A DNA stretch of 64,000 nucleotides from positions 124,001 to 188,000 of the forward strand of contig JACTNA010000029.1 in assembly GCA_014584315.1 (NCBI GenBank), written 5' to 3'. Below, in pieces: positions 1 through 64,000 of the stretch. The stretch comes from Planctomycetota bacterium. Its GTDB lineage: Bacteria; Planctomycetota; Phycisphaerae; Phycisphaerales; UBA1924. The notes under the pieces were generated by a model that worked only from the letters and a program-made list of their open reading frames with translations, did not search any database and was not told where the DNA came from. Each line of letters starts with the position of its first letter. The first letter of the stretch is position 1. Made by a program: the position numbers and the translations under genes.

Positions 1-1010
1 TCGAGCCTGCCCGCGAGCCTGCGCAGGAGAGCGATGTTCTTCATCGCGTCGTGGGCGTTGAGAGCGGGCGTGGCGAAGACCGACTCGCCCGCGGGGATGT
101 CGTCCATGACGCCGGACTGCGCGCCGACCTTCGCGCGGGCGCCGACGCGGAGGTTGTCGCCGACCCCGGCCTGCCCGCCGAGCATCGCGCCATCCTCGAC
201 CACGACCGAGCCGGCGAGGCCGACCTGCCCGCACAGGATGCAGCACCGCCCGACGCGGCAGGAGTGCCCGACCTGGACGAGGTTGTCGATCTTGGTGCCC
301 GCGCCGATGATGGTGTCGTCGAGTTTGCCGCGGTCGATGGTCGTATTCGCGCCGATCTCGACGGCCGACTCGACCGTGACCGCGCCGAGGTGGGGGATCT
401 TGATGAAGCCCGAGCCGTCGGGGGCGGGCCGGTAGCCGAAGCCATCCGCGCCGATGACGACGCCGGCGTGGAGCGTGCAGGCGTCGCCGATGCGGCAGTC
501 GTGGTAGACGGTGACGCCCGGGTGGAGGGTGCACCGGCGGCCGACCGACGCGCCGCGGCCGAGGAAGACCCGGGCGACGAGGGTCGAGCCTTCGCCGACG
601 GATGCGCCGGCCTCGACGACGCAGCCCGGCCCGACGGAGGCGGACGGGGCGATCGACGCCGAGGGATCGACGACCGCCGTGGGGTGAACGCCGGGAGAGG
701 GCGGCGGCGGAGCGGCGCGTGCGGCGAAGAGTTCAAGCGTGCTGATGAGCGCGATGTCGGCGTCCTCGACGAGCAGGAGCGTGCGTTCGGCGGGGTCGTG
801 GCCGGGGACGCGGAGCGAGCGGGAGACGATGGCCGCGGCGGCGCCGGACGAGGGCCAGAGTCGGGCGTACTCGTCGGCGCGGATGAAGGTGAGCGAGCGC
901 GGTCCGGCGCGCTCGATGGGCGCGACGCCGTCGATGGGCAGGTCCGCCCGCCCGAGCAGTTCCGCGCCGAGCGCATCGGCGATCGTGCGTGTCGTGGTCT
1001 CGACGCCCAT
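1..1010 (-). CDS. lpxD: UDP-3-O-acylglucosamine N-acyltransferase LpxD (3' end off the left edge)
   Basis: LpxD transfers a 3-hydroxyacyl chain from acyl-ACP to UDP-3-O-acylglucosamine, the third step of lipid A synthesis in the cytoplasm. Reading back from ATG at 1010 gives an N-terminal uridine-binding domain followed by a long left-handed beta-helix of hexapeptide repeats, with the family segments GADGFGYRPAPDG, ANTTIDRGKLDDTIIG, DNLVQVGHSCRVG and GGQAGVGD. The ASN-THR-THR-ILE-ASP-ARG-GLY stretch and the following VGH are typical of LpxD and distinguish it from LpxA. About 336 codons are present without a stop, so only the C-terminal end is missing. It starts 8 bp after the ompH stop and follows bamA and ompH on the same strand, the classic outer-membrane cluster. 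No strong Shine-Dalgarno sequence precedes the start, consistent with translational coupling (inference). Confidence 0.95.
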   Translation of the reverse strand, partial: MGVETTTRTIADALGAELLGRADLPIDGVAPIERAGPRSLTFIRADEYARLWPSSGAAAAIVSRSLRVPGHDPAERTLLLVEDADIALISTLELFAARAAPPPPSPGVHPTAVVDPSASIAPSASVGPGCVVEAGASVGEGSTLVARVFLGRGASVGRRCTLHPGVTVYHDCRIGDACTLHAGVVIGADGFGYRPAPDGSGFIKIPHLGAVTVESAVEIGANTTIDRGKLDDTIIGAGTKIDNLVQVGHSCRVGRCCILCGQVGLAGSVVVEDGAMLGGQAGVGDNLRVGARAKVGAQSGVMDDIPAGESVFATPALNAHDAMKNIALLRRLAGRL

Positions 1011-1018
1011 GCGTTCGG

Positions 1019-1651
1019 TCAGTTGCGGGCGCCCGCGCCGTGCAGGTTGTTCATGTAGGTGAGGACCTGGTCGCTGATGTCGATCGCGCTGGAGGCGTAG
1101 ATCACCTGCCGCGCCTGGATCGCCGCGTTGACGTTGCGGTCCGGCATGCCCTCGGGGATGCCCATCCCCTGGTCGTCGAAGAGGACGAGGTCGTAGCCGG
1201 CCTTGGCGGCGACGTCGCGCGTCGCCTCGACCATCTTCAGGTACATGGCGCGGATCGCCTCGCCTTTCTCGATGTTGAGCAGCGTCTGGAGAACCTCCTG
1301 GCGGGCCTTGGCCTGCGCCTCGAGTTCGAACAACTCCGCCCGGACGGAACGCCGCTGCGCCACCGCGGTCGTCTGGAGTTCGTTCAGTTCGGCGGCCTTG
1401 CCCTCGATCTGCACCTTCAGGCGGTCGAGCGACTTCTGCAGTTCATCCACGCGAGCCTGCAAGCGGGTGTTGAACTCCGTCAACTCGTTCAGCCCGTTGA
1501 GCACACGCTCGACGTTCAGCACGCAGACGGCGGTGGGGGCGGCGGCGGGCTTGGGCGCGGCGTCCGCGCCGGCGCGCCACGCGATCGAAGCGACGAGAAG
1601 CACCGCGAGCGCTGCGGCGAGCAGGTGCGACGAGAATCGACCCGTGGTCAT
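1019..1651 (-). CDS. OmpH/Skp-family periplasmic chaperone
   Basis: About 210 residues. An N-terminal signal peptide (MTTGRFSSHLLAAALAVLLV, then cleavage near AGADA) is followed by a conserved short strand (VCVLNVERVLNGL) and a long charged coiled-coil region with heptad-like Leu/Ala spacing (QARVDELQKSLDRLKVQIEG, then KAAELNELQTTAVAQRRS), the architecture of OmpH/Skp proteins that hold unfolded outer-membrane proteins in the periplasm. The start at 1651 was chosen because it gives a clean signal peptide and is preceded by AAGGGAG; an upstream in-frame start would add a basic, non-signal extension. It lies between bamA (upstream) and lpxD (8 bp downstream), the usual neighbours of ompH. Family assignment is firm; equivalence to E. 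coli Skp is only by family. Confidence 0.88.
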   Translation of the reverse strand: MTTGRFSSHLLAAALAVLLVASIAWRAGADAAPKPAAAPTAVCVLNVERVLNGLNELTEFNTRLQARVDELQKSLDRLKVQIEGKAAELNELQTTAVAQRRSVRAELFELEAQAKARQEVLQTLLNIEKGEAIRAMYLKMVEATRDVAAKAGYDLVLFDDQGMGIPEGMPDRNVNAAIQARQVIYASSAIDISDQVLTYMNNLHGAGARN

Positions 1652-1782
1652 GTCCGTGTCTCCCTTGAGAGGCCCGCGTGCGAGTGGGGACGCCGGCTCG
1701 GCGCGTCGGCGGGCGGGGAATGATACCGGCGACATCCGCCGCGGTCGCGTGGGCCGTCCCGCCCCGCGGCGGCGTCCGGGCG

Positions 1783-4323
1783 TCAGAAGGGCACGTCCAG
1801 CGAGAACGTGAAGAGGCGGTCGCGATCGCCGGGCTGGTCCACGATCGGGAAGCCGAAGTCGAAGGCGAGAGGGACGGGGCTGAGTTGGGGGACGTAGATG
1901 CGCAGTCCCAGGCCGACGGAGACGCGGTAGTCGTCGAAGCCGGGGTCGTTGGTGACGGTGCCGGTGTCGAGGAATCCGACGACGCTGATCATGTCCTCCC
2001 AGACGGGCTGCTGGATCTCGGTGCCGAAGAAGAACTGCCAGGTGCCGCCGACGGCGTCGTCGCCGAGTTCTCCGGTGTCGTTGCGGATGCCTTTGGGGCT
2101 GACCGTGCGGTAGGCGAAGCCGCGGAAGTTCGCGCCGCCGAGGTAGAAGCGTTCATAGACGGGGACGTCGTCCGCGCCCTGCGGGATGTAGCCGACGCTG
2201 CCCTTGAAGGAGAGAACGGTGCGCCGTCCCATGAAGTCCTCGTAGACGGGGACATAGACGGTCTGCTCGGCGGTGAGGCGCGTGAAGTCGAAGTCGCCGC
2301 CGAGCAGGCCGACCTGCTCGACGCCGAGTTCGGTGCGAGAGCCTTTGGTGGGTCGGTAGGGGTCGTCGAGCACGCCTCGCGTCATGGACAAGCCGAGGCC
2401 GGTGATAATGTTCTGGTCGGCAACATCGAAGACGTCGACGGGCTTGTCGGGCGAGATGTCGCTGAGGTCGACGGACTCGACACGGAAGACGGCGTTCCCG
2501 GTCCAGCGCGTGCCGAAGCGTCGGCCGAGGCCGAAGCGTGCGCCGTAGCGCTGCTCTGCGAACTCGCGGAACTCGCGGTCGCGGTAGAAGGCGGCAACGG
2601 AGCCGGTGTAGTCGGTGCCGAGCAGGTAGGGGTCCGAGAGCGCGACCTGGTAGGTCTCGACGCGGTCGCCGGGGAGGGCCTCGATGCGGAAGGTCTGGCC
2701 CGCGCCGCGGAAGGCGCGCCCGGAGAAAAAGTCCCCGAAGGAGTCGGGCGTGTCGTACAGGTCGAAGTTGCGCTGCACCAGGCTGATGCGCCCGACCACG
2801 CCGGCGTCCGAACTGACGGCCGCGCCGAGGTTGAACTCACCCGTGTTGGTCTCGGCGACTTCGACCAGCACGTCGCGGTACTCGGGTTCGTCGGGGTCCG
2901 GGGGCTGGAGGGTGATCTTGGGCGGCGTGTGCTGGAGCTCGAAGAGGCGTGTGTTGCGGAGCCTGCGCTGCGCCTCGTCGACGGCGGTGCGGTCGAGCGG
3001 GCGGTCCGGCCTCACGCCCGCGGCATCCACCTCGCGACGCACGACGTCGTGGCGGGTGATGCTGTTGCCGGCGATGACGACCTCGCCCGTCATGTACGCC
3101 GCGCCCTGCGTGACCTGCAGGAGCAGGTCCACCATGGGCTGGTTCTCGTCGCGCAGCTCCAGACGGCGGACGGCCACGTCGGTGTAGCCGAGTTTGTGGT
3201 AGGCGGCGCGGACCTGCTCGATGCTGCGGCGCAGGCGGTTGATGGAGTAGACGTCGCCGGGCTTGAGGTCCATCTGGCCGGAGAGCTGGTCGGCCGTGAA
3301 CACGGGTTCGCCGTCGAGCGTCTCGACGCGGAGCGATCGGTAGGTGTAGAGCGGGCCTTCCTCGATGAAGAACGTGACGATGGCCTCGCGGTTGTTGGGG
3401 GCGGGCTGGATGCGCTTGTCGACACGCACGTCGAGGCGCCCGCGGTCGCGGTAGAAGGCGTAGATCGCGGCGACGTCCTGCTCCAGAATGTCGTCCTCGA
3501 GGGGCGCCTTGCCGAGCAGCCAGGCCTCGCGGGTCTGGATCTGGCGCTTGAGCTCACGGTCGGCGAAGGAGTCGTTGCCGACGAAGCGAAGGCCGGTGAC
3601 CTTCAGCCGCTCGCCCTCGCGGATGCGGAAGAGCACGATGCCCGAGCGCTCGAGCTCCTCTTCGTCCCAGTCCACATTGACGAGGTAGTAGCCCTTCTTG
3701 CGGTAGAGGTCCTCGACGCGTCGGGCGGCCCGGTCGAGCTGGAAGCGGTCCACCGGCGTGCCGACCAGCACGTCCACCTGCTCGGCGATCTCCTGGTCGG
3801 TGATGCGCCGGTTGCCGACCGCCTGCACGTCCTGCACGATCGGCTGCTCCGTCAGCACGAACGTCAGCACGACCGTGCCGTCGGCCAGCGTCTCCAACTC
3901 GGTCTCGACCGCGGAGAAGTGCCCGGTGCGGTTCAGGCGGGTCAGGTCGTCGGCGATCGTGCGCCGGCGGAACGGCTCGCCCGTCGCGGAGCGGAGTTGG
4001 TTGCGGACGAACTGGGCCGTCGTCGCGGAAACTGGCTCGAGCACCCGCCGCCCGTCGACCAGCATCGGCTTCATGAGATCGATGCGACGGATCGTGCGCC
4101 CCTCGACATCCTCCGGCTGGGCCAGGCAGCGCGCGGCGATCGACGGCGCGAGAACGGGCACGCCCCAGACCCCGCCCGCGGCCAGGGCGACCGCGCAGGC
4201 TCGGGCGAGCGAGGATCGGCGGCGGGGATGCGGGATCCGGCGGCTCACGGAGGGGGACAATACCGCTCGCGGGGTCGGGCCACAAACCGGCACGTTGCGA
4301 CCCCGGGCAGGGGCGAGTAGCAT
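1783..4323 (-). CDS. bamA: Outer membrane protein assembly factor BamA (Omp85 family)
   Basis: Central component of the machinery that folds beta-barrel proteins into the outer membrane. The N-terminal half contains successive POTRA domains (for example the segments IVQDVQAVGNRRITDQEIAE and LKVTGLRFVGNDSFADRELK), followed by a 16-strand-type barrel domain. The barrel carries the conserved loop-6 motif as GGANFRGFAYR and the protein ends in phenylalanine (SLDVPF), as expected for a barrel insertion signal. The ATG at 4323 has a GGGGAG sequence just upstream and gives 846 residues with a basic N-region before the hydrophobic signal (ACAVALAAGGVWGVPVLAP); a GTG at 4248 would give a tighter signal peptide of 821 residues and is a real alternative. 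Followed by ompH and lpxD in the same direction. Only 46 bp separate it from the divergent gene at 4370. Confidence 0.95.
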   Translation of the reverse strand: MLLAPARGRNVPVCGPTPRAVLSPSVSRRIPHPRRRSSLARACAVALAAGGVWGVPVLAPSIAARCLAQPEDVEGRTIRRIDLMKPMLVDGRRVLEPVSATTAQFVRNQLRSATGEPFRRRTIADDLTRLNRTGHFSAVETELETLADGTVVLTFVLTEQPIVQDVQAVGNRRITDQEIAEQVDVLVGTPVDRFQLDRAARRVEDLYRKKGYYLVNVDWDEEELERSGIVLFRIREGERLKVTGLRFVGNDSFADRELKRQIQTREAWLLGKAPLEDDILEQDVAAIYAFYRDRGRLDVRVDKRIQPAPNNREAIVTFFIEEGPLYTYRSLRVETLDGEPVFTADQLSGQMDLKPGDVYSINRLRRSIEQVRAAYHKLGYTDVAVRRLELRDENQPMVDLLLQVTQGAAYMTGEVVIAGNSITRHDVVRREVDAAGVRPDRPLDRTAVDEAQRRLRNTRLFELQHTPPKITLQPPDPDEPEYRDVLVEVAETNTGEFNLGAAVSSDAGVVGRISLVQRNFDLYDTPDSFGDFFSGRAFRGAGQTFRIEALPGDRVETYQVALSDPYLLGTDYTGSVAAFYRDREFREFAEQRYGARFGLGRRFGTRWTGNAVFRVESVDLSDISPDKPVDVFDVADQNIITGLGLSMTRGVLDDPYRPTKGSRTELGVEQVGLLGGDFDFTRLTAEQTVYVPVYEDFMGRRTVLSFKGSVGYIPQGADDVPVYERFYLGGANFRGFAYRTVSPKGIRNDTGELGDDAVGGTWQFFFGTEIQQPVWEDMISVVGFLDTGTVTNDPGFDDYRVSVGLGLRIYVPQLSPVPLAFDFGFPIVDQPGDRDRLFTFSLDVPF

Positions 4324-4369
4324 CCGCTCCCCCCGGGCTGGGCCGGGGGGTGTGGAGGGTTCCGACGCC

Positions 4370-4600
4370 ATGAGCCGTCTGATCCGCGTCGGCCGCCGGG
4401 CCGGCGTCGTCACGGTCACCGCCTGTTCGGTGCTGGCGGGCCTTGGGCTGGTCTTTCACCTCGTGAAGCCCGAGGTGCTGCCGCGCGTGGACACGACGAG
4501 CCTCGCGGGCGTGCTGGCGATGCTGGTGCTGCCGTGCGCCACGCTGGGCGCGCTCGGCATCGACCGCGCGGCGGTGAAGCGGGAGCGGGGGGAAGCGTGA
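4370..4600 (+). CDS. Small two-helix membrane protein, unknown function
   Basis: A 76-residue protein not recognised by family. It has a short basic N-terminus (MSRLIRVGRRAG) and two hydrophobic segments, about residues 13-32 (VVTVTACSVLAGLGLVFHLV) and 45-63 (LAGVLAMLVLPCATLGALG), ending in a charged tail (RAAVKRERGEA), so it is predicted to be an inner-membrane hairpin. GGAGGG lies about ten bases before the ATG. It is transcribed divergently from bamA and must share its promoter region, which is the only functional hint. It resembles the DUF1634 type of short two-helix proteins in outline only; that comparison is not strong enough for a name. Confidence 0.6.
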   Translation: MSRLIRVGRRAGVVTVTACSVLAGLGLVFHLVKPEVLPRVDTTSLAGVLAMLVLPCATLGALGIDRAAVKRERGEA

Positions 4601-4606
4601 GGGGGC

Positions 4607-4634
4607 TTGAGCCTTGAGACTTGAGCCTTGAGAC
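4607..4634. repeat. 14-bp tandem repeat, two copies
   Basis: The unit TTGAGCCTTGAGAC is present twice head to tail immediately after the stop of the small membrane gene, followed by a partial third start (TTGGGG). It sits next to the larger dispersed repeat that begins at 4657 and may be debris of the same kind of intergenic element. Confidence 0.7.
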
Positions 4635-4656
4635 TTGGGGCCGAGATCTGATTGCG

Positions 4657-4866
4657 CTGCGCACGTTCCTCAGCCCGAAGGGCTGCATCGTTCGTAGCCG
4701 GGGGTGGAGGAGGCCTTGCGACGATACCCCCGGAACGCGCCGCCCGTCTACCCCCTCCCGTTTGGTCCGGCAGCCCGAAGGGCTGCTCGTGCCGCGTGCA
4801 CGTCGGAACCACGATGACCCCTCCGGGGTCCGGCGCGTTGTGCGCCGTCAGTAGCCGGGGGTGTGG
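4657..4866 (+). repeat. Dispersed ~210-bp repeat, copy A
   Basis: This stretch matches 37920-38125 closely over its whole length, with scattered substitutions. It contains two hairpin units of CAGCCC-GAA-GGGCTG (4671-4685 and 4771-4785), spaced exactly 100 bp apart as in the other copy, plus the shared words GTAGCCGGGGGTGGAGGAGG, CCACGATGACCCC and CCGGCGCGTTGTG. Its right end overlaps the 3' end of gatA and includes that gene's stop codon. No open frame in it looks like a protein. It fills the gap between the small membrane gene and gatA. Confidence 0.85.
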
Positions 4867-6329
4867 CGCTCGTTGAAGGCGAGGGCGGCTTCGAGTTCGT
4901 GGGCGATGCGCAGCAGGCGGACCTCGCCGAAGGCGGGGGCGACGAGTTGCACGCCGACGGGGAGCGCGCGCCCGTCGAGCGAGGCGACGCCCGCCGGGAT
5001 CGCGATGGCGGGCAGGCCGGCGAGGTTGATGCTGACGGTGTAGACATCCTCGAGGTAGAGCGCGAGGGGATCGTCGGTCTTCTCGCCGAGGCGGAAGGGG
5101 GGGGCGGGGCTGGTGGGCATGAGGACCGCGCTCACGCCGGCCTCGAAGGCGCGGTCGAAGTCGTCCTTGATGCGGCGCCGGGCTTTGAGCGCGGTGAGGT
5201 AGTACTTGTCCTGGTAGCCGCTGGAGAGGACGTGCGTGCCGAGCAGGATGCGCCGCCGGACTTCCTCGCCGAAGCCTTCGGTCCGCGATCGCCGGTACAG
5301 GTCTTCGAGGCCCTCGCCCTCGCGCACCGCGGCACGCCGGCCGTAACGCACACCGTCGAAACGGGCGAGGTTGGAACTCGCCTCGGCGGCCGCGACGATG
5401 TAATACGCCGCCACGGCGTGATCGGCGTGCCGGAGATCGATCTCAACGATCTCCGCGCCGCGGTCGGCGAGCGCGGCGGCCGCAGCGTCCAGCGCTGCGT
5501 CGACGGCGGCGTGGTTGCCCCCCCCTCGGGCCTGGCGGGGGACGCCGATGCGCAGCGGGCGGATCGGCTCGCCGACGCGCGCCGCGAAGTCCTCCGGAGG
5601 GCGGGCGCAGCAGGTCGCGTCGAGCGGGTCGTGGCCCGCCATGACGGAGAGGGCGAGTGCGGCGTCCGCGACCGTGCGCGCGAACGGGCCGACCTGGTCG
5701 AGACTCGACGCGAACGCGACCAGGCCCCAGCGGCTGACGCGCCCGTAGGTCGGCTTCAGGCCCGCGACGCCGCAGAACCCGGCGGGCTGGCGGATCGAGC
5801 CGCCGGTGTCGGAGCCGAGAGCGAGGGGGACGAGTCCGGCGGCGACGGCGGCCGCGCTCCCGCCGGAGGAGCCGCCCGGCACGCGTGAGTCGTCCCACGG
5901 GTTCCGCGTCGGCCCGAACATCGAGAACTCGCAGGAGGAGCCCATGGCGAACTCGTCGAGGTTCGTCTTGCCGACGACGATCGCGCCGGCGTCGATCAGC
6001 CGCTGAACAGCCGTGGCGGTGAAGGGCGACTCGTAGGCCTCGAGCATCCGGCTGGCGCAGGTGGTGCGTCCGTGCGCGAGGCAGAGATTGTCCTTGATGG
6101 CGACGGGGACGCCGGCGAGAGGGCCGGGGCGTTCGCCAGCGCGGAGGCGCGCGTCGAGGGCGCGGGCGTCATCCATGGCGCGATCGTGGAAGACCTGCAC
6201 GAAGGCGTTGAGTCGCGGGTTGAGCGCGTCGATGCGGTCGAGGGCGTCGCGCACGGCGCGCTCGGCGGTCGTGCGTCCGTCGCGCACGTCCGCGGCGAGG
6301 TCGGCGGCTGTGCGTGCGTGCGCGCTCAT
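4848..6329 (-). CDS. gatA: Asp-tRNA(Asn)/Glu-tRNA(Gln) amidotransferase subunit A (GatA)
   Basis: The glutaminase subunit of GatCAB, which amidates mischarged Glu-tRNA(Gln) and/or Asp-tRNA(Asn). The 493-residue protein shows the amidase-signature Ser-cisSer-Lys machinery: the lysine in VPVAIKDNLC, the glycine/serine-rich VPGGSSGGSAAAVAAGLVP and the nucleophile segment ALGSDTGGSIRQPAGFCG, then LKPTYGRVSRWGLVAFASSL. Length is normal for GatA. The start overlaps the stop of the upstream DUF2314 gene by four bases (ATGA), so translation is probably coupled. It is the last gene of a gatC - DUF2314 - gatA operon; gatB is 35 kb away at 41747. The last four codons and stop (TPGY-stop) lie inside a dispersed repeat, so the extreme C-terminus may be recently acquired. 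Confidence 0.96.
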   Translation of the reverse strand: MSAHARTAADLAADVRDGRTTAERAVRDALDRIDALNPRLNAFVQVFHDRAMDDARALDARLRAGERPGPLAGVPVAIKDNLCLAHGRTTCASRMLEAYESPFTATAVQRLIDAGAIVVGKTNLDEFAMGSSCEFSMFGPTRNPWDDSRVPGGSSGGSAAAVAAGLVPLALGSDTGGSIRQPAGFCGVAGLKPTYGRVSRWGLVAFASSLDQVGPFARTVADAALALSVMAGHDPLDATCCARPPEDFAARVGEPIRPLRIGVPRQARGGGNHAAVDAALDAAAAALADRGAEIVEIDLRHADHAVAAYYIVAAAEASSNLARFDGVRYGRRAAVREGEGLEDLYRRSRTEGFGEEVRRRILLGTHVLSSGYQDKYYLTALKARRRIKDDFDRAFEAGVSAVLMPTSPAPPFRLGEKTDDPLALYLEDVYTVSINLAGLPAIAIPAGVASLDGRALPVGVQLVAPAFGEVRLLRIAHELEAALAFNERHTPGY

Positions 6330-7237
6330 TCGCGCTCCATGAGGATCTTGACGCTGAAGCCGCCGACCATCTCGCGGTCGCGCATGTAGAGCCAGTCCTC
6401 GATCTGCTCGACGGGGACGGTGACGCGCTGCCCCTCCTTGAGCGTGAGGATGTACTGCGGGTCGTTGCCGAGCGTGCCGGTGACGTGCGTGTCGGTAATC
6501 TCCGCGACGGCGATCCACATGTGCTCGACCTGCTCGCCCTCGACGAACGGGGCCTTGACGCTGTGGGCATCGCCCCGCCCGGCGCGGAAGGCCGCCACAA
6601 ACTCGGGCCAGCGGCGCCGGGCCTCCCCGGCGGCGGCGGCGAGTTCGGGGTCGTCCGCGTCGGCGAGCGTCATGATCGGGCTGGCCGCCCGGTCGAAGTG
6701 TTCGAGCCACCGGCCCGCGCGCATGGCCTCCAGCAGCACGGGCGTGGGGAACGAGCCTTTGCCCTCGTGCGGGAGATACAGCATGAGGCACGAGTCGGGC
6801 ATGAGTTCGGCGGCGACGCGCCCGATGAGCGCGTACGGATCGTCGGTCTCGCCGCCCGCGAAGTCGACGCTGAGCCACGCGCGGTGGGCGGCGTAGGCCT
6901 CGGCGAAGTCGGCGCGTTCCATCTGCGCCGCGGTGGCGGCGGGGTCGCCCTCGTAGGTCGTGTACGAGACGACGATGAAATAGTGGGCACGACCAACGGC
7001 GAGCACGTACCCGTCCGCGCCCGTCTTGAGGTTCCCGGCCCACGGCGGGGGGGGCATCGAGGAGACGAACTGCACGGACGGCGCTTCGAGGGGCAGTGCG
7101 CGGCGGACGGCCTCCAGGATGCCCGGCGCGCCGAGCGCGGGCTTCTCGCGCAGGAGCATCACGAGCGAAACGGGGCCGCGGTCGCCGCCGATCAGCCTGC
7201 CCAGGCCCGGAACCTTGCGGAGCAATCGCTTGAGCAT
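6326..7237 (-). CDS. DUF2314 domain protein embedded between gatC and gatA
   Basis: A 303-residue protein without a signal peptide. The N-terminus (MLKRLLRKVPGLGRLIGG) is basic and amphipathic. A first region of about 210 residues has no assigned function. The last roughly 85 residues match the DUF2314 pattern: a Trp/hydrophobic strand (EHMWIAVAEITDTHVTGTLG), N-D-P, then LKEGQRVTVPVEQIEDWLYM and a GGFSVKILME ending. DUF2314 is an uncharacterised domain seen in YegJ-like proteins. The gene overlaps the gatC stop by one base (TGATG) and the gatA start by four, so it is translated as part of the gat operon. A role connected with the amidotransferase or tRNA charging is an inference from position only. 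Confidence 0.75.
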   Translation of the reverse strand: MLKRLLRKVPGLGRLIGGDRGPVSLVMLLREKPALGAPGILEAVRRALPLEAPSVQFVSSMPPPPWAGNLKTGADGYVLAVGRAHYFIVVSYTTYEGDPAATAAQMERADFAEAYAAHRAWLSVDFAGGETDDPYALIGRVAAELMPDSCLMLYLPHEGKGSFPTPVLLEAMRAGRWLEHFDRAASPIMTLADADDPELAAAAGEARRRWPEFVAAFRAGRGDAHSVKAPFVEGEQVEHMWIAVAEITDTHVTGTLGNDPQYILTLKEGQRVTVPVEQIEDWLYMRDREMVGGFSVKILMERE

Positions 7238-7551
7238 CAGGCGCCTCCTCCATCGCCGAGGACCTTGGGGACGCGGATGAACGGGCCGAAGGACTCGGGG
7301 GCGAGCCGGGCGACGGTCTCGGGCGGGAGCGTGGGGCCGGGCACATCGTCGTCGAGACGGTTCACCTCACCGCCGACGTGGGTGAGCGGCTCGACGCCCC
7401 CGAGGTCGAGCGCGGCGAGGCGCTCGACGTAGCCGAGGACGGCGTCGAGGCGTGCGGCTGCGCGCGGGAGTTGATCGTCGGGCAGGTCGAGGCGGGCGAG
7501 GCGCGCGACCTTGCGGACTTCATCGGGGCTGAGGCGCGGGGCGTCGGCCAT
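7237..7551 (-). CDS. gatC: Asp-tRNA(Asn)/Glu-tRNA(Gln) amidotransferase subunit C (GatC)
   Basis: The small subunit that wraps around and stabilises GatA in GatCAB. The 104-residue protein begins LSPDEVRKVARLARLDLPDD, continues with a four-helix-like stretch and the LDLGGVEPLTHV segment, and ends with a proline-rich tail containing LRDD/PGP-like LDDDVPGPTL and a final FIRVPKVLG, all usual for GatC. It is the first gene of the operon gatC - DUF2314 - gatA with overlapping junctions. The gene before it on this strand is absent for 80 bp, so the operon promoter is expected at about 7552-7631. Confidence 0.94.
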   Translation of the reverse strand: MADAPRLSPDEVRKVARLARLDLPDDQLPRAAARLDAVLGYVERLAALDLGGVEPLTHVGGEVNRLDDDVPGPTLPPETVARLAPESFGPFIRVPKVLGDGGGA

Positions 7552-7631
7552 GCGGGCAGTGTACGCGGGGCCACGTCAGGAGCATGCGCCGATACATGCT
7601 CCGTGCGGGAACGCGGGCGGAGGGTTGACGA

Positions 7632-8453
7632 TCAGGGAGCGGGCACAGGCGGGACGCCTGTGCCACCGTTGCGGTCGGGTGTGTCGCCGTTCTTCGCCAC
7701 GCGCTTGACGGCCTTGTTGGCGATGTGGCCGATGACGGCGATGACGGCGACGGCGAGGACGATGCCGCTGACGATCATCCAGAGCGGGCGGGTCTCCTCG
7801 CGGTTGGTGAGGTCCTGGATCTGCGTGGCGACGTAGACGGCCGCGGCGGTGCGCGGGGCCATGCCGAGTGCGGTGCCGATGACGAAGGCGCGCTTGCCGA
7901 CGCCCGTCGTTGCCATGACGAAGTTGGTGATGGCGAAGGGTGAGTTGGGCGGGACGCGCAGGAGGGCGACGATGCCGAGGGTGCGCCAGAACCCGTGGCC
8001 GATGAGGGCCTCGCGGACGGCGCGGGCCTTGCGGTTCTCCTCGATGAGGCGCTCGACGCGGTCGCGCGAGGCGGTGCGGGCGACGACGTAGCCGACCATC
8101 GACGCGCCGACGAAGCCCGCGAGCGCGGCGGGGAAGCCGAGCGCGAAGCCGAACGCCCAGCCCGCGAGGATGGCCTGCGAGTACGTCGGCAGGACGCCGA
8201 AGCCCGCGCTGAAGATGAAGATCGCGATGTAGAGGGCGTAGCCGAGGGCCTGGTGGTGCGTCAGCCAGTCGGCGATGGTGTTGATGTTGGCGAGCAGCAG
8301 GAAGCCGCCGAGCGGGGGCATGATGAGCCACGCGACGCCGAGCCAGCCGGCGGGACCCATGCGCCGGAAGACCTCGCCGGCGCGGATCTTCGGCTCGGGG
8401 CCGGGCGTCTCGGGCGTCGTGCTGTCGGTCGGCTTCGCTTCGTCCGCGGGCAT
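7632..8453 (-). CDS. VTT-domain (DedA/TVP38/TMEM64) membrane protein
   Basis: A 273-residue integral membrane protein of the VTT superfamily, members of which include DedA-type half-transporters implicated in lipid-carrier flipping and envelope homeostasis. After a short polar N-terminus rich in Pro/Glu it has several hydrophobic helices and the family's central glycine-rich segment (GFGVLPTYSQAILAGWAFGFALG), then GFVGASMVGYVVAR and the PPNSPFAITNFVMATTG re-entrant-type motif. The start at 8453 (ATG) was chosen over an in-frame GTG at 8486. The last residues (GGTGVPPVPAP) are encoded by a dispersed palindromic repeat at 7642-7664 and are probably not part of the ancestral protein. Substrate unknown. 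Confidence 0.85.
   Translation of the reverse strand: MPADEAKPTDSTTPETPGPEPKIRAGEVFRRMGPAGWLGVAWLIMPPLGGFLLLANINTIADWLTHHQALGYALYIAIFIFSAGFGVLPTYSQAILAGWAFGFALGFPAALAGFVGASMVGYVVARTASRDRVERLIEENRKARAVREALIGHGFWRTLGIVALLRVPPNSPFAITNFVMATTGVGKRAFVIGTALGMAPRTAAAVYVATQIQDLTNREETRPLWMIVSGIVLAVAVIAVIGHIANKAVKRVAKNGDTPDRNGGTGVPPVPAP
7642..7664. repeat. Palindromic dispersed repeat inside the VTT gene's 3' end
   Basis: Two perfect 10-base arms, GGCACAGGCG and CGCCTGTGCC, separated by three bases. Variants occur at 37896-37918 and 41657-41679. In this copy it is translated as the GTGVPPVP tail of the VTT membrane protein. Confidence 0.8.
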
Positions 8454-8495
8454 GGGCGAAGCATACCGGTTGTGCCCCACCGACACGCACGCCCC

Positions 8496-9557
8496 TCACC
8501 GCCCGGGCGCGGCGGAGGCCGGGGTTCCGATCCAGACGACGGCCTGGGTGCGCGTGAAGGTGGCGCGTCCGGCGATGTAGACGCGCCCGGCGTGGAAGTC
8601 GATGTCGTCGGCGTTGGAGCCGCCGGGGGAGCCGGGGACGTACTGGTGCAGGTCGTGGAAACTGTCGGGGTCGTCGCCGAACCAGATGCCCGCTCGCCCG
8701 TTGGACCGGCCGACGTGCAGATCGCCGGTCGTGGCGAACATGTAGGAACTCTCGCCGGGATGGAAGGAGGGGTGCATGTCGATCCAGCTCTCGGGCGTGT
8801 CGTGCCAGAGGATGGCGTGGTTCCTGAGGGGTTGGAAGAGCAGGGCGTTCCCGACCTGCGCTCCCGGCGCCATGCCGTTGATCTGCGAGGTCTTGAACGA
8901 TCCGCCGGGGTCGTGCATCACCACGGCCGAGGCGGCGCTGCCCTTCCAGAGCACGGCCACGATTGTCCCCTGCATGGCGGCCCAGCCGCCCTGCCAGAAG
9001 CCGTCTGTGGCGAGTGCCCAAGACCAGCCTGCGCCGGAAGGGTTGAGATCGATCACGGACTTCGGGTCGCCGTTGAACCAGACCGCGGCGTGTGATTGAC
9101 CTGACGAGTGACAAATGTTGCCGACCTGTTGATTGCCGCAGACATCGGTTACGCTCGAGCAGTGAAACGGCGGCCCGGGATCGAGGTCGATAAAGCTCGC
9201 CGATGTATGAAGCCAAAGCGCGGCGTGCGTAATCTGCAACTGCTGATTGGAGACAGTGCCGCCTTGACTCCTGTTATCCGCTCCATACACCCTGCTCCCA
9301 GGCCAGCCGGGCGGAGTCAACAGAATCAGCGGCCTAACGCGGCTTGGCCAGAGTGATGCGCCCTTGATGTCCGGGTCGTCGCCTGCCTCGATGTACCCTG
9401 AGACACCGGAAAGCGAGACGCCGTAGGCCTCGGAGCGGTAGGCCCCCGGCGGGTGGAGGACGATGGCACGCCACGTGTACGTGGTCTGGGCCGCGAGGCT
9501 GGAGGCCAGTCCGGCGAGCGCAAGAGAACAAACGGCCGCGGGGCGCGGGGGGCACAT
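8496..9557 (-). CDS. Secreted repeat protein, probably an extracellular beta-propeller-like protein
   Basis: A 353-residue protein with a clear signal peptide (AAVCSLALAGLASSLAAQ, cleavage before TTYTW). The mature part contains at least four degenerate repeats of roughly 45-60 residues, each built around A-x-hydrophobic-W followed by S-x-x-D-L/M-x-P: ALWLHTSASFIDLDPG, AVWFNGDPKSVIDLNP, AILWHDTPESWIDMHP and AGIWFGDDPDSFHDLHQYVP. Such Trp/Asp/Pro repeats are common in planctomycete extracellular proteins related to the HAF-repeat type, so a propeller fold is likely but not proven. No catalytic motif is visible. Transcribed divergently from the frameshifted dockerin protein at 9887. The middle of the gene is noticeably less GC-rich than its neighbours. 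Confidence 0.7.
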   Translation of the reverse strand: MCPPRPAAVCSLALAGLASSLAAQTTYTWRAIVLHPPGAYRSEAYGVSLSGVSGYIEAGDDPDIKGASLWPSRVRPLILLTPPGWPGSRVYGADNRSQGGTVSNQQLQITHAALWLHTSASFIDLDPGPPFHCSSVTDVCGNQQVGNICHSSGQSHAAVWFNGDPKSVIDLNPSGAGWSWALATDGFWQGGWAAMQGTIVAVLWKGSAASAVVMHDPGGSFKTSQINGMAPGAQVGNALLFQPLRNHAILWHDTPESWIDMHPSFHPGESSYMFATTGDLHVGRSNGRAGIWFGDDPDSFHDLHQYVPGSPGGSNADDIDFHAGRVYIAGRATFTRTQAVVWIGTPASAAPGR

Positions 9558-9886
9558 GGCTCCAATCTACACCACGTGCCGGTTCAGTCCAAGGGTCATG
9601 TGAGCGCGTGCGGGCGTCGATCGCGGTGTCGTTCTCGGGCCTGGGGGCGTCCGGTGCCGGCCAGTCACGCGACGAAGGGCGGGCGTGCGTCATCGGCGGC
9701 GCTGACGCCGGGCGACGGCTCGGAGGATTCGCTTTGCCCGGCGGGGACGGCGCGGTAATCTGCCGATGCGAGGAGGCGTGCGGTGAGGCTCGCTCGCGGG
9801 CGCCGGGAGTGCGCGGCCCGGTCCGCGCCCGGGCATCCGCTCGGGGCGTGTGGCGAGCGCACGCGCGTCGCCGGAAGGGAGTGTCG
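9558..9886. other. Divergent intergenic region, 329 bp
   Basis: Separates two divergent secreted-protein genes and so should hold both promoters. I see no convincing coding frame, RNA gene or repeat. The right end carries a good ribosome binding site (GGAAGGGA) for the gene at 9887. Confidence 0.5.
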
Positions 9887-11106
9887 ATGCGTGTGCGGGG
9901 CGCGGTGATCGGGATCGTCGCGTTCGGCGCGGGCCTGGGCGTTCCCGCATCGGCCCAGATCGTCATCGTGGGCACACCGGCCCGCATGGGACCGGTCGAT
10001 GGCGACGGGCCGCGCCGCGCCGCGGACCTGATCGCGCGCGGCGGTGGGGCGGGCGCGCAGGCGGTCGCGCCCGGCGGCAGACTCGTCGCCCACATCAACG
10101 GCGAGGCCCGCGCCGTCCGCCCCCCCTCGCCGGCGAGACGACGGGCGCCGGCGTCGTGCTCAGCGACGGGCTGAGCGACCGGATCATCGTCGTGCTCCGC
10201 GACCCGGACCCGCACCTCGGCGGCCGGTACAACCGCGGCCTGCCCGTGGCGGTGTACTCGGACGATGGCGAGTTGTGGGAGCCGATCAATGGCCTCGATC
10301 CGGTGCGCATCGGGCACGAACAGATCGAAGCCGCGACGACGGGGGCGAGCGGAGCCGGTGACACCCCCTGCAACGTGGACCGCCGCAACCACGCCCCGAG
10401 CGTGGCCGTGGACCGCTCCTTGTCGCCGAACGACGTCTACGTCGCGTTCTGCGCACGCTCCGCGCAAGGCTCGACCAACACGGACGTCTTCATCCACAGG
10501 AGCCGCGATCGCGGTGCATCGTTCGACGCCACGGACCTGCTCCAACTCACGGACGCAAGGCTCGGCGTGGACGTCGGCGACGACGGCGTGGACCAGTTCG
10601 TCCCCGCGATCGCCGTGGACACCTGCGGCGGGATCAACCTGATGTTCTACGACAACCGCCACGACCCGGACCGGACGGACGGCGTGGAACTGGTGGACGT
10701 GTACTACGCGCGGATCATGGGCTTCGGGACGGCGACGCCGTCGGTGCAGCAGTGGAGGCTGACGCCGCAGTCGATCCGCGTGGACGACCTGCCGGCCTCG
10801 GCGTTCCTGGGCGACTATCACAACCTCGCGGCGTCGTCGGACGGCAAGACGATCTACGCGGCCTACATCGGGCGCGACCCGAGCGGCGGGGAGCGGGCGT
10901 GCTACCTGCACCGGATCAACATCAACTGCATCGGGTTCGCGTCGGACTTCACGGGCGACGGCGAGGTGGACGGCTCGGACCTGACGGCGTTCATGGCCGC
11001 GGCGGCGTCGAAGGACCCCTCGGCCGACCTGAACCTCGACTGGTCGGTGGACGATCAGGACGTGACGCTGTTCCTGAAGTGGTTCGACGCGGAGAAGGGC
11101 AAGTAA
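9887..11106 (+). pseudogene. Frameshifted secreted sialidase-like protein with C-terminal dockerin-like domain
   Basis: The ATG at 9887, preceded by GGAAGGGA, encodes a signal peptide (MRVRGAVIGIVAFGAGLGVP, then ASA) and continues to a run of seven cytosines at 10120-10126. Past that run the coding frame moves by -1 and remains open to a TAA at 11104-11106. The second part contains BNR/sialidase-like strands (HAPSVAVDRSLSPNDVYVAF, FIHRSRDRGASFD) and ends with a dockerin-like pair of Ca-binding loops, DFTGDGEVDGSDLTAFM and DLNLDWSVDDQDVTLFL. Dockerin-like modules in this phylum are often the cell-surface or secretion tail. A missing C in the assembly, a true frameshift mutation, or slippage that restores the frame would all look like this. 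The product is not recognisable as a specific enzyme because the catalytic arginines of a sialidase were not identified. Confidence 0.7.
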
Positions 11107-11114
11107 GAAGAAGA

Positions 11115-11133
11115 CGGGGCCTGCAAGGCCCCG
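11115..11133. terminator. Hairpin between convergent genes
   Basis: A 7-bp perfect stem (CGGGGCC / GGCCCCG) with a TGCAA loop lies 9 bp after the stop of the dockerin protein and 55 bp before the stop of the convergent DUF4139 gene. There is no T tract, so factor-independent termination is only possible. The right half is shared with 38295-38312 (CCTGCAAGGCCCCGCCCC), so this may be a dispersed repeat. Confidence 0.45.
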
Positions 11134-11188
11134 CCCCAGCGGCGAGCCGCCGGTCGGCTTGGAGTTGGACCGCGTGATTGTCGCGTGT

Positions 11189-13009
11189 TCAGCCCTCGGA
11201 GCCGAGGCCGGCGATGGTCATCTGGCGGTCGTACTCGAGGCGGAAGGTGTATTCGAAGGATGCGGCGTCGTCGCCGATGCTCCGGGCGTCGGCGTTCGCG
11301 TCCCAGCGGAGCAGGCCGTGCTTGCGTTCGTCGCGCTGGTAGGCGGCGTCGCGGCTGAGCGCGTCCTCGCCCTTGAGGAGGGTGACCTTGATCTCGCTGC
11401 CCCGTGAGGAGGGGAGCCGATCGACGAGCCGGACGTTCGCGGGGCTCGCGCCGTAGTTCTCGAGGGTGAGGCGGTAGGCGAGATCGACGATGCGGTTGCC
11501 GCCCTGGACCTGCTCGGTCTTCTCGACGAGTTCGCGTGAGGCGCGGAGGGAGGCGTCGATGCCGAAGCCGAGGGTGAAGGACTCGCCGGAGGCGATGAGG
11601 GGGAGTTCGTCGTGGCCGACGAATCGGCCGGCGACGTAGGTCGAGACGGGGCCGGGGAGCAGAGGCATGTCGCTGGTGTTCACGAGGCGCGCCTCGTCGT
11701 AGACCTGCGACGTGAGGACGGGGGCGGCGAGTTTGTAGAACTCGGCGGGCATGGTGAGGGCGGCGATCTGCACGCCCTGGCGGTCGGCGCGGCTGGGGAG
11801 GCTGGTTCGCCCGCGGACTGAGTAGGTGACGCTGAGTTGGTCCTCGGGGCGTGGCGTGGCGGCCGCCACCTGCCGGGCGATGCTGCCGCGGGCGAGGACG
11901 TCGAGGAGTTGGAGGTCGTTGGCGACGCGGTTGAGTTCGTCGTCGAACTGACGGCGTCCCCCGCCCGCGCTCTCTTTGTCGCCCGGGGCGACGTAGCCGG
12001 TGAAGGTGTTGCGATCCCGCTCGACGTGGGCGCGCCTCGAATAGAGGTCCTCGCGCGCGTCCGCGAGTTCGCCGCGGCCGAGGAGTTGTTGCTGGGCCAC
12101 GGCCTGCGGGGCGGCGAGGGGGATGAGGGAGACCGGCATCGTGGAGAGCGTCGGGGCGCGGGCGACGAGTGATGGAGTGGCGGTCGAGAGCGTCATGGCG
12201 ACGTCGCTCCAGTCCTCGCCGCTGGTCTGCTGGATGGCGGCGAAGTACTCGACCACGACCGTGCCGAAGTTCTCGTCGGTGCGGACGGTGTAGGACGGCT
12301 CCCAGGTGGCGTTGGCGACGAGGTAGCGGATGCGGAACTCGCCGGACTCGGGGGCGGTGAGGTTGACGAGAACGACGGCCTCGCGGGCGGTGGTCGCGCC
12401 GCGACCGGCCAGGAGCGACCGTTCGCGCTGGAGCAGCCGGACCTCCTCGGCGAGGGCGCGGGCCTCCTCGGTGTGCTCGAGGTGCTCGATCGAGAGACGG
12501 GCGCGCTCGGCGAAGATGAACTCCGAGAGCGAGCGGATGGTATCGGCGTTCAGCACGCCGCTGCGCAGTTCGGCCGTGGCGGTCGCGCCCGCGAACTGCT
12601 CGAGCGAGGCGAGATAGGCGAGCTGCTGCTGGATGAGGGCGGCCCGCTGCTGGTTGGCCCGCTCGCGCTTCTGGGCGTCGGCGATGCGGTCGTCGATGGC
12701 GCGCACCTCGTCGCGCACGTCGCGCTCGACCGGGCGCACGCGGTATCGGACGGAGCGCACCTCGACGCCCGCGCCGGCGTCCGCGAAGAGGCTCTCGGGC
12801 AGGATCGCGTCGGGGAGGTCGGTGACGACGACTTCGCGCAGGCCCTGCCCGCCGCCGACGTCGACGGCCCGGGCCACGAGGGCGCGCCCGCGGTAGACGG
12901 TGACCTCGTCGATGCGACCCGCGGTCTCGCGGCTCTGCTGCCCCCACGCGCACCCGGCCGCCAGCACGAGGCACGCCACGCCCATCGCCCGCCGATCGAT
13001 CCTGTTCAT
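11189..13009 (-). CDS. DUF4139/DUF4140 (MuiA-like) exported protein
   Basis: A 606-residue protein of the mucoidy-inhibitor MuiA-like group. It begins with an export signal that reads as a lipobox (VACLVLAAGC, Cys20), then the DUF4140 start (IDEVTVYRGRALVARAVDVG), a coiled-coil spacer (about residues 100-200, rich in Glu/Arg/Gln), and the DUF4139 beta-rich part (ATWEPSYTVRTDENFGTVVV, SGEDWSDVAMTLSTATP, RLVDRLPSSRGSEIKVTLL). GGAGAC precedes the ATG at 13009 and decides the start. Family function is unknown; members are thought to be envelope-associated. It ends facing the dockerin gene, with a hairpin in between. Whether it is lipidated or cleaved at AWG-QQ by signal peptidase I cannot be told from sequence. 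Confidence 0.82.
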   Translation of the reverse strand: MNRIDRRAMGVACLVLAAGCAWGQQSRETAGRIDEVTVYRGRALVARAVDVGGGQGLREVVVTDLPDAILPESLFADAGAGVEVRSVRYRVRPVERDVRDEVRAIDDRIADAQKRERANQQRAALIQQQLAYLASLEQFAGATATAELRSGVLNADTIRSLSEFIFAERARLSIEHLEHTEEARALAEEVRLLQRERSLLAGRGATTAREAVVLVNLTAPESGEFRIRYLVANATWEPSYTVRTDENFGTVVVEYFAAIQQTSGEDWSDVAMTLSTATPSLVARAPTLSTMPVSLIPLAAPQAVAQQQLLGRGELADAREDLYSRRAHVERDRNTFTGYVAPGDKESAGGGRRQFDDELNRVANDLQLLDVLARGSIARQVAAATPRPEDQLSVTYSVRGRTSLPSRADRQGVQIAALTMPAEFYKLAAPVLTSQVYDEARLVNTSDMPLLPGPVSTYVAGRFVGHDELPLIASGESFTLGFGIDASLRASRELVEKTEQVQGGNRIVDLAYRLTLENYGASPANVRLVDRLPSSRGSEIKVTLLKGEDALSRDAAYQRDERKHGLLRWDANADARSIGDDAASFEYTFRLEYDRQMTIAGLGSEG

Positions 13010-13109
13010 CGCATGTCTCCGTGTTCGCGTCTGTCGCGACGCATCCACGGTACGGGCGAAGGGGCGTTGCGCGCGCAACGGCGGTGTAACACGGCGATCG
13101 AAGGCCGGG

Positions 13110-13448
13110 CTACGGACCGAGCAGCCCGCGCAGTTTCTCGATGAGCGGGGGCAGATCGGCGTGCGCGGTGTCGTACAGACGGCCGGGATCAACGGCCGGG
13201 TAGACATGGATCATGAAGTTGCGGAAGTGGCGGATCTCACCCCACTCGACCCGGGGGTTTGCGTCCCGCACGGACTCCGGCACATGGGAGACGGCCTCAC
13301 CGAGACGAACGAAGGCGTAGCAGACGGCGAAGACGACCTGTTCGTCGGCACGGAACGAGTCGCGGTCGAGATCTCCGATGAAGCGCAGAATGCGCTCGGC
13401 GTCCTCGATCTTGACGCGAACGCGCTCTCGCCAGGCGTCATGCGACAC
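13110..13448 (-). CDS. HepT-like toxin (DUF86 RNase domain)
   Basis: HepT proteins are HEPN-fold ribonuclease toxins held in check by an MNT-type nucleotidyltransferase antitoxin. This 112-residue protein has the helical DUF86 pattern and an intact RX4HXY motif in RHFRNFMIHVYPAVD (Arg-Asn-Phe-Met-Ile-His-Val-Tyr), the catalytic centre and the site modified by the antitoxin in characterised pairs. The start is taken as GTG at 13448, giving VSHDAWRERVRVKIEDAERI, which overlaps the antitoxin stop by 11 bases; an upstream in-frame start would overlap the antitoxin by about 70 bases. The overlap argues for coupled expression with the MNT gene just upstream. Confidence 0.86.
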   Translation of the reverse strand: MSHDAWRERVRVKIEDAERILRFIGDLDRDSFRADEQVVFAVCYAFVRLGEAVSHVPESVRDANPRVEWGEIRHFRNFMIHVYPAVDPGRLYDTAHADLPPLIEKLRGLLGP

Positions 13449-13740
13449 GGCAGAGATCTCTGCTGATCGCCGCTCTGAAGGAATCGGACAGGCCCGCGTG
13501 ATTCTCAACGAGGTCCACGCCCCGCCCGAGCAGGGACTCCAGGCGAGTGAGCAGACGCGCGAGTGTCAGGAGCGTGACTCGGGCGTCCGGCTCGAACTCG
13601 ACGAGGATGTCGGTGTCGCTTCCCGGGCGGGCCTCGCCCCGCGCGACGGATCCAAACAGTGCGAGAGACCGGACGGCAAACTCCCGCCGGAGTTCCGGGA
13701 GTGCGTCGCGGAGCGTTGCCATGATTCGGTCCCGTTCCAT
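13438..13740 (-). CDS. MNT-domain nucleotidyltransferase antitoxin (MntA-like)
   Basis: A 100-residue minimal nucleotidyltransferase. The defining motif is intact: LFGSVARGEARPGSDTDILV, i.e. GSx10-13DxD with both metal-binding aspartates (the DTD of GSDTDILVEF). In studied MNT-HEPN systems this protein AMPylates the tyrosine of the HepT RX4HXY motif and blocks the RNase. The gene overlaps its HepT partner by 11 bases and precedes it, the usual order. ATG at 13740 is used; an ATG at 13722 is an alternative. The 144 bp upstream, shared with the divergent MBL gene at 13885, should hold its promoter. Confidence 0.88.
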   Translation of the reverse strand: MERDRIMATLRDALPELRREFAVRSLALFGSVARGEARPGSDTDILVEFEPDARVTLLTLARLLTRLESLLGRGVDLVENHAGLSDSFRAAISRDLCRVA

Positions 13741-13884
13741 CTGTGCCGGTGTAAGTGTATCGGTTGGCGGGCGGTCGCGCCGGCGTTGACGCCGGGCCTG
13801 CCCGCGGTACGATCGGTGGACGGGCGGCGCGGCCGCCCGTGAGATGCACCACGCCGGGCGGCAGCCCGACGCCGGAGCCTTCCG

Positions 13885-14841
13885 ATGCTGCCCAAGCCCC
13901 CGCCGCGGGAGCCGCCGCTCGGGTTCCTCTACATCCCGCCCTTCCGCGTGCAGGGCCTGTCCGTCGCGGGCGAGGCCACCTGCGTGCAGGTCCCGGAACT
14001 CGACGTCTGCTTCGACATGGGCGCGTGCCCGCGTCCGATGCTGGCGAGCCGGTTCGTCGCGGTCTCCCACGGGCACATGGACCACGTCGGCTCGCTGGCG
14101 TACTACTGCTCGCAGCGCCGGTTCCAGGGGATGGGCACCGGCACGATCGTCTGCGACGAGCGCCTCGCCCCCGCCGTCCACAAGATGATGGCAGGGTTCA
14201 TCGAGATCGAGCAGCAGCGCACGCCCTACGAGATCGTCGCGCTCGCCGACGGCGGCCAGGTCGAGATCAAGAACAACGTCTTCCTGCGCGGGTTCCACAC
14301 CGAGCACACCTCGCCCTCGATGGGATACTCGGTCGTCGAGCGGCGGAGCAAGCTGCGCCCCGAGTACACGGACTTCCCGCAGGAGAAACTCCGCGAACTG
14401 CGCGAGCGCGGCGTGGAGATCACGCGGACGCTGGAGATCCCGCTCATCGCGTACCTGGGCGACACCGCGCCCGGGCCGCACCTCGTGCGCGAGGACGTGC
14501 GCCGGGCGAAGATCATCATCACGGAGTGCACGTTCTTCGACGCGGACCACCGCGAGCGTGCCAAGGTCGGCAAGCACCTGCACCTCGAGGACATGGCCGA
14601 GTGGTTGCGCGTCTGCGAGTGCGAGGCCATGGTGGTCGTGCACGTCTCGCGGCGCACGCACCTGGGCGAAGCATCGTCGCGGCTGGCGGAGCGGCTCGGA
14701 CCGGAACAGGCTTCACGGGTCCACTTCCTGATGGACCACCGCGCGGCCCGGGCGCGCTACGAGCGGCAGTTGCTGGAGGCCGGCGTCGAGCCTGACCCGC
14801 GCCAGGCACGCGCCAGGGGCAATTCGACCGAGCGGGGTTGA
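13885..14841 (+). CDS. MBL-fold metallo-hydrolase, RNase Z-like
   Basis: A 318-residue metallo-beta-lactamase-fold protein. The zinc-binding motif is SHGHMDHVGS (His62, His64, Asp66, His67), with later metal-site segments GFHTEHTSPSMGYSV, AYLGDTAPG and TECTF(FDADH), and a final VVHVSRRTHL. The GDT and the late ECTF...HxH arrangement are those of the RNase Z/ElaC side of the family, but the first ~45 residues and the short exosite region are unlike canonical tRNA 3'-endonuclease, so an assignment of tRNA processing would be inference. GGAG lies 7 bases before the ATG. It is followed after 145 bp by dnaA on the same strand. Confidence 0.8.
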   Translation: MLPKPPPREPPLGFLYIPPFRVQGLSVAGEATCVQVPELDVCFDMGACPRPMLASRFVAVSHGHMDHVGSLAYYCSQRRFQGMGTGTIVCDERLAPAVHKMMAGFIEIEQQRTPYEIVALADGGQVEIKNNVFLRGFHTEHTSPSMGYSVVERRSKLRPEYTDFPQEKLRELRERGVEITRTLEIPLIAYLGDTAPGPHLVREDVRRAKIIITECTFFDADHRERAKVGKHLHLEDMAEWLRVCECEAMVVVHVSRRTHLGEASSRLAERLGPEQASRVHFLMDHRAARARYERQLLEAGVEPDPRQARARGNSTERG

Positions 14842-14986
14842 CACAGGGCGGGTCGTGGATTAGGTTTGGCTCCCCCGGGCAACGGCCCCTGTCCGCCGGC
14901 GTTGATGGGAGGATCAGCGGCAGGCGACGCCCCGGCATCGTGTCCGTTCGTTCATCCGCTCACGCCCGCCCCGAGGCAGGTCGTCC
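14842..14986. other. dnaA upstream region without visible oriC signals
   Basis: This 145-bp gap before dnaA was read for DnaA boxes (TTATNCACA and one-mismatch forms) and for an AT-rich unwinding element. None is apparent; the region is GC-rich throughout apart from GGATTAGGTTTGG. A possible promoter for dnaA must lie here, but no sigma-70 hexamers stand out. Confidence 0.4.
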
Positions 14987-16315
14987 ATGTCTGACCCTGA
15001 TCGTCCGATCTGGGACGCCGTGCTTGCGCACCTGCGCGCGGCGCAACCCGGCCTGTGCCGACGATGGTTCGACGAACTCGAGCCGCTCGGCGTGCGCGGC
15101 GGATCGCTCGTGGTCCGCGCGCACTCGCCCTTCCACCGCGACTACCTGCGCCGGTACTGCCTCGACGCCTTCAACGACGCCATCCGCACCGTGACGGGGC
15201 GCCTGATCGGCGCGCGGTTCATCGGGCCGGACGAGCGACCGGACGAGGCCCCGGCCGCCCCCTCCGCCAGGCCCGCCGCGAAAGCCGGCGACTCGCTCCC
15301 CATCAACCCGGACTACGGGTTCGATTCGTTCGTCGTCGGCCCGAGCAACCGGCTGGCGCACGCGGCGGCGGTCGCGGTCGGGGCGAACCCGGGGCACGCC
15401 TACAACCCGCTCTTCATCCACGGCGGGGTCGGGCTGGGCAAGACGCACCTGCTCCAGGCGATCTGCCTGACGATCCACGAGAACGATCCGGCCGCGACGA
15501 TCTGCTACCTCTCGTGCGAGGGGTTCGTCACGCAGTTCATGGAGGCGGTGCAGGGCGGGCGGATGACGGACTTCCGCCACCGCTTCCGCGACGTGGACGT
15601 GCTGGTGATCGACGACGTCCACTTCCTCGGGTCGAAGGACCGCACGCAGGAGGAGTTCTTCCACACCTTCAACAGCCTCTACCAGGCGAACAAGCAGATC
15701 GTGCTCTCGTCGGACGCGCCGCCGGAGCAGATCCCGGACCTCGAGGAGCGGCTGGTGTCGCGGTTCAAGTGGGGGCTGGTGGCGCACGTCGAGCCGCCGG
15801 ACTACGAGACGCGCGTGGCCATCCTCAAGACGAAGGCGGGCATCCGCGGGCTGGACCTGCCCGACAACGCGGCGTACTTCATCGCCGAGCGGGTCGACAC
15901 CAACATCCGCGAACTGGAAGGCGCGATCGTCCGCCTGCAGATCCAGTCGAGCGTGGAGGGCAGGCCGATCGACCTCGAGATGTCGCGGGCCAGCCTGGGC
16001 GCTGGGCGCGGCCCGACACGGACGACCGTCCAGACGATCGTCGACGCCGTGACGAACTTCTACGACGTGCGACTGGCGGACCTGCAATCGAAGCGCCGGG
16101 CGCGATCCGTCGCGCTGCCGCGGCAGGTCTGCATGTACCTCGCACGCCGGCACACGCAGCACTCGCTGGGCGAGATCGGCGGGTACTTCGGCGGGCGCGA
16201 CCACACGACCGTGCTGCACGCCGTCAAGATCGTCGGGCACCGACGCGACCACGACCCGGACTTCGAGCGGGTCGTGCGGACGCTCGAGAGCAGAATCCTG
16301 CGGCCGGGCGGGTGA
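14987..16315 (+). CDS. dnaA: Chromosomal replication initiator protein DnaA
   Basis: 442 residues with all four DnaA regions. Domain I is short (LAHLRAAQPGLCRRWFDELE), domain II is an Ala/Pro-rich linker (about residues 80-100), domain III is the AAA+ core with Walker A GGVGLGKTHLLQA, Walker B VLVIDDVHFLGSK and the arginine-containing SRFKWGLVA, and domain IV is the DNA-binding helix-turn-helix with the signature FGGRDHTTVLHAVK. The protein binds DnaA boxes and melts the origin. It is flanked by an MBL-fold gene and a convergent clpC rather than dnaN/recF, so this is not the common dnaA operon. Regulatory boxes were not seen upstream. Confidence 0.97.
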   Translation: MSDPDRPIWDAVLAHLRAAQPGLCRRWFDELEPLGVRGGSLVVRAHSPFHRDYLRRYCLDAFNDAIRTVTGRLIGARFIGPDERPDEAPAAPSARPAAKAGDSLPINPDYGFDSFVVGPSNRLAHAAAVAVGANPGHAYNPLFIHGGVGLGKTHLLQAICLTIHENDPAATICYLSCEGFVTQFMEAVQGGRMTDFRHRFRDVDVLVIDDVHFLGSKDRTQEEFFHTFNSLYQANKQIVLSSDAPPEQIPDLEERLVSRFKWGLVAHVEPPDYETRVAILKTKAGIRGLDLPDNAAYFIAERVDTNIRELEGAIVRLQIQSSVEGRPIDLEMSRASLGAGRGPTRTTVQTIVDAVTNFYDVRLADLQSKRRARSVALPRQVCMYLARRHTQHSLGEIGGYFGGRDHTTVLHAVKIVGHRRDHDPDFERVVRTLESRILRPGG

Positions 16316-16364
16316 TGGTCGGCCGGCACAGGGAGGACGCCGGCGCCAAGGGCGTCGAACGAAA

Positions 16365-16389
16365 CGCCCGCGCCGGGGCGGCGCGGGCG
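16365..16389. terminator. Strong hairpin between convergent dnaA and clpC
   Basis: A perfect 10-bp stem (CGCCCGCGCC / GGCGCGGGCG) with a five-base loop lies in the 103-bp gap between the two convergent genes. It could serve both strands. No T tract follows on either side, so the call rests on position and stem stability. Confidence 0.5.
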
Positions 16390-16418
16390 GGTGAGGAGTC
16401 GCGGCGTTGTGCGTGCGG

Positions 16419-18953
16419 TCAGGTGCTCTGGGCGCCCGCGCCGACGGCCTTGCCGCCGGTGTCGGTGGGGTGCTCGGGCGCGCTGGCCTCGAACACGAGT
16501 TTCTCCTCGCCCTCGGGCCGGCGCGCGGTGACCTGGCCCTTGCCGTGGAGTTCGCCGGAGAGGAGCATCTCGCTGAGCGGGTCCTCGACGTACGCGCCGA
16601 TGGCGCGCCGCAGCGGTCGGGCGCCGAAGTCGGGGTTGTAGCCCTTCTCGATGAGGAAGTCCTTGGCGGACTGCTCGAGGGTGAGGTGGATGCCCTGCTC
16701 CTGGAGGCGCTTGGAGACCTTGCCGACTTCGTACTCGATGATGAGGACGAGGTCGTCGCGCGTGAGGGGCTTGAAGACGATGATGTCGTCGAGCCGGTTG
16801 ATGAACTCGGGGCGGAAGAAACGCTCGATCTCCTTCATCAGGATGGTCTTGATGTTGTCGTAGTCGACGGAGGAGTCGCGCTTCTGGAAGCCGAAGCCCC
16901 CGCCGCCCTTGATGAGTTCCGCGCCGATGTTGCTGGTCATGATCAGGACGCAGTTGCGGAAGTCCACGTTGCGCCCGAAGGAGTCGGTGAGGCGCCCTTC
17001 CTCCATGATCTGGAGGAGCATGTTGAAGACGTCCGGGTGGGCCTTCTCGACCTCGTCGAGGAGGATGACGGAGTACGGGCGACGCCGGATGCGCTCGGTG
17101 AGTTGCCCGCCCTCCTCGTAGCCGACGTAGCCGGGGGGCGCGCCGACGAGGCGCGACACGTTGTGCTTCTCCATGTACTCGCTCATGTCCAGGTGGACGA
17201 GGGCGTCCTCGTCGCCGAACATGAACTCGGCCAGCGCCTTGGAGAGCAGCGTCTTGCCGACGCCCGACGGGCCGACGAAGATGAACGAGCCCATCGGGCG
17301 CTTCGGGTCCTTCAGGCCGGCGCGGGCGCGGCGGATCGCGCGGGCGACGGCCTTGATCGCCTCGTCCTGGCTGATGACCTTCTTGTGCAGCTCCTTCTCG
17401 AGTTCGAGCAGGCGCGAGGCCTCCTCCTTCTCGAGGCGCTGCAGCGGCACGCCGGTCATCTTGCTCACGACCTCCGCGATCACGTCCTCGTCCACGACGC
17501 CATCGACCTCCATCGAGCGGGCGCGCCACTCGCGGAGCATCTCCTCCTTCTTCTTGCGGAGTTGCTCGGCCTTGTCGCGCAGTTCCGCGGCACGCTCGTA
17601 GTCCGCGCCCTTGACGGCCTCGTCCTTCTCGACGCTCAGGCGCTCGATGTCGCCCTCGATCTCGGCCAGGTCCGGCGGCTTGCTCATGCTCTTGAGACGC
17701 ACACGCGCCCCCGCCTCGTCGATCACGTCGATCGACTTGTCGGGCTGCACGCGACCCGAGATGTACCGCCCCGAGAGGTCCACGGCGGCCTTGATCGCGT
17801 CGTCCGTGATCTGCACCCGGTGGTGGCTCTCGTAGCGGTCGCGCAGGCCCTTGAGAATCTCGACCGTCTGCTCGTTCGTCGGCGGGTCCACGGGGATCGG
17901 CTGGAACCGGCGGGCGAGCGCGGCGTCCTTCTCGATGTACTTGCGGAACTCGTCGAACGTCGTCGCGCCGATGCACTGGATCTCGCCGCGGGCGAGGGCC
18001 GGCTTGAGGACGTTGCTGGCGTCGATCGCGCCCTCCGCCCCGCCCGCGCCGACCAGCGTGTGCAGTTCGTCGATGAACAGGATCACGTTCTTGGCCCGCC
18101 GGACCTCGTTCATCACCGCCTTGATGCGCTCCTCGAACTGCCCGCGGTACTTCGTCCCCGCGACCATCATCGCCAGGTCGAGCACGACCAGACGGCGGTC
18201 GTGCAGGATCTCGGGCACGTCCGCGGCGATGATGCGCTGCGCGAGGCCCTCGACGATCGCCGTCTTGCCCACGCCCGCCTCGCCGAGCAGCACGGGGTTG
18301 TTCTTGGTGCGCCGGCAGAGGACCTGCACGACGCGCTCGATCTCGTTCTGTCGCCCGATGACGGGGTCGAGCGCGCCCTCCTTGGCCAGTTCGGTCAGGT
18401 CGCGCCCGAAACTGTCGAGGGCGGGCGTCTTGCTGCGCCCGCGCCGGGTCTCGGAAGCCGCCCCGGAACCGCCCCCTCCCCCGCTCGCGGCCGCCTCGCC
18501 GGACTCGGACTCGGAGCCGGCGCCGAGCAGGTTGAGGACCTCCTCGCGGACCTCTTCGAGTTTGAGGCCGAGGTTCATGAGGACCTGGGCCGCGACGCCG
18601 TCGTGCTCGCGCAGCAGGCCGAGCAGCAGGTGCTCGGTGCCGACGTAGTTGTGGTTGAGGTTGCGGGCCTCCTCGATGGCGTACTCGATGACCTTCTTGG
18701 CGCGCGGGGTCTGGGGCAGACGGCCCATCGTGACCATCTCCGGGCCGGCCTTGACGAGTTTCTCGACTTCGAGACGCACCTTGCGTAGGTCAACGTCGAG
18801 ATTCTTCAGGACGTTCGCGCCGACGCCGGAGCCTTCCTTCACCAGGCCGAGCAGGATGTGCTCGGTCCCGATGTACTCGTGGTTGAAGCGCTGGGCCTCC
18901 TGGTTGGCCAGAGCCATGACCTTGCGGGCACGATCGGTGAATCGCTCGAACAT
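16419..18953 (-). CDS. clpC: ATP-dependent Clp protease ATP-binding subunit ClpC
   Basis: An 844-residue double-AAA+ unfoldase that feeds substrates to ClpP. Order: two Clp-N repeats ([50 protein letters not shown]), a Gly/Ser linker, NBD1 with Walker [16 protein letters not shown] and Walker [13 protein letters not shown], a middle domain containing a UVR motif (about residues 425-460, [20 protein letters not shown]), then NBD2 with [36 protein letters not shown] and [14 protein letters not shown]. The M-domain with UVR separates ClpC from ClpA and ClpB. GGGAG lies about ten bases before the ATG. No mcsA/mcsB or ctsR neighbour is present. The C-terminal tail is Gly/Ala-rich and probably disordered. 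Confidence 0.97.
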
Positions 18954-19288
18954 CTCAGGCTCCCGCGGACCGGAGTTGTCCCGGCCCGCTCTGGATCATT
19001 CTTCGCACGCCCGGGGCGATCCGACGCACCCAAGGGCCTTCTCGGGCACGGAAAGGCTCCCAAGGCCCCGCCGTGCCCCTCTATCGGCTGCGAGGGCCAT
19101 GCCAGTTGTTCGGAGGTGGCGAACGGGCGTCCCGGCATCGTGGGACGGGTTCGGTCTGTGCGGGCCAGCCCCGGGGGGTGGGGCACTGCCGATTCGGCAG
19201 GGGGCCGTCGAAGTCTCAGCGAGCCTGCTCGGCGGGGTTGCGTTTTGAGGAGAACTGGGTCGGGCCGCGAGTTGTCGCCGCGAGGGGT
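18954..19288. other. Intergenic region upstream of clpC, 335 bp
   Basis: No convincing gene is seen. The clpC promoter should lie in its left part. No CIRCE element (TTAGCACTC-N9-GAGTGCTAA) or CtsR-like direct heptads were found on reading. The right part is the 3' flank of the small gene at 19289, and base composition starts to fall toward it. Confidence 0.4.
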
Positions 19289-19474
19289 CTATCGACCCGC
19301 CATGGAATCTCTGATGTTCAGGAGAAACCTGGTGAGGACGCGTTTGCGCATGCGTTCCTCCCGCACCTTCTGCGCCTCGATTTCCCGGTTGGTCTGCTGC
19401 CGAAAGACAGCCAATCGCTCGTTGATGCGGTCCGCCGCTTTGCGCTGGTCTCGGGTCAGACTGTCGGTCGCCAT
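19289..19474 (-). CDS. Small charged protein, unknown function
   Basis: A 61-residue, highly charged, probably helical protein beginning MATDSLTRDQRKAADRINER and continuing with a Gln/Glu/Arg-rich coiled-coil-like middle (FRQQTNREIEAQKVREERMR). No family recognised. GGAAGAG is placed eight bases before the ATG, which supports real translation. It lies 27 bp after the membrane protein gene at 19502-20197 on the same strand and is probably cotranscribed. Both genes are less GC-rich than the surroundings. Confidence 0.55.
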   Translation of the reverse strand: MATDSLTRDQRKAADRINERLAVFRQQTNREIEAQKVREERMRKRVLTRFLLNIRDSMAGR

Positions 19475-19501
19475 GGTGGACTCTTCCGTCTGGAATATCG
19501 A

Positions 19502-20197
19502 TCAGAGCGTTGACCAAGTATACCCAAACAGAATGGCCAACACCAGCAAAAAGCCTGCCATGAGCGATGCGAGGGCTGCCCTGAGCCGGGCGTACACCCG
19601 TTGGTTCTGGACCCTCAAGGACCTGTAGGCCTCGCGGAGTTGGGCAGTCCTCGATTGCGCAGTCTGGAGCGGCGTCAGCACGAACCAGTCGGCGAGTTCC
19701 TCGTCCTCCGGCAGGACGGCCTCGATGGCGCGGCCTCGCGGCCACGGGTCAGGGGGAAGGCTGTCGGGCTTCGTGCGCCCACGCTCCTCGTTGTCGCCGC
19801 TCCTCGCGAGTTGCCAGAGGTAGCGACCCCAGCGCCGCACTTCGTGCCATGCCCGGCGGCAACCGCCCCGAACAACGGGTCGCTGCGTATAGAGCCACCA
19901 GACGCCCAATGCAAAGAAGACCAGCGCAATAACAGAGAGTATCTTGATGGCAAGTGCGGCGCATGGACCGAGCACCATCACTTCGTCGGCACGCCGATAC
20001 AACTGCACTCTGAAGAGTCCAAGGCCGACCAGAATCGTCAGGATGGTTGAGAACGTCTTTCGTTTGTCGACTAGGTCCTTTGCGAACGCGGCCTCTTCTT
20101 CCCAGAGCAGTCGGACGTGTTGGTAGACTTGGTGTGCCGTATCGAGAGCGTCGTCCGCATCGCCGCCGTCTGGTTTCGGGCTCCTTGGTTCCGCCAT
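19502..20197 (-). CDS. Predicted membrane protein, unknown function
   Basis: 231 residues, not recognised. The N-terminal third is acidic and helical (DDALDTAHQVYQHVRLLWEE; EAAFAKDLVDKRKTFS), followed by hydrophobic segments TILTILVGLGLF and IKILSVIALVFFALGVWWLY, a soluble basic/acidic middle, and a C-terminal helix ALASLMAGFLLVLAILFGYT. The order 'helical cytosolic domain, two TM, long loop, one TM' resembles SLATT/SMODS-associated sensor proteins in outline, but no motif confirms it. ATG at 20197 is used; a longer frame upstream has no better ribosome site. GC content is clearly lower than the ~70% typical around it, suggesting acquisition. Confidence 0.6.
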   Translation of the reverse strand: MAEPRSPKPDGGDADDALDTAHQVYQHVRLLWEEEAAFAKDLVDKRKTFSTILTILVGLGLFRVQLYRRADEVMVLGPCAALAIKILSVIALVFFALGVWWLYTQRPVVRGGCRRAWHEVRRWGRYLWQLARSGDNEERGRTKPDSLPPDPWPRGRAIEAVLPEDEELADWFVLTPLQTAQSRTAQLREAYRSLRVQNQRVYARLRAALASLMAGFLLVLAILFGYTWSTL

Positions 20198-20365
20198 GCG
20201 TTGGCAGCATACAGCGACCGTTCCCTTGGGGCAGTCCGCCGGACGGCTCGTCTTCTGCAACACGTGGGTTGCGCCGTAGCCCATTGTGTTGCAGGAAGTT
20301 GCGACACTTCGGGTTGGACCGCCGGTGCCCAGCCTGTCCAACAACGCTTTTGCTCTGCGAGCGGC

Positions 20366-21550
20366 CTACCGCCCGGCCCCCTCCCACGCCAGGGCCGGGT
20401 CCGCCACGATGCCGAGCGGGATCGACACCTCGTCCACGCTCCCCGCGATCTCGTCCCTGATTCTGACCTTCAGCAGGTACGAGCCGACGGTGAGCGTGCG
20501 CGGCAACTCGATCTCGGAGACGAGGAAGAAGTCGCGCCGGATGTTGCGGGAGGTCTCGACGATGCGCTCGGGCGGGCGGCGCCAGGCGAGCCGCCCGTCG
20601 GCCCGGTGGACGACGAGCAGTTCCTGCGAGAGTTCGACGGCGAGCGTGTCGCCCGGCGCGCCGCCGTCGCTGGTCTCGGCGCGGGCGCGATGAGCAAAGC
20701 GGTCGATCTCGGCGTAGACGATGGCGCGGTTCGTCTGCCCCGCCATGAAGTCGTTGCGGGGGAAGGGCTGGAAACTCCCGAAGCCGTCCACCCGCCGACA
20801 CAGCTCCGCCCGCGCGATGCGCACGCCCATGCCCATCTCGAGATCGTCGGCCACCTCGCGCAGCACGCGCGCGGCATCGGTAGCGTCGCTCGCGTCGCCC
20901 AGGCGGGTGAGCAGGTCGCGCACGGCGCGGAGCGTGCGCACCTCGTCCGGCGAGAGGCGGCCGCCGGACTCGGAGGCGGGATCGACGGGCATGGCCGCCG
21001 GCGACGAGGCGGTCGCCGCGACCATCGCCAGCGCATCGCCGAATGGCTCGTCCGCGCCGTTCATCCGCTCGCGCAGCAACCCGGTCAGCCGGTCGTACGC
21101 CTCGGCGAGCGTGACGGCGGGATCGGCCTGCGGGGCGGGCGGCGTCGGCTCGGGCGCGGGCGTCTCCACCGACAGCACCGGTGTCGAGTCCACCGCCACC
21201 ATCACGCCCGGATCGGTCGGAGGCTCGCCGCCCGTGTCGGCGGCGCTGTCGGTCGGCGCGGTGCCCCGGCTCTCGGCGAGCAGGCGTTCGAGGTCGAGCG
21301 CGAGGCGGGATACGTCGTCGCGCGCCGGCGCGTCGGGGTCGGGGATGGGCGCTGTGCCGGCCGTGGGGTCGTCGGTGGACGCGATGCGTCCAAGCCCGGT
21401 GTTCACGGAGGCGTCGTCGCGCTTGCCGCCCATCCACCCGCACCCGGCGGCGATGAGGCAGGTTCCGGCCGCGAGCGCGAGCAGGCACGCGGACGGGCGA
21501 TCGCCGGGGTTTCGGCGGACGGCTGGAAGAGTCGTGTGGCGTCGATGCAC
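20366..21550 (-). CDS. Lipoprotein of unknown function
   Basis: 394 residues with a basic N-region, hydrophobic core (ACLLALAAGTCLIAAG) and a lipobox LIAAGC at Cys37. The start is GTG at 21550 because AGGAGG sits eight bases before it, one of the best ribosome sites in the window. A low-complexity Asp/Pro/Ala region (about residues 55-140) is followed by a helical region and a beta-rich C-terminal domain (MAGQTNRAIVYAEIDRFAHR, LVVHRADGRLAWRRPPERIV, SEIELPRTLTVGSYLLKVRI, DEIAGSVDEVSIPLG) that may be an Ig-like fold. Located 97 bp downstream of holA on the same strand. No family is recognised. Confidence 0.72.
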   Translation of the reverse strand: MHRRHTTLPAVRRNPGDRPSACLLALAAGTCLIAAGCGWMGGKRDDASVNTGLGRIASTDDPTAGTAPIPDPDAPARDDVSRLALDLERLLAESRGTAPTDSAADTGGEPPTDPGVMVAVDSTPVLSVETPAPEPTPPAPQADPAVTLAEAYDRLTGLLRERMNGADEPFGDALAMVAATASSPAAMPVDPASESGGRLSPDEVRTLRAVRDLLTRLGDASDATDAARVLREVADDLEMGMGVRIARAELCRRVDGFGSFQPFPRNDFMAGQTNRAIVYAEIDRFAHRARAETSDGGAPGDTLAVELSQELLVVHRADGRLAWRRPPERIVETSRNIRRDFFLVSEIELPRTLTVGSYLLKVRIRDEIAGSVDEVSIPLGIVADPALAWEGAGR

Positions 21551-21647
21551 GGCTGTGGCCTCCTGCGCTCGCCGGCGGGTCGATCCGGAGAGGCCCCGGC
21601 CGCGCTGGCGCGCAGCCCGGGCGCACGATGAGCATGTCATCGGCCGG

Positions 21648-22676
21648 TCAGCGCGTGAGGCTTGCGAATCGGAGGGCCTGAGCCTCGAGCAGGCGGCGCG
21701 GGTCCGAGCCGGAGCGGGCCTGCGCGGTCGCCTCGACGCACCGTCGCAGCATGTCGGCGGCGTCGGCGGGGGGGATGCGACGGGCCGCCCGGAGCACCGC
21801 CTCGCTCCCCGCGCCCCAGATGCGCAGCACGCTCATCATCTGGCCCGGGGCCATGCGCTGTGCAAAGCCATGCGACGCCCCGTGCAGTTTCCGGGCCAAG
21901 TCCAGCATGGCCCACTGGGCGGGGACGTCCGCGTCGCGCGGGCCGTTCTCGAGGACGATCCGCAGGCGCGCCAGCGCGGCCTCGGGATCGCCGGAGAGGA
22001 GGTCGGCCTGGATGGCCCACGCTTCTTCCTCGCGCGTGCAGCCGACGAGTTCCTTCACGACGCCCGTGGTGATGCCGCCCCCGTCGTCGATGCTGAGCGC
22101 GAGTTTCGCGAGTTCGCTGTCGATCCGTCCCGGGTCGGGGCCGAGGAGTTCGACCAGGAGTTCCGCGGCTCGCTTGTCGATGGCGCGGGCGTGGACCTCA
22201 CGGGCACGGCGCTCCGCCCATTGGACGGCCTCGCGGTCCTGCAACCCGTCGCACTTCACGATCGCGCCGCCGGCCTGCTCGATGATGGCGTCGAGTTTGC
22301 CGGTGTTCCAGCGGTCGCCGCGAAGCACGAGCGTGGCGGAGTCCGACGGCGACTGGGCGTAGCGCTCGAAGATGGGGCGGGCGTCCTCTTTGACCAGTTG
22401 GTCCGCGGCGTCGGCGACGATGAGCTTGTGCTGCTGGAGCAGCCCGAAACTGCGGCACTCGTCGAGCACGTCGGCGGGCCTGGCCGCCTGGCCGTCGAGG
22501 TAGATGGTCTCGACCTCGCCGTGCGCCTTCAGGAGCGCGGCGCGGAGCGCGGCGGTGCAGTCGGCGCGCTGGAAGGCGTCCGGGCCGTGGAGGACCACGA
22601 TGCGCGCGCCGGGGTCGGGGCGGAAGTTGACCGCCCGCACGCCCGCCTTGCTCCCGCCCGCCGCTCGTTTGGCCAT
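21648..22676 (-). CDS. holA: DNA polymerase III subunit delta (HolA)
   Basis: The clamp-loader delta subunit that opens the sliding clamp. The 342-residue protein starts its core with ARIVVLHGPDAFQRADCTAA (the degenerate P-loop position of HolA), then IYLDGQAARPADVLDECRSF, LLQQHKLIVADAADQLV, the domain II segment LVLRGDRWNTGKLDAIIEQA and a C-terminal helical collar (GRIDSELAKLALSIDDGGGI; LARKLHGASHGFAQRMAPGQ). Length and order match HolA. Divergent from the FHA-GAF kinase gene at 22727, 50 bp away. Confidence 0.9.
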   Translation of the reverse strand: MAKRAAGGSKAGVRAVNFRPDPGARIVVLHGPDAFQRADCTAALRAALLKAHGEVETIYLDGQAARPADVLDECRSFGLLQQHKLIVADAADQLVKEDARPIFERYAQSPSDSATLVLRGDRWNTGKLDAIIEQAGGAIVKCDGLQDREAVQWAERRAREVHARAIDKRAAELLVELLGPDPGRIDSELAKLALSIDDGGGITTGVVKELVGCTREEEAWAIQADLLSGDPEAALARLRIVLENGPRDADVPAQWAMLDLARKLHGASHGFAQRMAPGQMMSVLRIWGAGSEAVLRAARRIPPADAADMLRRCVEATAQARSGSDPRRLLEAQALRFASLTR

Positions 22677-22726
22677 GCCGCACGATAGCGAACCCGGCGG
22701 GCGGGCGTCGTCGTATCGTTCGGTGG

Positions 22727-24412
22727 ATGTTGTCGCTGAGCGTCATCCAGGGGCCGGACGAGGGGCGGACGTTCCAGTTGCCGCCCAACGAACCGCAGTT
22801 GATCGGGCGGTCGAGCGAGGCGCTGCCGATCACGGACGACACGGTGAGCCGTCGGCACGCCGAACTCACGCCCGACGCGGGCATCTGGTGGATCCGCGAC
22901 CTCATGTCGCAGAACGGGACGTACGTGAATGGGGTGCGGATCACCGAGCGCACGCGCCTGCGCGTGGGCGACCAGGTGCGTGTCGGCTCGACGCTGCTCG
23001 TCTTCGGGCAGAGCGACCGGCCGGATTCCTTCGGGGTCGAACTGCTGCACGCCGACGAACTCGACGTCGAGATCGAGCGCACCATCCCCTCGAACGAGGA
23101 CTCGGTCATCCTGGCCGAGCCGGAGCCGCGGGCGGCGGCGGTGGACCACCTGCGCGTCATCTACCAGTTGACCACGCTCACGACGCAGGTGATGGACCGC
23201 CAGCAACTGCTCAACGCCGTGCTGGACCTGGTGTTCCGCGAGTTCAAGCCCGAGCGCGGCGTCATCATGCTGCGCGAGGAGTTGCCGGACGGCGCGCTCA
23301 AGCCCGCGGCCGCGATGCACCGCACCCCGCCCAAGGACAAGGAGGAGGCCCGCATCGGCGTCTCGCGCACCATCCTCCAGCACGTGCTCAAGCACTCCGA
23401 GGGCGTGCTGAGTTCCAACGCGATGGCCGACCGTCGCTTCCAGGCGGGCGACAGCGTGCAGCGCTTCCGCATCCGCAGCGCGATCTGCTCACCGATCCGC
23501 TTCCAGGACCGCGTGTACGGCACGATCTACGTGGACTCCTCGATCGCCAACTACACCTTCACCGAGCAGCAACTCGCCCTGCTCAACGCCATCGGGCAGC
23601 ACACCGGCCTCGCCCTCGCCAACGCGGAGCACTACGGGCAGAAGATCCACACCGAGCGGCTGGCCGCGATCGGTGAGACCGTGGCGAGCCTCAGCCACTC
23701 CATCAAGAACATCCTCCAGGGCCTGCGCGGCGGGGCGGACGTCGTCGAGATGGGCCTGAAGAAGGACGAGCCGGACCTCGCCCGCAACGGGTGGGCGATC
23801 CTGAAGCGCAACCTCGACCGCATCGTCAGCCTGACGCTGAACATGCTGGCCTTCAGCCGGCAGCGGACGGTGGAACTCGAACTGACGCCGTTGGGCGCGC
23901 TCATCGAGGACTGCGCGCAGCTGCTGGAGAGCGCGTGCGCCGCGCGCCAGGTCGCGCTGATCGTGGACCACGACCCCGAGATGCCCCCGATCCCGATCGA
24001 CGCGAACCTCGTGCACCAGGCCCTGATGAACCTGCTGACGAACGCGGTCGAGGCGGTGCCGCCCGGCACGGGCGCGGTCACGGTGCGGACGTTCTACCGC
24101 GTGACGGACCCGCTGCTGGGGCAGGGGCACGCCTACGCGGACGTGCACGTGATCGACAACGGGCCGGGCATCCCGGAGGACAGGCTGCGCTGGGTCTTCG
24201 AGCCGTTCCACACCACCAAGGGCACGAAGGGGACGGGCCTGGGGCTGGCCGTCACGCGGCGGATCGTCGAGGAGCACCGCGGGCAGATCGAACTGGTCAG
24301 CGAGGTGGGCAAGGGGACGACCGTGAAGATGACCCTGCCCGCCGACGCCGCCGAGCACGCCGACCCCTCGGCGACGGCGCAGAGCCGCATGCAGGCGGAC
24401 CGCCTGGCGTGA
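22727..24412 (+). CDS. FHA-GAF sensor histidine kinase
   Basis: 561 residues with no membrane segment. An N-terminal FHA domain (residues 1-95; GRSSEALPITDDTVSRRHAE and SQNGTYVNGVRI contain the phosphothreonine-binding Gly-Arg, Ser-x-x-His and Asn-Gly) is followed by a GAF domain (about 145-300), then a dimerisation/phosphoacceptor helix with His324 in ETVASLSHSIKNILQGLRGG, and a HATPase domain with N-box HQALMNLLTNAVEAVP, G1 DNGPGIPEDRLRWVFEPFHT and G2 GTGLGLAVTRRIVEEHRG. This is a cytosolic kinase that would read Ser/Thr phosphorylation through FHA, linking the Ser/Thr kinases in this genome to two-component signalling (inference). No response regulator is adjacent. Confidence 0.92.
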   Translation: MLSLSVIQGPDEGRTFQLPPNEPQLIGRSSEALPITDDTVSRRHAELTPDAGIWWIRDLMSQNGTYVNGVRITERTRLRVGDQVRVGSTLLVFGQSDRPDSFGVELLHADELDVEIERTIPSNEDSVILAEPEPRAAAVDHLRVIYQLTTLTTQVMDRQQLLNAVLDLVFREFKPERGVIMLREELPDGALKPAAAMHRTPPKDKEEARIGVSRTILQHVLKHSEGVLSSNAMADRRFQAGDSVQRFRIRSAICSPIRFQDRVYGTIYVDSSIANYTFTEQQLALLNAIGQHTGLALANAEHYGQKIHTERLAAIGETVASLSHSIKNILQGLRGGADVVEMGLKKDEPDLARNGWAILKRNLDRIVSLTLNMLAFSRQRTVELELTPLGALIEDCAQLLESACAARQVALIVDHDPEMPPIPIDANLVHQALMNLLTNAVEAVPPGTGAVTVRTFYRVTDPLLGQGHAYADVHVIDNGPGIPEDRLRWVFEPFHTTKGTKGTGLGLAVTRRIVEEHRGQIELVSEVGKGTTVKMTLPADAAEHADPSATAQSRMQADRLA

Positions 24413-24450
24413 CGGGTCGCGCGGCGTCCGTCCCGGCGTAGGATCGCCGC

Positions 24451-25245
24451 ATGGAGCACGCGGTCATCGCGGGCGTAGCGCTGATCGCGTCGATCCTGAC
24501 CCTCTTCTCCGGGTTCGGGCTGGGCACGCTGCTGTTGCCGGCGTTCGCCGTGTTCTTCCCCATCGAGGCCGCGGTGGGCGCGACGGCGGTCGTGCATCTG
24601 GCGAACAACCTCTTCAAACTCGCGCTGGTCGGGCGGCTCGCGGATCGCCGGGTCGTGCTCCGGTTCGGCGTGCCGGCCGTGGTCGCCGCGGCGATCGGCG
24701 GGGCCGCGCTCGCGCTGGTCGCCGGCGCGCCGCCGATCGCGGAGTACTCGATCGGCGGCCTCGAGCGGCGCGTGTCGCCGGTCGGGCTGGTGGTCGGCGT
24801 GCTGGTCGTGCTCTTCTCCGCGCTCGAGTTCGCGCCGCGGTTCCGGCGGCTGGAGTTCGATTCGCGCTGGCTGCCGGCGGGGGGCGTGCTCTCGGGGTTC
24901 TTCGGCGGGCTTTCCGGGCACCAGGGCGCGCTGCGGTCGGCCTTCCTCATCCGCGCGGGCCTCAGCCCGGAGCAGTTCGTGGGCACCGCGGCCGTCTGCT
25001 CCGCGATGGTCGATCTCGCGCGGCTGACCGTGTACGCGCTCGGGGCGGGGCTTGCGGCGGGCGGGCTGGGGCAGGCGATCGAGGGGGGGGCCGTGCCGCT
25101 CATGGCCACGGGCATCGTCGCGGCCTTCGTCGGCTCGTTCGTCGGCGCCCGCCTCGTGCGCAAGGTCACGCTCGCGTGGCTTCAGACGTTCGTGCTGGCC
25201 GTGCTGATCGTCTTCGGCCTGGCCATGGCCGCGGGCGTGGTGTGA
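24451..25245 (+). CDS. TSUP-family (TauE/SafE) transporter
   Basis: 264 residues, almost entirely hydrophobic, with the two TSUP repeats visible: SGFGLGTLLLPAFAVFFPIE in the first half and SGFFGGLSGHQGALRSAFLI in the second. The family exports sulfite, sulfoacetate and related organic anions. It begins 38 bp after the histidine kinase on the same strand and may share its transcript. Substrate cannot be read from the sequence. Confidence 0.87.
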   Translation: MEHAVIAGVALIASILTLFSGFGLGTLLLPAFAVFFPIEAAVGATAVVHLANNLFKLALVGRLADRRVVLRFGVPAVVAAAIGGAALALVAGAPPIAEYSIGGLERRVSPVGLVVGVLVVLFSALEFAPRFRRLEFDSRWLPAGGVLSGFFGGLSGHQGALRSAFLIRAGLSPEQFVGTAAVCSAMVDLARLTVYALGAGLAAGGLGQAIEGGAVPLMATGIVAAFVGSFVGARLVRKVTLAWLQTFVLAVLIVFGLAMAAGVV

Positions 25246-25276
25246 GGCGCGGGCCGGCGCGCCGCGCGCATCCGAG

Positions 25277-28171
25277 TCATCGAGGAACGGGGAGGAGCGA
25301 ATAGGACTCGCCGGGGCGCGTGTCGAACGACACGCCGGTCCCGTCGCCGTCGCGCGCGACCTCGTTGCCCGCGCCGTCCCTGGCGACGACGCGCTCGGGC
25401 GCGCGCACGCGGCAGGTCTCGCCCGCGAGCGAACGGACGGTGGCTTCGCGCAGCCCGCCGTCGCGCCAGTCGATGTCGATCTCGAACCCGCCGCGGGCGC
25501 GCAGGCCGGTGACGCGCCCCTCGGGCCACGCGGCGGGCAGGGCGGGGAGCAGGTCGATCGCGCCGTCGTGGGACTGCAGGAGCATCTCCGCGATGCCGGC
25601 GCACGCGCCGAAGTTGCCGTCGATCTGGAAGGGTGGGTGGTCGTCGAAGAGGTTGGGCAGTGTGCTCCTGGCGAGCAGCAGCCGAAGGTGCTCGTGGGCG
25701 GCGTCGGCGTCGCGCAGGCGGGCCGCGAAACTGATCAGCCACGCCCGAGACCACCCCGTGTGCCCCCCCCCGTGCGCGAGGCGGTGGTCGAGTGTGCGGC
25801 GTGCGGCGTCGATGAGTTCGGGAGCGCTGTCGCGGGTGAACTGGCGTCCGGGGTGCAGGCCGAAGAGGTGCGACATGTGGCGGTGGCCCGGTTCGGCCTC
25901 CGGATGCTCGCGGTCCCACTCGAGGAGCCGCCCGTCCGCGCCGAGTCGCGGGCCGGCCAGGCGCGCGAGCGCGCCGCGAACCCGGGCGGTGAAGCGGTCT
26001 TCGACGCCGAGTTCGGCGGCGGCTTCGAGACAGTTGGTGAAGAGGTCCCAGGCGATCTGCTGCTCGAAGGCGGGGCCCATGGCGAGGGCAACACGCGAGC
26101 CGTCGGGGGCGATGTAGGTGTTCTCCGGCGAGGTGCTCGGCCCGCTGACGAGCAGGCCGGTGGCGGGGTCCTCGACGAGCCAGTCGAGCACGAACGCCGC
26201 GGCCTCGCGCATGACGGGCCAGGCGCGTCGGCGCAGGAAATCGCGGTCGCGCGTGAAACGCCAGTGCTCCATGAAGTGCTGCGTGGTCCATGCCCCGCAG
26301 AGGGGCGACATGCCCCACACGGGCAGTCCGACCGGGACGGTCCAGTGCCAGGCGTCGGTGACGTGGGCGGCGGCCCAGCCCTCGCAGCCGAAGGTCTCGC
26401 GGGCCGTGCGCCGTCCGCTCGGAACGATCCGCTCGACGAGGTCGAACATCGGCCCGTGGCACTCGGAGAGATTCGCGACTTCGGCGGGCCAGTAGTTCAT
26501 CTGAAGGTTGATGTTGATGTGGTAGTCGGCGTTCCAGGGCGCGGCGAGGTGCTCGTTCCACAGACCCTGGAGGTTGGCGGGCATCGTGCCCGGGCGCGAG
26601 CAGGCGATCAGCAGGTAGCGCGCGAACTGGAAGTGCAGCGCTTCGAGGGCGGGGTCGGTCGCGCCGTCGGCGATGCGTTCGAGGCGCTCGTCGGTCGGCG
26701 TGTCCGGCGCCGCGGGGCCGAGGTCGATCGAGACGCGCCGGAACAGGGCGCGGTGGTCGTCGATGTGGCGCGCCGCCAGCGTGTCGAAGGGACTGGCCGC
26801 GGCCGACGCGATCGCGCGGCCGGTCGCGTCCGAGAGGTCGCGCGTCAGCGGCGTGAGCGGGTCCGCCGCGTTGTAGTCGGTGGCGGCGGCGACGAGGAGC
26901 GTGGCGGCCTCCGCCCCGGCGACGCGGAGCACGCCCCCGCTGGCGGTCACCGCGCCCCCCTCGGCGATGGCGAGCAGCCTCGCCTCGTAGCGTGCGCCGT
27001 GGTGAGCGTCGCCGTGCGAGGCGCGGCCGCGCATCACGAGAGTGTCCGGGCCTTCTGTGAAGGTCTCGAACGCCGCGGGCCTGTCGAGCGTCGCGTCGAA
27101 AGTGATGGAGCCGGGCGTGTCGGCCTCGACACGGACGACGATCACGTCGTCGGGTGCGCTGGCGAAGACGCGGCGGGTGAAGGTCACGCCCCCGGCGACG
27201 AAGCGCGTGGTGGCGACGGCGGAGTCGAGGTCGAGCCAGCGCGCCAGCGGCGCGGGATCGCCGGGCATGTCGAAGCGGAGGCGGAGGTCGCCCAGCGTCT
27301 GGTGGCTGCGGGGCGAGATGTCGGGGCTCATCACGCGCTGCGCGACGACGCGCTCGGCCTCGGCGTGCCGGCCCTCGAAGAAAAGGCGGCGTGCGTCCGC
27401 GATCGCCTCGGGCGCGCCCTCGCGCGGCTCGGGGACGGGCGGGCCGGCCCAGAGCGTGTCCTCGTTGAGTTGGATGCGCTCCTCCGCACCGCCGCCGAAG
27501 ACCATCGCGCCGAGGCGCCCGTTGCCGACGGGAAGGGCTTCGGTCCACGACCGAGCGCTCTCGGGGTACCAGAGCGAGAGCGGCGTGAGTTGTGCGAGGG
27601 CACGAGCGGCGGCGGTGTCGCCGGCGCGTTCGGCCCGTTCGACGAGCGAGGCTGCCTCATCGGGGCCGGGCCAGTCCGCCCACGCCGGGTCGTCGCCCGT
27701 GCGGATCTCCCATCGTCGCGGCAGTCGGAGCGTGTCGTCCCCGCAGATGAGGGCCAGCGGGCCGCGGTGGATGCCGCCCGCGCCGCCGCCGTCGTAGACG
27801 CGGACGGCGATCAGGTTGTGCTCGCCGAAGCGGAGGGCGGACTCGGGGACGGGGTAGTCGCGTTGCGCGGTCCAGGCCGTGGCGTAGGCGGGGGGCATCG
27901 AGCCGGTCGCGCCGATGCGCACGCCGTTGATGAAGGTCTCGTCGCAGTCGTCGATCCGGCCGAGGCGGAGGCGGATCGGGCGTCCGCGCCAGGACTCGGG
28001 GATGCGGGCGACGGTGCGGTACCAGACGAACCCGTCGTGGCGCTCGAACTCGCCCGCCAGCGACTCCCACGTGGAGGGGACGCGCGCGGCGCGCCAGTCG
28101 TGCTGCGCAAGGGCGGGGAGGGCGGCGGCGGAGACGATCAGGGCCAAGAGGGGGGCGAGCGGTGCGCGCAT
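25277..28171 (-). CDS. Exported glycoside hydrolase family 95 (alpha-L-fucosidase/galactosidase)
   Basis: 964 residues with signal peptide ([20 protein letters not shown], cleavage at LAQ). Residues ~25-165 form a jelly-roll resembling the N-terminal domain of GH2 enzymes ([40 protein letters not shown]). The GH95 body follows: [40 protein letters not shown], an (alpha/alpha)6 barrel with [19 protein letters not shown] near residue 555-570, which holds the Asn pair used in GH95 catalysis, and [18 protein letters not shown]95 enzymes are inverting and remove terminal alpha-1,2-linked fucose or galactose. The extra N-terminal domain is unusual for a plain GH95. No sulfatase or other polysaccharide-utilisation gene is adjacent. 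Convergent with the TSUP gene. Confidence 0.92.
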
Positions 28172-28276
28172 GCCCGGATGCTACCGTGCCGGCGCCACGG
28201 CCCGGGTTGCGTGGACCGGCGGGCGGGGCGATGATGGCGGGCCGCGCCGGCGGCCGCCGGGCGGGGAGGGTCGCGC

Positions 28277-29128
28277 ATGCGAGTCGCGCGCTACTGGGCG
28301 TACGGGGAGATCACGGCGACCGCGCCCGACGGCGTGGAGGAGCACCGCGCGCTCTGGCGCGGTTCGGACGTGAGCGAGGACGAAGCGAGGGCCGCGGTGG
28401 CGCGCGCGCTCGCCGTCGCGGCGGAGAGGATCCGCACCGGGCGCGAGAAACACGAGGCGGGCTGGTACGACTACGCCGAGTCCACCCGGCCCGAGCCGCT
28501 CATCGAGGACCTCCTCGACGACGAGGGCGAACGGATCGCCGCGGTCACGCTCAACCGCTACGGCGCGAGCATCATCAACACCGCGCGCGTGCCGTTCATC
28601 GACGTGGACCTGCCGGAGCGCGGCGGCGGCGGCGGTGGGCTGGCGAGGCTCTTCGGGCGCAGGAAGCCCGCGGGCGATCCGCACAGCGAGGCCATCGAAC
28701 GGCTGGATGCCTGGGTGCGCGAGCGGTCGGCACGGTCGGCGCGCGTGTACCGCACGGCCGCGGGGCTGCGGTACCTGCTCCCCGCGACCGAGATGGACCC
28801 GTCGGGCGAGGAGGCGCGGGCGTTGATGGAGCGGCTGGGCGCGGACGAGCGCTACGCGAACCTCTGCCGCGTGCAGGGATGCTACCGGGCGAGGCTGTCG
28901 CCCAAGCCGTGGCGGATCGGCGTGCCCTCGCCGCTGAACATGCGCTACGGGTGCGAGCCGAAGGAGACGGCGGCCTGGAACGAGACCTACGAGCGTGCGT
29001 GCGCCGGGTACGCGGTGTGCGAACTGGCGGCGGATCTCGGCGGCGCGCCGCCGACGCCGGCGGGCGAGCGCGTCATCGAGATGCACGACGCGGCGACGAA
29101 GGTGGGGTCGGGGCTGGCGCTGGCGTGA
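28277..29128 (+). CDS. Conserved protein of unknown function
   Basis: 283 residues, soluble. The N-terminus (MRVARYWAYGEITATAPDGV; LWRGSDVSEDEARAAVARAL) has the layout of a small alpha/beta domain. The C-terminal half carries a pattern I associate with a widespread uncharacterised family: ARVYRTAAGLRYLLPATEMD, ALMERLGADERYANLCRVQG, CYRARLSPKPWRIG, then an ending VCELAADLGG...VIEMHDAATKVGSGLALA. The YRTxxGxR and CYRAR-SPKPWR elements recall nucleotidyltransferase or primase-like cores, but that is a guess. GGGGAGGG precedes the ATG. The 3' end overlaps the convergent DUF433 gene by 56 bp. Confidence 0.72.
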   Translation: MRVARYWAYGEITATAPDGVEEHRALWRGSDVSEDEARAAVARALAVAAERIRTGREKHEAGWYDYAESTRPEPLIEDLLDDEGERIAAVTLNRYGASIINTARVPFIDVDLPERGGGGGGLARLFGRRKPAGDPHSEAIERLDAWVRERSARSARVYRTAAGLRYLLPATEMDPSGEEARALMERLGADERYANLCRVQGCYRARLSPKPWRIGVPSPLNMRYGCEPKETAAWNETYERACAGYAVCELAADLGGAPPTPAGERVIEMHDAATKVGSGLALA

Positions 29129-29333
29129 TAAGCCGTTCGTGATCGGCGGCGAAGGCGCTGCAGGCGAAGATGTCCTCGCGGGTCAGTTCGGGGAAGTCGG
29201 CGAGAATCTGCTCGGTCGTCATCCCGGAGGCGAGGTACTCAAGGATGTCGTAGACCGTGATCCGCAGCCCGCGGATACAGGGCTTGCCGCCGCGCTTGCC
29301 CGGCTCGATCGTGATGATACTGCTGTAGTCCAT
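29073..29333 (-). CDS. DUF433 domain protein (orphan antitoxin-like)
   Basis: 86 residues. The DUF433 winged-helix core is clear: SIITIEPGKRGGKPCIRGLR, then ITVYDILEYLASGMTTEQIL and FPELTREDIFACSAFAADHE. DUF433 proteins are usually antitoxins of a DUF5615 PIN-like toxin encoded just downstream; here no such toxin follows, because the gene instead runs 56 bp antisense into the convergent conserved gene, adding a Pro/Ser/Arg-rich tail (LITPAPAPTPPSSPRRASR) that is not part of the domain. It lies 49 bp downstream of sucD on the same strand. Confidence 0.8.
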   Translation of the reverse strand: MDYSSIITIEPGKRGGKPCIRGLRITVYDILEYLASGMTTEQILADFPELTREDIFACSAFAADHERLITPAPAPTPPSSPRRASR

Positions 29334-29382
29334 GCTGGGAAGAGCGTACCACTTCCGGCAGGCCCCGATCAAGGGGATGCGG

Positions 29383-30372
29383 TCATCCCAGTTTCATCGC
29401 CGCGGCCATCGCCCGGCCCATGTCCGCCGGGCTTTCGGCGATGGTCGCGCCCGCGGCCCGCAGGGCGGCGATCTTGCTGTCGGCCGTGCCCTCGCCTCCC
29501 GAGATGATCGCGCCGGCGTGGCCCATGCGCTTGCCGGGCGGGGCCGTGCGTCCGGCGATGAAGGCCGCGACCGGCTTGCGGACGTGGGACTTGATGAACG
29601 CGGCGGCGTCCTCCTCGTCGGTGCCGCCGATCTCGCCGATCATGAGGATGCCGTGCGTGTCGGGGTCGGCCTCGAAGAGCCGCAGGCACTCGACGTGGTT
29701 CAGGCCGCGCACCGGGTCGCCCCCGATGCCGATGCAGGTGCTCTGGCCGATGCCCAGTCGGGAGCACTGCCAGACGGCCTCGTAGGTGAGCGTGCCGGAG
29801 CGTGAGACGATGCCGACCGCCTTGCCCGTCTTCGCCTCGGAGACGTGGGTGTGGATGTAGCCGGGCATGATGCCGATCTTGCAGCCCGCGTTCGTGTAGG
29901 GGTCGTTCGCGCCCGTGCCGGCGCCCGTCTTCGGGCCGGGCGTGATGATGCCGGGGCAGTTGGGGCCGATGAGCGTGATGAGTTGCTGCGCGGGGTGGAC
30001 GTCCGCGCCGCGCGCGCCGAGGTTCATCTCGTCGAGGACGGCCCGCACGCGGATCATGTCCTGCACCGGCACGCCCTCGGTGATGCAGCAGATCACGCGC
30101 ACGCCGGCGGCGGCGGCCTCGAGCACGGCGTCCGCGGCGAAGGCGGGCGGAACAAAGATCATCGTCGCGTCCGCGCCGGTCTCGCGGACGGCCTTGTCCA
30201 CGGTGTCGAAGATCGGCAGGGCGTTGTCGTCCTTCGTGCCGCCCTTGCCCGGCGTGACGCCGCCGACCATCTTCGTGCCGTAGTGGAGGCAGCCGCGGGT
30301 GTGGACGGCCCCGAAGGCGCCCGTGATGCCCTGGCAGATGACGCGGGTGTCGGCGTTGACGAGTGTGGCCAT
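29383..30372 (-). CDS. sucD: Succinyl-CoA ligase (ADP-forming) subunit alpha
   Basis: The alpha subunit binds CoA and carries the phosphohistidine in the TCA-cycle step succinyl-CoA + ADP to succinate + ATP. 329 residues: CoA-binding Rossmann part ([36 protein letters not shown]), [46 protein letters not shown] and the active histidine region [20 protein letters not shown]. Length is somewhat longer than the E. coli protein, due mainly to an insertion near [20 protein letters not shown]. No sucC is adjacent. On the same strand it is preceded by vapBC (48 bp gap) and followed by the DUF433 gene, an unusual placement for a core metabolic gene. Confidence 0.93.
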
Positions 30373-30420
30373 GGGAGGGGGAGGATAGGGGCGAGATCGG
30401 GCCGCGTCCGATCGGACCGG

Positions 30421-30783
30421 CTACGGCGACCAGGCAACGCCGAGTCCTTCGGCCGCTTTGCGCAGCGCGCGGTCGCGAGTCCAGATCGTAACGCCCGCGA
30501 TGAGCGCCGCTCCCAGAAGGTGGACATCGATGATCGACAAGCCCCGCCCGTGCAGGTTCCGACGGTCGATCAGCGACAACGCTTCGCCGTCGGTGATCGT
30601 CGCGGCCCGGTCGAGCCGGGCGAGATTGGAGAGGAACGCTCGCCGGTCGCGGATCGTGCCGCACGCCAGTTCACCCTCCACGAGGGGGTGAACGAGGACG
30701 AGGCCTGTTTCGAGCAGGCGCACAAGGCCGGGGTCCGCACGGTGAAGATGATCGATCCAGACGCCGGTATCGACGATGACCAT
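30421..30783 (-). CDS. vapC: VapC-type PIN-domain ribonuclease toxin
   Basis: 120 residues with the PIN active-site acids in order: Asp5 (MVIVDTGVWIDHL), Glu36/Glu38 (VEGELACG), Asp86 (GLSIIDVHLL) and Asp104 (WTRDRAL). VapC toxins cleave specific tRNAs or rRNA. Its ATG at 30783 overlaps the vapB stop (TGATG), so translation is coupled; a GTG at 30786 is an alternative. Complete and apparently intact. Confidence 0.93.
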   Translation of the reverse strand: MVIVDTGVWIDHLHRADPGLVRLLETGLVLVHPLVEGELACGTIRDRRAFLSNLARLDRAATITDGEALSLIDRRNLHGRGLSIIDVHLLGAALIAGVTIWTRDRALRKAAEGLGVAWSP

Positions 30784-30983
30784 CACGCCGCGGGCCTGCG
30801 ACGGGGGGGGGCCTTGGCCTTGCGATCCGACCCTCCCATGGCGGCGAGCCGCCGTGCCGCCCCCAGGGCGATGAGGGACTCAAGCCCGGCCCGGACGAGG
30901 GCGGTCTTCTCCTTGATGCCGGTGCACCGGGCCGCCTCTTCGAGGAGCTTCGGGTCGATGTTCAGCGTGGTCCTCACGTGCAT
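30783..30983 (-). CDS. vapB: VapB-type antitoxin
   Basis: 66 residues. The N-terminal ribbon-helix-helix (MHVRTTLNIDPKLLEEAARC, then TGIKEKTALVRAGLESLIAL) is the VapB DNA-binding fold, and AARRLAAMGGSD is the typical toxin-wrapping segment, followed by a short basic Pro/Arg tail. ATG at 30983 was chosen because it starts the conserved fold directly; an earlier in-frame start would add ten residues translated from the operator-like region. Expected to repress its own operon with VapC. Confidence 0.9.
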   Translation of the reverse strand: MHVRTTLNIDPKLLEEAARCTGIKEKTALVRAGLESLIALGAARRLAAMGGSDRKAKAPPRRRPAA

Positions 30984-31008
30984 ATCATTATGCACATTTG
31001 ATGCATAT
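30979..31008. promoter_or_regulatory. Probable vapBC operator
   Basis: The 30 bp around the vapB start are strikingly AT-rich for this window and contain TGCATAT twice (30979-30985 and 31002-31008) with a TATGCA between them. VapB-type ribbon-helix-helix proteins bind such short inverted or direct repeats at their own promoter. The assignment rests on composition, repetition and position. Confidence 0.5.
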
Positions 31009-31102
31009 GTCAACCGTGCCCGGGCGAGGCCGTCCTGTGCCGTGGAGGGTGAGTACGTCTTCCCCCGTGATACGCTTGTGAGGGACGGTCCGGGAGGGCA
31101 CG

Positions 31103-34100
31103 GTGGCGACGCAGGCCGGGTCGGATGGCGACGCTCGACGCGAGACCGGCGCGGGGCCGGCGGGCGGCGGCCGCGCCGACTCGGACGCGCCGACCGCGCC
31201 CGCGGGGCGGGCGGAGGGGCCTGATCGCCCGCGCTTGGCGACGGGCGCGCGTGTGCATCGGTACGTGGTCGAGGCGTGGCTGGGCGCGGGGACGTTCGGC
31301 GAGGTCTACCGCGCGCGCGACACCGCGCTGCAACGGGACGTCGCGCTCAAGACGCTGCTCGGCCCGTGGACCCGCGACGCGGCGGCCGTCGCGCGCTTCC
31401 GACGCGAGGCCGAGGCGTTGGCGCGGATCAGCCACCCGAACGTCGCGGCGGTGTACGACGTGATCGAGCACGACGAGCGCGTCTTCATCGTGATGGAGTT
31501 CGTCGCGGGGCCGACGCTGGCCGAGCGCATCAAGGCCGGGCCGATCGACCCGCGCGAGTCGCTCATCGTCGCGCTCCAGGTGGCACGGGGACTCGGCGCG
31601 GCGCACGAGCGCGGCGTGATCCACCGCGACCTGAAGCCGGCGAACGTGATGCTCGGGGAGGGCGGGGCGAAGGTGCTCGACTTCGGGCTTGCCAAGCGGT
31701 TCCACGAGGGAACGGGGGACTCGGCGCGCCGCGCCGTCCTCGGCACCCCGGGGTACATGAGTCCGGAACAGGCGGCGGGCGAGGAGATCGACCATCGCGC
31801 CGACGTCTGGGCGTTCGGGTGCGTGCTCTTCGAGTGCCTGACGGGGCGGCGTGCGTTTCTCCCCGGGCGTGCGTCGCCCGAATGGAGCGTGCTGCCGGAC
31901 GCGACGCCCGAGAGCGTCCGCGAACTGCTCGCGCGGTGCCTCGAGCCGGACGCCGGCGCTCGACCGGCGTCGATGCGGGAGATCGCCGGGGTGCTCGGGG
32001 CGGCGACGCGTCAGGAAGAGGGCGCGGCCCCGGCGCGGTCGCCGCTGCCGCTGGAGGCCGACTCGTTCATCGGGCGCGGGCGCGAGGCGGAGGACGTGCG
32101 CGGATTGCTGGGTCAGTCGCGCCTCGTCACGGTGCTCGGTCCCGGCGGGTGCGGCAAGACGAGGCTCGCCCTGCGCCTGGCGCGTGAAGCGCACGAGCAG
32201 GGCGAGCCGCTCGGCGCGGCGTGGCTCGCGTCGCTCTCTGATCCGGCGCACGTGCCGCAGGCCGTCGCGGCGTCGCTCGGCGCGCGCGCGCCGAGCCGGG
32301 GCGTGGAGGCGATCGCGGAGACGGTCGGCGATCGTCCGACGCTGCTCGTGCTGGACAACTGCGAGCACCTGTCCGGGGCGGTGTCGGCGTTCGTGCGCGA
32401 CGCGCTGGCGCGCGTGCCCGGTCTTCGGGTGCTCGCGACCAGCCGAGAGCCGCTGCACGTGCCGGGCGAGCGTGTGTACCTGCTCGGCGGGCTGAGCGTC
32501 CCGCCGCCCGGCGAGTGGGGGGTCGACGCCAGCGCGCTCGAGCGGTTCGCGTCGGTGCGGCTGTTCGTCGAGCGGGCGCGCGCCTCGGACCCGACGTTCC
32601 GGCTCACGCCCGAGGCGGTCGGGCACGTGGCGCGGATCTGTGCGGGCGTGGGCGGGCTGCCGCTGGCGATCGAACTGGCGGCGGCGCGCGTGCGTGCCCT
32701 CCCCCTGGGCGAGATCGCCGACCGGCTGGGCGATTCGATGCGCCTCCTGCGCCGCGGGGCCGGGACGAGCGGTCGCCACGACACGCTCGACGAGGCGATG
32801 GGATGGTCGTTCCGCACGCTCACGCCGGAGGAGCAGGAGACGTTCCTCGCCCTGAGCGTCTTCAGCGGGGGCTGCTCGCTGGACGCGGCGATCGAGGTGT
32901 GCGGCCCGGGGCGGGACGAGTTCACGGTCATCGACCTGCTGGCCCGCCTGGTGGACAAGTCCCTGCTCGTCTTCGACCGCGAGGGCGAGCGGTACCGGAT
33001 GCTCGAGCCGGTCCTGGCCTTCGCCAGGGCGCGGGCGGACGGGGAGACGGACGTCGGCGCGCTGCGTCGGCGCCACGCGGCGCACTTCGTCGCGCTCGGC
33101 GAGCGTCTGTTCCGCGATCACGGGGGGCCGAACGAGGCGGCCGCGCTCGACCGCTTCCAGCGTGACCACGACAACTTCCTCGGCGCGCTCGAGCACCTCG
33201 CGGGCGAGAGCGCGGACGCGGAGTCCGGCCTGCGGCTGGCGAATGTGCTCGTGCTCTTCTGGCAGGCGCGCGGGTACATCAGGACAGGGCTGTCGTGGCT
33301 CGAGCGGCTCATCGCGGCGCGGGCGGGCGCGGCCGACGCGCTCCAGGCCCGGGGGTACAACGCCGCGGCCATCCTCGCGTGGAGCGACGGCGATCGTGCC
33401 AAGGCGCGCGAGTTCGTCGATGCGGGCATCGCCATCGCCGGCGCCCTGGGCGACGATGCGCGCCTGGCACGCTGTTGCAGCCTGCTCGGCATCCTGCACA
33501 AGGACGCGGGCGACCTGCGCGCCGCACGCGAGGCCCACGCGCGGGCGCAGGCCCTCTACGCGGCGAGCGGCGACGCGGTGCGCGCCGCGCAGGAGAGCCT
33601 GAACCTGGCCGTCGTGACCATCCACGAGGGCGACCTCGACGAGGCGGAGTCGCTGCTCGGTGTCTGCCTGCCCGCGTTCCGGAAGAAGGGGGATCGCTTC
33701 CGCGAGGCGGCCGCGCTGCGCAACCTCGCCGACATCGCCATGACACGCAGCGACTTCGACCGGGCGCGGGACGCGCTGGCGCAGGCATGGCGCCTCCGCC
33801 GCGACATGAGCCACCTCCCCAGTTGCGCAAGTCTTGCGCTCCTGCTCGGTGTATGCGCCCTTCGGCTCGGCCGCGACGGCGAGGCGGCGGCCCTCCTCGT
33901 CGCGTGCGAAAAGATCCGCCTTGCCGCGGGCGTGTCGCGGACGGAAGAAGAAGAGCGGGTCTGGGAGGAGGCGCGCGCAGCATCGGGCGTCGGGAGCCGG
34001 GTGGTGTTGGCGCCAGGGGATGGACCTGATACGCTGCTGGCGGTGGTGGATCGGTGGCTCGGGGCCGCGGACGACGGCCGGGCGGTGCGGGACGATCGTG

Positions 34101-34105
34101 CCTGA
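31103..34105 (+). CDS. Ser/Thr protein kinase fused to a STAND ATPase and TPR region
   Basis: 1000 residues starting at GTG 31103 with GGGAGG six bases upstream. Residues ~53-300 are a kinase with glycine loop LGAGTFGEVYRA, Lys83 (VALK), HRDLKPANV (Asp176), DFG at 193-195 and GTPGYMSPEQ. A short linker leads to DSFIGRGREAEDVRGLLGQS and a STAND/AfsR-type NTPase: Walker A GPGGCGKT at 347-354, Walker B TLLVLDNCEH, sensor LATSREPLHVPGERVY, GLPLAIELAAARVRALP and the LARLVDKSLLVFD winged-helix segment. The C-terminal ~300 residues are TPR-like helical repeats. There is no transmembrane helix, unlike the other two kinases here. The combination resembles AfsK/AfsR- or PknK-like regulators and STAND sensors. 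A lipoprotein gene follows 12 bp later. Confidence 0.9.
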   Translation: MATQAGSDGDARRETGAGPAGGGRADSDAPTAPAGRAEGPDRPRLATGARVHRYVVEAWLGAGTFGEVYRARDTALQRDVALKTLLGPWTRDAAAVARFRREAEALARISHPNVAAVYDVIEHDERVFIVMEFVAGPTLAERIKAGPIDPRESLIVALQVARGLGAAHERGVIHRDLKPANVMLGEGGAKVLDFGLAKRFHEGTGDSARRAVLGTPGYMSPEQAAGEEIDHRADVWAFGCVLFECLTGRRAFLPGRASPEWSVLPDATPESVRELLARCLEPDAGARPASMREIAGVLGAATRQEEGAAPARSPLPLEADSFIGRGREAEDVRGLLGQSRLVTVLGPGGCGKTRLALRLAREAHEQGEPLGAAWLASLSDPAHVPQAVAASLGARAPSRGVEAIAETVGDRPTLLVLDNCEHLSGAVSAFVRDALARVPGLRVLATSREPLHVPGERVYLLGGLSVPPPGEWGVDASALERFASVRLFVERARASDPTFRLTPEAVGHVARICAGVGGLPLAIELAAARVRALPLGEIADRLGDSMRLLRRGAGTSGRHDTLDEAMGWSFRTLTPEEQETFLALSVFSGGCSLDAAIEVCGPGRDEFTVIDLLARLVDKSLLVFDREGERYRMLEPVLAFARARADGETDVGALRRRHAAHFVALGERLFRDHGGPNEAAALDRFQRDHDNFLGALEHLAGESADAESGLRLANVLVLFWQARGYIRTGLSWLERLIAARAGAADALQARGYNAAAILAWSDGDRAKAREFVDAGIAIAGALGDDARLARCCSLLGILHKDAGDLRAAREAHARAQALYAASGDAVRAAQESLNLAVVTIHEGDLDEAESLLGVCLPAFRKKGDRFREAAALRNLADIAMTRSDFDRARDALAQAWRLRRDMSHLPSCASLALLLGVCALRLGRDGEAAALLVACEKIRLAAGVSRTEEEERVWEEARAASGVGSRVVLAPGDGPDTLLAVVDRWLGAADDGRAVRDDRA

Positions 34106-34117
34106 AGGGGGCGGACG

Positions 34118-34618
34118 ATGGAACGGGGACTGACTCGTCGTGCGGGGTTCGCGGGCGCGGCGGCGTTGCTGCTGGGCGCGCTGACGCTGGGCGGGTGCAG
34201 GAGCGGCCCGTCGGAGAACGACTTCCAGTGGGCGGCGATCACCAGCAACACGCTGCGGATCATGGCGCTGGAGGCTGGCGCAGGCCAGGGTCGCGACCAT
34301 GTGATGGACGTCCAGACGACCGAGTCGGTGCCCACCTACGCCTCGACGAGCCAGTTGAACGTCCCGGCGGGGGGCGAGGCGGAACTGACGATCACGCTCG
34401 ACAAGCCGACGAACGGGTCGCAGACGTTCCTCTTCTACTGCTCGTCGCTCGGCGTGGTGTGCTCGCCGCTGAGCGTGACGGTCGACACCGGCGCCTCCGA
34501 GTCGTTCTCGGTTCGCGTCCGCGCGTGCACGAACGCGCAGGCGGGCAGCTACACCTGGATGACCTGCAAGAACGCGAACGGGCAAGGGTCGGTGACGCTG
34601 AAGGTGGTCATTCAGTAG
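34118..34618 (+). CDS. Lipoprotein of unknown function
   Basis: 166 residues. Signal peptide with lipobox LTLGGC (Cys27) follows MERGLTRRAGFAGAAALLLG. The mature part is beta-rich and contains four cysteines (FYCSSLGVVC, VRACTNAQAGSYTWMTC), suggesting an Ig-like or beta-sandwich domain with disulfides, similar in style to CARDB/invasin-like modules (TSQLNVPAGGEAELTITLDK; LSVTVDTGASESFSVRVRAC). The 12-bp spacing to the kinase-STAND gene implies one operon. Function unknown; it could be a surface partner or output of that kinase. Confidence 0.72.
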   Translation: MERGLTRRAGFAGAAALLLGALTLGGCRSGPSENDFQWAAITSNTLRIMALEAGAGQGRDHVMDVQTTESVPTYASTSQLNVPAGGEAELTITLDKPTNGSQTFLFYCSSLGVVCSPLSVTVDTGASESFSVRVRACTNAQAGSYTWMTCKNANGQGSVTLKVVIQ

Positions 34619-34676
34619 GGGCGCGGGTCGGGGGTCCGGGGCGTTCGTCGGCTCGCCCCCCCTACAATCGCCCCTC

Positions 34677-35798
34677 ATGCGAGCGATCGTCACCGGCCAG
34701 GTCGGGATGGACAAGAAGCCGTACCTGAACGGCGCGCGCGATTTCGCGGGCCAGCAGGGGGAGTCCGTCGCCGTCTACCACGTCGGCGACATGATGTACG
34801 CCGAGGCCCCGGACGTGCGGCCGGGCAGGATCCTCGACCTGCCGATCAGCCGCCTGAACTCGCTGCGACGGGCCGCGTTCAAGGACATCATCTCCGACTC
34901 GGCGGGGCGGGCGAACGTGCTGGTGAACACGCACGCCACCTTCCGCTGGCGGCACGGGCTGTTCTCGGCCTTCGACTTCGACCAGATCGAGAAGTTCGCC
35001 CCCGACCTCTTCATCTGCCTCGTGGACAACATCGAGGTCGTTCACCACCGCCTGCACGCCGACCACGTCATCGACGCGACCCTGAAGGACTGCATGGTCT
35101 GGCGCGAGGAGGAGATCCTGGCGACGGAACTCATGTCGCAGGCGGTGAAGGGGAGCCAGTTCTACATCCTGTCGCGCGGGCGCCACGCGGAGACGACGCG
35201 CACGCTCTTCCGGCTCGTGTGCCGCCCGGGGATGCGTAAGGTCTACCCGAGCTTCCCCATGAGCCACGTGGTGGACATGCCGGAGGTGCTGGCGGAGATC
35301 GACGGCTTCCGGGCGCAACTGGCCGAGCACTTCATCACCTTCGATCCCGGCGACGTGGACGAGAAACTGCTGCTCGACCGTGCGCTCGCGGCGGCCCGCG
35401 AGGGCGCGGAGTTCATCGAGCACGTGCCGCACTCGTTCGGGGGGGCGAGGTCCGGCCCGCCGATCCGCGTCCGGGTCCGGGAGGTGCTGGACATCGCGGG
35501 GGACATCGACGGCCAGATCTACATGCGGGACTTCAAACTCATCGACCAGTCGGACATGATCGTCAGTTACGTGCCCGAACTGCCGGGGGGGGTGCCGGGG
35601 CTGTCCAGCGGCGTCGAGCGGGAACTGCACCACGCCTTCGAGCACACCAAAGAGGTCTACGTGGTGTGGAAGCCGAAGAAGTCGCCCAGCCCGTTCATCA
35701 CCGAGACGGCGACGAAGGTCTTCGCCTCGGTGCCGGAGGCCCTCGCCCACTTCGAGACGAGCGGCATGTTCGGCGAGCGGAACCTCTTCGGGCACTGA
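34677..35798 (+). CDS. Adenylate-kinase-like P-loop domain fused to nucleoside deoxyribosyltransferase-like domain
   Basis: 373 residues, soluble. The first ~200 residues look like an archaeal-type adenylate kinase or shikimate-kinase-like fold: an atypical P-loop TGQVGMDKKPYL, then GRILDLPISRLNSLRRAAFK, NVLVNTHATFRWRHG and DLFICLVDNIEVVHHRLHAD, the order of the AdkA-like family. The last ~110 residues read as a nucleoside 2-deoxyribosyltransferase-like Rossmann domain: YMRDFKLIDQSDMIVSYVPE, SSGVERELHHAFEHTKEVYV and a terminal KSPSPFITETATKVFASV. The P-loop has Asp where a Gly is expected before Lys and lacks the usual Ser/Thr after it, so kinase activity is uncertain. Possible roles are nucleotide salvage or a nucleotide-signal sensor/effector. 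Confidence 0.72.
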   Translation: MRAIVTGQVGMDKKPYLNGARDFAGQQGESVAVYHVGDMMYAEAPDVRPGRILDLPISRLNSLRRAAFKDIISDSAGRANVLVNTHATFRWRHGLFSAFDFDQIEKFAPDLFICLVDNIEVVHHRLHADHVIDATLKDCMVWREEEILATELMSQAVKGSQFYILSRGRHAETTRTLFRLVCRPGMRKVYPSFPMSHVVDMPEVLAEIDGFRAQLAEHFITFDPGDVDEKLLLDRALAAAREGAEFIEHVPHSFGGARSGPPIRVRVREVLDIAGDIDGQIYMRDFKLIDQSDMIVSYVPELPGGVPGLSSGVERELHHAFEHTKEVYVVWKPKKSPSPFITETATKVFASVPEALAHFETSGMFGERNLFGH

Positions 35799-35922
35799 CC
35801 GCGCCCTCAAGACGCCCCGAATTCGAGGATTTGGTCCCTGATGCCCTTGGCAGCCGACGGAATATGGCGCATGATTGAGAGCCGTCGGCTCGACCGGCGG
35901 GGTTGTCGCCTGCCCACTCACG

Positions 35923-35962
35923 CCGGGCGGTCTGGTCTCTGACCGGCCGCCCGGTTCTTTTT
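35923..35962 (+). terminator. Rho-independent terminator
   Basis: The stem CCGGGCGGTC pairs with GACC(GG)CCGCCCGG across an eight-base loop and is followed by TTCTTTTT, the only clear T tract after a hairpin in the window. It lies about 125 bp after the stop of the deoxyribosyltransferase-like fusion and 85 bp before the DUF4870 gene, so it probably ends the upstream transcript. Confidence 0.7.
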
Positions 35963-36045
35963 GGGGCGGCTCAGGGCGTCGGGGTAGGCTTGGGCGAAAC
36001 CCGGCCGGGTCTTTCCGGAACCAGTCCCCGCCGGGAGGGCCTTGG

Positions 36046-36435
36046 ATGCACGCCGCCGCCGCCATGTACGACACACCCGCCGACGCCCAAGGCCCGCTGA
36101 TCGACTCCCAGGCGGCCGACTGGGAGCGGACCTACTGCGTCTTCATTCATCTTGCCCACCTTGTCATGTTCTTCCTGGGCCTCCCGATCGTGGTGCCGCT
36201 CATCCTGTGGCTGGCGAAGAGGGACTCCTCACCGCTCGTGGACCACCACGGGCGCGAGGCGCTCAACTTCGAGATTTCACTGCTCATCTACGCGATCCCG
36301 ATCGCCATCGTGACCTGCGGCGTCGGGGCGGTCTTCGCGATCGTGCTCGGCTTCGTGGGCGGCGTCATGGCGGTGCTGGCGGCGTCGCGCGGGCAGTACT
36401 TCTGCTACCCGATGTGCTTCCGGTTCATTCACTGA
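36046..36435 (+). CDS. DUF4870 membrane protein
   Basis: 129 residues. The DUF4870 pattern is clear: WERTYCVFIHLAHLVMFFLG, PLILWLAKRDSSPLVDHHGR, EALNFEISLLIYAIPIAIVT and a final hydrophobic hairpin ending CYPMCFRFIH. Members are small membrane proteins of unknown function, with the 'F-x-x-H-x-x-x-A-x-N/H-F' helix present here as DHHGREALNFEIS. GGGAGGG precedes the ATG at 36046; a second ATG at 36064 is possible. Confidence 0.82.
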   Translation: MHAAAAMYDTPADAQGPLIDSQAADWERTYCVFIHLAHLVMFFLGLPIVVPLILWLAKRDSSPLVDHHGREALNFEISLLIYAIPIAIVTCGVGAVFAIVLGFVGGVMAVLAASRGQYFCYPMCFRFIH

Positions 36436-36501
36436 CGACGTGCGTGGGGGAGGCGTTCGGTGTCGCCCGGTTTGGCGGGCGTCCCGCATAGACTCCCAGC
36501 C

Positions 36502-37296
36502 GTGCCGCTGCTGGAAGCCAAAGACCTGCGCAAGACCTACGGCGGGCGGGCCGTCGTGGACGGGGTCTCGTTGCACGTCGAGCGGTCGGAGACGGTCGGC
36601 CTGCTCGGCCGCAACGGGGCGGGCAAGACCACGACCTTCCGCATGACCATCGGCATGATCGACCCGGACGGCGGGCGCGTCTTCTTCGACGGGCAGGAGA
36701 TCACCCGCCTGCCGATGTACCGGCGGGCGCGGCTGGGCGTGGGGTACCTCTCGCAGGAGCCGAGCGTCTTCCAGCGCCTGTCGTGCGAGCAGAACCTGCT
36801 GGCGATCCTGGAGACGCTGGGGCTGACGCGCCGGGAGCGCAAGCGCCGGGCCTCGGCGCTGCTCGCCCAGTTCGGGCTGACGCACAAGGCGCGCCACGCG
36901 GCGCGGACCTGCTCCGGCGGCGAGCGGCGCAAGCTGGAGATCGCGCGGGCCTTGGTGACCGAGCCGCGGCTGATCCTGATGGACGAGCCGTTCAGCGGCG
37001 TGGACCCGATCGCCGTCGAGGACCTCCAGGGCGAGATCCGGCAACTGGCCGACCAGGGGATCGCGTTCCTCATCACGGACCACAACGTGCAGCAGACGCT
37101 GCGGGTGTGCGATCGGGCGTACATCATCGACTCGGGGAAGGTGTTCGCCGAGGGGACGCCGCGGGGCCTCATCAACGACGAGATGGTGCGTCGCGTGTAC
37201 CTCGGCTCGCTCTTCCGGGGCGACGAGTTCGACGACATGCCGGAGCGCGGGCGGCGCGGGGGCGGCGTGGCGGAAGTGGTGGGGCGCGAGCCGTGA
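36502..37296 (+). CDS. LptB-type ABC transporter ATP-binding protein
   Basis: 264 residues from GTG 36502, which starts the conserved PLLEAKDLRKTYGGRAVVDG. Walker A GRNGAGKTTTFRMTIGMI, signature SGGERRKLEIARALVTEP, Walker B RLILMDEPFSGVDPIAVEDL and switch LITDHNVQQTLRVCDRAYII are all in place. DHNVxxTLxxCDRAYI and GVGYLSQEPSVFQRL are characteristic of LptB, the ATPase that powers lipopolysaccharide export through LptFG. No lptA/C/F/G is adjacent, but bamA and lpxD at the left edge show the cell builds a lipid A outer membrane. The C-terminal ~30 residues (RGDEFDDMPERGRRGGGVAE) extend beyond the usual end. Confidence 0.88.
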   Translation: MPLLEAKDLRKTYGGRAVVDGVSLHVERSETVGLLGRNGAGKTTTFRMTIGMIDPDGGRVFFDGQEITRLPMYRRARLGVGYLSQEPSVFQRLSCEQNLLAILETLGLTRRERKRRASALLAQFGLTHKARHAARTCSGGERRKLEIARALVTEPRLILMDEPFSGVDPIAVEDLQGEIRQLADQGIAFLITDHNVQQTLRVCDRAYIIDSGKVFAEGTPRGLINDEMVRRVYLGSLFRGDEFDDMPERGRRGGGVAEVVGREP

Positions 37297-37322
37297 GCAC
37301 GGGCGAGAGGTAGAGTGTGCGC

Positions 37323-37859
37323 ATGGGGCGTGGTCGGTTCGCCATCGTGGTGCTCGCGGCGTGTGTGTTGCTCGCGGGCTGCGTCGATCGTCGGATCGTG
37401 GTGACGACCGAGCCTGCCGGCGCGCTGGTCTACATCAACGATCTGGAGGTGGGGCGGACGCCGCTCCAGACCACGTTCCTCTATCACGGGTGGTACGACG
37501 TGCGGGTGGAGTTGGAGGGGTACGAGGTGCTGCGGACGGAAGCGGAGGCGGCCGCGCCGTTCTACGAGTACCCGCCGATCGACCTGGCGGCCGAGGCGCT
37601 GCCGATGCGCATCCGCAACGCGCAGCGTTGGCACTTCGTGCTCACGCCGCTGGCGGAGAGTGCGCTGCCGGGCGAGGAGGCGGAGCGACTGCTGGCCGAG
37701 CGGGCGCGGGCCATGCGCGCGGAACTGGCGGGCACTTCGCGCCCGATGGCGTCCGCACTGCCGCCGCCGACGGAGGGGTTCGACGAGCCGGGCGCGGAGG
37801 ACCGTGTGCCGACGGACGAGGCGATGGACGGGGACTTCCCGTTGGATGACGACGGGTAA
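37323..37859 (+). CDS. PEGA-domain lipoprotein
   Basis: 178 residues. Lipobox VLLAGC with Cys20 follows MGRGRFAIVVLAACVLL. A PEGA domain spans about residues 25-72 (VVTTEPAGALVYINDLEVGR, TPLQTTFLYHGWYDVRVELE, GYEVLR), a surface beta-domain named for its Pro-Glu-Gly-Ala signature. The remainder is acidic and Ala/Arg-rich, ending DFPLDDDG. It begins 26 bp after the ABC ATPase on the same strand. Confidence 0.85.
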   Translation: MGRGRFAIVVLAACVLLAGCVDRRIVVTTEPAGALVYINDLEVGRTPLQTTFLYHGWYDVRVELEGYEVLRTEAEAAAPFYEYPPIDLAAEALPMRIRNAQRWHFVLTPLAESALPGEEAERLLAERARAMRAELAGTSRPMASALPPPTEGFDEPGAEDRVPTDEAMDGDFPLDDDG

Positions 37860-37895
37860 GGCGCGACACGATGCACACTCTGGAGCAGGGAGTGG

Positions 37896-37918
37896 GGCAC
37901 AGGCGGGACGCCCGGGCC
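37896..37918. repeat. Palindromic dispersed repeat, degenerate copy
   Basis: GGCACAGGCG followed by GGA and CGCCCGGGCC: the right arm differs from the perfect copy at 7642-7664 by two bases. It abuts the start of the larger repeat copy at 37920. Confidence 0.7.
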
Positions 37919-37919
37919 A

Positions 37920-38125
37920 CTGCGCACGTTCCTCAACCCGAAGGGCTGCATCGTTCGTAGCCGGGGGTGGAGGAGGCTTTGCGACGACACCCCCGGAACG
38001 CGCGGCCCCCACATCCCCTTCCGTTTGGGTCGGCAGCCCGAAGGGCTGCTCGTGCCGCGCATGTTGCAACCACGATGACCCCTTCGGGATCCGGCGCGTT
38101 GTGTGTCGATGGTCCGGGGGTCTGG
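37920..38125 (+). repeat. Dispersed ~206-bp repeat, copy B
   Basis: Closely matches 4657-4866. Hairpin units lie at 37934-37948 (one substitution) and 38034-38048, again exactly 100 bp apart. Unlike copy A it is followed by a hairpin (CCGGGGGTC ... GACCCCCGG), then CCCCCGGCTACTGACGGCG at 38143-38161 and an inverted hairpin unit at 38162-38176, so the element may really extend to 38176 with inverted ends. Confidence 0.85.
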
Positions 38126-38294
38126 CTCGAAGACTCGCTCGACCCCCGGCTACTGACGGCGCAGCCCTTCGGGCTGAAGTCATACGGATCGAGGGAAGGC
38201 GTTGTGCCCCGGGTATCCCGCCACTCAGTGGCGGCTCGGTCTGCTCGACCTCTACCGACTCGCAAGCGCCTTCCACAATCGGTAAGACTCGGGA

Positions 38295-38312
38295 CCTGCA
38301 AGGCCCCGCCCC
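38295..38312. repeat. 18-bp repeat shared with 11120-11137
   Basis: CCTGCAAGGCCCCGCCCC occurs identically at 11120-11137. Both copies lie just downstream of a plus-strand gene and just past the stop of a minus-strand gene, that is, between convergent genes. Confidence 0.65.
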
Positions 38313-38317
38313 GCGAT

Positions 38318-38944
38318 TCATTGAATCGGCCGCGCCGGCACGCCCGCGACGCGTGCGCCGTCGGGCACGTCGGCGATGACCACGGCCCCCGCGGCCACGA
38401 GGCAGCCCGCGCCGATCGTCACGCCGGGAACGACGCGCGCCCCGATGCCGACGAGGGAGTTGGGGCCGACGCGGACGCGTCCGCCGAGCGTCGCGCCGGG
38501 GGCGACGTGAGCGTTCTCGCCGATGTCGCACTCGTGCTCGACGATCGCGCCGGAGTTGACGATGGCGTGCGGCCCGACATCAGCGCGGGCGTTGACGATC
38601 GCGCCGGGGCCGACGAACGCGCCCGGGCCGATCTCGGCGTCGGCGGAGACGATCGCGCCCGGATGCACCACGGCGAGCGCGGCGTCGGCGAAGCCGGCGA
38701 GCGCGCCGAGCACCCGCGAGCGCGCGCCGAGGTCCCCCAGCGCGACGATCCAGCGGCGCCCGGCGATCAGGCGTGCCTCGCGCAGCGTGCCCAGCCGCGG
38801 CACGGCGCCCGGGCCGACGGTGGCGACGGGGCTTGGCGCGTCGTCGAGCACCCCCTCGACGCGCAGGCCCGCGAGGCGCGCCGCCTCGGCGACGACGATC
38901 GCGTGCCCGCCGCCGCCGATCAGCACGAGTCCGGTGGCGCTCAT
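38318..38944 (-). CDS. NeuD/PglD-type sugar O-/N-acyltransferase
   Basis: 208 residues. An N-terminal Rossmann-like domain (SATGLVLIGGGGHAIVVAEA, then VEGVLDDAPSP) precedes a left-handed beta-helix of hexapeptide repeats (HPGAIVSADAEIGPGAFVGP through GVTIGAGCLVAAGAVVIADV), ending with the PDGARVAGVPARPI tail. This is the layout of NeuD, PglD and related acetyltransferases that acetylate sialic acids or UDP-amino sugars for surface polysaccharides. The catalytic histidine expected in the helix is probably the one in SGAIVEHECDIGENAHVAPG. The sugar substrate cannot be told. Confidence 0.87.
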   Translation of the reverse strand: MSATGLVLIGGGGHAIVVAEAARLAGLRVEGVLDDAPSPVATVGPGAVPRLGTLREARLIAGRRWIVALGDLGARSRVLGALAGFADAALAVVHPGAIVSADAEIGPGAFVGPGAIVNARADVGPHAIVNSGAIVEHECDIGENAHVAPGATLGGRVRVGPNSLVGIGARVVPGVTIGAGCLVAAGAVVIADVPDGARVAGVPARPIQ

Positions 38945-39016
38945 GCGTCCACCATCGGCCCGCGCCCGCCTCGGGCTGGAACGGCCCCGTGGCGCGGGCG
39001 GCCCGTAGACTTCGCC

Positions 39017-39856
39017 ATGGACCCCCTCCGCATCGCGTACGTCCGCTACCTGAACACGCGCCCGCTGGTCGAGGGGCTTGAGAAACTGGCGGGGGTGGAG
39101 CTGATCCCGGCCGCGCCGTCGCACATCGCCGGCCTGGTCGCGGACGGGCGGGCGGACGTGGGGCTGGTGTCGCTGGTGGACGCGGCGCGGGCCGGGGCGG
39201 GGCTGGCGCTGCTGCCGGTCGGGATGATCGGGTGCGACGGGGCGACGCTGACGGTGCGGCTGCACTCGGGCGTGCCGTTCGAGCGGGTGACGAGGGTGTA
39301 CGCCGACGTGGAGAGCCACACGTCGGTCGCGCTCTGCCGCGTGCTGCTGGCGGCACGGTTCGGCGTCCGCCCGGAGATCGCGCCGTTCGACGCGCGCGAG
39401 CGTTCCGGCGCGGCCGGGGGCGAGGAGTGGCCGGAGACGCTGCTCGTGATCGGGGACAAGGTCGTCACCGATCCCCCCCCCGATGGCCGGTACGCGCACA
39501 CCCTGGACCTCGGGGCGGCGTGGCGCGAGTGGACCGGGCTGCCGTTCGTGTACGCGGTGTGGATGTGCCGGGCGGAGGAGGCGGACTCGCCCCGCACCGC
39601 CGCGGCGTGCGCGCTGCTGGACCGCCAGCGCAGGCGCAACCAGAAGCGGCTCGGGTGGATCGTCGCCCGGCGCGCCCCCGAGCACAGGTGGCCCGGAGCG
39701 CTGGCGCGAGAGTACGTCGGCGACCTGCTCCGCTTCCGCGTCGGGGAGCGCGAACGCGAGGCGGTCGGGCGGTTCCTCGGCGAGGCGAGCGCGCTGGGCA
39801 TCGTCGAGCGAACGGCCCTGGAGTGGGTCGAGACGGGCGCGGCGCGGGTGGCGTGA
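39017..39856 (+). CDS. mqnA: Chorismate dehydratase MqnA (futalosine pathway)
   Basis: MqnA converts chorismate to 3-[(1-carboxyvinyl)oxy]benzoate, the first step of menaquinone synthesis by the futalosine route. 279 residues with the periplasmic-binding-like fold: IAYVRYLNTRPLVEGLEKLA, PSHIAGLVADGRADVGLVSL, a TSVALCRVLLAARFG helix, LLVIGDKVVTDPP and LGAAWREWTGLPFVYAVWMC. The RYLN/NTRPL start and GDKxxxDPP motif are usual for MqnA. No other mqn gene is adjacent. Confidence 0.9.
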   Translation: MDPLRIAYVRYLNTRPLVEGLEKLAGVELIPAAPSHIAGLVADGRADVGLVSLVDAARAGAGLALLPVGMIGCDGATLTVRLHSGVPFERVTRVYADVESHTSVALCRVLLAARFGVRPEIAPFDARERSGAAGGEEWPETLLVIGDKVVTDPPPDGRYAHTLDLGAAWREWTGLPFVYAVWMCRAEEADSPRTAAACALLDRQRRRNQKRLGWIVARRAPEHRWPGALAREYVGDLLRFRVGEREREAVGRFLGEASALGIVERTALEWVETGAARVA

Positions 39857-39920
39857 CCGGCACGACCCGTTCACGCTCGCTCCATGTCCACGGTCCACTG
39901 TCCATTGTCTCGAGACTTCC

Positions 39921-41591
39921 ATGCCTCCCCTGCCACGACTTCGCGTGACCGCGCTGGGCGAACTGGCGAAGCAACTGCGCTTCGCGCCGCGCGAGGCGCT
40001 GCTGCGCGACATCGAGCGGGCGGAGGCGTTGGCGGGCGAGATCGATCCCGGGCGCGTCTACCCCGAGGACTGGATCGTCTTCCGCATCACCGGGTATCGG
40101 GCGCACATCGACGAGCCGGCGCAGGTCGTCGGGGCCGCGCTGCTGGGCGATCTGTCCGCGCTGGTCGAGCGCCTGACCGCGGCGGCGGGCCTGACGGCCG
40201 AGGACCTGGCCGCGGCGGGGGCGATCGACGCCGACGCGCTCGCGGCCCGCTGGGGCGTGAGCCGCAAGACGCTCGAACGGTGGCGTCGCGAGGGGCTGCT
40301 GGCGCGCCGGGCGAGCCTCGGGGGGGGGTTGTCGCGCCTGGCCTACATGCCCGGCGCGGTCGAGCGGTTCGAGCGGGCGAACGCGGCGCGGATCGCGCGG
40401 GCGGCGGCGTTCTCGCGCGTCCCTCGGGAGGTCGAGGCGGAAATGCTGCGACGTGCGGCCCGCTACCGCGACTCGCTGGGGTTGTCGCTCAATGAGACGG
40501 CGGGCCGGCTGGCGCGGCGCTTCGGGCGGTCGCACGAGGGCGTGCGCCGCATCCTGCGCCGCCACGACCAGCGGGCGTCCGCCGCCGGGCGAACGCCGAT
40601 CTTCGGCGAGCCTCCGCCGCTGGCCGGCCGGAGGCAGCGCATCGCGCTGCGAGCGTGGCGGCGCGGCGTCGAGCCGGGCCGGATCGCGGCCCGATTCGGG
40701 CGCACGCGCGGCGCGATCCACCACGCCCTGCTCGCCGAACGGGTGCGCCTGCTGCGGGCGCACCCGATCGGTCCCGTTCCACCATCGGCGGCCGCGCTCA
40801 CCGACGAGGCGCTCGGCGCGCTGCTGGAGCCGGAACCGGTGCGATCGGGCCTGACCTGGCGTGGGGAGATGGACCTGCTCGCGTTCATCCGGTCGTCCCG
40901 CGAGCGTGCCGCGCCCGTCGCAGTCGAAGAGCGCATGCGCGCGATGGCGATGCACGCGCTGCGGGCCCGGGCGGCTCGGTTCACGGCGTCGCTCGCGTCG
41001 TCGGCGCCCGACGCGGCGGGCGTGGACCGGGCCGAGACGGACCTGCGGTGGGCGGCGCGCCTGCTGGCGACGCTGGTGCGCACGCACCTGCCGCTGATGG
41101 TCGAGACGCTGGAGGGCGCGATCGGCGTGCCGCTCGAGGGGCTGCGTCCCGCCGAGTCCCGCCCGCTCATCGCATCGGCCCTGGGCGCGGCGGCGTCGGG
41201 CGTGCTGGCGCACGATCCCTGGCGCGGCGGTCGGGCGGCCGCGCCGGTCGGGCTGGCCGTGACGCGCCTCGCGGCGGAGCGGGCGCGCTCGGTTCGCCCC
41301 GACCCGCGCCGCGCGACGCCCCGGCTCTCGGAAGGCGTCGCGTTCGACGACTGGACCCGCCGGCTCGCGCCGTGGCAGGCGTTCCTCGAGCCGGACGCTC
41401 GCTTCGCGGGAGCGATGGATCGGCTTGATGCGGCGCACAGGATGACGCTGTGTGCGCGGTTCGGGCTTGGCGGGGATCGCCCGCGCACGCTCGCCGAACT
41501 CGCCGCGGAACTCGGCGTGACGATCATGCGCGCGGGCGATCTGGAGCGGCGCGCGGTGCGGGCCGCGCTCGCGGTCGTGCGGGCGGAGTGA
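39921..41591 (+). CDS. Divergent sigma-70-region-4-like protein with several helix-turn-helix domains
   Basis: 556 residues, soluble, not a standard sigma factor. Order: an N-terminal domain with YPEDWIVFRITGYRAHIDEP, a MerR/excisionase-like HTH at about 100-130 (LAARWGVSRKTLERWRREGL), a second HTH near 183-215 (LSLNETAGRLARRFGRSHEG, VRRILRR), a third near 240-275 (RIAARFGRTRGAIHHALLAE), a helical middle (370-480), and a C-terminus that matches sigma-70 region 4: RLDAAHRMTLCARFGLGGDR, PRTLAELAAELGVTIMRAGD, LERRAVRAALAVV. No region 2.1-2.4 with the -10-recognition aromatic motif is visible. The arrangement suggests a specialised transcription regulator that keeps a sigma-like RNA polymerase or -35 contact. 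The stop is directly followed by a 138-bp inverted-repeat element. Confidence 0.7.
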   Translation: MPPLPRLRVTALGELAKQLRFAPREALLRDIERAEALAGEIDPGRVYPEDWIVFRITGYRAHIDEPAQVVGAALLGDLSALVERLTAAAGLTAEDLAAAGAIDADALAARWGVSRKTLERWRREGLLARRASLGGGLSRLAYMPGAVERFERANAARIARAAAFSRVPREVEAEMLRRAARYRDSLGLSLNETAGRLARRFGRSHEGVRRILRRHDQRASAAGRTPIFGEPPPLAGRRQRIALRAWRRGVEPGRIAARFGRTRGAIHHALLAERVRLLRAHPIGPVPPSAAALTDEALGALLEPEPVRSGLTWRGEMDLLAFIRSSRERAAPVAVEERMRAMAMHALRARAARFTASLASSAPDAAGVDRAETDLRWAARLLATLVRTHLPLMVETLEGAIGVPLEGLRPAESRPLIASALGAAASGVLAHDPWRGGRAAAPVGLAVTRLAAERARSVRPDPRRATPRLSEGVAFDDWTRRLAPWQAFLEPDARFAGAMDRLDAAHRMTLCARFGLGGDRPRTLAELAAELGVTIMRAGDLERRAVRAALAVVRAE

Positions 41592-41729
41592 CTCACGCGG
41601 AGGCGCGGATGGCGCGGAGAGAGGAACAAGGACCGTGGGCACGATTCATGGCCGGTGGCACGGGCGTCCCGCCTGTGCCGAGTTCCTTGTCTCTGCTCCG
41701 CCCCTGCGCCCTCTGCGCCTCCGCGTGAG
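41592..41729. repeat. 138-bp inverted-repeat element
   Basis: Perfect 15-bp outer arms, CTCACGCGGAGGCGC (41592-41606) and GCGCCTCCGCGTGAG (41715-41729), enclose further imperfect inner pairing (GGAACAAGGA against TTCCTTG) and, near the centre, the palindrome at 41657-41679. It could fold into one long hairpin. It lies between the sigma-like gene and gatB and begins at the very next base after the sigma-like stop. Confidence 0.8.
41657..41679. repeat. Palindromic dispersed repeat, third copy
   Basis: GGCACGGGCG, then TCC, then CGCCTGTGCC... read here as GGCACGGGCG-TCC-CGCCTGTGCC: one mismatch from the perfect copy at 7642-7664 and in the opposite loop orientation. It occupies the tip of the 138-bp inverted-repeat element. 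Confidence 0.75.
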
Positions 41730-41746
41730 CCTGATACGATGGGGCG

Positions 41747-43318
41747 ATGGCGACCGCCCGATCCATCGCCGAGATCGTCTCCGCGGAGCCGATCATCGGC
41801 ATGGAGGTCCACGTCGAGTTGGCGACGAGGACCAAGATGTTCACGCGCGCCCCCAGCCCGGCGCACCCCGAGTTCCACGACGCGGGGCCGAACACGCTCA
41901 CGGACGCCGTGGTGCTCGCGCTGCCGGGGACGCTGCCGGTGATGAACCGCGCGGCGGTGGAGATGGCCGCGCTGGTGGGGCTGGCGCTGGGGTGCTCGAT
42001 CGCGCCGCTCTCGCGCTGGGACCGCAAGAGTTACTTCTACCCCGACCTGCCGAAGGGCTACCAGATCAGCCAGTACGACCTGCCGCTCTGCTTCGACGGC
42101 GTCTTCGACCTTCCCGCGACGGACGCGCAGGGGCGGATCGACCCGGCGGGCCAGACGCGGCGCATCGGCATCATCCGGGCGCACCTGGAGGAAGACGCGG
42201 GCAAACTGCTGCACGAGGCGCCCGGCGGCGGGGCGATCGACTGCTCGATCGTGGACCTGAACCGCGCCGGCACGCCGCTGCTCGAGATCGTGACCGCGCC
42301 GGACTTCCGCTCGGCGGACGAGGCGGTCGCGTTCGCGCGGCTGCTGCGCCAGACCTGCCGGTTCCTCGGCGTCACCGAGGGGGTGATGCAGCGCGGGCAC
42401 GTGCGCTTCGAGCCGAACGTGAACTGCCGGCTCACGCTCCGCGACGGGCGCACCGTGCGCACGCCCATCGTCGAGGTCAAGAACCTCAACTCGTTCCGCG
42501 CCCTGCACGGGGCGATCACGCACGAACTGGTGGAGCAGCCGCGACGATGGGCCGCCGACGGGCGCAAGCACGGCCCGGGCGAGAAGACCACCCGCGGCTG
42601 GGACGCCGACCGCGAGGCGACCTACGTGCAGCGCGAGAAAGAGGACGCCGAGGACTACCGCTACTTCCCCGACCCGGACCTGCCGCCGGTGGCGGTGGGG
42701 GAGGCGTGGGTGTCGCGCCTGCGCGCGAGCCTGCCGGAACTGCCGCTCGCCAGGGTGCGCCGCTACTGCGAGTCCTACGCCCTCTCGCCCGCCGAGGCGT
42801 CCCAACTCGTCGAGGAGCGAGAGGTCTGCGAGTTCCTGGACGCCGCAGCAGACTGGGCGGTCGAGCTCGGCGTGTCGCGCGAGCGGGCGGGACGGCTCGC
42901 GGCCGGGCTGGTGCTCCAGCGCGGGGCGCGGCTCGCCAACGAGCGGGCGGTTCTCGTCTCGCGTCTGGGCGTCTCGGCGGCGCAACTCGCGGCCATCGTC
43001 GCCATGCGCGACGCCGGCGACCTCGGCTCGAACGCGGCCGACGACCTCTTCGAGGCGCTGTGCGACCCGGCGAACGCCGGCGCGGACCCGCGCACGCTCG
43101 CCGAATCGCGCGGCTGGCTGACGGTCCGCGACGACGCCGCGCTCGACCGCTGGTGCGAGCAGGCGATCACGGACAACCCGCAGGCCGCCGACGACGTGCG
43201 CGCCGGCAAGCAGGCCGCGATCGGCCGGCTGGTCGGTGCGGTGATGAAGGCGAGCGGGGGGGCGGCGGACGCGAAGGCGGCTCGGGAGCGGCTGCTCGAG
43301 AAACTCGGCGGGGGCTGA
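41747..43318 (+). CDS. gatB: Asp-tRNA(Asn)/Glu-tRNA(Gln) amidotransferase subunit B (GatB)
   Basis: The tRNA-binding, ATP-dependent kinase-like subunit of GatCAB. 523 residues: IIGMEVHVELATRTKMFTRA, LALPGTLPVMNRAAVEMAAL, SYFYPDLPKGYQISQYDLPL, IRAHLEEDAGKLLHE, DLNRAGTPLLEIVTAPDFRS, GHVRFEPNVNCRLTLRDGRT, VEVKNLNSFRALHGAITHEL, EDAEDYRYFPDPDLPPV and a C-terminal YqeY-like tail domain (about residues 375-523) ending ASGGAADAKAARERLLEKLG. All GatB landmarks are present. It is monocistronic here, 35 kb from gatA and gatC. Confidence 0.97.
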   Translation: MATARSIAEIVSAEPIIGMEVHVELATRTKMFTRAPSPAHPEFHDAGPNTLTDAVVLALPGTLPVMNRAAVEMAALVGLALGCSIAPLSRWDRKSYFYPDLPKGYQISQYDLPLCFDGVFDLPATDAQGRIDPAGQTRRIGIIRAHLEEDAGKLLHEAPGGGAIDCSIVDLNRAGTPLLEIVTAPDFRSADEAVAFARLLRQTCRFLGVTEGVMQRGHVRFEPNVNCRLTLRDGRTVRTPIVEVKNLNSFRALHGAITHELVEQPRRWAADGRKHGPGEKTTRGWDADREATYVQREKEDAEDYRYFPDPDLPPVAVGEAWVSRLRASLPELPLARVRRYCESYALSPAEASQLVEEREVCEFLDAAADWAVELGVSRERAGRLAAGLVLQRGARLANERAVLVSRLGVSAAQLAAIVAMRDAGDLGSNAADDLFEALCDPANAGADPRTLAESRGWLTVRDDAALDRWCEQAITDNPQAADDVRAGKQAAIGRLVGAVMKASGGAADAKAARERLLEKLGGG

Positions 43319-43631
43319 GCGCTCCGGCCGCGGCCGCTACCCGGATCGGCGCGAGAAACAGCGTTTCGGCGCGTGAGTGCTTCGCGCCGATGCCGCTTGT
43401 CTTCCCGGAGCGGCAGGCCGGCACGGAACACGGAACCCGGCCCTGCGAGCAACGCCCGCTCCCGCACTCCTCTCTTCGCCCACCGCCGAGCGGAAGCCCG
43501 GCGTGCGGGTTTCAGGGCGGCCGCCGCGTGCCGCCGCCCGACAGGCCTCTCATTCTCTCTCCCCGCGTCCGGCCCCGTGCGAGCGGCCCGGATGCCGTCG
43601 TCCCCGGCGCCGCGGCGTGTACGCTGCTGCG
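43319..43631. other. Intergenic region, 313 bp
   Basis: Between gatB and the kinase at 43632. It contains several inexact GCGCGAGAAACAGCG / TTTCGGCGCG pairings near 43350 but no gene, perfect repeat or clear promoter. Confidence 0.4.
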
Positions 43632-46451
43632 ATGCCGAGCGAGTTCGAGACCGACCCGACGGCGGACCTCCCCGCGCACGGCGACGCGGAGACGGCGGAC
43701 TCCGGCCCGGTCGGGGCGGCCGGCTCGCGCGTCGGGCGCTACCGGCTCGTCGAGATCCTGGGCGAGGGCGGGTTCGGGGTCGTCTGGCGGGCCGAGCAGA
43801 CCGAGCCGATGCGGCGCGAGGTCGCGGTGAAGGTCATCAAGCCCGGGATGGACTCGCGCCGCGTGGTCGCGCGCTTCGAGGCGGAACGGCAGGCGCTGGC
43901 GGTCATGGACCACCCGTGCATCGCGCGGGTGCTCGACGGCGGCACGACAGGCCCGGAGTTCGAGCGGCCCGGCCTGCCCTACTTCGTGATGGAACTGGTG
44001 CGCGGCGAGCCGATCACGGCGTACTGCCGGTCCCGTTCGCTGCCGGTGCGCGCGCGGCTGGACCTGTTCGCGCGGGTCTGCGACGCCGTGCAGCACGCGC
44101 ACTTTAAGGGCGTCGTCCACCGCGACATCAAGCCCGGCAACGTCCTCGTCGCGTCCGCCGACGCCGGGCCGATCCCGAAGGTCATCGACTTCGGCATCGC
44201 CAAGGCGCTCTCCGCGGACGCGTTCGGCGGCCCGCTGCTGACCGAGCAGGGCCAGATGATCGGCACGCCGCAGTACATGTCGCCCGAGCAGGTGGACCCG
44301 ACCGGCGTGGACGTGGACGCCCGGACGGACGTCTACTCGCTCGGGGTGCTGCTCTACGAGTTGCTCACGGGCACCGTGCCGGTCGAGACGCCCGGCGTGC
44401 GCTCGCGCAGCCTGTACGACATCCAGCGGATGATCCTCGAGGGCGAGCCGCCGCGCCCGAGCACGCGTCTTGCCTCGATGATCGGGGGCGAGCGCCCCGG
44501 AGCGCGGTCGGAGGCGCGCGCGCTGCGCGGCGATCTCGACTGGATCGTGATGAAGTGCCTCGAGAAGGACCGCTCGCGGCGCTACGAGACGGCCGCCGCC
44601 CTGGGCGAGGACGTGCGCCGGCACCTGCGCGACGAGCCGGTGCAGGCCGGCCCGCCCTCGGCGTCGTACCGACTTCGGAAGTTCGCTCGTCGGCGCCGCG
44701 TGCCGCTGGCGGCGGGCGCTGTCGTGCTGCTCGCGTTGGTGGCGGGGCTTGCGCTGGCGTCGGCGGGGTTCGTGCAGGCCAGCCGCGAGCGGGACCGCGC
44801 CCGCATCGACGCGGCGCGGGCCGAGCGCGTCGGGGCGTTCCTCGCCGGCATCTTCGCGGCCATGCAGCCCGAGATCGCCCGCACCCGCGATACGACGGTG
44901 CTCCGCGAGTTGCTCGAACGGGCGTCGGCGCGAGTCGGCGCGGAACTCGCGGACGAGCCGGAGGTCGAGGCGGAGGTCCGGCACGCGATCGCCAAGGGCT
45001 ACCGCGCGATCGCGCGCCCCGACGAGGCGGAGCGCCACGCCCGGCGCGCCCACGACCTGCTCACGCGCCACGCCGGGCCGGACGACCCGCGCACGCTCGC
45101 GGCGGGCAACGACCTGGCCGTCGCGCTGCACGACCTCGGGAGGCTTGAAGAGTCGCGCTCGCTCTACGCGGTCGTGCTCGACGCCTACGTGCGCACGCGC
45201 GGCCCGCGCCACCACGAGACGATCGCGACTCGGGCGAACCTCGCCGCGGTCCTGAGCGACCTGGGGATGTACGACGAGGCCGCGGCGTTCTACGAAGAGG
45301 CCGTGCGCGACGCCCGCGCCGGCTTCGGGGCGGAGTCGGAGATCGCGCTCAACAACGAGAACAACCTGGCCTCCGTGCTGGTCCGCCTGCTGCGCTACGG
45401 CGAGGCCGAGCGCCTGGCTCGTGATGCGCTCGAGCGATCGAGGCGAGCGCTCGGCGAAGACCATCCGTACACGGCGCACCTGCTCAACGTGCTCGGGCTG
45501 TCGCTCAACCGGCAGGAGCGGCTCGACGAGGCGGAGGCGGCGTTCGCCGAGTCGCTCGGCCTGGCCCGGGCGATCTTCGGCGACGACCATCCGGTCGTCG
45601 TCTCCGGGCTGACGAACCTCGGGCAGGTGCGGGCGAAACTCGGGCGGCTCGACGAGGCGCGAGTCCTGCTCGACGAGGCGGCGCAGCGCGGGCGGGCCGT
45701 GCTCGGCGACGACCACTACGAACTGGCGGACGTGCTCTCGAATCTCGCCGGCGTGCTGCACCTGATGGGGCGCTACGAGGAGGCCGTGCCGCTGCTCGCC
45801 GATGCCATGCGGATCACGCGGCTGCGCCTCGGAGAGGACGACCTGGAGACGATCCTGTGCGCGAACAACCTCGCGGCCGCGCTCGAGAAGGCGGGCGAGG
45901 TGGAGCGTGCCGAAGCGCTGTACCGCGACGCGCTGGAGCGGGCGGTCCGCGTGCTGGGCGAGACGCACGAGACGACCCTGTCGGTGATGGGAAACCTCGC
46001 CCTGTTCCTCTCCGAGGCGGGGCGGACGGAGGAAGCGCTCGATCTCGGCGAGCGCACGCTGGCGGCGACCGAGGCCGCGCTCGGGCCTTCGAGCGTCGGC
46101 GTGCTCGTGTCGGCGTACAACCTCGCGGGCGGGTACCAGACCGCGGGGCGCTTCGAGCGGGCGGTCGCCCTGTACGAACGCTGCCTGACGATCCTCCCCG
46201 CGCTCCCGCAGGGCCACTGGATGATCGGCGTGGTGCACGGCGGCTACGGCGAGTGCCTGACCGCCATGGGTCGCTTCGACGACGCCGAGCCGAGGCTGCT
46301 CGAAGCGTACGGCGTGCTGCTCAACGCGCTCGGGACGGACCACGAACGGACGCGAAAGGCCGTCGAGCGCCTCGTCGCGCTGTACGGGGCGGCCGGCCGC
46401 GAGGACGAGGCGGCGCGGTGGCGGGCGCTCGTGCCTTTGCCGCCGGGGTAA
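43632..46451 (+). CDS. Membrane Ser/Thr protein kinase with TPR sensor domain
   Basis: 939 residues. Kinase domain ~35-320: [20 protein letters not shown], Lys67 ([12 protein letters not shown]), HRDIKPGNVLVA, VIDFGIAKAL and GTPQYMSPEQ with DVYSLGVLLYELLTG. A basic stretch (LRKFARRRRV) precedes one transmembrane helix (AGAVVLLALVAGLALASAGF). The C-terminal ~520 residues are long TPR-type repeats of about 42 residues (LGEDHPYTAHLLNVLGLSLN, RLDEAEAAFAESLGLARAIF, GDDHPVVVSGLTNLGQVRAK), of the kinesin-light-chain/NB-ARC-TPR style. The kinase is cytosolic and the TPRs face the other side of the membrane. Closely related to the kinase at 55197. Followed 111 bp later by a giant secreted protein. Confidence 0.93.
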   Translation: MPSEFETDPTADLPAHGDAETADSGPVGAAGSRVGRYRLVEILGEGGFGVVWRAEQTEPMRREVAVKVIKPGMDSRRVVARFEAERQALAVMDHPCIARVLDGGTTGPEFERPGLPYFVMELVRGEPITAYCRSRSLPVRARLDLFARVCDAVQHAHFKGVVHRDIKPGNVLVASADAGPIPKVIDFGIAKALSADAFGGPLLTEQGQMIGTPQYMSPEQVDPTGVDVDARTDVYSLGVLLYELLTGTVPVETPGVRSRSLYDIQRMILEGEPPRPSTRLASMIGGERPGARSEARALRGDLDWIVMKCLEKDRSRRYETAAALGEDVRRHLRDEPVQAGPPSASYRLRKFARRRRVPLAAGAVVLLALVAGLALASAGFVQASRERDRARIDAARAERVGAFLAGIFAAMQPEIARTRDTTVLRELLERASARVGAELADEPEVEAEVRHAIAKGYRAIARPDEAERHARRAHDLLTRHAGPDDPRTLAAGNDLAVALHDLGRLEESRSLYAVVLDAYVRTRGPRHHETIATRANLAAVLSDLGMYDEAAAFYEEAVRDARAGFGAESEIALNNENNLASVLVRLLRYGEAERLARDALERSRRALGEDHPYTAHLLNVLGLSLNRQERLDEAEAAFAESLGLARAIFGDDHPVVVSGLTNLGQVRAKLGRLDEARVLLDEAAQRGRAVLGDDHYELADVLSNLAGVLHLMGRYEEAVPLLADAMRITRLRLGEDDLETILCANNLAAALEKAGEVERAEALYRDALERAVRVLGETHETTLSVMGNLALFLSEAGRTEEALDLGERTLAATEAALGPSSVGVLVSAYNLAGGYQTAGRFERAVALYERCLTILPALPQGHWMIGVVHGGYGECLTAMGRFDDAEPRLLEAYGVLLNALGTDHERTRKAVERLVALYGAAGREDEAARWRALVPLPPG

Positions 46452-46562
46452 CCGTCCGAATTGCGGCAGGCCGCACGTCGGCGTGTCCCCTTCGCGCCGC
46501 CGATACCGCTGATGTCTCTGTTCGCCGTCGCGAGGGTGACGGCCCGGGCAGGGGGTGCGCGA

Positions 46563-49500
46563 ATGCGGGACGGAAGGGGAGCGAACGGGCTTGCGCCGGG
46601 GGCTGCTGCTCGCTTCGAGCCGCTCGAAGAGCGTCGGCTGCTCACGCAGGTCTACGACTACGAGGTGTTCCAGGCCGACGGGCCGTGGCGAGCCGGGTCG
46701 GTCGAGGCCGCGTCGATGCTGTCGGACGGGGGTGTTGCGTTCGCCGCCCGGGGCGAGGATTGGAAGGACTACTCGTACCGGATCGGCGGACCCGGGTCGG
46801 GAGCGACGCACACCGACCATGCGCCGAGCGTGATCAGCGATCGCTTCTTCGCGGGCGACGGCGGGTTCGCGGCGTGGGGGTGGTTCCGCGCGAGCGAGGC
46901 GGATCCGGGCCTCACCGGCCTGGGCCTGTTCGGACCCGGCGACGCGCAGCCCACGCACGTGCTCGCGCCCGACACGATGCCCCCGTGGGCGAGCCTGAAG
47001 CGCGCGGGCCTGTCGGACGCCGACAGCAATCGCCTGCTCGTCACGGTGCTGTACGAAGACTTCGTGCAGGTCGATCACGCGTCGATCGTGGGCGGGAACG
47101 TCGTCGTCAAAGGCCCCGGACTGGACACGTCGGCGAGCCTCGTCTCGATCGACGCGGCGCAGCCGGGCCGGGCGCGGTTGGCGACGTACAGCGTCACGCT
47201 CCCTTCGCAGAAAGGCTCGTTCGTCATCTCGCTGGCGCAGGGCGCCAAGGCCGCGGCGGACACGGCCGGCAACCTCGTCGTTGCGACGCAACTCGGCTCG
47301 TTCTACTACAACCCGGACTCCGGCAACAACGGCGTGTGGAGCGAGGTGGAGCCGCCCGTGGACCACGCCCAGCCGTGGAAGATCGTGTCGATCAAGGCGG
47401 AGGCGCTTCAGTCCGGCGTGGCGATCAGCGAGCGCGGCTCCTACGTCACGCTGTCGGCGTCGTTCGAGGATGAGCCGCACGTCGTCTGGTGGAACGGGAC
47501 GAAGGTGGACAAGCGGGCCGTGAACGCGACGGTGACGCGGGTCATGGACGACGGACGAGCCGTCGGCGTGCGATCCGACGGAGCGGTGATCCACTTTTCT
47601 TCGCCGGGCGGCGGCCCCTCGGTCGTGGCGAAACTCTCGGATGGGCCGTGGACCGCCACGCGGAACGCGGACATCAGCCGCGACGGCAAGGTCATCGTGT
47701 TCCAGGCCGCGCGCGGACAGGTCGATCAGGATGCCGAGAGCGGCTTCGGCATCTATGGCGCGGTGAAGGGACTGTTCGGCTGGAGCACGAGCCTGATCGT
47801 CGGCGCGGCCGGGGACGGTCGGCTGGACTTCGGCGAGACGCACTGGGACCTGAACGGCAACGGATCGTTCGACGACAACGTGCACTTCGGAGCATCGGAG
47901 GACTTCGGCCTCAACGTCCACGGCCCGATGGCCCTGCACTCGACGATCGGGCACGACAAGAGGTTCACGGTCGTCTTCGAGGCGGGCGGGCTGTTCGGGC
48001 AGGGCATCGTCGCGGTGAGCGCGAGCGTGGACGGCACGTCGATGATCGCGGGCCAGCCCGAGGCGGTGGTCATTCTCGAGTCCGGCTTCGAGGACAGCGA
48101 CGACGCCGAGATCGACTTCCTTGAGACGACCGCGCCGGGGCTGTACGGCGGGGCGCAGCGGCCCGCGTCCGGACGGGCGATCATCGAGGGGGATGTCTCG
48201 CGCGTCGCGCTGCTGGCCAACGGCATGTCCAACGACGGCGCGATCGGCATGATCGCCATCGTGAGCGAGCAGGAGAACCAATGGTCGTGGACCGAGCGCG
48301 AAGTGTTCGTGCGAGCGCGGCCGGTCGGGCTGAGGCCGGTGCTCGTGCTGCCCGGCATCTTCGGCACGATGCCGAATCAGACCGACTTCAAGGACTGGCT
48401 CATGCGCCGGGGCTTCGAGCCCGACCGCCTGCTGATGGACCCGATCCTGCGCACCTACGACGACCTGCTCGACACGCTGGAACAGCACGCCGGCTACACG
48501 CCGGGGGTGACGCTCTTCGCGGCGACCTACGACTGGCGCATGCCGCCCGCGCCGGTGCACGAGCACGCCGACGGGGCGTTCGATGCGCCGCCGCGGCGCG
48601 ACTACGACGGGTGGGTCTCCGGGTTCACGGCGGCGGATGTCATCTCGGATGTCGCCGCCGGGCAGTACGCCTCCGGCGTGCACTACCTCGTCTACTGGCT
48701 CCAGCGAGCGAAAGCGGCGTGGGAGCAGGCGCACCCGGGCGTCCCCCTCGACAGCGTGGACGTGATCGCGCACTCGACGGGTGGCGTGGTGACGCGGTCG
48801 TACATCCAGAGCCGCGCCTACGCCGGCGACGGCCTTCCAGGCGTCAATCGTTTCCTTTCGGTCGCGGTGCCGCACTACGGCGCGTCGAAGGCCTGGAACA
48901 TCCTGCACGACAACTTCGCCGCGGATTCGGCCTACCAGGTGCTGGTCGCGCCGATGGCCGCGAGCGCGCTGCGTCGTGTGCTCGCCGGGGAGACGGTGCT
49001 CGGCCCGAACGGCGACCACATCACGAAGGCTCGCCTCGAGGCCGCGCCCGAGGTCAACGGCGCGTACCGAACCCTCGAAGAGGCGTTCATCAGCATGTAC
49101 ACGCCGACCGGGCGCGGCCTGCTCGCGATCTACCCGTTCATCCGCGATGAAGGCTCCGCCGCACTGCGCGACGTGAACGCCACCGCGGGCGCGAACGCGA
49201 TCGCGCTCGACCTGCACGGCACCCCCGGACTCCCGCCCGGGCAGTTCCCGCAGAGCGACGGCCTCGGATTCGCGGCCGCGCTGGGGACGGTCATCCTCGC
49301 CACGCGGACCGACATCGGCCTGCTCTACGGCACGGGCGTCGAGACGATGACCTACGCCGAGGAGCGCGTCGGTCATACCGAGGACGAGGACTCACCGGTC
49401 TTCAACATCTACGGCCATTGGCTCAAGCCGGAATACGGCGAGCGATGGTGGATCGATCTGTACTCGGACGAGGGCCCGGCAGGCCCGGACGCGGGCGACG

Positions 49501-51131
49501 GCACCGTGCCGCGGCTCTCCGCGCTCGGCCCGTTCGACGGCTCGCCCTTTGCGCGACGCCACCGATTCGACGGGACGGACCACGGCGCAATCAACAGCAC
49601 GAAGGCATCGCAGCGGATCATGCTGCTGGAACTGGGCATCCCGAGCGAGACGGTCTCAACCGGCGAGTACATCGCCAGCCTGTGGGCCAAGATCTGGAAC
49701 TACAACCACCTCATGGGCTGGCTCGCCATCGTGGTCGATCCCGTAGAGGCGTTCGTCGTGGACGCGCAGGGTCGCCGGCTCGGCTGGACGGCCGCGACCG
49801 GCCCGCTCGCCGAGATCCCCGGCAGCATCTACTGGGGAGGCGCGGACGGCATCGGCTGGATCTTCGGCGACATCCCCGCCGACCTCACGCTCCACATCAC
49901 CGGCATCGAGCCGGACCACCTCGTCTCCATCGTCGGCGCCGCGAACGGACGGCCGTTCAGCCTCGTTAGCGAAGGAGCGATCGGCGTCGGTGAACAGCGA
50001 GTCCTCTCCGTCGGCGTGCCCGGTCAGGACGGCGGCGACGGTGCGCTCTGGCGCGTCGTCCCCGGAACGCCGGTGTTCGGCGCGGCGAACGGCGCGGGGA
50101 CGCACTTCGCGGCCGTACGCGCCCCGGACGGCACCATCGTCTTCGAGCAGACCGGCCCGGGAGCGTGGCGCGCCGTCCGCCTCGACGCCGTCGGACGCGA
50201 CTCGGGCGTCTGGGTGGATGCACGCACCGGCCTCACGCGGATCGCCGTCCCCACGGACGCGGGCCTGCTCCTCTTCACGCGCGCGGACGACGGCTCCTAC
50301 ACGCTGCGCAACCTCACCGACGAGTCCGGCGGCGGCGTCATCGTCTCCGCCATCACCGCGTTCACCTCCCGCGACGGCCTCGCTCACGTCGCCGGCCTCG
50401 ACGCGAACGGAGAACTCCTCCTCTACGCCCAGGGCGACGGGGACTCGTGGACCGCGGCCAACCTCTCACGCGACCATCTCGCCGCGCACGGGGCCGCCAC
50501 GCCGGCGTTCGTCGGTTCGATCATCAGTTACGTCACCGAGTGGAACGGCCTGAACATCGCGGGGCTGGACGCCTCCGGCGCGGTCCACGCCGTCTGGTGG
50601 GCGCCCGGCATGGCGCTGTGGACCGCCAGCGACCTGAGCGCGATCACGAACGCGCCCGCGCTGCACGGCGTGCTCACGGCGTACCTCACGCCCTGGGGCG
50701 GGATCAACCTCGCCGGGATCCTCGCGGACGGATCGCTCTCCGTCACGTGGTGGGTGCCCGCGTTCGGCGGCGAGTGGCGGTCCTCGAACCTCACCTCCGA
50801 CTTCGACGGGCCCGCGCTCGCGAACGCCACGCTCACCAGTTACGTCACGCCCTGGGGAGGGCTGAACGTCGCCGGGGCGCGCGCCGACGGGCAGATCGTC
50901 ATCTACTGGTGGTCGCCGGGCCTCGACGGGTGGGTCGTCTCCCCGATCAGCGAGATCATCCAGGGCGCGGACCTGCTCGTCGGCGCGGTGACGGGCGTCG
51001 CTTCGCCGACCGGAACCATCAGCCTCTTCGGCACATCCGCCGCGGGTGATGCCATCCGCTACCACTGGAGCCCGCCGCCCGGCGACGACCGCTGGACCGC
51101 CCAGAACCTGAGCCTGCTCGCGTCGTCGTGA
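46563..51131 (+). CDS. Giant secreted protein: LEPR-XLL export motif, LCAT/PGAP1-like lipase domain, C-terminal lectin-like propeller
   Basis: 1522 residues from ATG 46563 (GGGGG eight bases upstream); an ATG at 46512 is an alternative. The N-terminus holds ARFEPLEERRLLTQV, the planctomycetal LEPR-XLL signature for export. A first ~550 residues are beta-rich with VEAASMLSDGGVAFAARGED and DYEVFQADG repeats. Residues ~590-830 form an alpha/beta-hydrolase of the lecithin:cholesterol acyltransferase type: RPVLVLPGIFGTMPNQTDFK, FAATYDWRMPPAP, nucleophile elbow VDVIAHSTGGVVTRSYIQ (Ser ~737) and DGTVPRLSALGPF before the His region GTDHGAINSTKASQRIMLLE. Residues ~1160-1522 are a repeat series (ISYVTEWNGLNIAGLDASGA, LTAYLTPWGGINLAGILADG, LTSYVTPWGGLNVAGARADG) of roughly 55 residues per unit, a fucose/PLL-type lectin propeller. 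Confidence 0.87.
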   Translation: MRDGRGANGLAPGAAARFEPLEERRLLTQVYDYEVFQADGPWRAGSVEAASMLSDGGVAFAARGEDWKDYSYRIGGPGSGATHTDHAPSVISDRFFAGDGGFAAWGWFRASEADPGLTGLGLFGPGDAQPTHVLAPDTMPPWASLKRAGLSDADSNRLLVTVLYEDFVQVDHASIVGGNVVVKGPGLDTSASLVSIDAAQPGRARLATYSVTLPSQKGSFVISLAQGAKAAADTAGNLVVATQLGSFYYNPDSGNNGVWSEVEPPVDHAQPWKIVSIKAEALQSGVAISERGSYVTLSASFEDEPHVVWWNGTKVDKRAVNATVTRVMDDGRAVGVRSDGAVIHFSSPGGGPSVVAKLSDGPWTATRNADISRDGKVIVFQAARGQVDQDAESGFGIYGAVKGLFGWSTSLIVGAAGDGRLDFGETHWDLNGNGSFDDNVHFGASEDFGLNVHGPMALHSTIGHDKRFTVVFEAGGLFGQGIVAVSASVDGTSMIAGQPEAVVILESGFEDSDDAEIDFLETTAPGLYGGAQRPASGRAIIEGDVSRVALLANGMSNDGAIGMIAIVSEQENQWSWTEREVFVRARPVGLRPVLVLPGIFGTMPNQTDFKDWLMRRGFEPDRLLMDPILRTYDDLLDTLEQHAGYTPGVTLFAATYDWRMPPAPVHEHADGAFDAPPRRDYDGWVSGFTAADVISDVAAGQYASGVHYLVYWLQRAKAAWEQAHPGVPLDSVDVIAHSTGGVVTRSYIQSRAYAGDGLPGVNRFLSVAVPHYGASKAWNILHDNFAADSAYQVLVAPMAASALRRVLAGETVLGPNGDHITKARLEAAPEVNGAYRTLEEAFISMYTPTGRGLLAIYPFIRDEGSAALRDVNATAGANAIALDLHGTPGLPPGQFPQSDGLGFAAALGTVILATRTDIGLLYGTGVETMTYAEERVGHTEDEDSPVFNIYGHWLKPEYGERWWIDLYSDEGPAGPDAGDGTVPRLSALGPFDGSPFARRHRFDGTDHGAINSTKASQRIMLLELGIPSETVSTGEYIASLWAKIWNYNHLMGWLAIVVDPVEAFVVDAQGRRLGWTAATGPLAEIPGSIYWGGADGIGWIFGDIPADLTLHITGIEPDHLVSIVGAANGRPFSLVSEGAIGVGEQRVLSVGVPGQDGGDGALWRVVPGTPVFGAANGAGTHFAAVRAPDGTIVFEQTGPGAWRAVRLDAVGRDSGVWVDARTGLTRIAVPTDAGLLLFTRADDGSYTLRNLTDESGGGVIVSAITAFTSRDGLAHVAGLDANGELLLYAQGDGDSWTAANLSRDHLAAHGAATPAFVGSIISYVTEWNGLNIAGLDASGAVHAVWWAPGMALWTASDLSAITNAPALHGVLTAYLTPWGGINLAGILADGSLSVTWWVPAFGGEWRSSNLTSDFDGPALANATLTSYVTPWGGLNVAGARADGQIVIYWWSPGLDGWVVSPISEIIQGADLLVGAVTGVASPTGTISLFGTSAAGDAIRYHWSPPPGDDRWTAQNLSLLASS

Positions 51132-51134
51132 GCG

Positions 51135-53660
51135 TCACGCCCGTTCGAGCGCCAGCGCGGCGTCGATCACGCCCAGGTGCGAGTACGCCTGCGGGTGGTT
51201 GCCCAGCGAGCGGCGCGTGCGCGGGTCGTACTCCTCCGAGATCAGGCCCGTCGGCCCCGCCAGCGACACCAGCGCATCCAGCAGTTCGCCGGCCTCGCGC
51301 GCGCGTCCGGCGAGCGCGTACGCCTGCGCGAGCCACGCCGTGCAGAGATTGAACGCCCCCTCCACGCCCGGCAGCCCGTCCTCGTAGCGGTACCGGTAGA
51401 CGGCGTTGCCGGTCCGCAGGTGGCGCTCGACGGCCTCGATCGTCCGCAGGAACCGCCCGTCGTCGGGCGGGAGCATCCCCGACAGCCCGACCACAAGCAC
51501 GGAGGCGTCCGCCTCGCACCCGTCGTACGCACCGATGAACGCGCCGTCACGCTCGCTCCACCCGTGCTCGAGCACGTCGGCGGCGATCTCGTCCGCCAGC
51601 GCGCGGTAGTCGGGGCGTTGGCGCCCGAGAAGGCTCTCGCTGATGCGGGCGGCGCGGTCGGCCGTCACCCAGCACATGACCTTGGTGTGGACGTGGTGGC
51701 GCCGCGGGCCGCGGATCTCCCAGATGCCGTGGTCCGGCTCACGCCAGCGGTGCCGGACGGCCTCGGCCATCGCGCTCACGAGCCGCCAGTGCTCGGAGCC
51801 GATCGGCGCGCCCTGCTCGGCGAGTTCGGCGACGAGTTGCACGATCGGGCCGAAGACGTCCAGCTGCACCTGGCGTGCGGCCGCGTTGCCGACGCGCACC
51901 GGGCGCGACCCCGCGTAGCCCGGCAACTCGCTCACCTCGCCCTCCGACCCGAGGTGCCCGCCGGTGACCGTGTAGATCGGGGCGAGACGGTCGGCCGACG
52001 AACACTCGTCCACCACGCCCAGCATCCAGTCGATGAAGGCAAGCCCCTCGCGCTCGCTCCCGAGCCGCGCCAGCGACGCGGCGGCCATCGACGCGTCCCG
52101 CGGCCAGCAGAACCGGTAGTCCCAGTTCCGCACGCCCCCGACGTGCTCCGGCAGGCTGGTGGTCGCGGCGGCGGCGATCGCGCCGCTCGGCCCGTGGCAG
52201 AGCGCCCGCAGCACCAGCGCGCTGCGACGCACCGCGTCCGCGTGGATCGAAGGCACCCGCAGCCCCTCCGCCCAGTCGCCCCAGAACCGCTCGGTCTGCG
52301 CGCGCCGAACCGGCTCGGCGACCGTCGCCTCGCGCAGCGAGCCGGTGCCGTAGCGCAGTTCGAGCGTCACCGGGCCGCGGGCGAGATCGACGTGGGCGAC
52401 GGCCGTGTGGTGCTGGCCGATCTCCTCGATGCGCCACTCGACGCCGGGCGACCGGAGGACGAGCGCGTCGAGCGAGCCTTCGACCTCGAGGCCGTCCTCG
52501 CGGGCGATGAGCCGCGTTGGCGTTCGCCCGAAGTCGAGGCGGGGCGCGAACACGAGCCGCGCGAAGCCCCCCCCTTCGACGACGCGGACGAGGTCGGACC
52601 GGCCCGACCGGCGCGCCGGCCGACCGCCCGAGCAGTCGAGGTAGTCGGTGGTGCGCAGGCTCGACCATCGCGTCTCGAGGACGAACGTGTCGCCGAGGTA
52701 TCGCTGGGAGGGGGGGGCCTCCGGCTCGCCCGGCTCGACCGAGAAGATGCCCGCCGCGGGCCCGCCGAGCAGGCCCGCGAAGATCGCGGGCGAGTCGATC
52801 CGAGGCAGGCAGAGCCACAGCAGCGCGCCGTCCGGCCCGACGATCGCGGCCGTGCGCTGGTCGGAGAGCAGCGAGAGCCGCTCGATGGGGACGGCGTCCG
52901 AGCCGGCAAGCCAGGCGGTGCGCGCCTCGGCCAGGCGCGCGAGCAGACGCGGCACGTCGCGCACGCCCGCGATACGGAAGGCGGCGCGCGACTCGCCCCC
53001 GCCGACCTTCACGCCCACGTCGGGCCCGTGCAGCGTGGCGAAGGCGTCCTCGTCGGTCACGTCGTCGCCGATGAAGAGCGCGGCGGTCGCGCCGACTCGG
53101 TGGCGGATCGTCTCCAGGGCCGCGCCCTTGCTCGTCGCCACGACGCCGAGTTCGACCACCTTCTTGCCGTGCTTCGTGAAGACGCCCTCGTACGCCCCAG
53201 GCCCGGCCAGCACGTCGCGCACGGCCTCGTCCGCCTCGCGATCGTCGGCGTCGCGGAAGTGGAACGCGATGCTGGCGGGCTTGCGCTCGACGCGGAACCC
53301 GTTGCCCCGGGCGGCGATCGCCGCGAGCTCCTCGGCGATCCTGTCGCGCAGCGCGACGGTCTCCGGCGGCAGGCGCACGGCGAAGTCCGGGTCGAACTCG
53401 CTCCCGTGGCTGCCGACCAGGTGAACTTCGTCGGGCGCGCCGGTCAGGGCGGCCAGATCGCGCAGGGCGCGCCCCGAGATGATCGCCACGTGCGTCTGCG
53501 GCAGGTCGGCCAACTGCCGGAGCGCGACCATCGACTCGCGGTCCGGCCTCGCCGCGGCCGGGTCGCTCACGATCGGCGCCAGCGTGCCGTCGTAGTCGCT
53601 CGCCACGAGCAGCACGGGAGCGCGGGCGAGTTCGTCCAGTCTGGCATCGAGGTCACTCAC
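51135..53660 (-). CDS. Bifunctional trehalose-6-phosphatase - GH15 (trehalase/glucoamylase-like) fusion
   Basis: 841 residues from GTG 53660. Residues 1-~235 are a HAD-type trehalose-phosphatase (OtsB): VASDYDGTLAPIVSDPAAAR (nucleophile Asp), VAIISGRALRDLAALTG, VGSHGSEFDPDF, and GDDVTDEDAFATLHG. Residues ~255-841 are GH15: IERLSLLSDQRTAAIVGPDG, LCLPRIDSPAIFAGLLGG, RNWDYRFCWPRDASMAAASL, VTGGHLGSEGEVSELPGYAG and a late EEYDPRTRRSLGNHPQAYSH that carries the general-acid/base glutamate. GH15 includes bacterial trehalases and glucoamylases. It starts eight bases inside the end of otsA, so phosphatase and synthase are translationally coupled. Making and possibly breaking trehalose in one chain is a rare design. 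Confidence 0.9.
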   Translation of the reverse strand: MSDLDARLDELARAPVLLVASDYDGTLAPIVSDPAAARPDRESMVALRQLADLPQTHVAIISGRALRDLAALTGAPDEVHLVGSHGSEFDPDFAVRLPPETVALRDRIAEELAAIAARGNGFRVERKPASIAFHFRDADDREADEAVRDVLAGPGAYEGVFTKHGKKVVELGVVATSKGAALETIRHRVGATAALFIGDDVTDEDAFATLHGPDVGVKVGGGESRAAFRIAGVRDVPRLLARLAEARTAWLAGSDAVPIERLSLLSDQRTAAIVGPDGALLWLCLPRIDSPAIFAGLLGGPAAGIFSVEPGEPEAPPSQRYLGDTFVLETRWSSLRTTDYLDCSGGRPARRSGRSDLVRVVEGGGFARLVFAPRLDFGRTPTRLIAREDGLEVEGSLDALVLRSPGVEWRIEEIGQHHTAVAHVDLARGPVTLELRYGTGSLREATVAEPVRRAQTERFWGDWAEGLRVPSIHADAVRRSALVLRALCHGPSGAIAAAATTSLPEHVGGVRNWDYRFCWPRDASMAAASLARLGSEREGLAFIDWMLGVVDECSSADRLAPIYTVTGGHLGSEGEVSELPGYAGSRPVRVGNAAARQVQLDVFGPIVQLVAELAEQGAPIGSEHWRLVSAMAEAVRHRWREPDHGIWEIRGPRRHHVHTKVMCWVTADRAARISESLLGRQRPDYRALADEIAADVLEHGWSERDGAFIGAYDGCEADASVLVVGLSGMLPPDDGRFLRTIEAVERHLRTGNAVYRYRYEDGLPGVEGAFNLCTAWLAQAYALAGRAREAGELLDALVSLAGPTGLISEEYDPRTRRSLGNHPQAYSHLGVIDAALALERA

Positions 53661-55062
53661 GGGTCAGCGCCCCCAGGAAGTCGGACGCCCAGGCGTACAC
53701 GTCGCCGCGCCGGACGGTGCGCCGCAGCGCGGCCATCCGGTCGCGCGCCGCGCGAGGCGTCTCGCCCAGCGCGCCCTCGAGCGCGGTGGCCACGCCGTCG
53801 ATGTCGAAGGGATTCACGAGGACGGCGCGGGTCAGTTCCCCGGCCGCCCCGGCGAACTCGCTCAGGATCAGCGTGCCCCCGCCGTCGGTCCGCGTCGCCA
53901 CGTACTCCTTGGCGACGAGGTTCATCCCGTCGCGCAGCGGCGTGACCATCATCACGTCAGCGGCGAGGTAGTAGGCGGCGAGGTCCTCGCGCGGCAGGTT
54001 CCGGTGGAGGTAGTGCACGGCGACGCGTCCGGGCACGCCGAACGTGCCGTTGATGCGCCCCACCGTCTGCTCGATCGTCGCCCGCATCTGGGCGTACTCG
54101 GGCACGCGCTCGCGGCTCGGCACCGCCACCTGGATCATGCAGAAGTCGTCGGTCGAGAGCCGTCCCCGCTCGAGCACCTCCTCGACGGCGCGGAGGCGCA
54201 CGTCGATGCCCTTCGTGTAGTCCAGCCGGTCCACGCCGAGCACGATCCGCCGTCCCGCGCCGATGCGCTCGCGCAGTTGCGCCGCCTTCGCCCGCACGGC
54301 CGGGTCGTTCCCAAGCGCCTCGAACCCGGCGACGTCGATCGAGATCGGGAACGGCGCGACGCGCACCTGCCGCCCGTCGAACGTCACCGACGCCGTCGAG
54401 CCGGACGCCCCCGACGCGCCCGCGAACGAGCGGGCCGTGCGGACGAAGTTGCGGGCCGTGAGTCTCGTCTGCAGCCCGATGAGGTCCGCGCCGAGCAGCC
54501 CGTGCAGCACCTCGCGCCGCCACGGCAGCCGGGCGAACAACTCCTCCGCCGGGAAGGGGATGTGCAGGAAGAACCCGATCGTCAGGTCGGGGCGGACCGA
54601 ACGCAGCATGCCCGGCACGAGCTGCAACTGATAGTCGTGCACCCAGACGATCGAGCGCGGGCCGAGCGCCGCCGCGACCGCCTGCGTGAAGTGATGGTTC
54701 ACCTCGACGTACGACCGCCACCAACTCCGACGGAACGTCGGCGTCCGCAGCCCGTCGTGGTAGAGCGGCCAGAGCGTCTCGTTCGAGAACCCGTGGTAGA
54801 ACTCGTCCAGGTGCGAGCGGGTGAGCGCGACGGGGCGGCACCGGATCCCGTCGTGCGTGAAGGGGTCGAGCCGCCCGTGCGTGCCGGGCCAGCCGACCCA
54901 CGACCCCTCGCGCTCGCGCAGGATGGGGGTCAGCGCGGTGACCAGCCCACCCGGGCTGATCTCCCACCCCGTCCGCTCGCGCCGAACCACACGCCGCACC
55001 GGCAGACGGTTGGCCACGATCACCAGCGGCCGCTCGGCTTTGGCGGGTTGACGTGCGGGCAT
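53653..55062 (-). CDS. otsA: Trehalose-6-phosphate synthase OtsA
   Basis: GT20 enzyme joining UDP-glucose and glucose-6-phosphate. 469 residues: LVIVANRLPVRRVVRRERTG, GGLVTALTPILREREGSWVG, FSNETLWPLYHDG, IVWVHDYQLQLVPGMLRSVR, LHIPFPAEELFARLPWRREV, GVDRLDYTKGIDVRLRAVEE, DFCMIQVAVPSRERVPEYAQ, TPLRDGMNLVAKEYVATR and SEFAGAAGELTRAVLVNPFD. All donor and acceptor site motifs are conserved. Start ATG 55062 begins the catalytic domain after a short basic lead. Its end overlaps the OtsB-GH15 fusion by eight bases. Trehalose would serve as osmoprotectant or carbon store. Confidence 0.96.
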   Translation of the reverse strand: MPARQPAKAERPLVIVANRLPVRRVVRRERTGWEISPGGLVTALTPILREREGSWVGWPGTHGRLDPFTHDGIRCRPVALTRSHLDEFYHGFSNETLWPLYHDGLRTPTFRRSWWRSYVEVNHHFTQAVAAALGPRSIVWVHDYQLQLVPGMLRSVRPDLTIGFFLHIPFPAEELFARLPWRREVLHGLLGADLIGLQTRLTARNFVRTARSFAGASGASGSTASVTFDGRQVRVAPFPISIDVAGFEALGNDPAVRAKAAQLRERIGAGRRIVLGVDRLDYTKGIDVRLRAVEEVLERGRLSTDDFCMIQVAVPSRERVPEYAQMRATIEQTVGRINGTFGVPGRVAVHYLHRNLPREDLAAYYLAADVMMVTPLRDGMNLVAKEYVATRTDGGGTLILSEFAGAAGELTRAVLVNPFDIDGVATALEGALGETPRAARDRMAALRRTVRRGDVYAWASDFLGALTRE

Positions 55063-55196
55063 GGTCGGCGGCCGTCGCCGCGAGAGGCACGGCCGTTCGA
55101 CCGTAGGTCCCGCGTCGAGGCCCGCCCACCCGTCGGGAGGGAGAAGTTCGCGTCCCCGCCGGATGGCGGCGCGGTCGTGCCCGGTATGCTCATGGC

Positions 55197-58100
55197 ATGG
55201 CAGGTTCCGTGGGTCCTGACGATCCAACGCTCGCCCACGCGGCCGAGTCGGAGGAAGCCGCGGGCGGGGCGGGTGATCCCGGGGCGCGACCCCTCGGCGC
55301 GCCCGGGGCGCGCGTCGGGCGATACCGGCTGGTCGAGATTCTCGGCGAGGGCGGGTTCGGCGTTGTGTGGCGGGCCGAGCAGACGGAGCCTGTTCGGCGC
55401 GAGGTGGCGGTGAAGGTCATCAAGCCGGGGATGGACTCGGCGTCCGTGATCGCGCGCTTCGAGGCCGAACGCCAGGCGCTGGCGGTGATGGACCACCCGG
55501 GGATCGCACGGGTCCTCGACGGGGGCACGACAGGCCCCGAGTTCGAGCGGCCCGGCCTCCCGTACTTCGTCATGGAACTGGTGCGCGGCGAGCCGATCAC
55601 CGCGTTCTGCGATCGGCAGCGGCTGAGCGTCGAGGAGCGGCTGACGCTGTTCGCGGAAGTGTGCGAGGCGATCCAGCACGCGCACATGAAGGGCGTGATC
55701 CACCGGGACGTGAAGCCGAGCAACGTGCTGGTGGCGTACGACCACGAGGGCCGCGCCCGCCCGAAGGTGATCGACTTCGGCGTGGCGAAGGCGTTGAACC
55801 AGCGTCTCACGGAGCGGACCCTGTTCACCGAGCGCGGCCAGTTGATCGGCACGCCGGAGTACATGAGCCCCGAGCAGGCGGAGATGGGCGGGCTGGACAT
55901 CGACACGCGGACGGACGTGTACTCGCTGGGCGTGGTGCTCTACGAGTTGCTGACGGGGACGCTCCCGTTCGATTCCAAGGCGCTGCGGAGCGCGGCGTTC
56001 GGCGAGATCCAGCGCATCATCCGCGAGGTCGAGCCGCCCAGGCCGAGCACGCGGCTGGAACACCTTTCCGACGAGTTCGCCGGGGCTTCGGCGACGACCC
56101 GCCGGGCGACCACGCTCGGCAGCGTCGCGGAGCGGCGACGCTCGGACCCGCGCTCGCTCGCCGTCGCGCTCCGGCGTGATCTCGACTGGATCGTCATGCG
56201 CTGCCTGGAGAAGGACAGAAGCCGACGGTATGCAACGCCGCTCGCGCTGTCCGAGGAAGTGCGCCGCTACCTCCGGCACGAGCCGGTCGAGGCCGGTCCG
56301 CCCAGCGTGGTCTATCGCCTGCGGAAGTTCACCCGTCGGCACCGCGCCGGCCTGGCGATCGGTGGCTCCGCGGCGTTGCTCCTCTCCGCCGGCTTCGTGG
56401 GCACGACAACGATGTACCTTCGCGCCGAGCGGCACCTCAAGGCGACCGAACGGGAGGCGTCGATCTCGCGAGCCGTCGTCGAGTTCCTGAGCGACGAACT
56501 GCTCGGCTCGCCTCTCTCGGGCGACTCGGCGGTGAAGGCGAATACAACGGTGCTCGACGCGGCGCGGCGCGGCGCGGAGTCCCTGGAGGGAAGGTTCGCG
56601 GACCCGCTCGTCGAGGCGGCGATCCGCGAGGCGATCGGCCGCGTCCTCTGCTCCTTCGGCGAACTCACGGCGGGGATCGAGGAGGTCCGCGCCGCGGTCG
56701 CGATCCGAACACAACAACTCGGCGAGCGCCATCAGGCGACCCTCGCCACCAGACGCACGCTCGGCGTCCTTCTCAACTGGCAGGGCGACTATCACGCCGC
56801 GGAAGCGGAGTTCGCAGCGACAGCGCGTGCCGTTCAGGCGTCCATGGGCGAGGGCGACGACACGCACCTGTGGATCCTCAAGCAACTCGCGGCGGTGATC
56901 GAGCGGCAGGGCAGACTCGACGAGGCGCTCGCCATCGAGGAGCGCATTCGGTCGATCTACACGCATCTGCACGGGCCTGAAGGCGCCCCCACGCTGGCAT
57001 GGATCACGGCCACGGCGGTCCGCGCGCAGGATCGGGGTCAGATTGACCGAGCGATGACGCTGCACCAGTTCGTCGCCGATGTCGCGGTTCGCGCCCGAGG
57101 GCGTCACGACCCCTTTTCACTCGACGCGGCGCAGCGCGTCTCGTCCGCTCTGCAGTCCGCGGGTCGCCTCGGCGAAGCAGAAGCGCAATGGCGAGCGGTC
57201 CTGGCGCTCGCTCGCGAGGCGGGAAACGGGGACGCGGAGATCGCTTCCATGCGAGGTCTCGGCGACTGCCTGCACAGGATGGGCCGCCTGTCCGACGCGG
57301 AGCGGGTGTTGCTCGACGCGCTCGCTCTGGAGCAGGACCGATCGGGGGGCCGCTCGGTGGGGTCCTTCGCCACCACGGACCTCCTCGCGCGTGTGCTCGA
57401 GGACTCCGGGGAGTTCGATCGCGCCCTCCCCCTCCGAGAGCGTGCGTACGAGCGATCCGAGCGCCATCTCGGTACGGCGCATACCGCAACAGTCTCTACC
57501 GCGCAGGCGCTCGGCGACCTGTACATCCGAACGCGCAGGTACGCGGCCGCTTCGACGCTCATGGAACGGACCGTCGCGTCGATCCGCGCGGCGCGCGGGT
57601 CGCGCCACCCCGATCTCGCGCGGCCCCTCGCGGTTCTCGCCCAGGCCCGGTGGTACACGGGGGCCAAGCCCGAGGCCGCCGCGCTGTTTCAGGAAGCGGT
57701 CTCCTGTCTGGACATGCCGCTCCGACCGGACAACGGGTGGACCAGATGGCTCCTGAGTTGGACGGCGAGGGCGCAGCGCGACGCGGGGATGTGGGTCGAG
57801 GCGGAGTCCAACTCGCGGGCGTTGATCGGGCTGCTGGAGTCCTCGGAAGGCGACAGCCGGCGAGAAACGTTCGACGCGCGCCGCGACTTGATCGAGAGCG
57901 TGTCCGGCCAGGGACGCCATGAGGATGCGGTCGTGATGCTCCGGGACCTGCTCGACGAGTGTGCAACAGCGCTCGGGGAGGACGACGATTCCACGCTACG
58001 CGTGATGCTCTCGCTCGGCGGAGAACTGATGGCGAACCGACGGTACGCCGAGGCCGAGGCCGTGTACCGGCGGCATTACACGGCGATCAGCGTTCACAAC

Positions 58101-58643
58101 GCCGATCCCGCCCTGACGGCCTGGTCTCTCGGGAACGTGGCGTGGGCGATCCTTCACCAGGGAGACGACCGTCGCGCGCGAGACGTGTACGGTGAGGTTC
58201 TCGCGCGAAGGCGCGCCCTTTCGCGCGTGCCGGACGCTCCGCTGATGTGGACCGTCACCACGCTGGCGGACATCAGCCGCAGACTCGGCGCGCACGATGA
58301 GGCCGCGCCCCTGTACGACGAGATCGTGCGGTATGTACGCCAGGGCACTCCGGGCGCGCGCGCCTTTTCCTGGTCGGCCTACTCGGGACTGGCCGTGATC
58401 CGTGAGGAGCGGGGAGACCATTCCGGCGCGGTCGCCCTGCTGCGTGAACTCTACTCAATCACGATGGAAATCGGCCCCCCGGCCCGCAACTGGGCCAGAG
58501 ACGCCGCTCGCCTGCTGGCCGACCTGTACGCGCGATGGAACGCTATCGCGCCGACGGATCTGCTGAACGCGGAGTCGCAGGCGTGGCGTGAGCGCGCCCA
58601 CGCGATCGAACGCGGCTCGGACCCACAGCCCGACAGTGAGTGA
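55197..58643 (+). CDS. Membrane Ser/Thr protein kinase with TPR sensor domain
   Basis: 1148 residues. Kinase domain ~42-345 with [20 protein letters not shown], Lys73, [61 protein letters not shown] and [20 protein letters not shown]-type end. A basic linker ([11 protein letters not shown]) and a transmembrane helix ([20 protein letters not shown]) are followed by ~730 residues of TPR repeats ([60 protein letters not shown]). The first ~200 residues of its kinase are nearly identical to those of the kinase at 43632, while the sensor repeats have diverged. It is divergent from otsA (134 bp apart) and convergent with gmd (18 bp gap). Confidence 0.93.
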
Positions 58644-58661
58644 CGCTCGACCCTCACGCCG

Positions 58662-59723
58662 TCACTGATCGTGCCCCGTGAAGTCCGGCATGGCGTGGCC
58701 CGCGTCGGTCAGCGTGCGCTCCCGGCGGGCCAGTTCCAGGTCGTGCTCCACCATGCGACGGACCAGTTCGTCGAAACTCGTCGCGGGCGACCAGCCCAGG
58801 CGCGCACGGGCCTTGCTCGCGTCGCCCAGCAGCAGGTCCACCTCGGCGGGGCGCAGGTAGCGCGGGTCGAAGGCGACGTGGGCCTGCCAGTCCAGGCCCG
58901 CGTGCGCGAAGGCCGCCTCGGCGAACTCGCGCACCGACCGCGTCTCGCCCGTGGCGATGACGTAGTCGTCCGGCTCGTCCTGCTGCAGCATCGTCCACAT
59001 CATGCCCACGTAGTCGCCCGCGTAGCCCCAGTCGCGCTTCGAGTCCAGGTTGCCGAGGTACACCTTGTCCTGCAGGCCCATCCGGATGCGCCCGACGGCG
59101 CGGGTGATCTTGCGCGTCACGAACGTCTCGCCGCGCCGTTCGGACTCGTGGTTGAACAGGATGCCGCACGAGGCGTGCAGCCCGTAAGACTCGCGGTAGT
59201 TCACGGTGGCGTAGTGCGCCATCACCTTCGCGCAGGCGTACGGCGAGCGCGGGCGGAAGGGCGTCGTCTCCGTCTGCGGCGTCTCGACCGCCCGCCCGTA
59301 CTGCTCGCTCGAACTCGCCTGGTAGTACCGGACCCGCCGGCCCGTCCGCTGCTGGTGGTCGCGCACGCCCTCCAGCAGCCGCAGCGCGCCCAGCGCGACC
59401 GCGTCCGCGGTGTAGATCGGCAGGTCGAACGAGACGCGGACGTGGCTCTGCGCGCCGAGGTTGTACACCTCGTCGGGCATCGTCTGGTCGAGCAGTTTGG
59501 CGAGCGAGTTCGCGTCGCACAGGTCGCCGTAGTGCAGGAACAGCCGCGTCCCCTTCAGGTGCGGGTCCTGGTAGATGTGGTCGATGCGTCCGGTGTTGAA
59601 GCCGCTGGCGCGCCGGATGATGCCGTGGACCTCGTACCCCTTGCCCAGCAGAAACTCGGCGAGGTAGGACCCGTCCTGCCCCGTGATCCCCGTGATGAGC
59701 GCCCGCTTCGGCGTCTGGCCCAT
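58662..59723 (-). CDS. gmd: GDP-mannose 4,6-dehydratase
   Basis: NADP-dependent SDR enzyme making GDP-4-keto-6-deoxymannose, the precursor of GDP-fucose, GDP-rhamnose and perosamine for surface glycans. 353 residues: [86 protein letters not shown], the catalytic Tyr-x3-Lys in [60 protein letters not shown] and [20 protein letters not shown]. No fcl (GDP-fucose synthase) is next to it. The lone active-site departure is Gln where Met is common in SSSEMFG. Confidence 0.95.
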
Positions 59724-59828
59724 GGTCCGGTCTCCGGCCCGTCGCGGATGGTATCGGTCGCACGCGGGGAGGCGGTCGAGCGGTCGGGTTCGGAAACTCC
59801 GGCCCCGCTCGCTCGTGGTCGCGCCCCG

Positions 59829-61271
59829 TTACGGCGGGGAACCCTCGTCCGCGTCTTCGACGCCCTCGCCGTTGTCGGACTTCGCGGCGGGCGGTTCCAC
59901 GCGCCGGGCGGGCGAGGCCGCGGCCACCGTGATCGCCGTCGCGAACGCCAGCGTGAGCGCGAGCGACGCGGGACCGACCAGGCGGAGGTGCCAGAGCGCG
60001 GGCACCAGCCCCCGCGCGCCGACGGCCGCGGCTCGCAGACGGCACGCGAGCACGGGCAGCAGCACGAGCAGCAGCGGCTCGGTGTAGCGCTGCCAGAGTT
60101 TGTAACTCGCGACCTGCGCCGCCGTGAACGCCACCACCGACGCGAGCATGATCCACCGCTCGCGCCGCGGCAGGGCGACGAACCAGGCGAGCACCGCGCA
60201 CGCCCCGAGCGGCGCGAGCACCACGATGAGCGTCGACGTGCGACCGCCCATCACCACGGGCGCCTTCTGCACGAGGTTCCACAGGCCCGAGTACCGCCCC
60301 GCCTCGGTGCTGTAGGTCGTCTCCGGCAGCAGCGCGGCCGCCAGACCGGCGACGCCCGCAAGCGCGAGCAGCGTCCGATGTCGGCGCAGCACCTCGCCGA
60401 CCGCCGGCGCGAGGAACCCGGCGTAGAACAGGCTGAACGCGCCGAAGAGCGAGAGGATGAAGGCGGGCGCGGCCGGGTTGCCGCCCGTGTGCCGCTCCTG
60501 GAACGTCGGCGGCGTCAGGCCCCCCCAGAGCCGGTGAAATTGCAGCACGATCAACGCGGCCGGCACCGTCGCGACAATGGCGACGGCTGTCCGCGCAGCC
60601 CGCCGGGCCGGATCGCGCAGGAGCGCGCGCACGTCACGCGTCGCCCCGAACGGTCCGGCGTCGTCAGCATCGCGAGCGCCGAGCCACGCGCCCGCCCACA
60701 GCGCGGCCGCCGCCCACAGGTGCGACTGGCGCACGAACACAAGCGCCGCGAGCAACGCCGCGCCCCCGATCACCGTGAGGGCGTCGAACCGCCCCCGCAG
60801 CGCGAGCAGCAGCACGCCCAGCACGCCCAGCCATCCCGCGTTGTCCGGCAGCAGCCAGACCCCGCTGTAGAAGACGTACATCGACGCGGCCGCCGGCAGC
60901 ACGAGCAGCAGAGCCGCCCGCCCCGCGCTCCGGCACGCAAGCCCCAGCACGACCAGCAGCGCGACCGTGAAGAGCGACCCGACGAACTGCAGCGCCCGCG
61001 GCGAGTCGGACGCGAACCGCGCCACCGCCGCCAGCAGCGTGTGGTACCCGGGCGTTGTGGCGGAGAGATAGTCCGAATAGTCAAGCCGCGGCCATTGCTC
61101 CGCGAAGCGGAGGATGGCCGGCAGGTGGTAGTTCACCTGGTCGTGCGCCCCGCGACCGCGAAGGTTCCCCGAGAGGATGACGCCCCACGCCGCCAGGGCG
61201 AAGACGCCCGCGGGCACGAGGCAGGGCCAGAGCGGCCCTCGGTCGGTCGGGCTGTGTTCGCGCGCCTTCAC
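59829..61271 (-). CDS. GT-C-like multispanning membrane glycosyltransferase, function not identified
   Basis: 480 residues from GTG 61271, with about ten hydrophobic helices. The first extracytoplasmic loop holds GRGAHDQVNYHLPAILRFAE, DYSDYLSATTPGYHTLLAAV, where the acidic/His residues and TTPGYH recall the first-loop motif of GT-C transferases such as ALG10/ArnT-like enzymes that use polyprenyl-phosphate sugars. Later helices and a short C-terminal Arg/Glu tail carry no further motif. It lies between gmd and a secreted ADP-ribosylglycohydrolase; a shared role in surface glycan transfer is inference. The start is weak: an ATG is not available and no ribosome site is seen. Confidence 0.65.
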   Translation of the reverse strand: MKAREHSPTDRGPLWPCLVPAGVFALAAWGVILSGNLRGRGAHDQVNYHLPAILRFAEQWPRLDYSDYLSATTPGYHTLLAAVARFASDSPRALQFVGSLFTVALLVVLGLACRSAGRAALLLVLPAAASMYVFYSGVWLLPDNAGWLGVLGVLLLALRGRFDALTVIGGAALLAALVFVRQSHLWAAAALWAGAWLGARDADDAGPFGATRDVRALLRDPARRAARTAVAIVATVPAALIVLQFHRLWGGLTPPTFQERHTGGNPAAPAFILSLFGAFSLFYAGFLAPAVGEVLRRHRTLLALAGVAGLAAALLPETTYSTEAGRYSGLWNLVQKAPVVMGGRTSTLIVVLAPLGACAVLAWFVALPRRERWIMLASVVAFTAAQVASYKLWQRYTEPLLLVLLPVLACRLRAAAVGARGLVPALWHLRLVGPASLALTLAFATAITVAAASPARRVEPPAAKSDNGEGVEDADEGSPP

Positions 61272-61343
61272 GGGAGATGGCTCTGTATCCGGGCGTGAGC
61301 GTCGGGTACGCTCGGGCGGGAAAGCATCGGAGGGATCGGGGCC

Positions 61344-63206
61344 ATGACTGTACTTCGGGGCGTGGCAGCGTGGTTCGCGCTGGCGTGCGTCGCCTGCGCG
61401 TGCCCCGCCCAGGGGCCACGACTGATCGTCCGGGCCGAGTACGAGGACCGCTTGCGGGGCATGTGGCTCGGCGAGAGCATCGCCAACTGGACGGGGCTGC
61501 TCTCCGAAGGCAAGGTCACGCAACCGCCGTTCCTGACCGACGACGACTGGGGGATCGACCTCGGCAAGGGGCCGTTGCGGTTCATCCTCGACCAGGACCC
61601 GTGGCTCGCCGACGACGACACCGACGTCGAGTATGTCTACCTGCACCTGCTCGACCTGCACGGGGCGACGGAACTGACGGGGGAGCAGGTTGCGGCGGGC
61701 TGGCTCGCGCACATGGACGACGACTACCTGTGGGTCTCGAACCAGCGCGCGCTCGACCTGATGCGGCTCGGGCTGGTCCCGCCCGAGACCGGCATGTGCA
61801 ACGCCAACGAGTTCTGGCTGAAGATCGACGCCCAACTCACGACCGAGTTCTTCGGCGCGCTCGCGCCGGGCATGCCCGGCGAGGCGCTCGAGATGGCCGA
61901 CCTGCCCATCCGCACGACCGCGCGGAGCCACGCGGCCCACGCGGCGCAGTTCCACGTGCTCCTCTCCTCGCTCGCACCGCTCGCCGACCCGTCCCTGCCG
62001 ATGGAGGACCGCATCCTCTGGATGGTCGTTGAAGCGCGCCGGTACCTCCCCGACTCCTCGAAGGCCGCGGACATCGTGGACTTCGTGCTCGCCGACTTCC
62101 TCGCCAACCCCGACCCGGACGACTGGGAGCGCACGCGCGACCTCGTCTACGACCGCTACCAACTCAACGCGGAGTCCAACGGCTTCCGCTACCGCGCCTG
62201 GACCGAGTCCAGCGTGAACGTCGCGGCGGGCCTGATCGCCCTGCTCTACGGGCGAGGCGACTTCCTCCGCACCGTGCAGATCGGCACGCTCACCGGCTGG
62301 GACAGCGACAACGGGACGGCCACGATGGGCGGCCTGCTCGGCCTGATGCTCGGTCACGAGGCCCTCGTCGCGCAGATCCGGGTTCAGCGCCCGGAGTTCG
62401 ACCCGAGCGACCGCTACGACATCGAGCGCACGCGAAACAACCTGCCCGACCGGCTCCCCGACGACCCCCACGCGCAGGACACGTTCACCATGATGGCGGC
62501 CAGATGCGCCGACGTGGCGGAACGGCGCATCCGCGAGGCGGGCGGGATCGTGCACACGTCGCGGACGCTGTGGCTGATTCCGCCGACGCCGGAAGATAGC
62601 CCGACGCTGCAGAGCACGCTCCAGCGAGACTGGCTCCGCAGCGCGAACAACCGCGTCCGCGCCGAGGGGGGGACGGTGCAGGCCGTCTCGTCCGTCTCGT
62701 CGAACCCGCCGCCCGGGTACGGGTGGAAGCAGGCGGCACGATTCGCCAACGGCTACGAACTGGACGACTCGGGCATCGACGCGATCAACAACCTGCCCCG
62801 TCAGTGGTACTCGACGCTGGGCGCGGGCCAGCAGCCGGGCGATTCGGTGACGCTCAGCGTGCTGTACGATCGGCCCGTCGAGGTCTGGGCGGTGCTCTTC
62901 GTCGAGGGATCGCACCACGACGACGGGATCGTGCAGGGCGGGTGGTTCGAGTCGGCGGTCTTCGAGGTCCGGATCGGGGGCGACTGGGTCGCGCCGCAGG
63001 GCGCCACGGATCGTGCCCTCGACCCCGCGATCCCCTTCCAGATCGTGCGGTTCGTCCTCGACGCTCCGGCCGCGGCGACCGGCGTGCGAATCCGCGGCGA
63101 GGTCGGGGGCGCGAGCGCCTTTGCGACCTGTTCGGAGATCGACGCGCTTTCCGCGCCCATCCCGCGTCCGACGGCCCCGCTCGTGCTCGATCCGAGGCGG
63201 CGGTAG
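61344..63206 (+). CDS. Exported ADP-ribosylglycohydrolase-family protein with C-terminal discoidin-like domain
   Basis: 620 residues. Signal peptide VAAWFALACVACACPAQG, possibly a lipobox. The ADP-ribosylglycohydrolase core follows: YEDRLRGMWLGESIANWTGL, WLADDDTDVEYVYLHLLDLH (with the Thr/Asp-Asp metal motif), AWTESSVNVAAGLIALLYG and GWDSDNGTATMGGLLGLMLG near residue 318, the conserved second Mg site (DxDNxTAT). The C-terminal ~150 residues are beta-rich with VEVWAVLFVEGSHHDDGIVQ and AAATGVRIRGEVGGASAFAT, like a galactose-binding (F5/8-type) module. Family members remove ADP-ribose from proteins or other adducts; an exported one probably acts on glycosides or nucleotide debris outside the cytoplasm (inference). 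Confidence 0.85.
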   Translation: MTVLRGVAAWFALACVACACPAQGPRLIVRAEYEDRLRGMWLGESIANWTGLLSEGKVTQPPFLTDDDWGIDLGKGPLRFILDQDPWLADDDTDVEYVYLHLLDLHGATELTGEQVAAGWLAHMDDDYLWVSNQRALDLMRLGLVPPETGMCNANEFWLKIDAQLTTEFFGALAPGMPGEALEMADLPIRTTARSHAAHAAQFHVLLSSLAPLADPSLPMEDRILWMVVEARRYLPDSSKAADIVDFVLADFLANPDPDDWERTRDLVYDRYQLNAESNGFRYRAWTESSVNVAAGLIALLYGRGDFLRTVQIGTLTGWDSDNGTATMGGLLGLMLGHEALVAQIRVQRPEFDPSDRYDIERTRNNLPDRLPDDPHAQDTFTMMAARCADVAERRIREAGGIVHTSRTLWLIPPTPEDSPTLQSTLQRDWLRSANNRVRAEGGTVQAVSSVSSNPPPGYGWKQAARFANGYELDDSGIDAINNLPRQWYSTLGAGQQPGDSVTLSVLYDRPVEVWAVLFVEGSHHDDGIVQGGWFESAVFEVRIGGDWVAPQGATDRALDPAIPFQIVRFVLDAPAAATGVRIRGEVGGASAFATCSEIDALSAPIPRPTAPLVLDPRRR

Positions 63207-63301
63207 TCCCGGGTGACGCTGTCGGCGACCGCTCGTGCGTCGGACAGGCGTTGCCTGTCGCGCGTTGGCGGGGCGTGCGGGCCACGGGTATCTTGAAGCG
63301 G

Positions 63302-63315
63302 CGCTCCCCGGGGAG
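63302..63315. repeat. 14-bp perfect palindrome after the glycohydrolase gene
   Basis: GCTCCCCGGGGAGC lies 96 bp after the stop of the preceding gene and is extended by outer pairing (GGCG / CGCC with a mismatch). It has no T tract. It may be a transcription barrier or a regulator site for the gene at 63367. Confidence 0.4.
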
Positions 63316-63366
63316 CGTGCGCCGCCACTGACCACCGGATCGGGCCGGACTCGCGGCTCGCCGGGC

Positions 63367-64000
63367 ATGCCGGAGACCGCGTTGCCCAAGTCAGTCGTAC
63401 CCGCGGGCGAACCTCGGACGGCGAGCGCCGCCCCGCGCCCGCTTCCCGTGCAGTACCTCCGCCTCGCACGCCCCCACCAGTGGGCCAAGAGCGCGTTCGT
63501 GATGGTCGGGCCGCTCTACGGCATGAGCGACCACAAGGGAACGTGGCAGGAACTCCTCCTGCCCGCGCTCGTGGCGGCGGTGGCGTTCGCGCTCGCCTCC
63601 AGCGCGTGCTATGTGGTCAATGACATCATGGACGCCGAGGCCGACAGGGCCCACCCGCGCAAGCGGAACCGTCCCATCGCGTCCGGCGCGGTCCGGCCCC
63701 GCGCGGCCTGGGTCTACGCGGCCCTGCTCGCGCTCGCCGCGGCGTCGCTCCTGCTGGTGATCCCGGCCTCCGTCAGACCGTGGGTCGCGGCCGCCCTGGG
63801 GCTGTACGTCCTGAACGTGACGGCCTACTCCTGGCTCCTCAAGCACGTCGTCATCGCCGACGTGATCGGCCTGAGCCTCGGGTTCGTCCTGCGCGTGCTG
63901 GGCGGGTGCGCGGCCGCCGGCGTCGAGCCGAGCACCTGGCTCCTCAACTGCACGTTCTTCCTCGCCATGTTCCTCGCGTTCGGGAAACGATTGGGCGAGC
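63367..64000 (+). CDS. UbiA-family prenyltransferase, DPPR-synthase-like (3' end off the right edge)
   Basis: About 211 codons are present. After a Pro/Ala-rich lead, LRLARPHQWAKSAFVMVGPL opens the membrane domain, and the first Asp-rich motif is CYVVNDIMDAEADRAHPRKR, continuing NRPIASGAVRPRAAWVYAAL. The HP-x-KR-x-RPIASG form is characteristic of decaprenyl-phosphate phosphoribosyltransferase-like UbiA proteins, which attach phosphoribose to polyprenyl phosphate. The second motif region (LKHVVIADVIGLSLGFVLRV) is also seen. The start ATG at 63367 has no strong ribosome site; a GTG at 63451 would start at the conserved domain. The frame is open to the window end. Confidence 0.87.
   Translation, partial: MPETALPKSVVPAGEPRTASAAPRPLPVQYLRLARPHQWAKSAFVMVGPLYGMSDHKGTWQELLLPALVAAVAFALASSACYVVNDIMDAEADRAHPRKRNRPIASGAVRPRAAWVYAALLALAAASLLLVIPASVRPWVAAALGLYVLNVTAYSWLLKHVVIADVIGLSLGFVLRVLGGCAAAGVEPSTWLLNCTFFLAMFLAFGKRLGE

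Follow-up and report, generated by a model that had tools for sequence, protein, structure and literature searches.

Sigma factors are the RNA polymerase subunits that find promoters, and the known ones locate them with their own regions 2 and 4. Alternative sigma factors of planctomycetes, such as the 383-aa protein G000:C34, are built in the order sigma1.2, sigma2, short linker and sigma4. A sigma-70 can also have a long N-terminal extension, as exemplified by MzaA (NF041931, 726 aa), a sigma-70 associated with the MZA anti-phage system. Furthermore, a sigma2-sigma4-like half does not always act as a sigma: the alphaproteobacterial PhyR carries such a half and is a sigma mimic (PMC4598750). 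Here, we analysed a 556-aa protein encoded in a 64,000-nt stretch of DNA from a planctomycete of the class Phycisphaerae (hereafter the window), in which a sigma-70-derived half follows an array of three helix-turn-helix (HTH) domains. Its family is a new architecture within sigma-70, in which the sigma residues have been lost within one order.

Domain architecture of the window protein

The gene (39921..41591, + strand) encodes, in this order, a domain that we call N1, a winged HTH (wHTH1), HTH2, HTH3, a degenerate sigma1.2/sigma2 and a sigma4. It is a real, constrained gene. Homologues were present in 96 of 101 close genomes (84 of 85 among those of good quality) and in 146 of the 150 Phycisphaerae genomes searched, as a rule as one full-length copy per genome among both the close relatives and the class. 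This single-copy presence in nearly every Phycisphaerae genome searched makes it likely that the protein is important to the cell. The same-genus copy is 86% identical to the window protein. Between the window genome (G000) and G001, dN/dS was 0.06–0.27 in every part of the gene, and all parts of the protein are under purifying selection.

Directly upstream on the same strand lies an mqnA-like gene (39017..39856, +), which is a neighbour and not part of the protein; gatB (41747..43318, +) follows downstream, where only part of the family has it conserved as a neighbour. The mqnA-like gene holds its position across the order (37/43 members of f1, the window's own family, 7/7 of f5 and 9/11 of f6); in other orders or classes, it was not found beside the gene. 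We therefore took this adjacency as local synteny rather than function, and rejected mqnA as a conserved operon partner.

AlphaFold2 with 72 homologues predicted the full window protein with a mean pLDDT of 95.4, and residues 1–290 modelled alone reached the same value. The chain begins with N1 (residues 1–96; 39921..40208, +), which bears a YPxDfivfRITGYR motif and has no known occurrence outside this family apart from a shorter relative in family f72. Then come wHTH1 (97–160; 40209..40400, +), the three-helix HTH2 (161–222; 40401..40586, +) and HTH3 (236–282; 40626..40766, +), a three-helix domain of resolvase/sigma4-like type that resembles resolvases, a CRISPR-repeat-binding protein and sigma region 4. 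The initial annotation had placed three HTH-like segments, one of them MerR-like, ahead of a tail fitting sigma-70 region 4. The model agrees with this layout, with HTHs predicted at residues 104–153, 169–221 and 237–280 (pLDDT about 95). The predicted elements of wHTH1, a domain like those of MerR, BldC and terminase small subunits, are helices 104–111 and 115–122, a beta-hairpin wing (129–142) and a helix at 144–153. Its MerR character is weak in the window protein itself, both against HTH_17/MerR-like Pfam models (E 0.003–0.006) and against MerR_1 (17.1 bits, cut-off 21.6), but HTH_17 matches 45 of the 72 homologues (best 3.6e-10) and MerR_1 matches 18 at E ≤ 0.01. In sequence and fold, the domain is like 7lwr (E 5.6e-4) and 6amk (E 1.3e-3), that is, MerR/BldC proteins and terminase small subunits. 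HMMs of the N-terminal modules, for which all training sequences came from other classes and orders, recovered N1 (4e-20), wHTH1 (9e-13), HTH2 (2e-11) and HTH3 (2e-10) in the window protein; together with the sigma HMMs of intact relatives, they matched none of the 319 other window ORFs and no shuffled copies at E < 1e-3. Foldseek with the N-terminal half alone returned nothing significant, only generic HTHs with Z under 8. We infer that the array binds DNA.

The tail is sigma region 4 (residues 495–553; 41403..41579, +), as proposed: Pfam Sigma70_r4 matched residues 498–547 with an E of 8.5e-10 and 38 bits against a cut-off of 24. Its recognition helix reads VTIMRAGDLE instead of VTRERIRQIE. 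The accompanying claim that region 2 is missing did not hold. Residues 317–375 (40869..41045, +) are equivalent to region 1.2 and the non-conserved region, with VIA-align placing them on E. coli sigma70 from residue 96, and residues 376–459 (41046..41297, +) form a degenerate region 2, in which GGRAAAPVGLAV (residues 436–447; 41226..41261, +) stands in place of the −10 melting motif GNKFSTYASWAI. In the AlphaFold2 model, whose sigma2 part may lean on homologues in the alignment, residues 317–459 have a pLDDT of 95 and superpose on E. coli sigma70 regions 1.2–2.4 (Z 9.6–9.7, 3.0–3.5 Å, about 135 residues). Against PDB sigma factors, the 72-homologue profile aligned in two places, over region 2 (profile positions 377–456, i-E down to 5e-5) and over region 4, and Pfam Sigma70_r2 was detected in 9 of the 72 homologues (best 3.9e-12). 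HMMs of intact relatives, among them f5 and paralogous sigmas, matched the window protein in region 4 at 7e-8 and, weakly, in canonical sigma2 at 0.011. With the full model, Foldseek placed sigma factors among the best rows, all with E above 1e-3. The linker between sigma2 and sigma4 is short, and there is no sigma3. Region 2 is present as a fold and degenerate in sequence. Because residues 317–556 are a degenerate sigma1.2–sigma2–sigma4 unit, the window protein is by descent a member of the sigma-70 family. Elsewhere in the 3.3 Mb window genome, a Pfam scan that passed over the window protein found Sigma70_r2 in 18 other proteins, many of them ECF-sized and several in open frames of 529–820 aa.

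Complete relatives in other classes and orders

When the phylum was searched with profiles, full-length members turned up in several other planctomycete classes (families f34, f48, f55, f62, f69, f89, f95 and f98), so that the family, which the initial annotation had thought might be lineage-specific, is not restricted to Phycisphaerae. N1 occurred exactly once in each of 51 of the 294 phylum genomes and was not found in others, for example two near-complete f66 genomes. A scan of genome contigs gave matches in planctomycetes only, and protein searches of a plasmid collection with the window protein and with the canonical N-terminal half gave none. As anticipated, the protein had no full-length match to a named family; we found no description of the family in the open-licence literature, and the text of an essential-gene paper on Planctopirus limnophila mentions the housekeeping sigma only.

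Members outside the order combine Sigma70_r2 (E 1e-8 to 1e-13) and Sigma70_r4 (E 1e-6 to 1e-22) with the N-terminal HTHs. Regions 2 and 4 retain their key residues in all 20 members from other classes and in 6 of 7 from other orders; L118, from another order, also scores as eroded. Judged by sequence, these relatives beyond the window's order are complete sigma-70 factors with the same N-terminal module. In family f72, two relatives of 380 aa (L105 and L106, in G289 and G354) have N1 joined straight to an intact sigma2-sigma4, with no HTH block, which is possibly an ancestral or a reduced form. In family f110, the open frame that contains N1 is only 461 aa long (G495:C38:24031-24303) and may represent either a third architecture or a truncated copy.

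A promoter-like element, GAAC-N15-17-CGTC, precedes the gene in family f48. It was present in 11 of 20 other-class members, where 0.34 would be expected, a count to be read with the relatedness of the genomes, which are not independent, and with the choice of the pattern after seeing one genus. The element lies about 115–260 bp ahead of the start codon, with a spacing of N16-17, in L085, L088, L089, L091–L093, L095, L097, L098 and L102, reads TTCGCATGCGAAC...CGTC in some planctomycete copies and has what we take to be the form of an ECF-type promoter. In several genera it is overlapped by the palindrome TTCGCATGCGAA, and the exact 15-mer TTCGCATGCGAACTT occurs once per genome in G314, G331, G361 and G414, in front of the gene. 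The overlapping site may reflect autoregulation or be the site of another regulator, and the element is consistent with a role in transcription for the canonical members. Ahead of the genes of the window's family, GAAC-N15-17-CGTC was not enriched (2/43, expected 1.05), and neither the element nor the overlapping site was seen in the window's lineage.

Loss of sigma residues within the order

The residues of sigma70 that bind the clamp, melt the −10 region and read the −35 region are well established in E. coli, whose numbering we used after checking it on the RpoD sequence. All 20 other-class members keep F427, S428, T429, Y430, W433, E585, R588 and Q589. The window protein has A439/P442/L445 at the melting positions F427/Y430/W433 and I535/M536/G539/D540 at the −35-reading positions R584/E585/R588/Q589, and the clamp-helix motif of region 2.2 (D/E403, E/D407, G408 and N409) is not retained. 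Across its family f1 (n = 43), Y430 is kept in none of the 43 (P in 22, A in 10), F427 is L in 31, R588 is A in 25 and Q589 is R in 22, while in the clamp helix G408 is A in 22/43 and N409 is I, L, M or V in 39/43. The new residues are themselves conserved in the family, with the consensus GGRLAAPVGLA and D-x2-ET-x-LRW.

Families f2, f3 and f4 are eroded like f1, whereas f5, from the same order, keeps nearly all key residues. In f6, region 4 is missing from all 11 members and was found in 0/11 in any frame to 900 bp downstream of the stop codon; the same scan, as a control, found it in 7/7 f5 and 43/43 f1 members. After the sigma2 part, f6 proteins (L047, L051, L053–L057, L059–L061 and L075) end in short unrelated C-termini. 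The two halves also differ: in f1, conservation is higher in the N-terminal modules (0.36–0.42) than in the sigma half (0.31–0.34), likewise in f4 (0.55–0.66 versus 0.40–0.44), and this is reversed in other classes (sigma2 0.68, N1 0.38).

In a tree built from the N-terminal module alone, with SH-aLRT as the only support values, each family formed one clade (f1 97, f6 98, f2 95, f5 99 and f4 93). Family f5, with canonical regions 2 and 4 in essentially all seven members, was sister to the uniformly degenerate f1–f4 (SH-aLRT 88, not starred), and f6 branched outside f5 plus f1–f4. Since an intact f5 sits beside degenerate f1–f4, with f6 outside, the simplest history suggested by these sequences is that the sigma losses are nested in the order and occurred at least twice.

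Proposed function and known counterparts

We propose that the ancestor was a planctomycete sigma-70 with N1, a winged HTH and two further HTHs, followed by sigma1.2, sigma2, a short linker and sigma4, with no sigma3. In other classes and orders, the protein most likely works as an alternative sigma, whose array would bind promoter-upstream DNA and whose sigma2 and sigma4 would bind core RNA polymerase, read the −10/−35 region and melt it. In the window's lineage, other residues have taken the places of those that bind the clamp, melt the −10 region and read the −35 region, and the protein most likely no longer directs initiation. With the array kept and the sigma half apparently unequipped to melt or read a promoter, a DNA-binding regulator would be expected. 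The window protein would then be an ex-sigma that acts through the N-terminal array it has conserved, while its sigma-derived half would serve as a scaffold or as a surface for weak docking of RNA polymerase or another partner. We give this reading a probability of roughly 0.6, building on descent, architecture, residue loss, its repetition in the order and purifying selection; we infer both the absence of sigma activity in the window protein and any regulatory target. Since selection still acts on the sigma half, that half does something. Docking of region 4 to RNA polymerase is possible in the window's lineage, where the R-x-G core of region 4.1 is kept, and is weakened as an idea by the loss of R584, E585, R588 and Q589 from the −35 helix and by f6, which dropped region 4 and kept the rest.

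More tentatively, with odds a little short of even, the order as a whole turned a conserved single-copy sigma with an HTH array into a DNA-binding regulator that is sigma-free. This would have happened independently on two or more occasions, through erosion in f1–f4 and through loss of region 4 in f6, with the ancestral sigma surviving in f5 and the other classes. If true, the intact (other classes and f5), eroded (f1–f4) and region-4-less (f6) forms would be a natural series from sigma to transcription factor and would let one ask which sigma parts are dispensable and what stays useful.

Sigma factors can tolerate unusual −10 residues, which counts against an ex-sigma, as does the intact predicted fold of both sigma domains. 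The window protein could still be an active, divergent sigma with a new −10/−35 specificity, in which the array provides most of the promoter recognition and the usual residues are dispensable. Such a sigma would account for the kept fold, a region 4 above the Pfam cut-off, replacement motifs that are conserved rather than random and purifying selection on the sigma half. We nevertheless consider it unlikely, as the clamp-binding residues (L/V-S-D/E-G-N), the melting aromatics and the −35 residues were lost together and f6, in the same order, has no region 4. The kept fold with lost DNA-contact residues would also suit a mimic or decoy, whose degenerate sigma2-sigma4 binds an anti-sigma or RNA polymerase and modulates another sigma in the manner of PhyR and NepR, PhyR having set the precedent of a sigma-like domain with a role other than that of a sigma (PMC4598750). 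This seems quite unlikely to us, because the window protein has no receiver domain (no Pfam match), its gene adjoins mqnA and gatB rather than an anti-sigma gene, and the HTH array, not the sigma half, is most conserved. That the array is structural or binds non-promoter DNA (nucleoid, replication) or RNA, making the protein no transcription regulator, is highly improbable: its fold matches are generic HTHs, including those of transposases, resolvases and terminase small subunits, but all canonical members are fused to a sigma factor and the conserved promoter-like element ahead of the f48 gene fits a role in transcription.

Among described systems, the wHTH1 of the window protein is like the winged HTHs of MerR/BldC and phage terminase small subunits in sequence and fold type. 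In contrast to MerR, it is only one of several domains: HTH2 and HTH3 come next, and no MerR effector domain or dimerisation helix was identified after it in the window protein. Like PhyR, the window protein has a sigma2-sigma4-like half without DNA-contact residues; PhyR, however, has a receiver domain and no HTH array, whereas the window protein has HTHs in its N-terminal half, and a counterpart of PhyR's partner NepR was not seen here. MzaA shares the plan of a sigma-70 with a long N-terminal extension and, among NCBIfam models, gave canonical members their best match (E 1e-42 to 5e-51). Its best stretch covers the sigma region, at 146–175 bits against a curated cut-off of 800, and none of the matches listed reached the N-terminal module. 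Closest in the sigma half are the planctomycete alternative sigmas, which have the same domain order as the window family and, in the G000:C34 type, are homologous over profile positions 236–546 (E 2e-24). Compared with them, the window's lineage is without core-binding, melting and −35 residues, and the window family has about 290 extra N-terminal residues, comprising N1 and three HTHs. In the intact members, three extra HTHs in one chain with a sigma would be a sigma plus activator in one piece.
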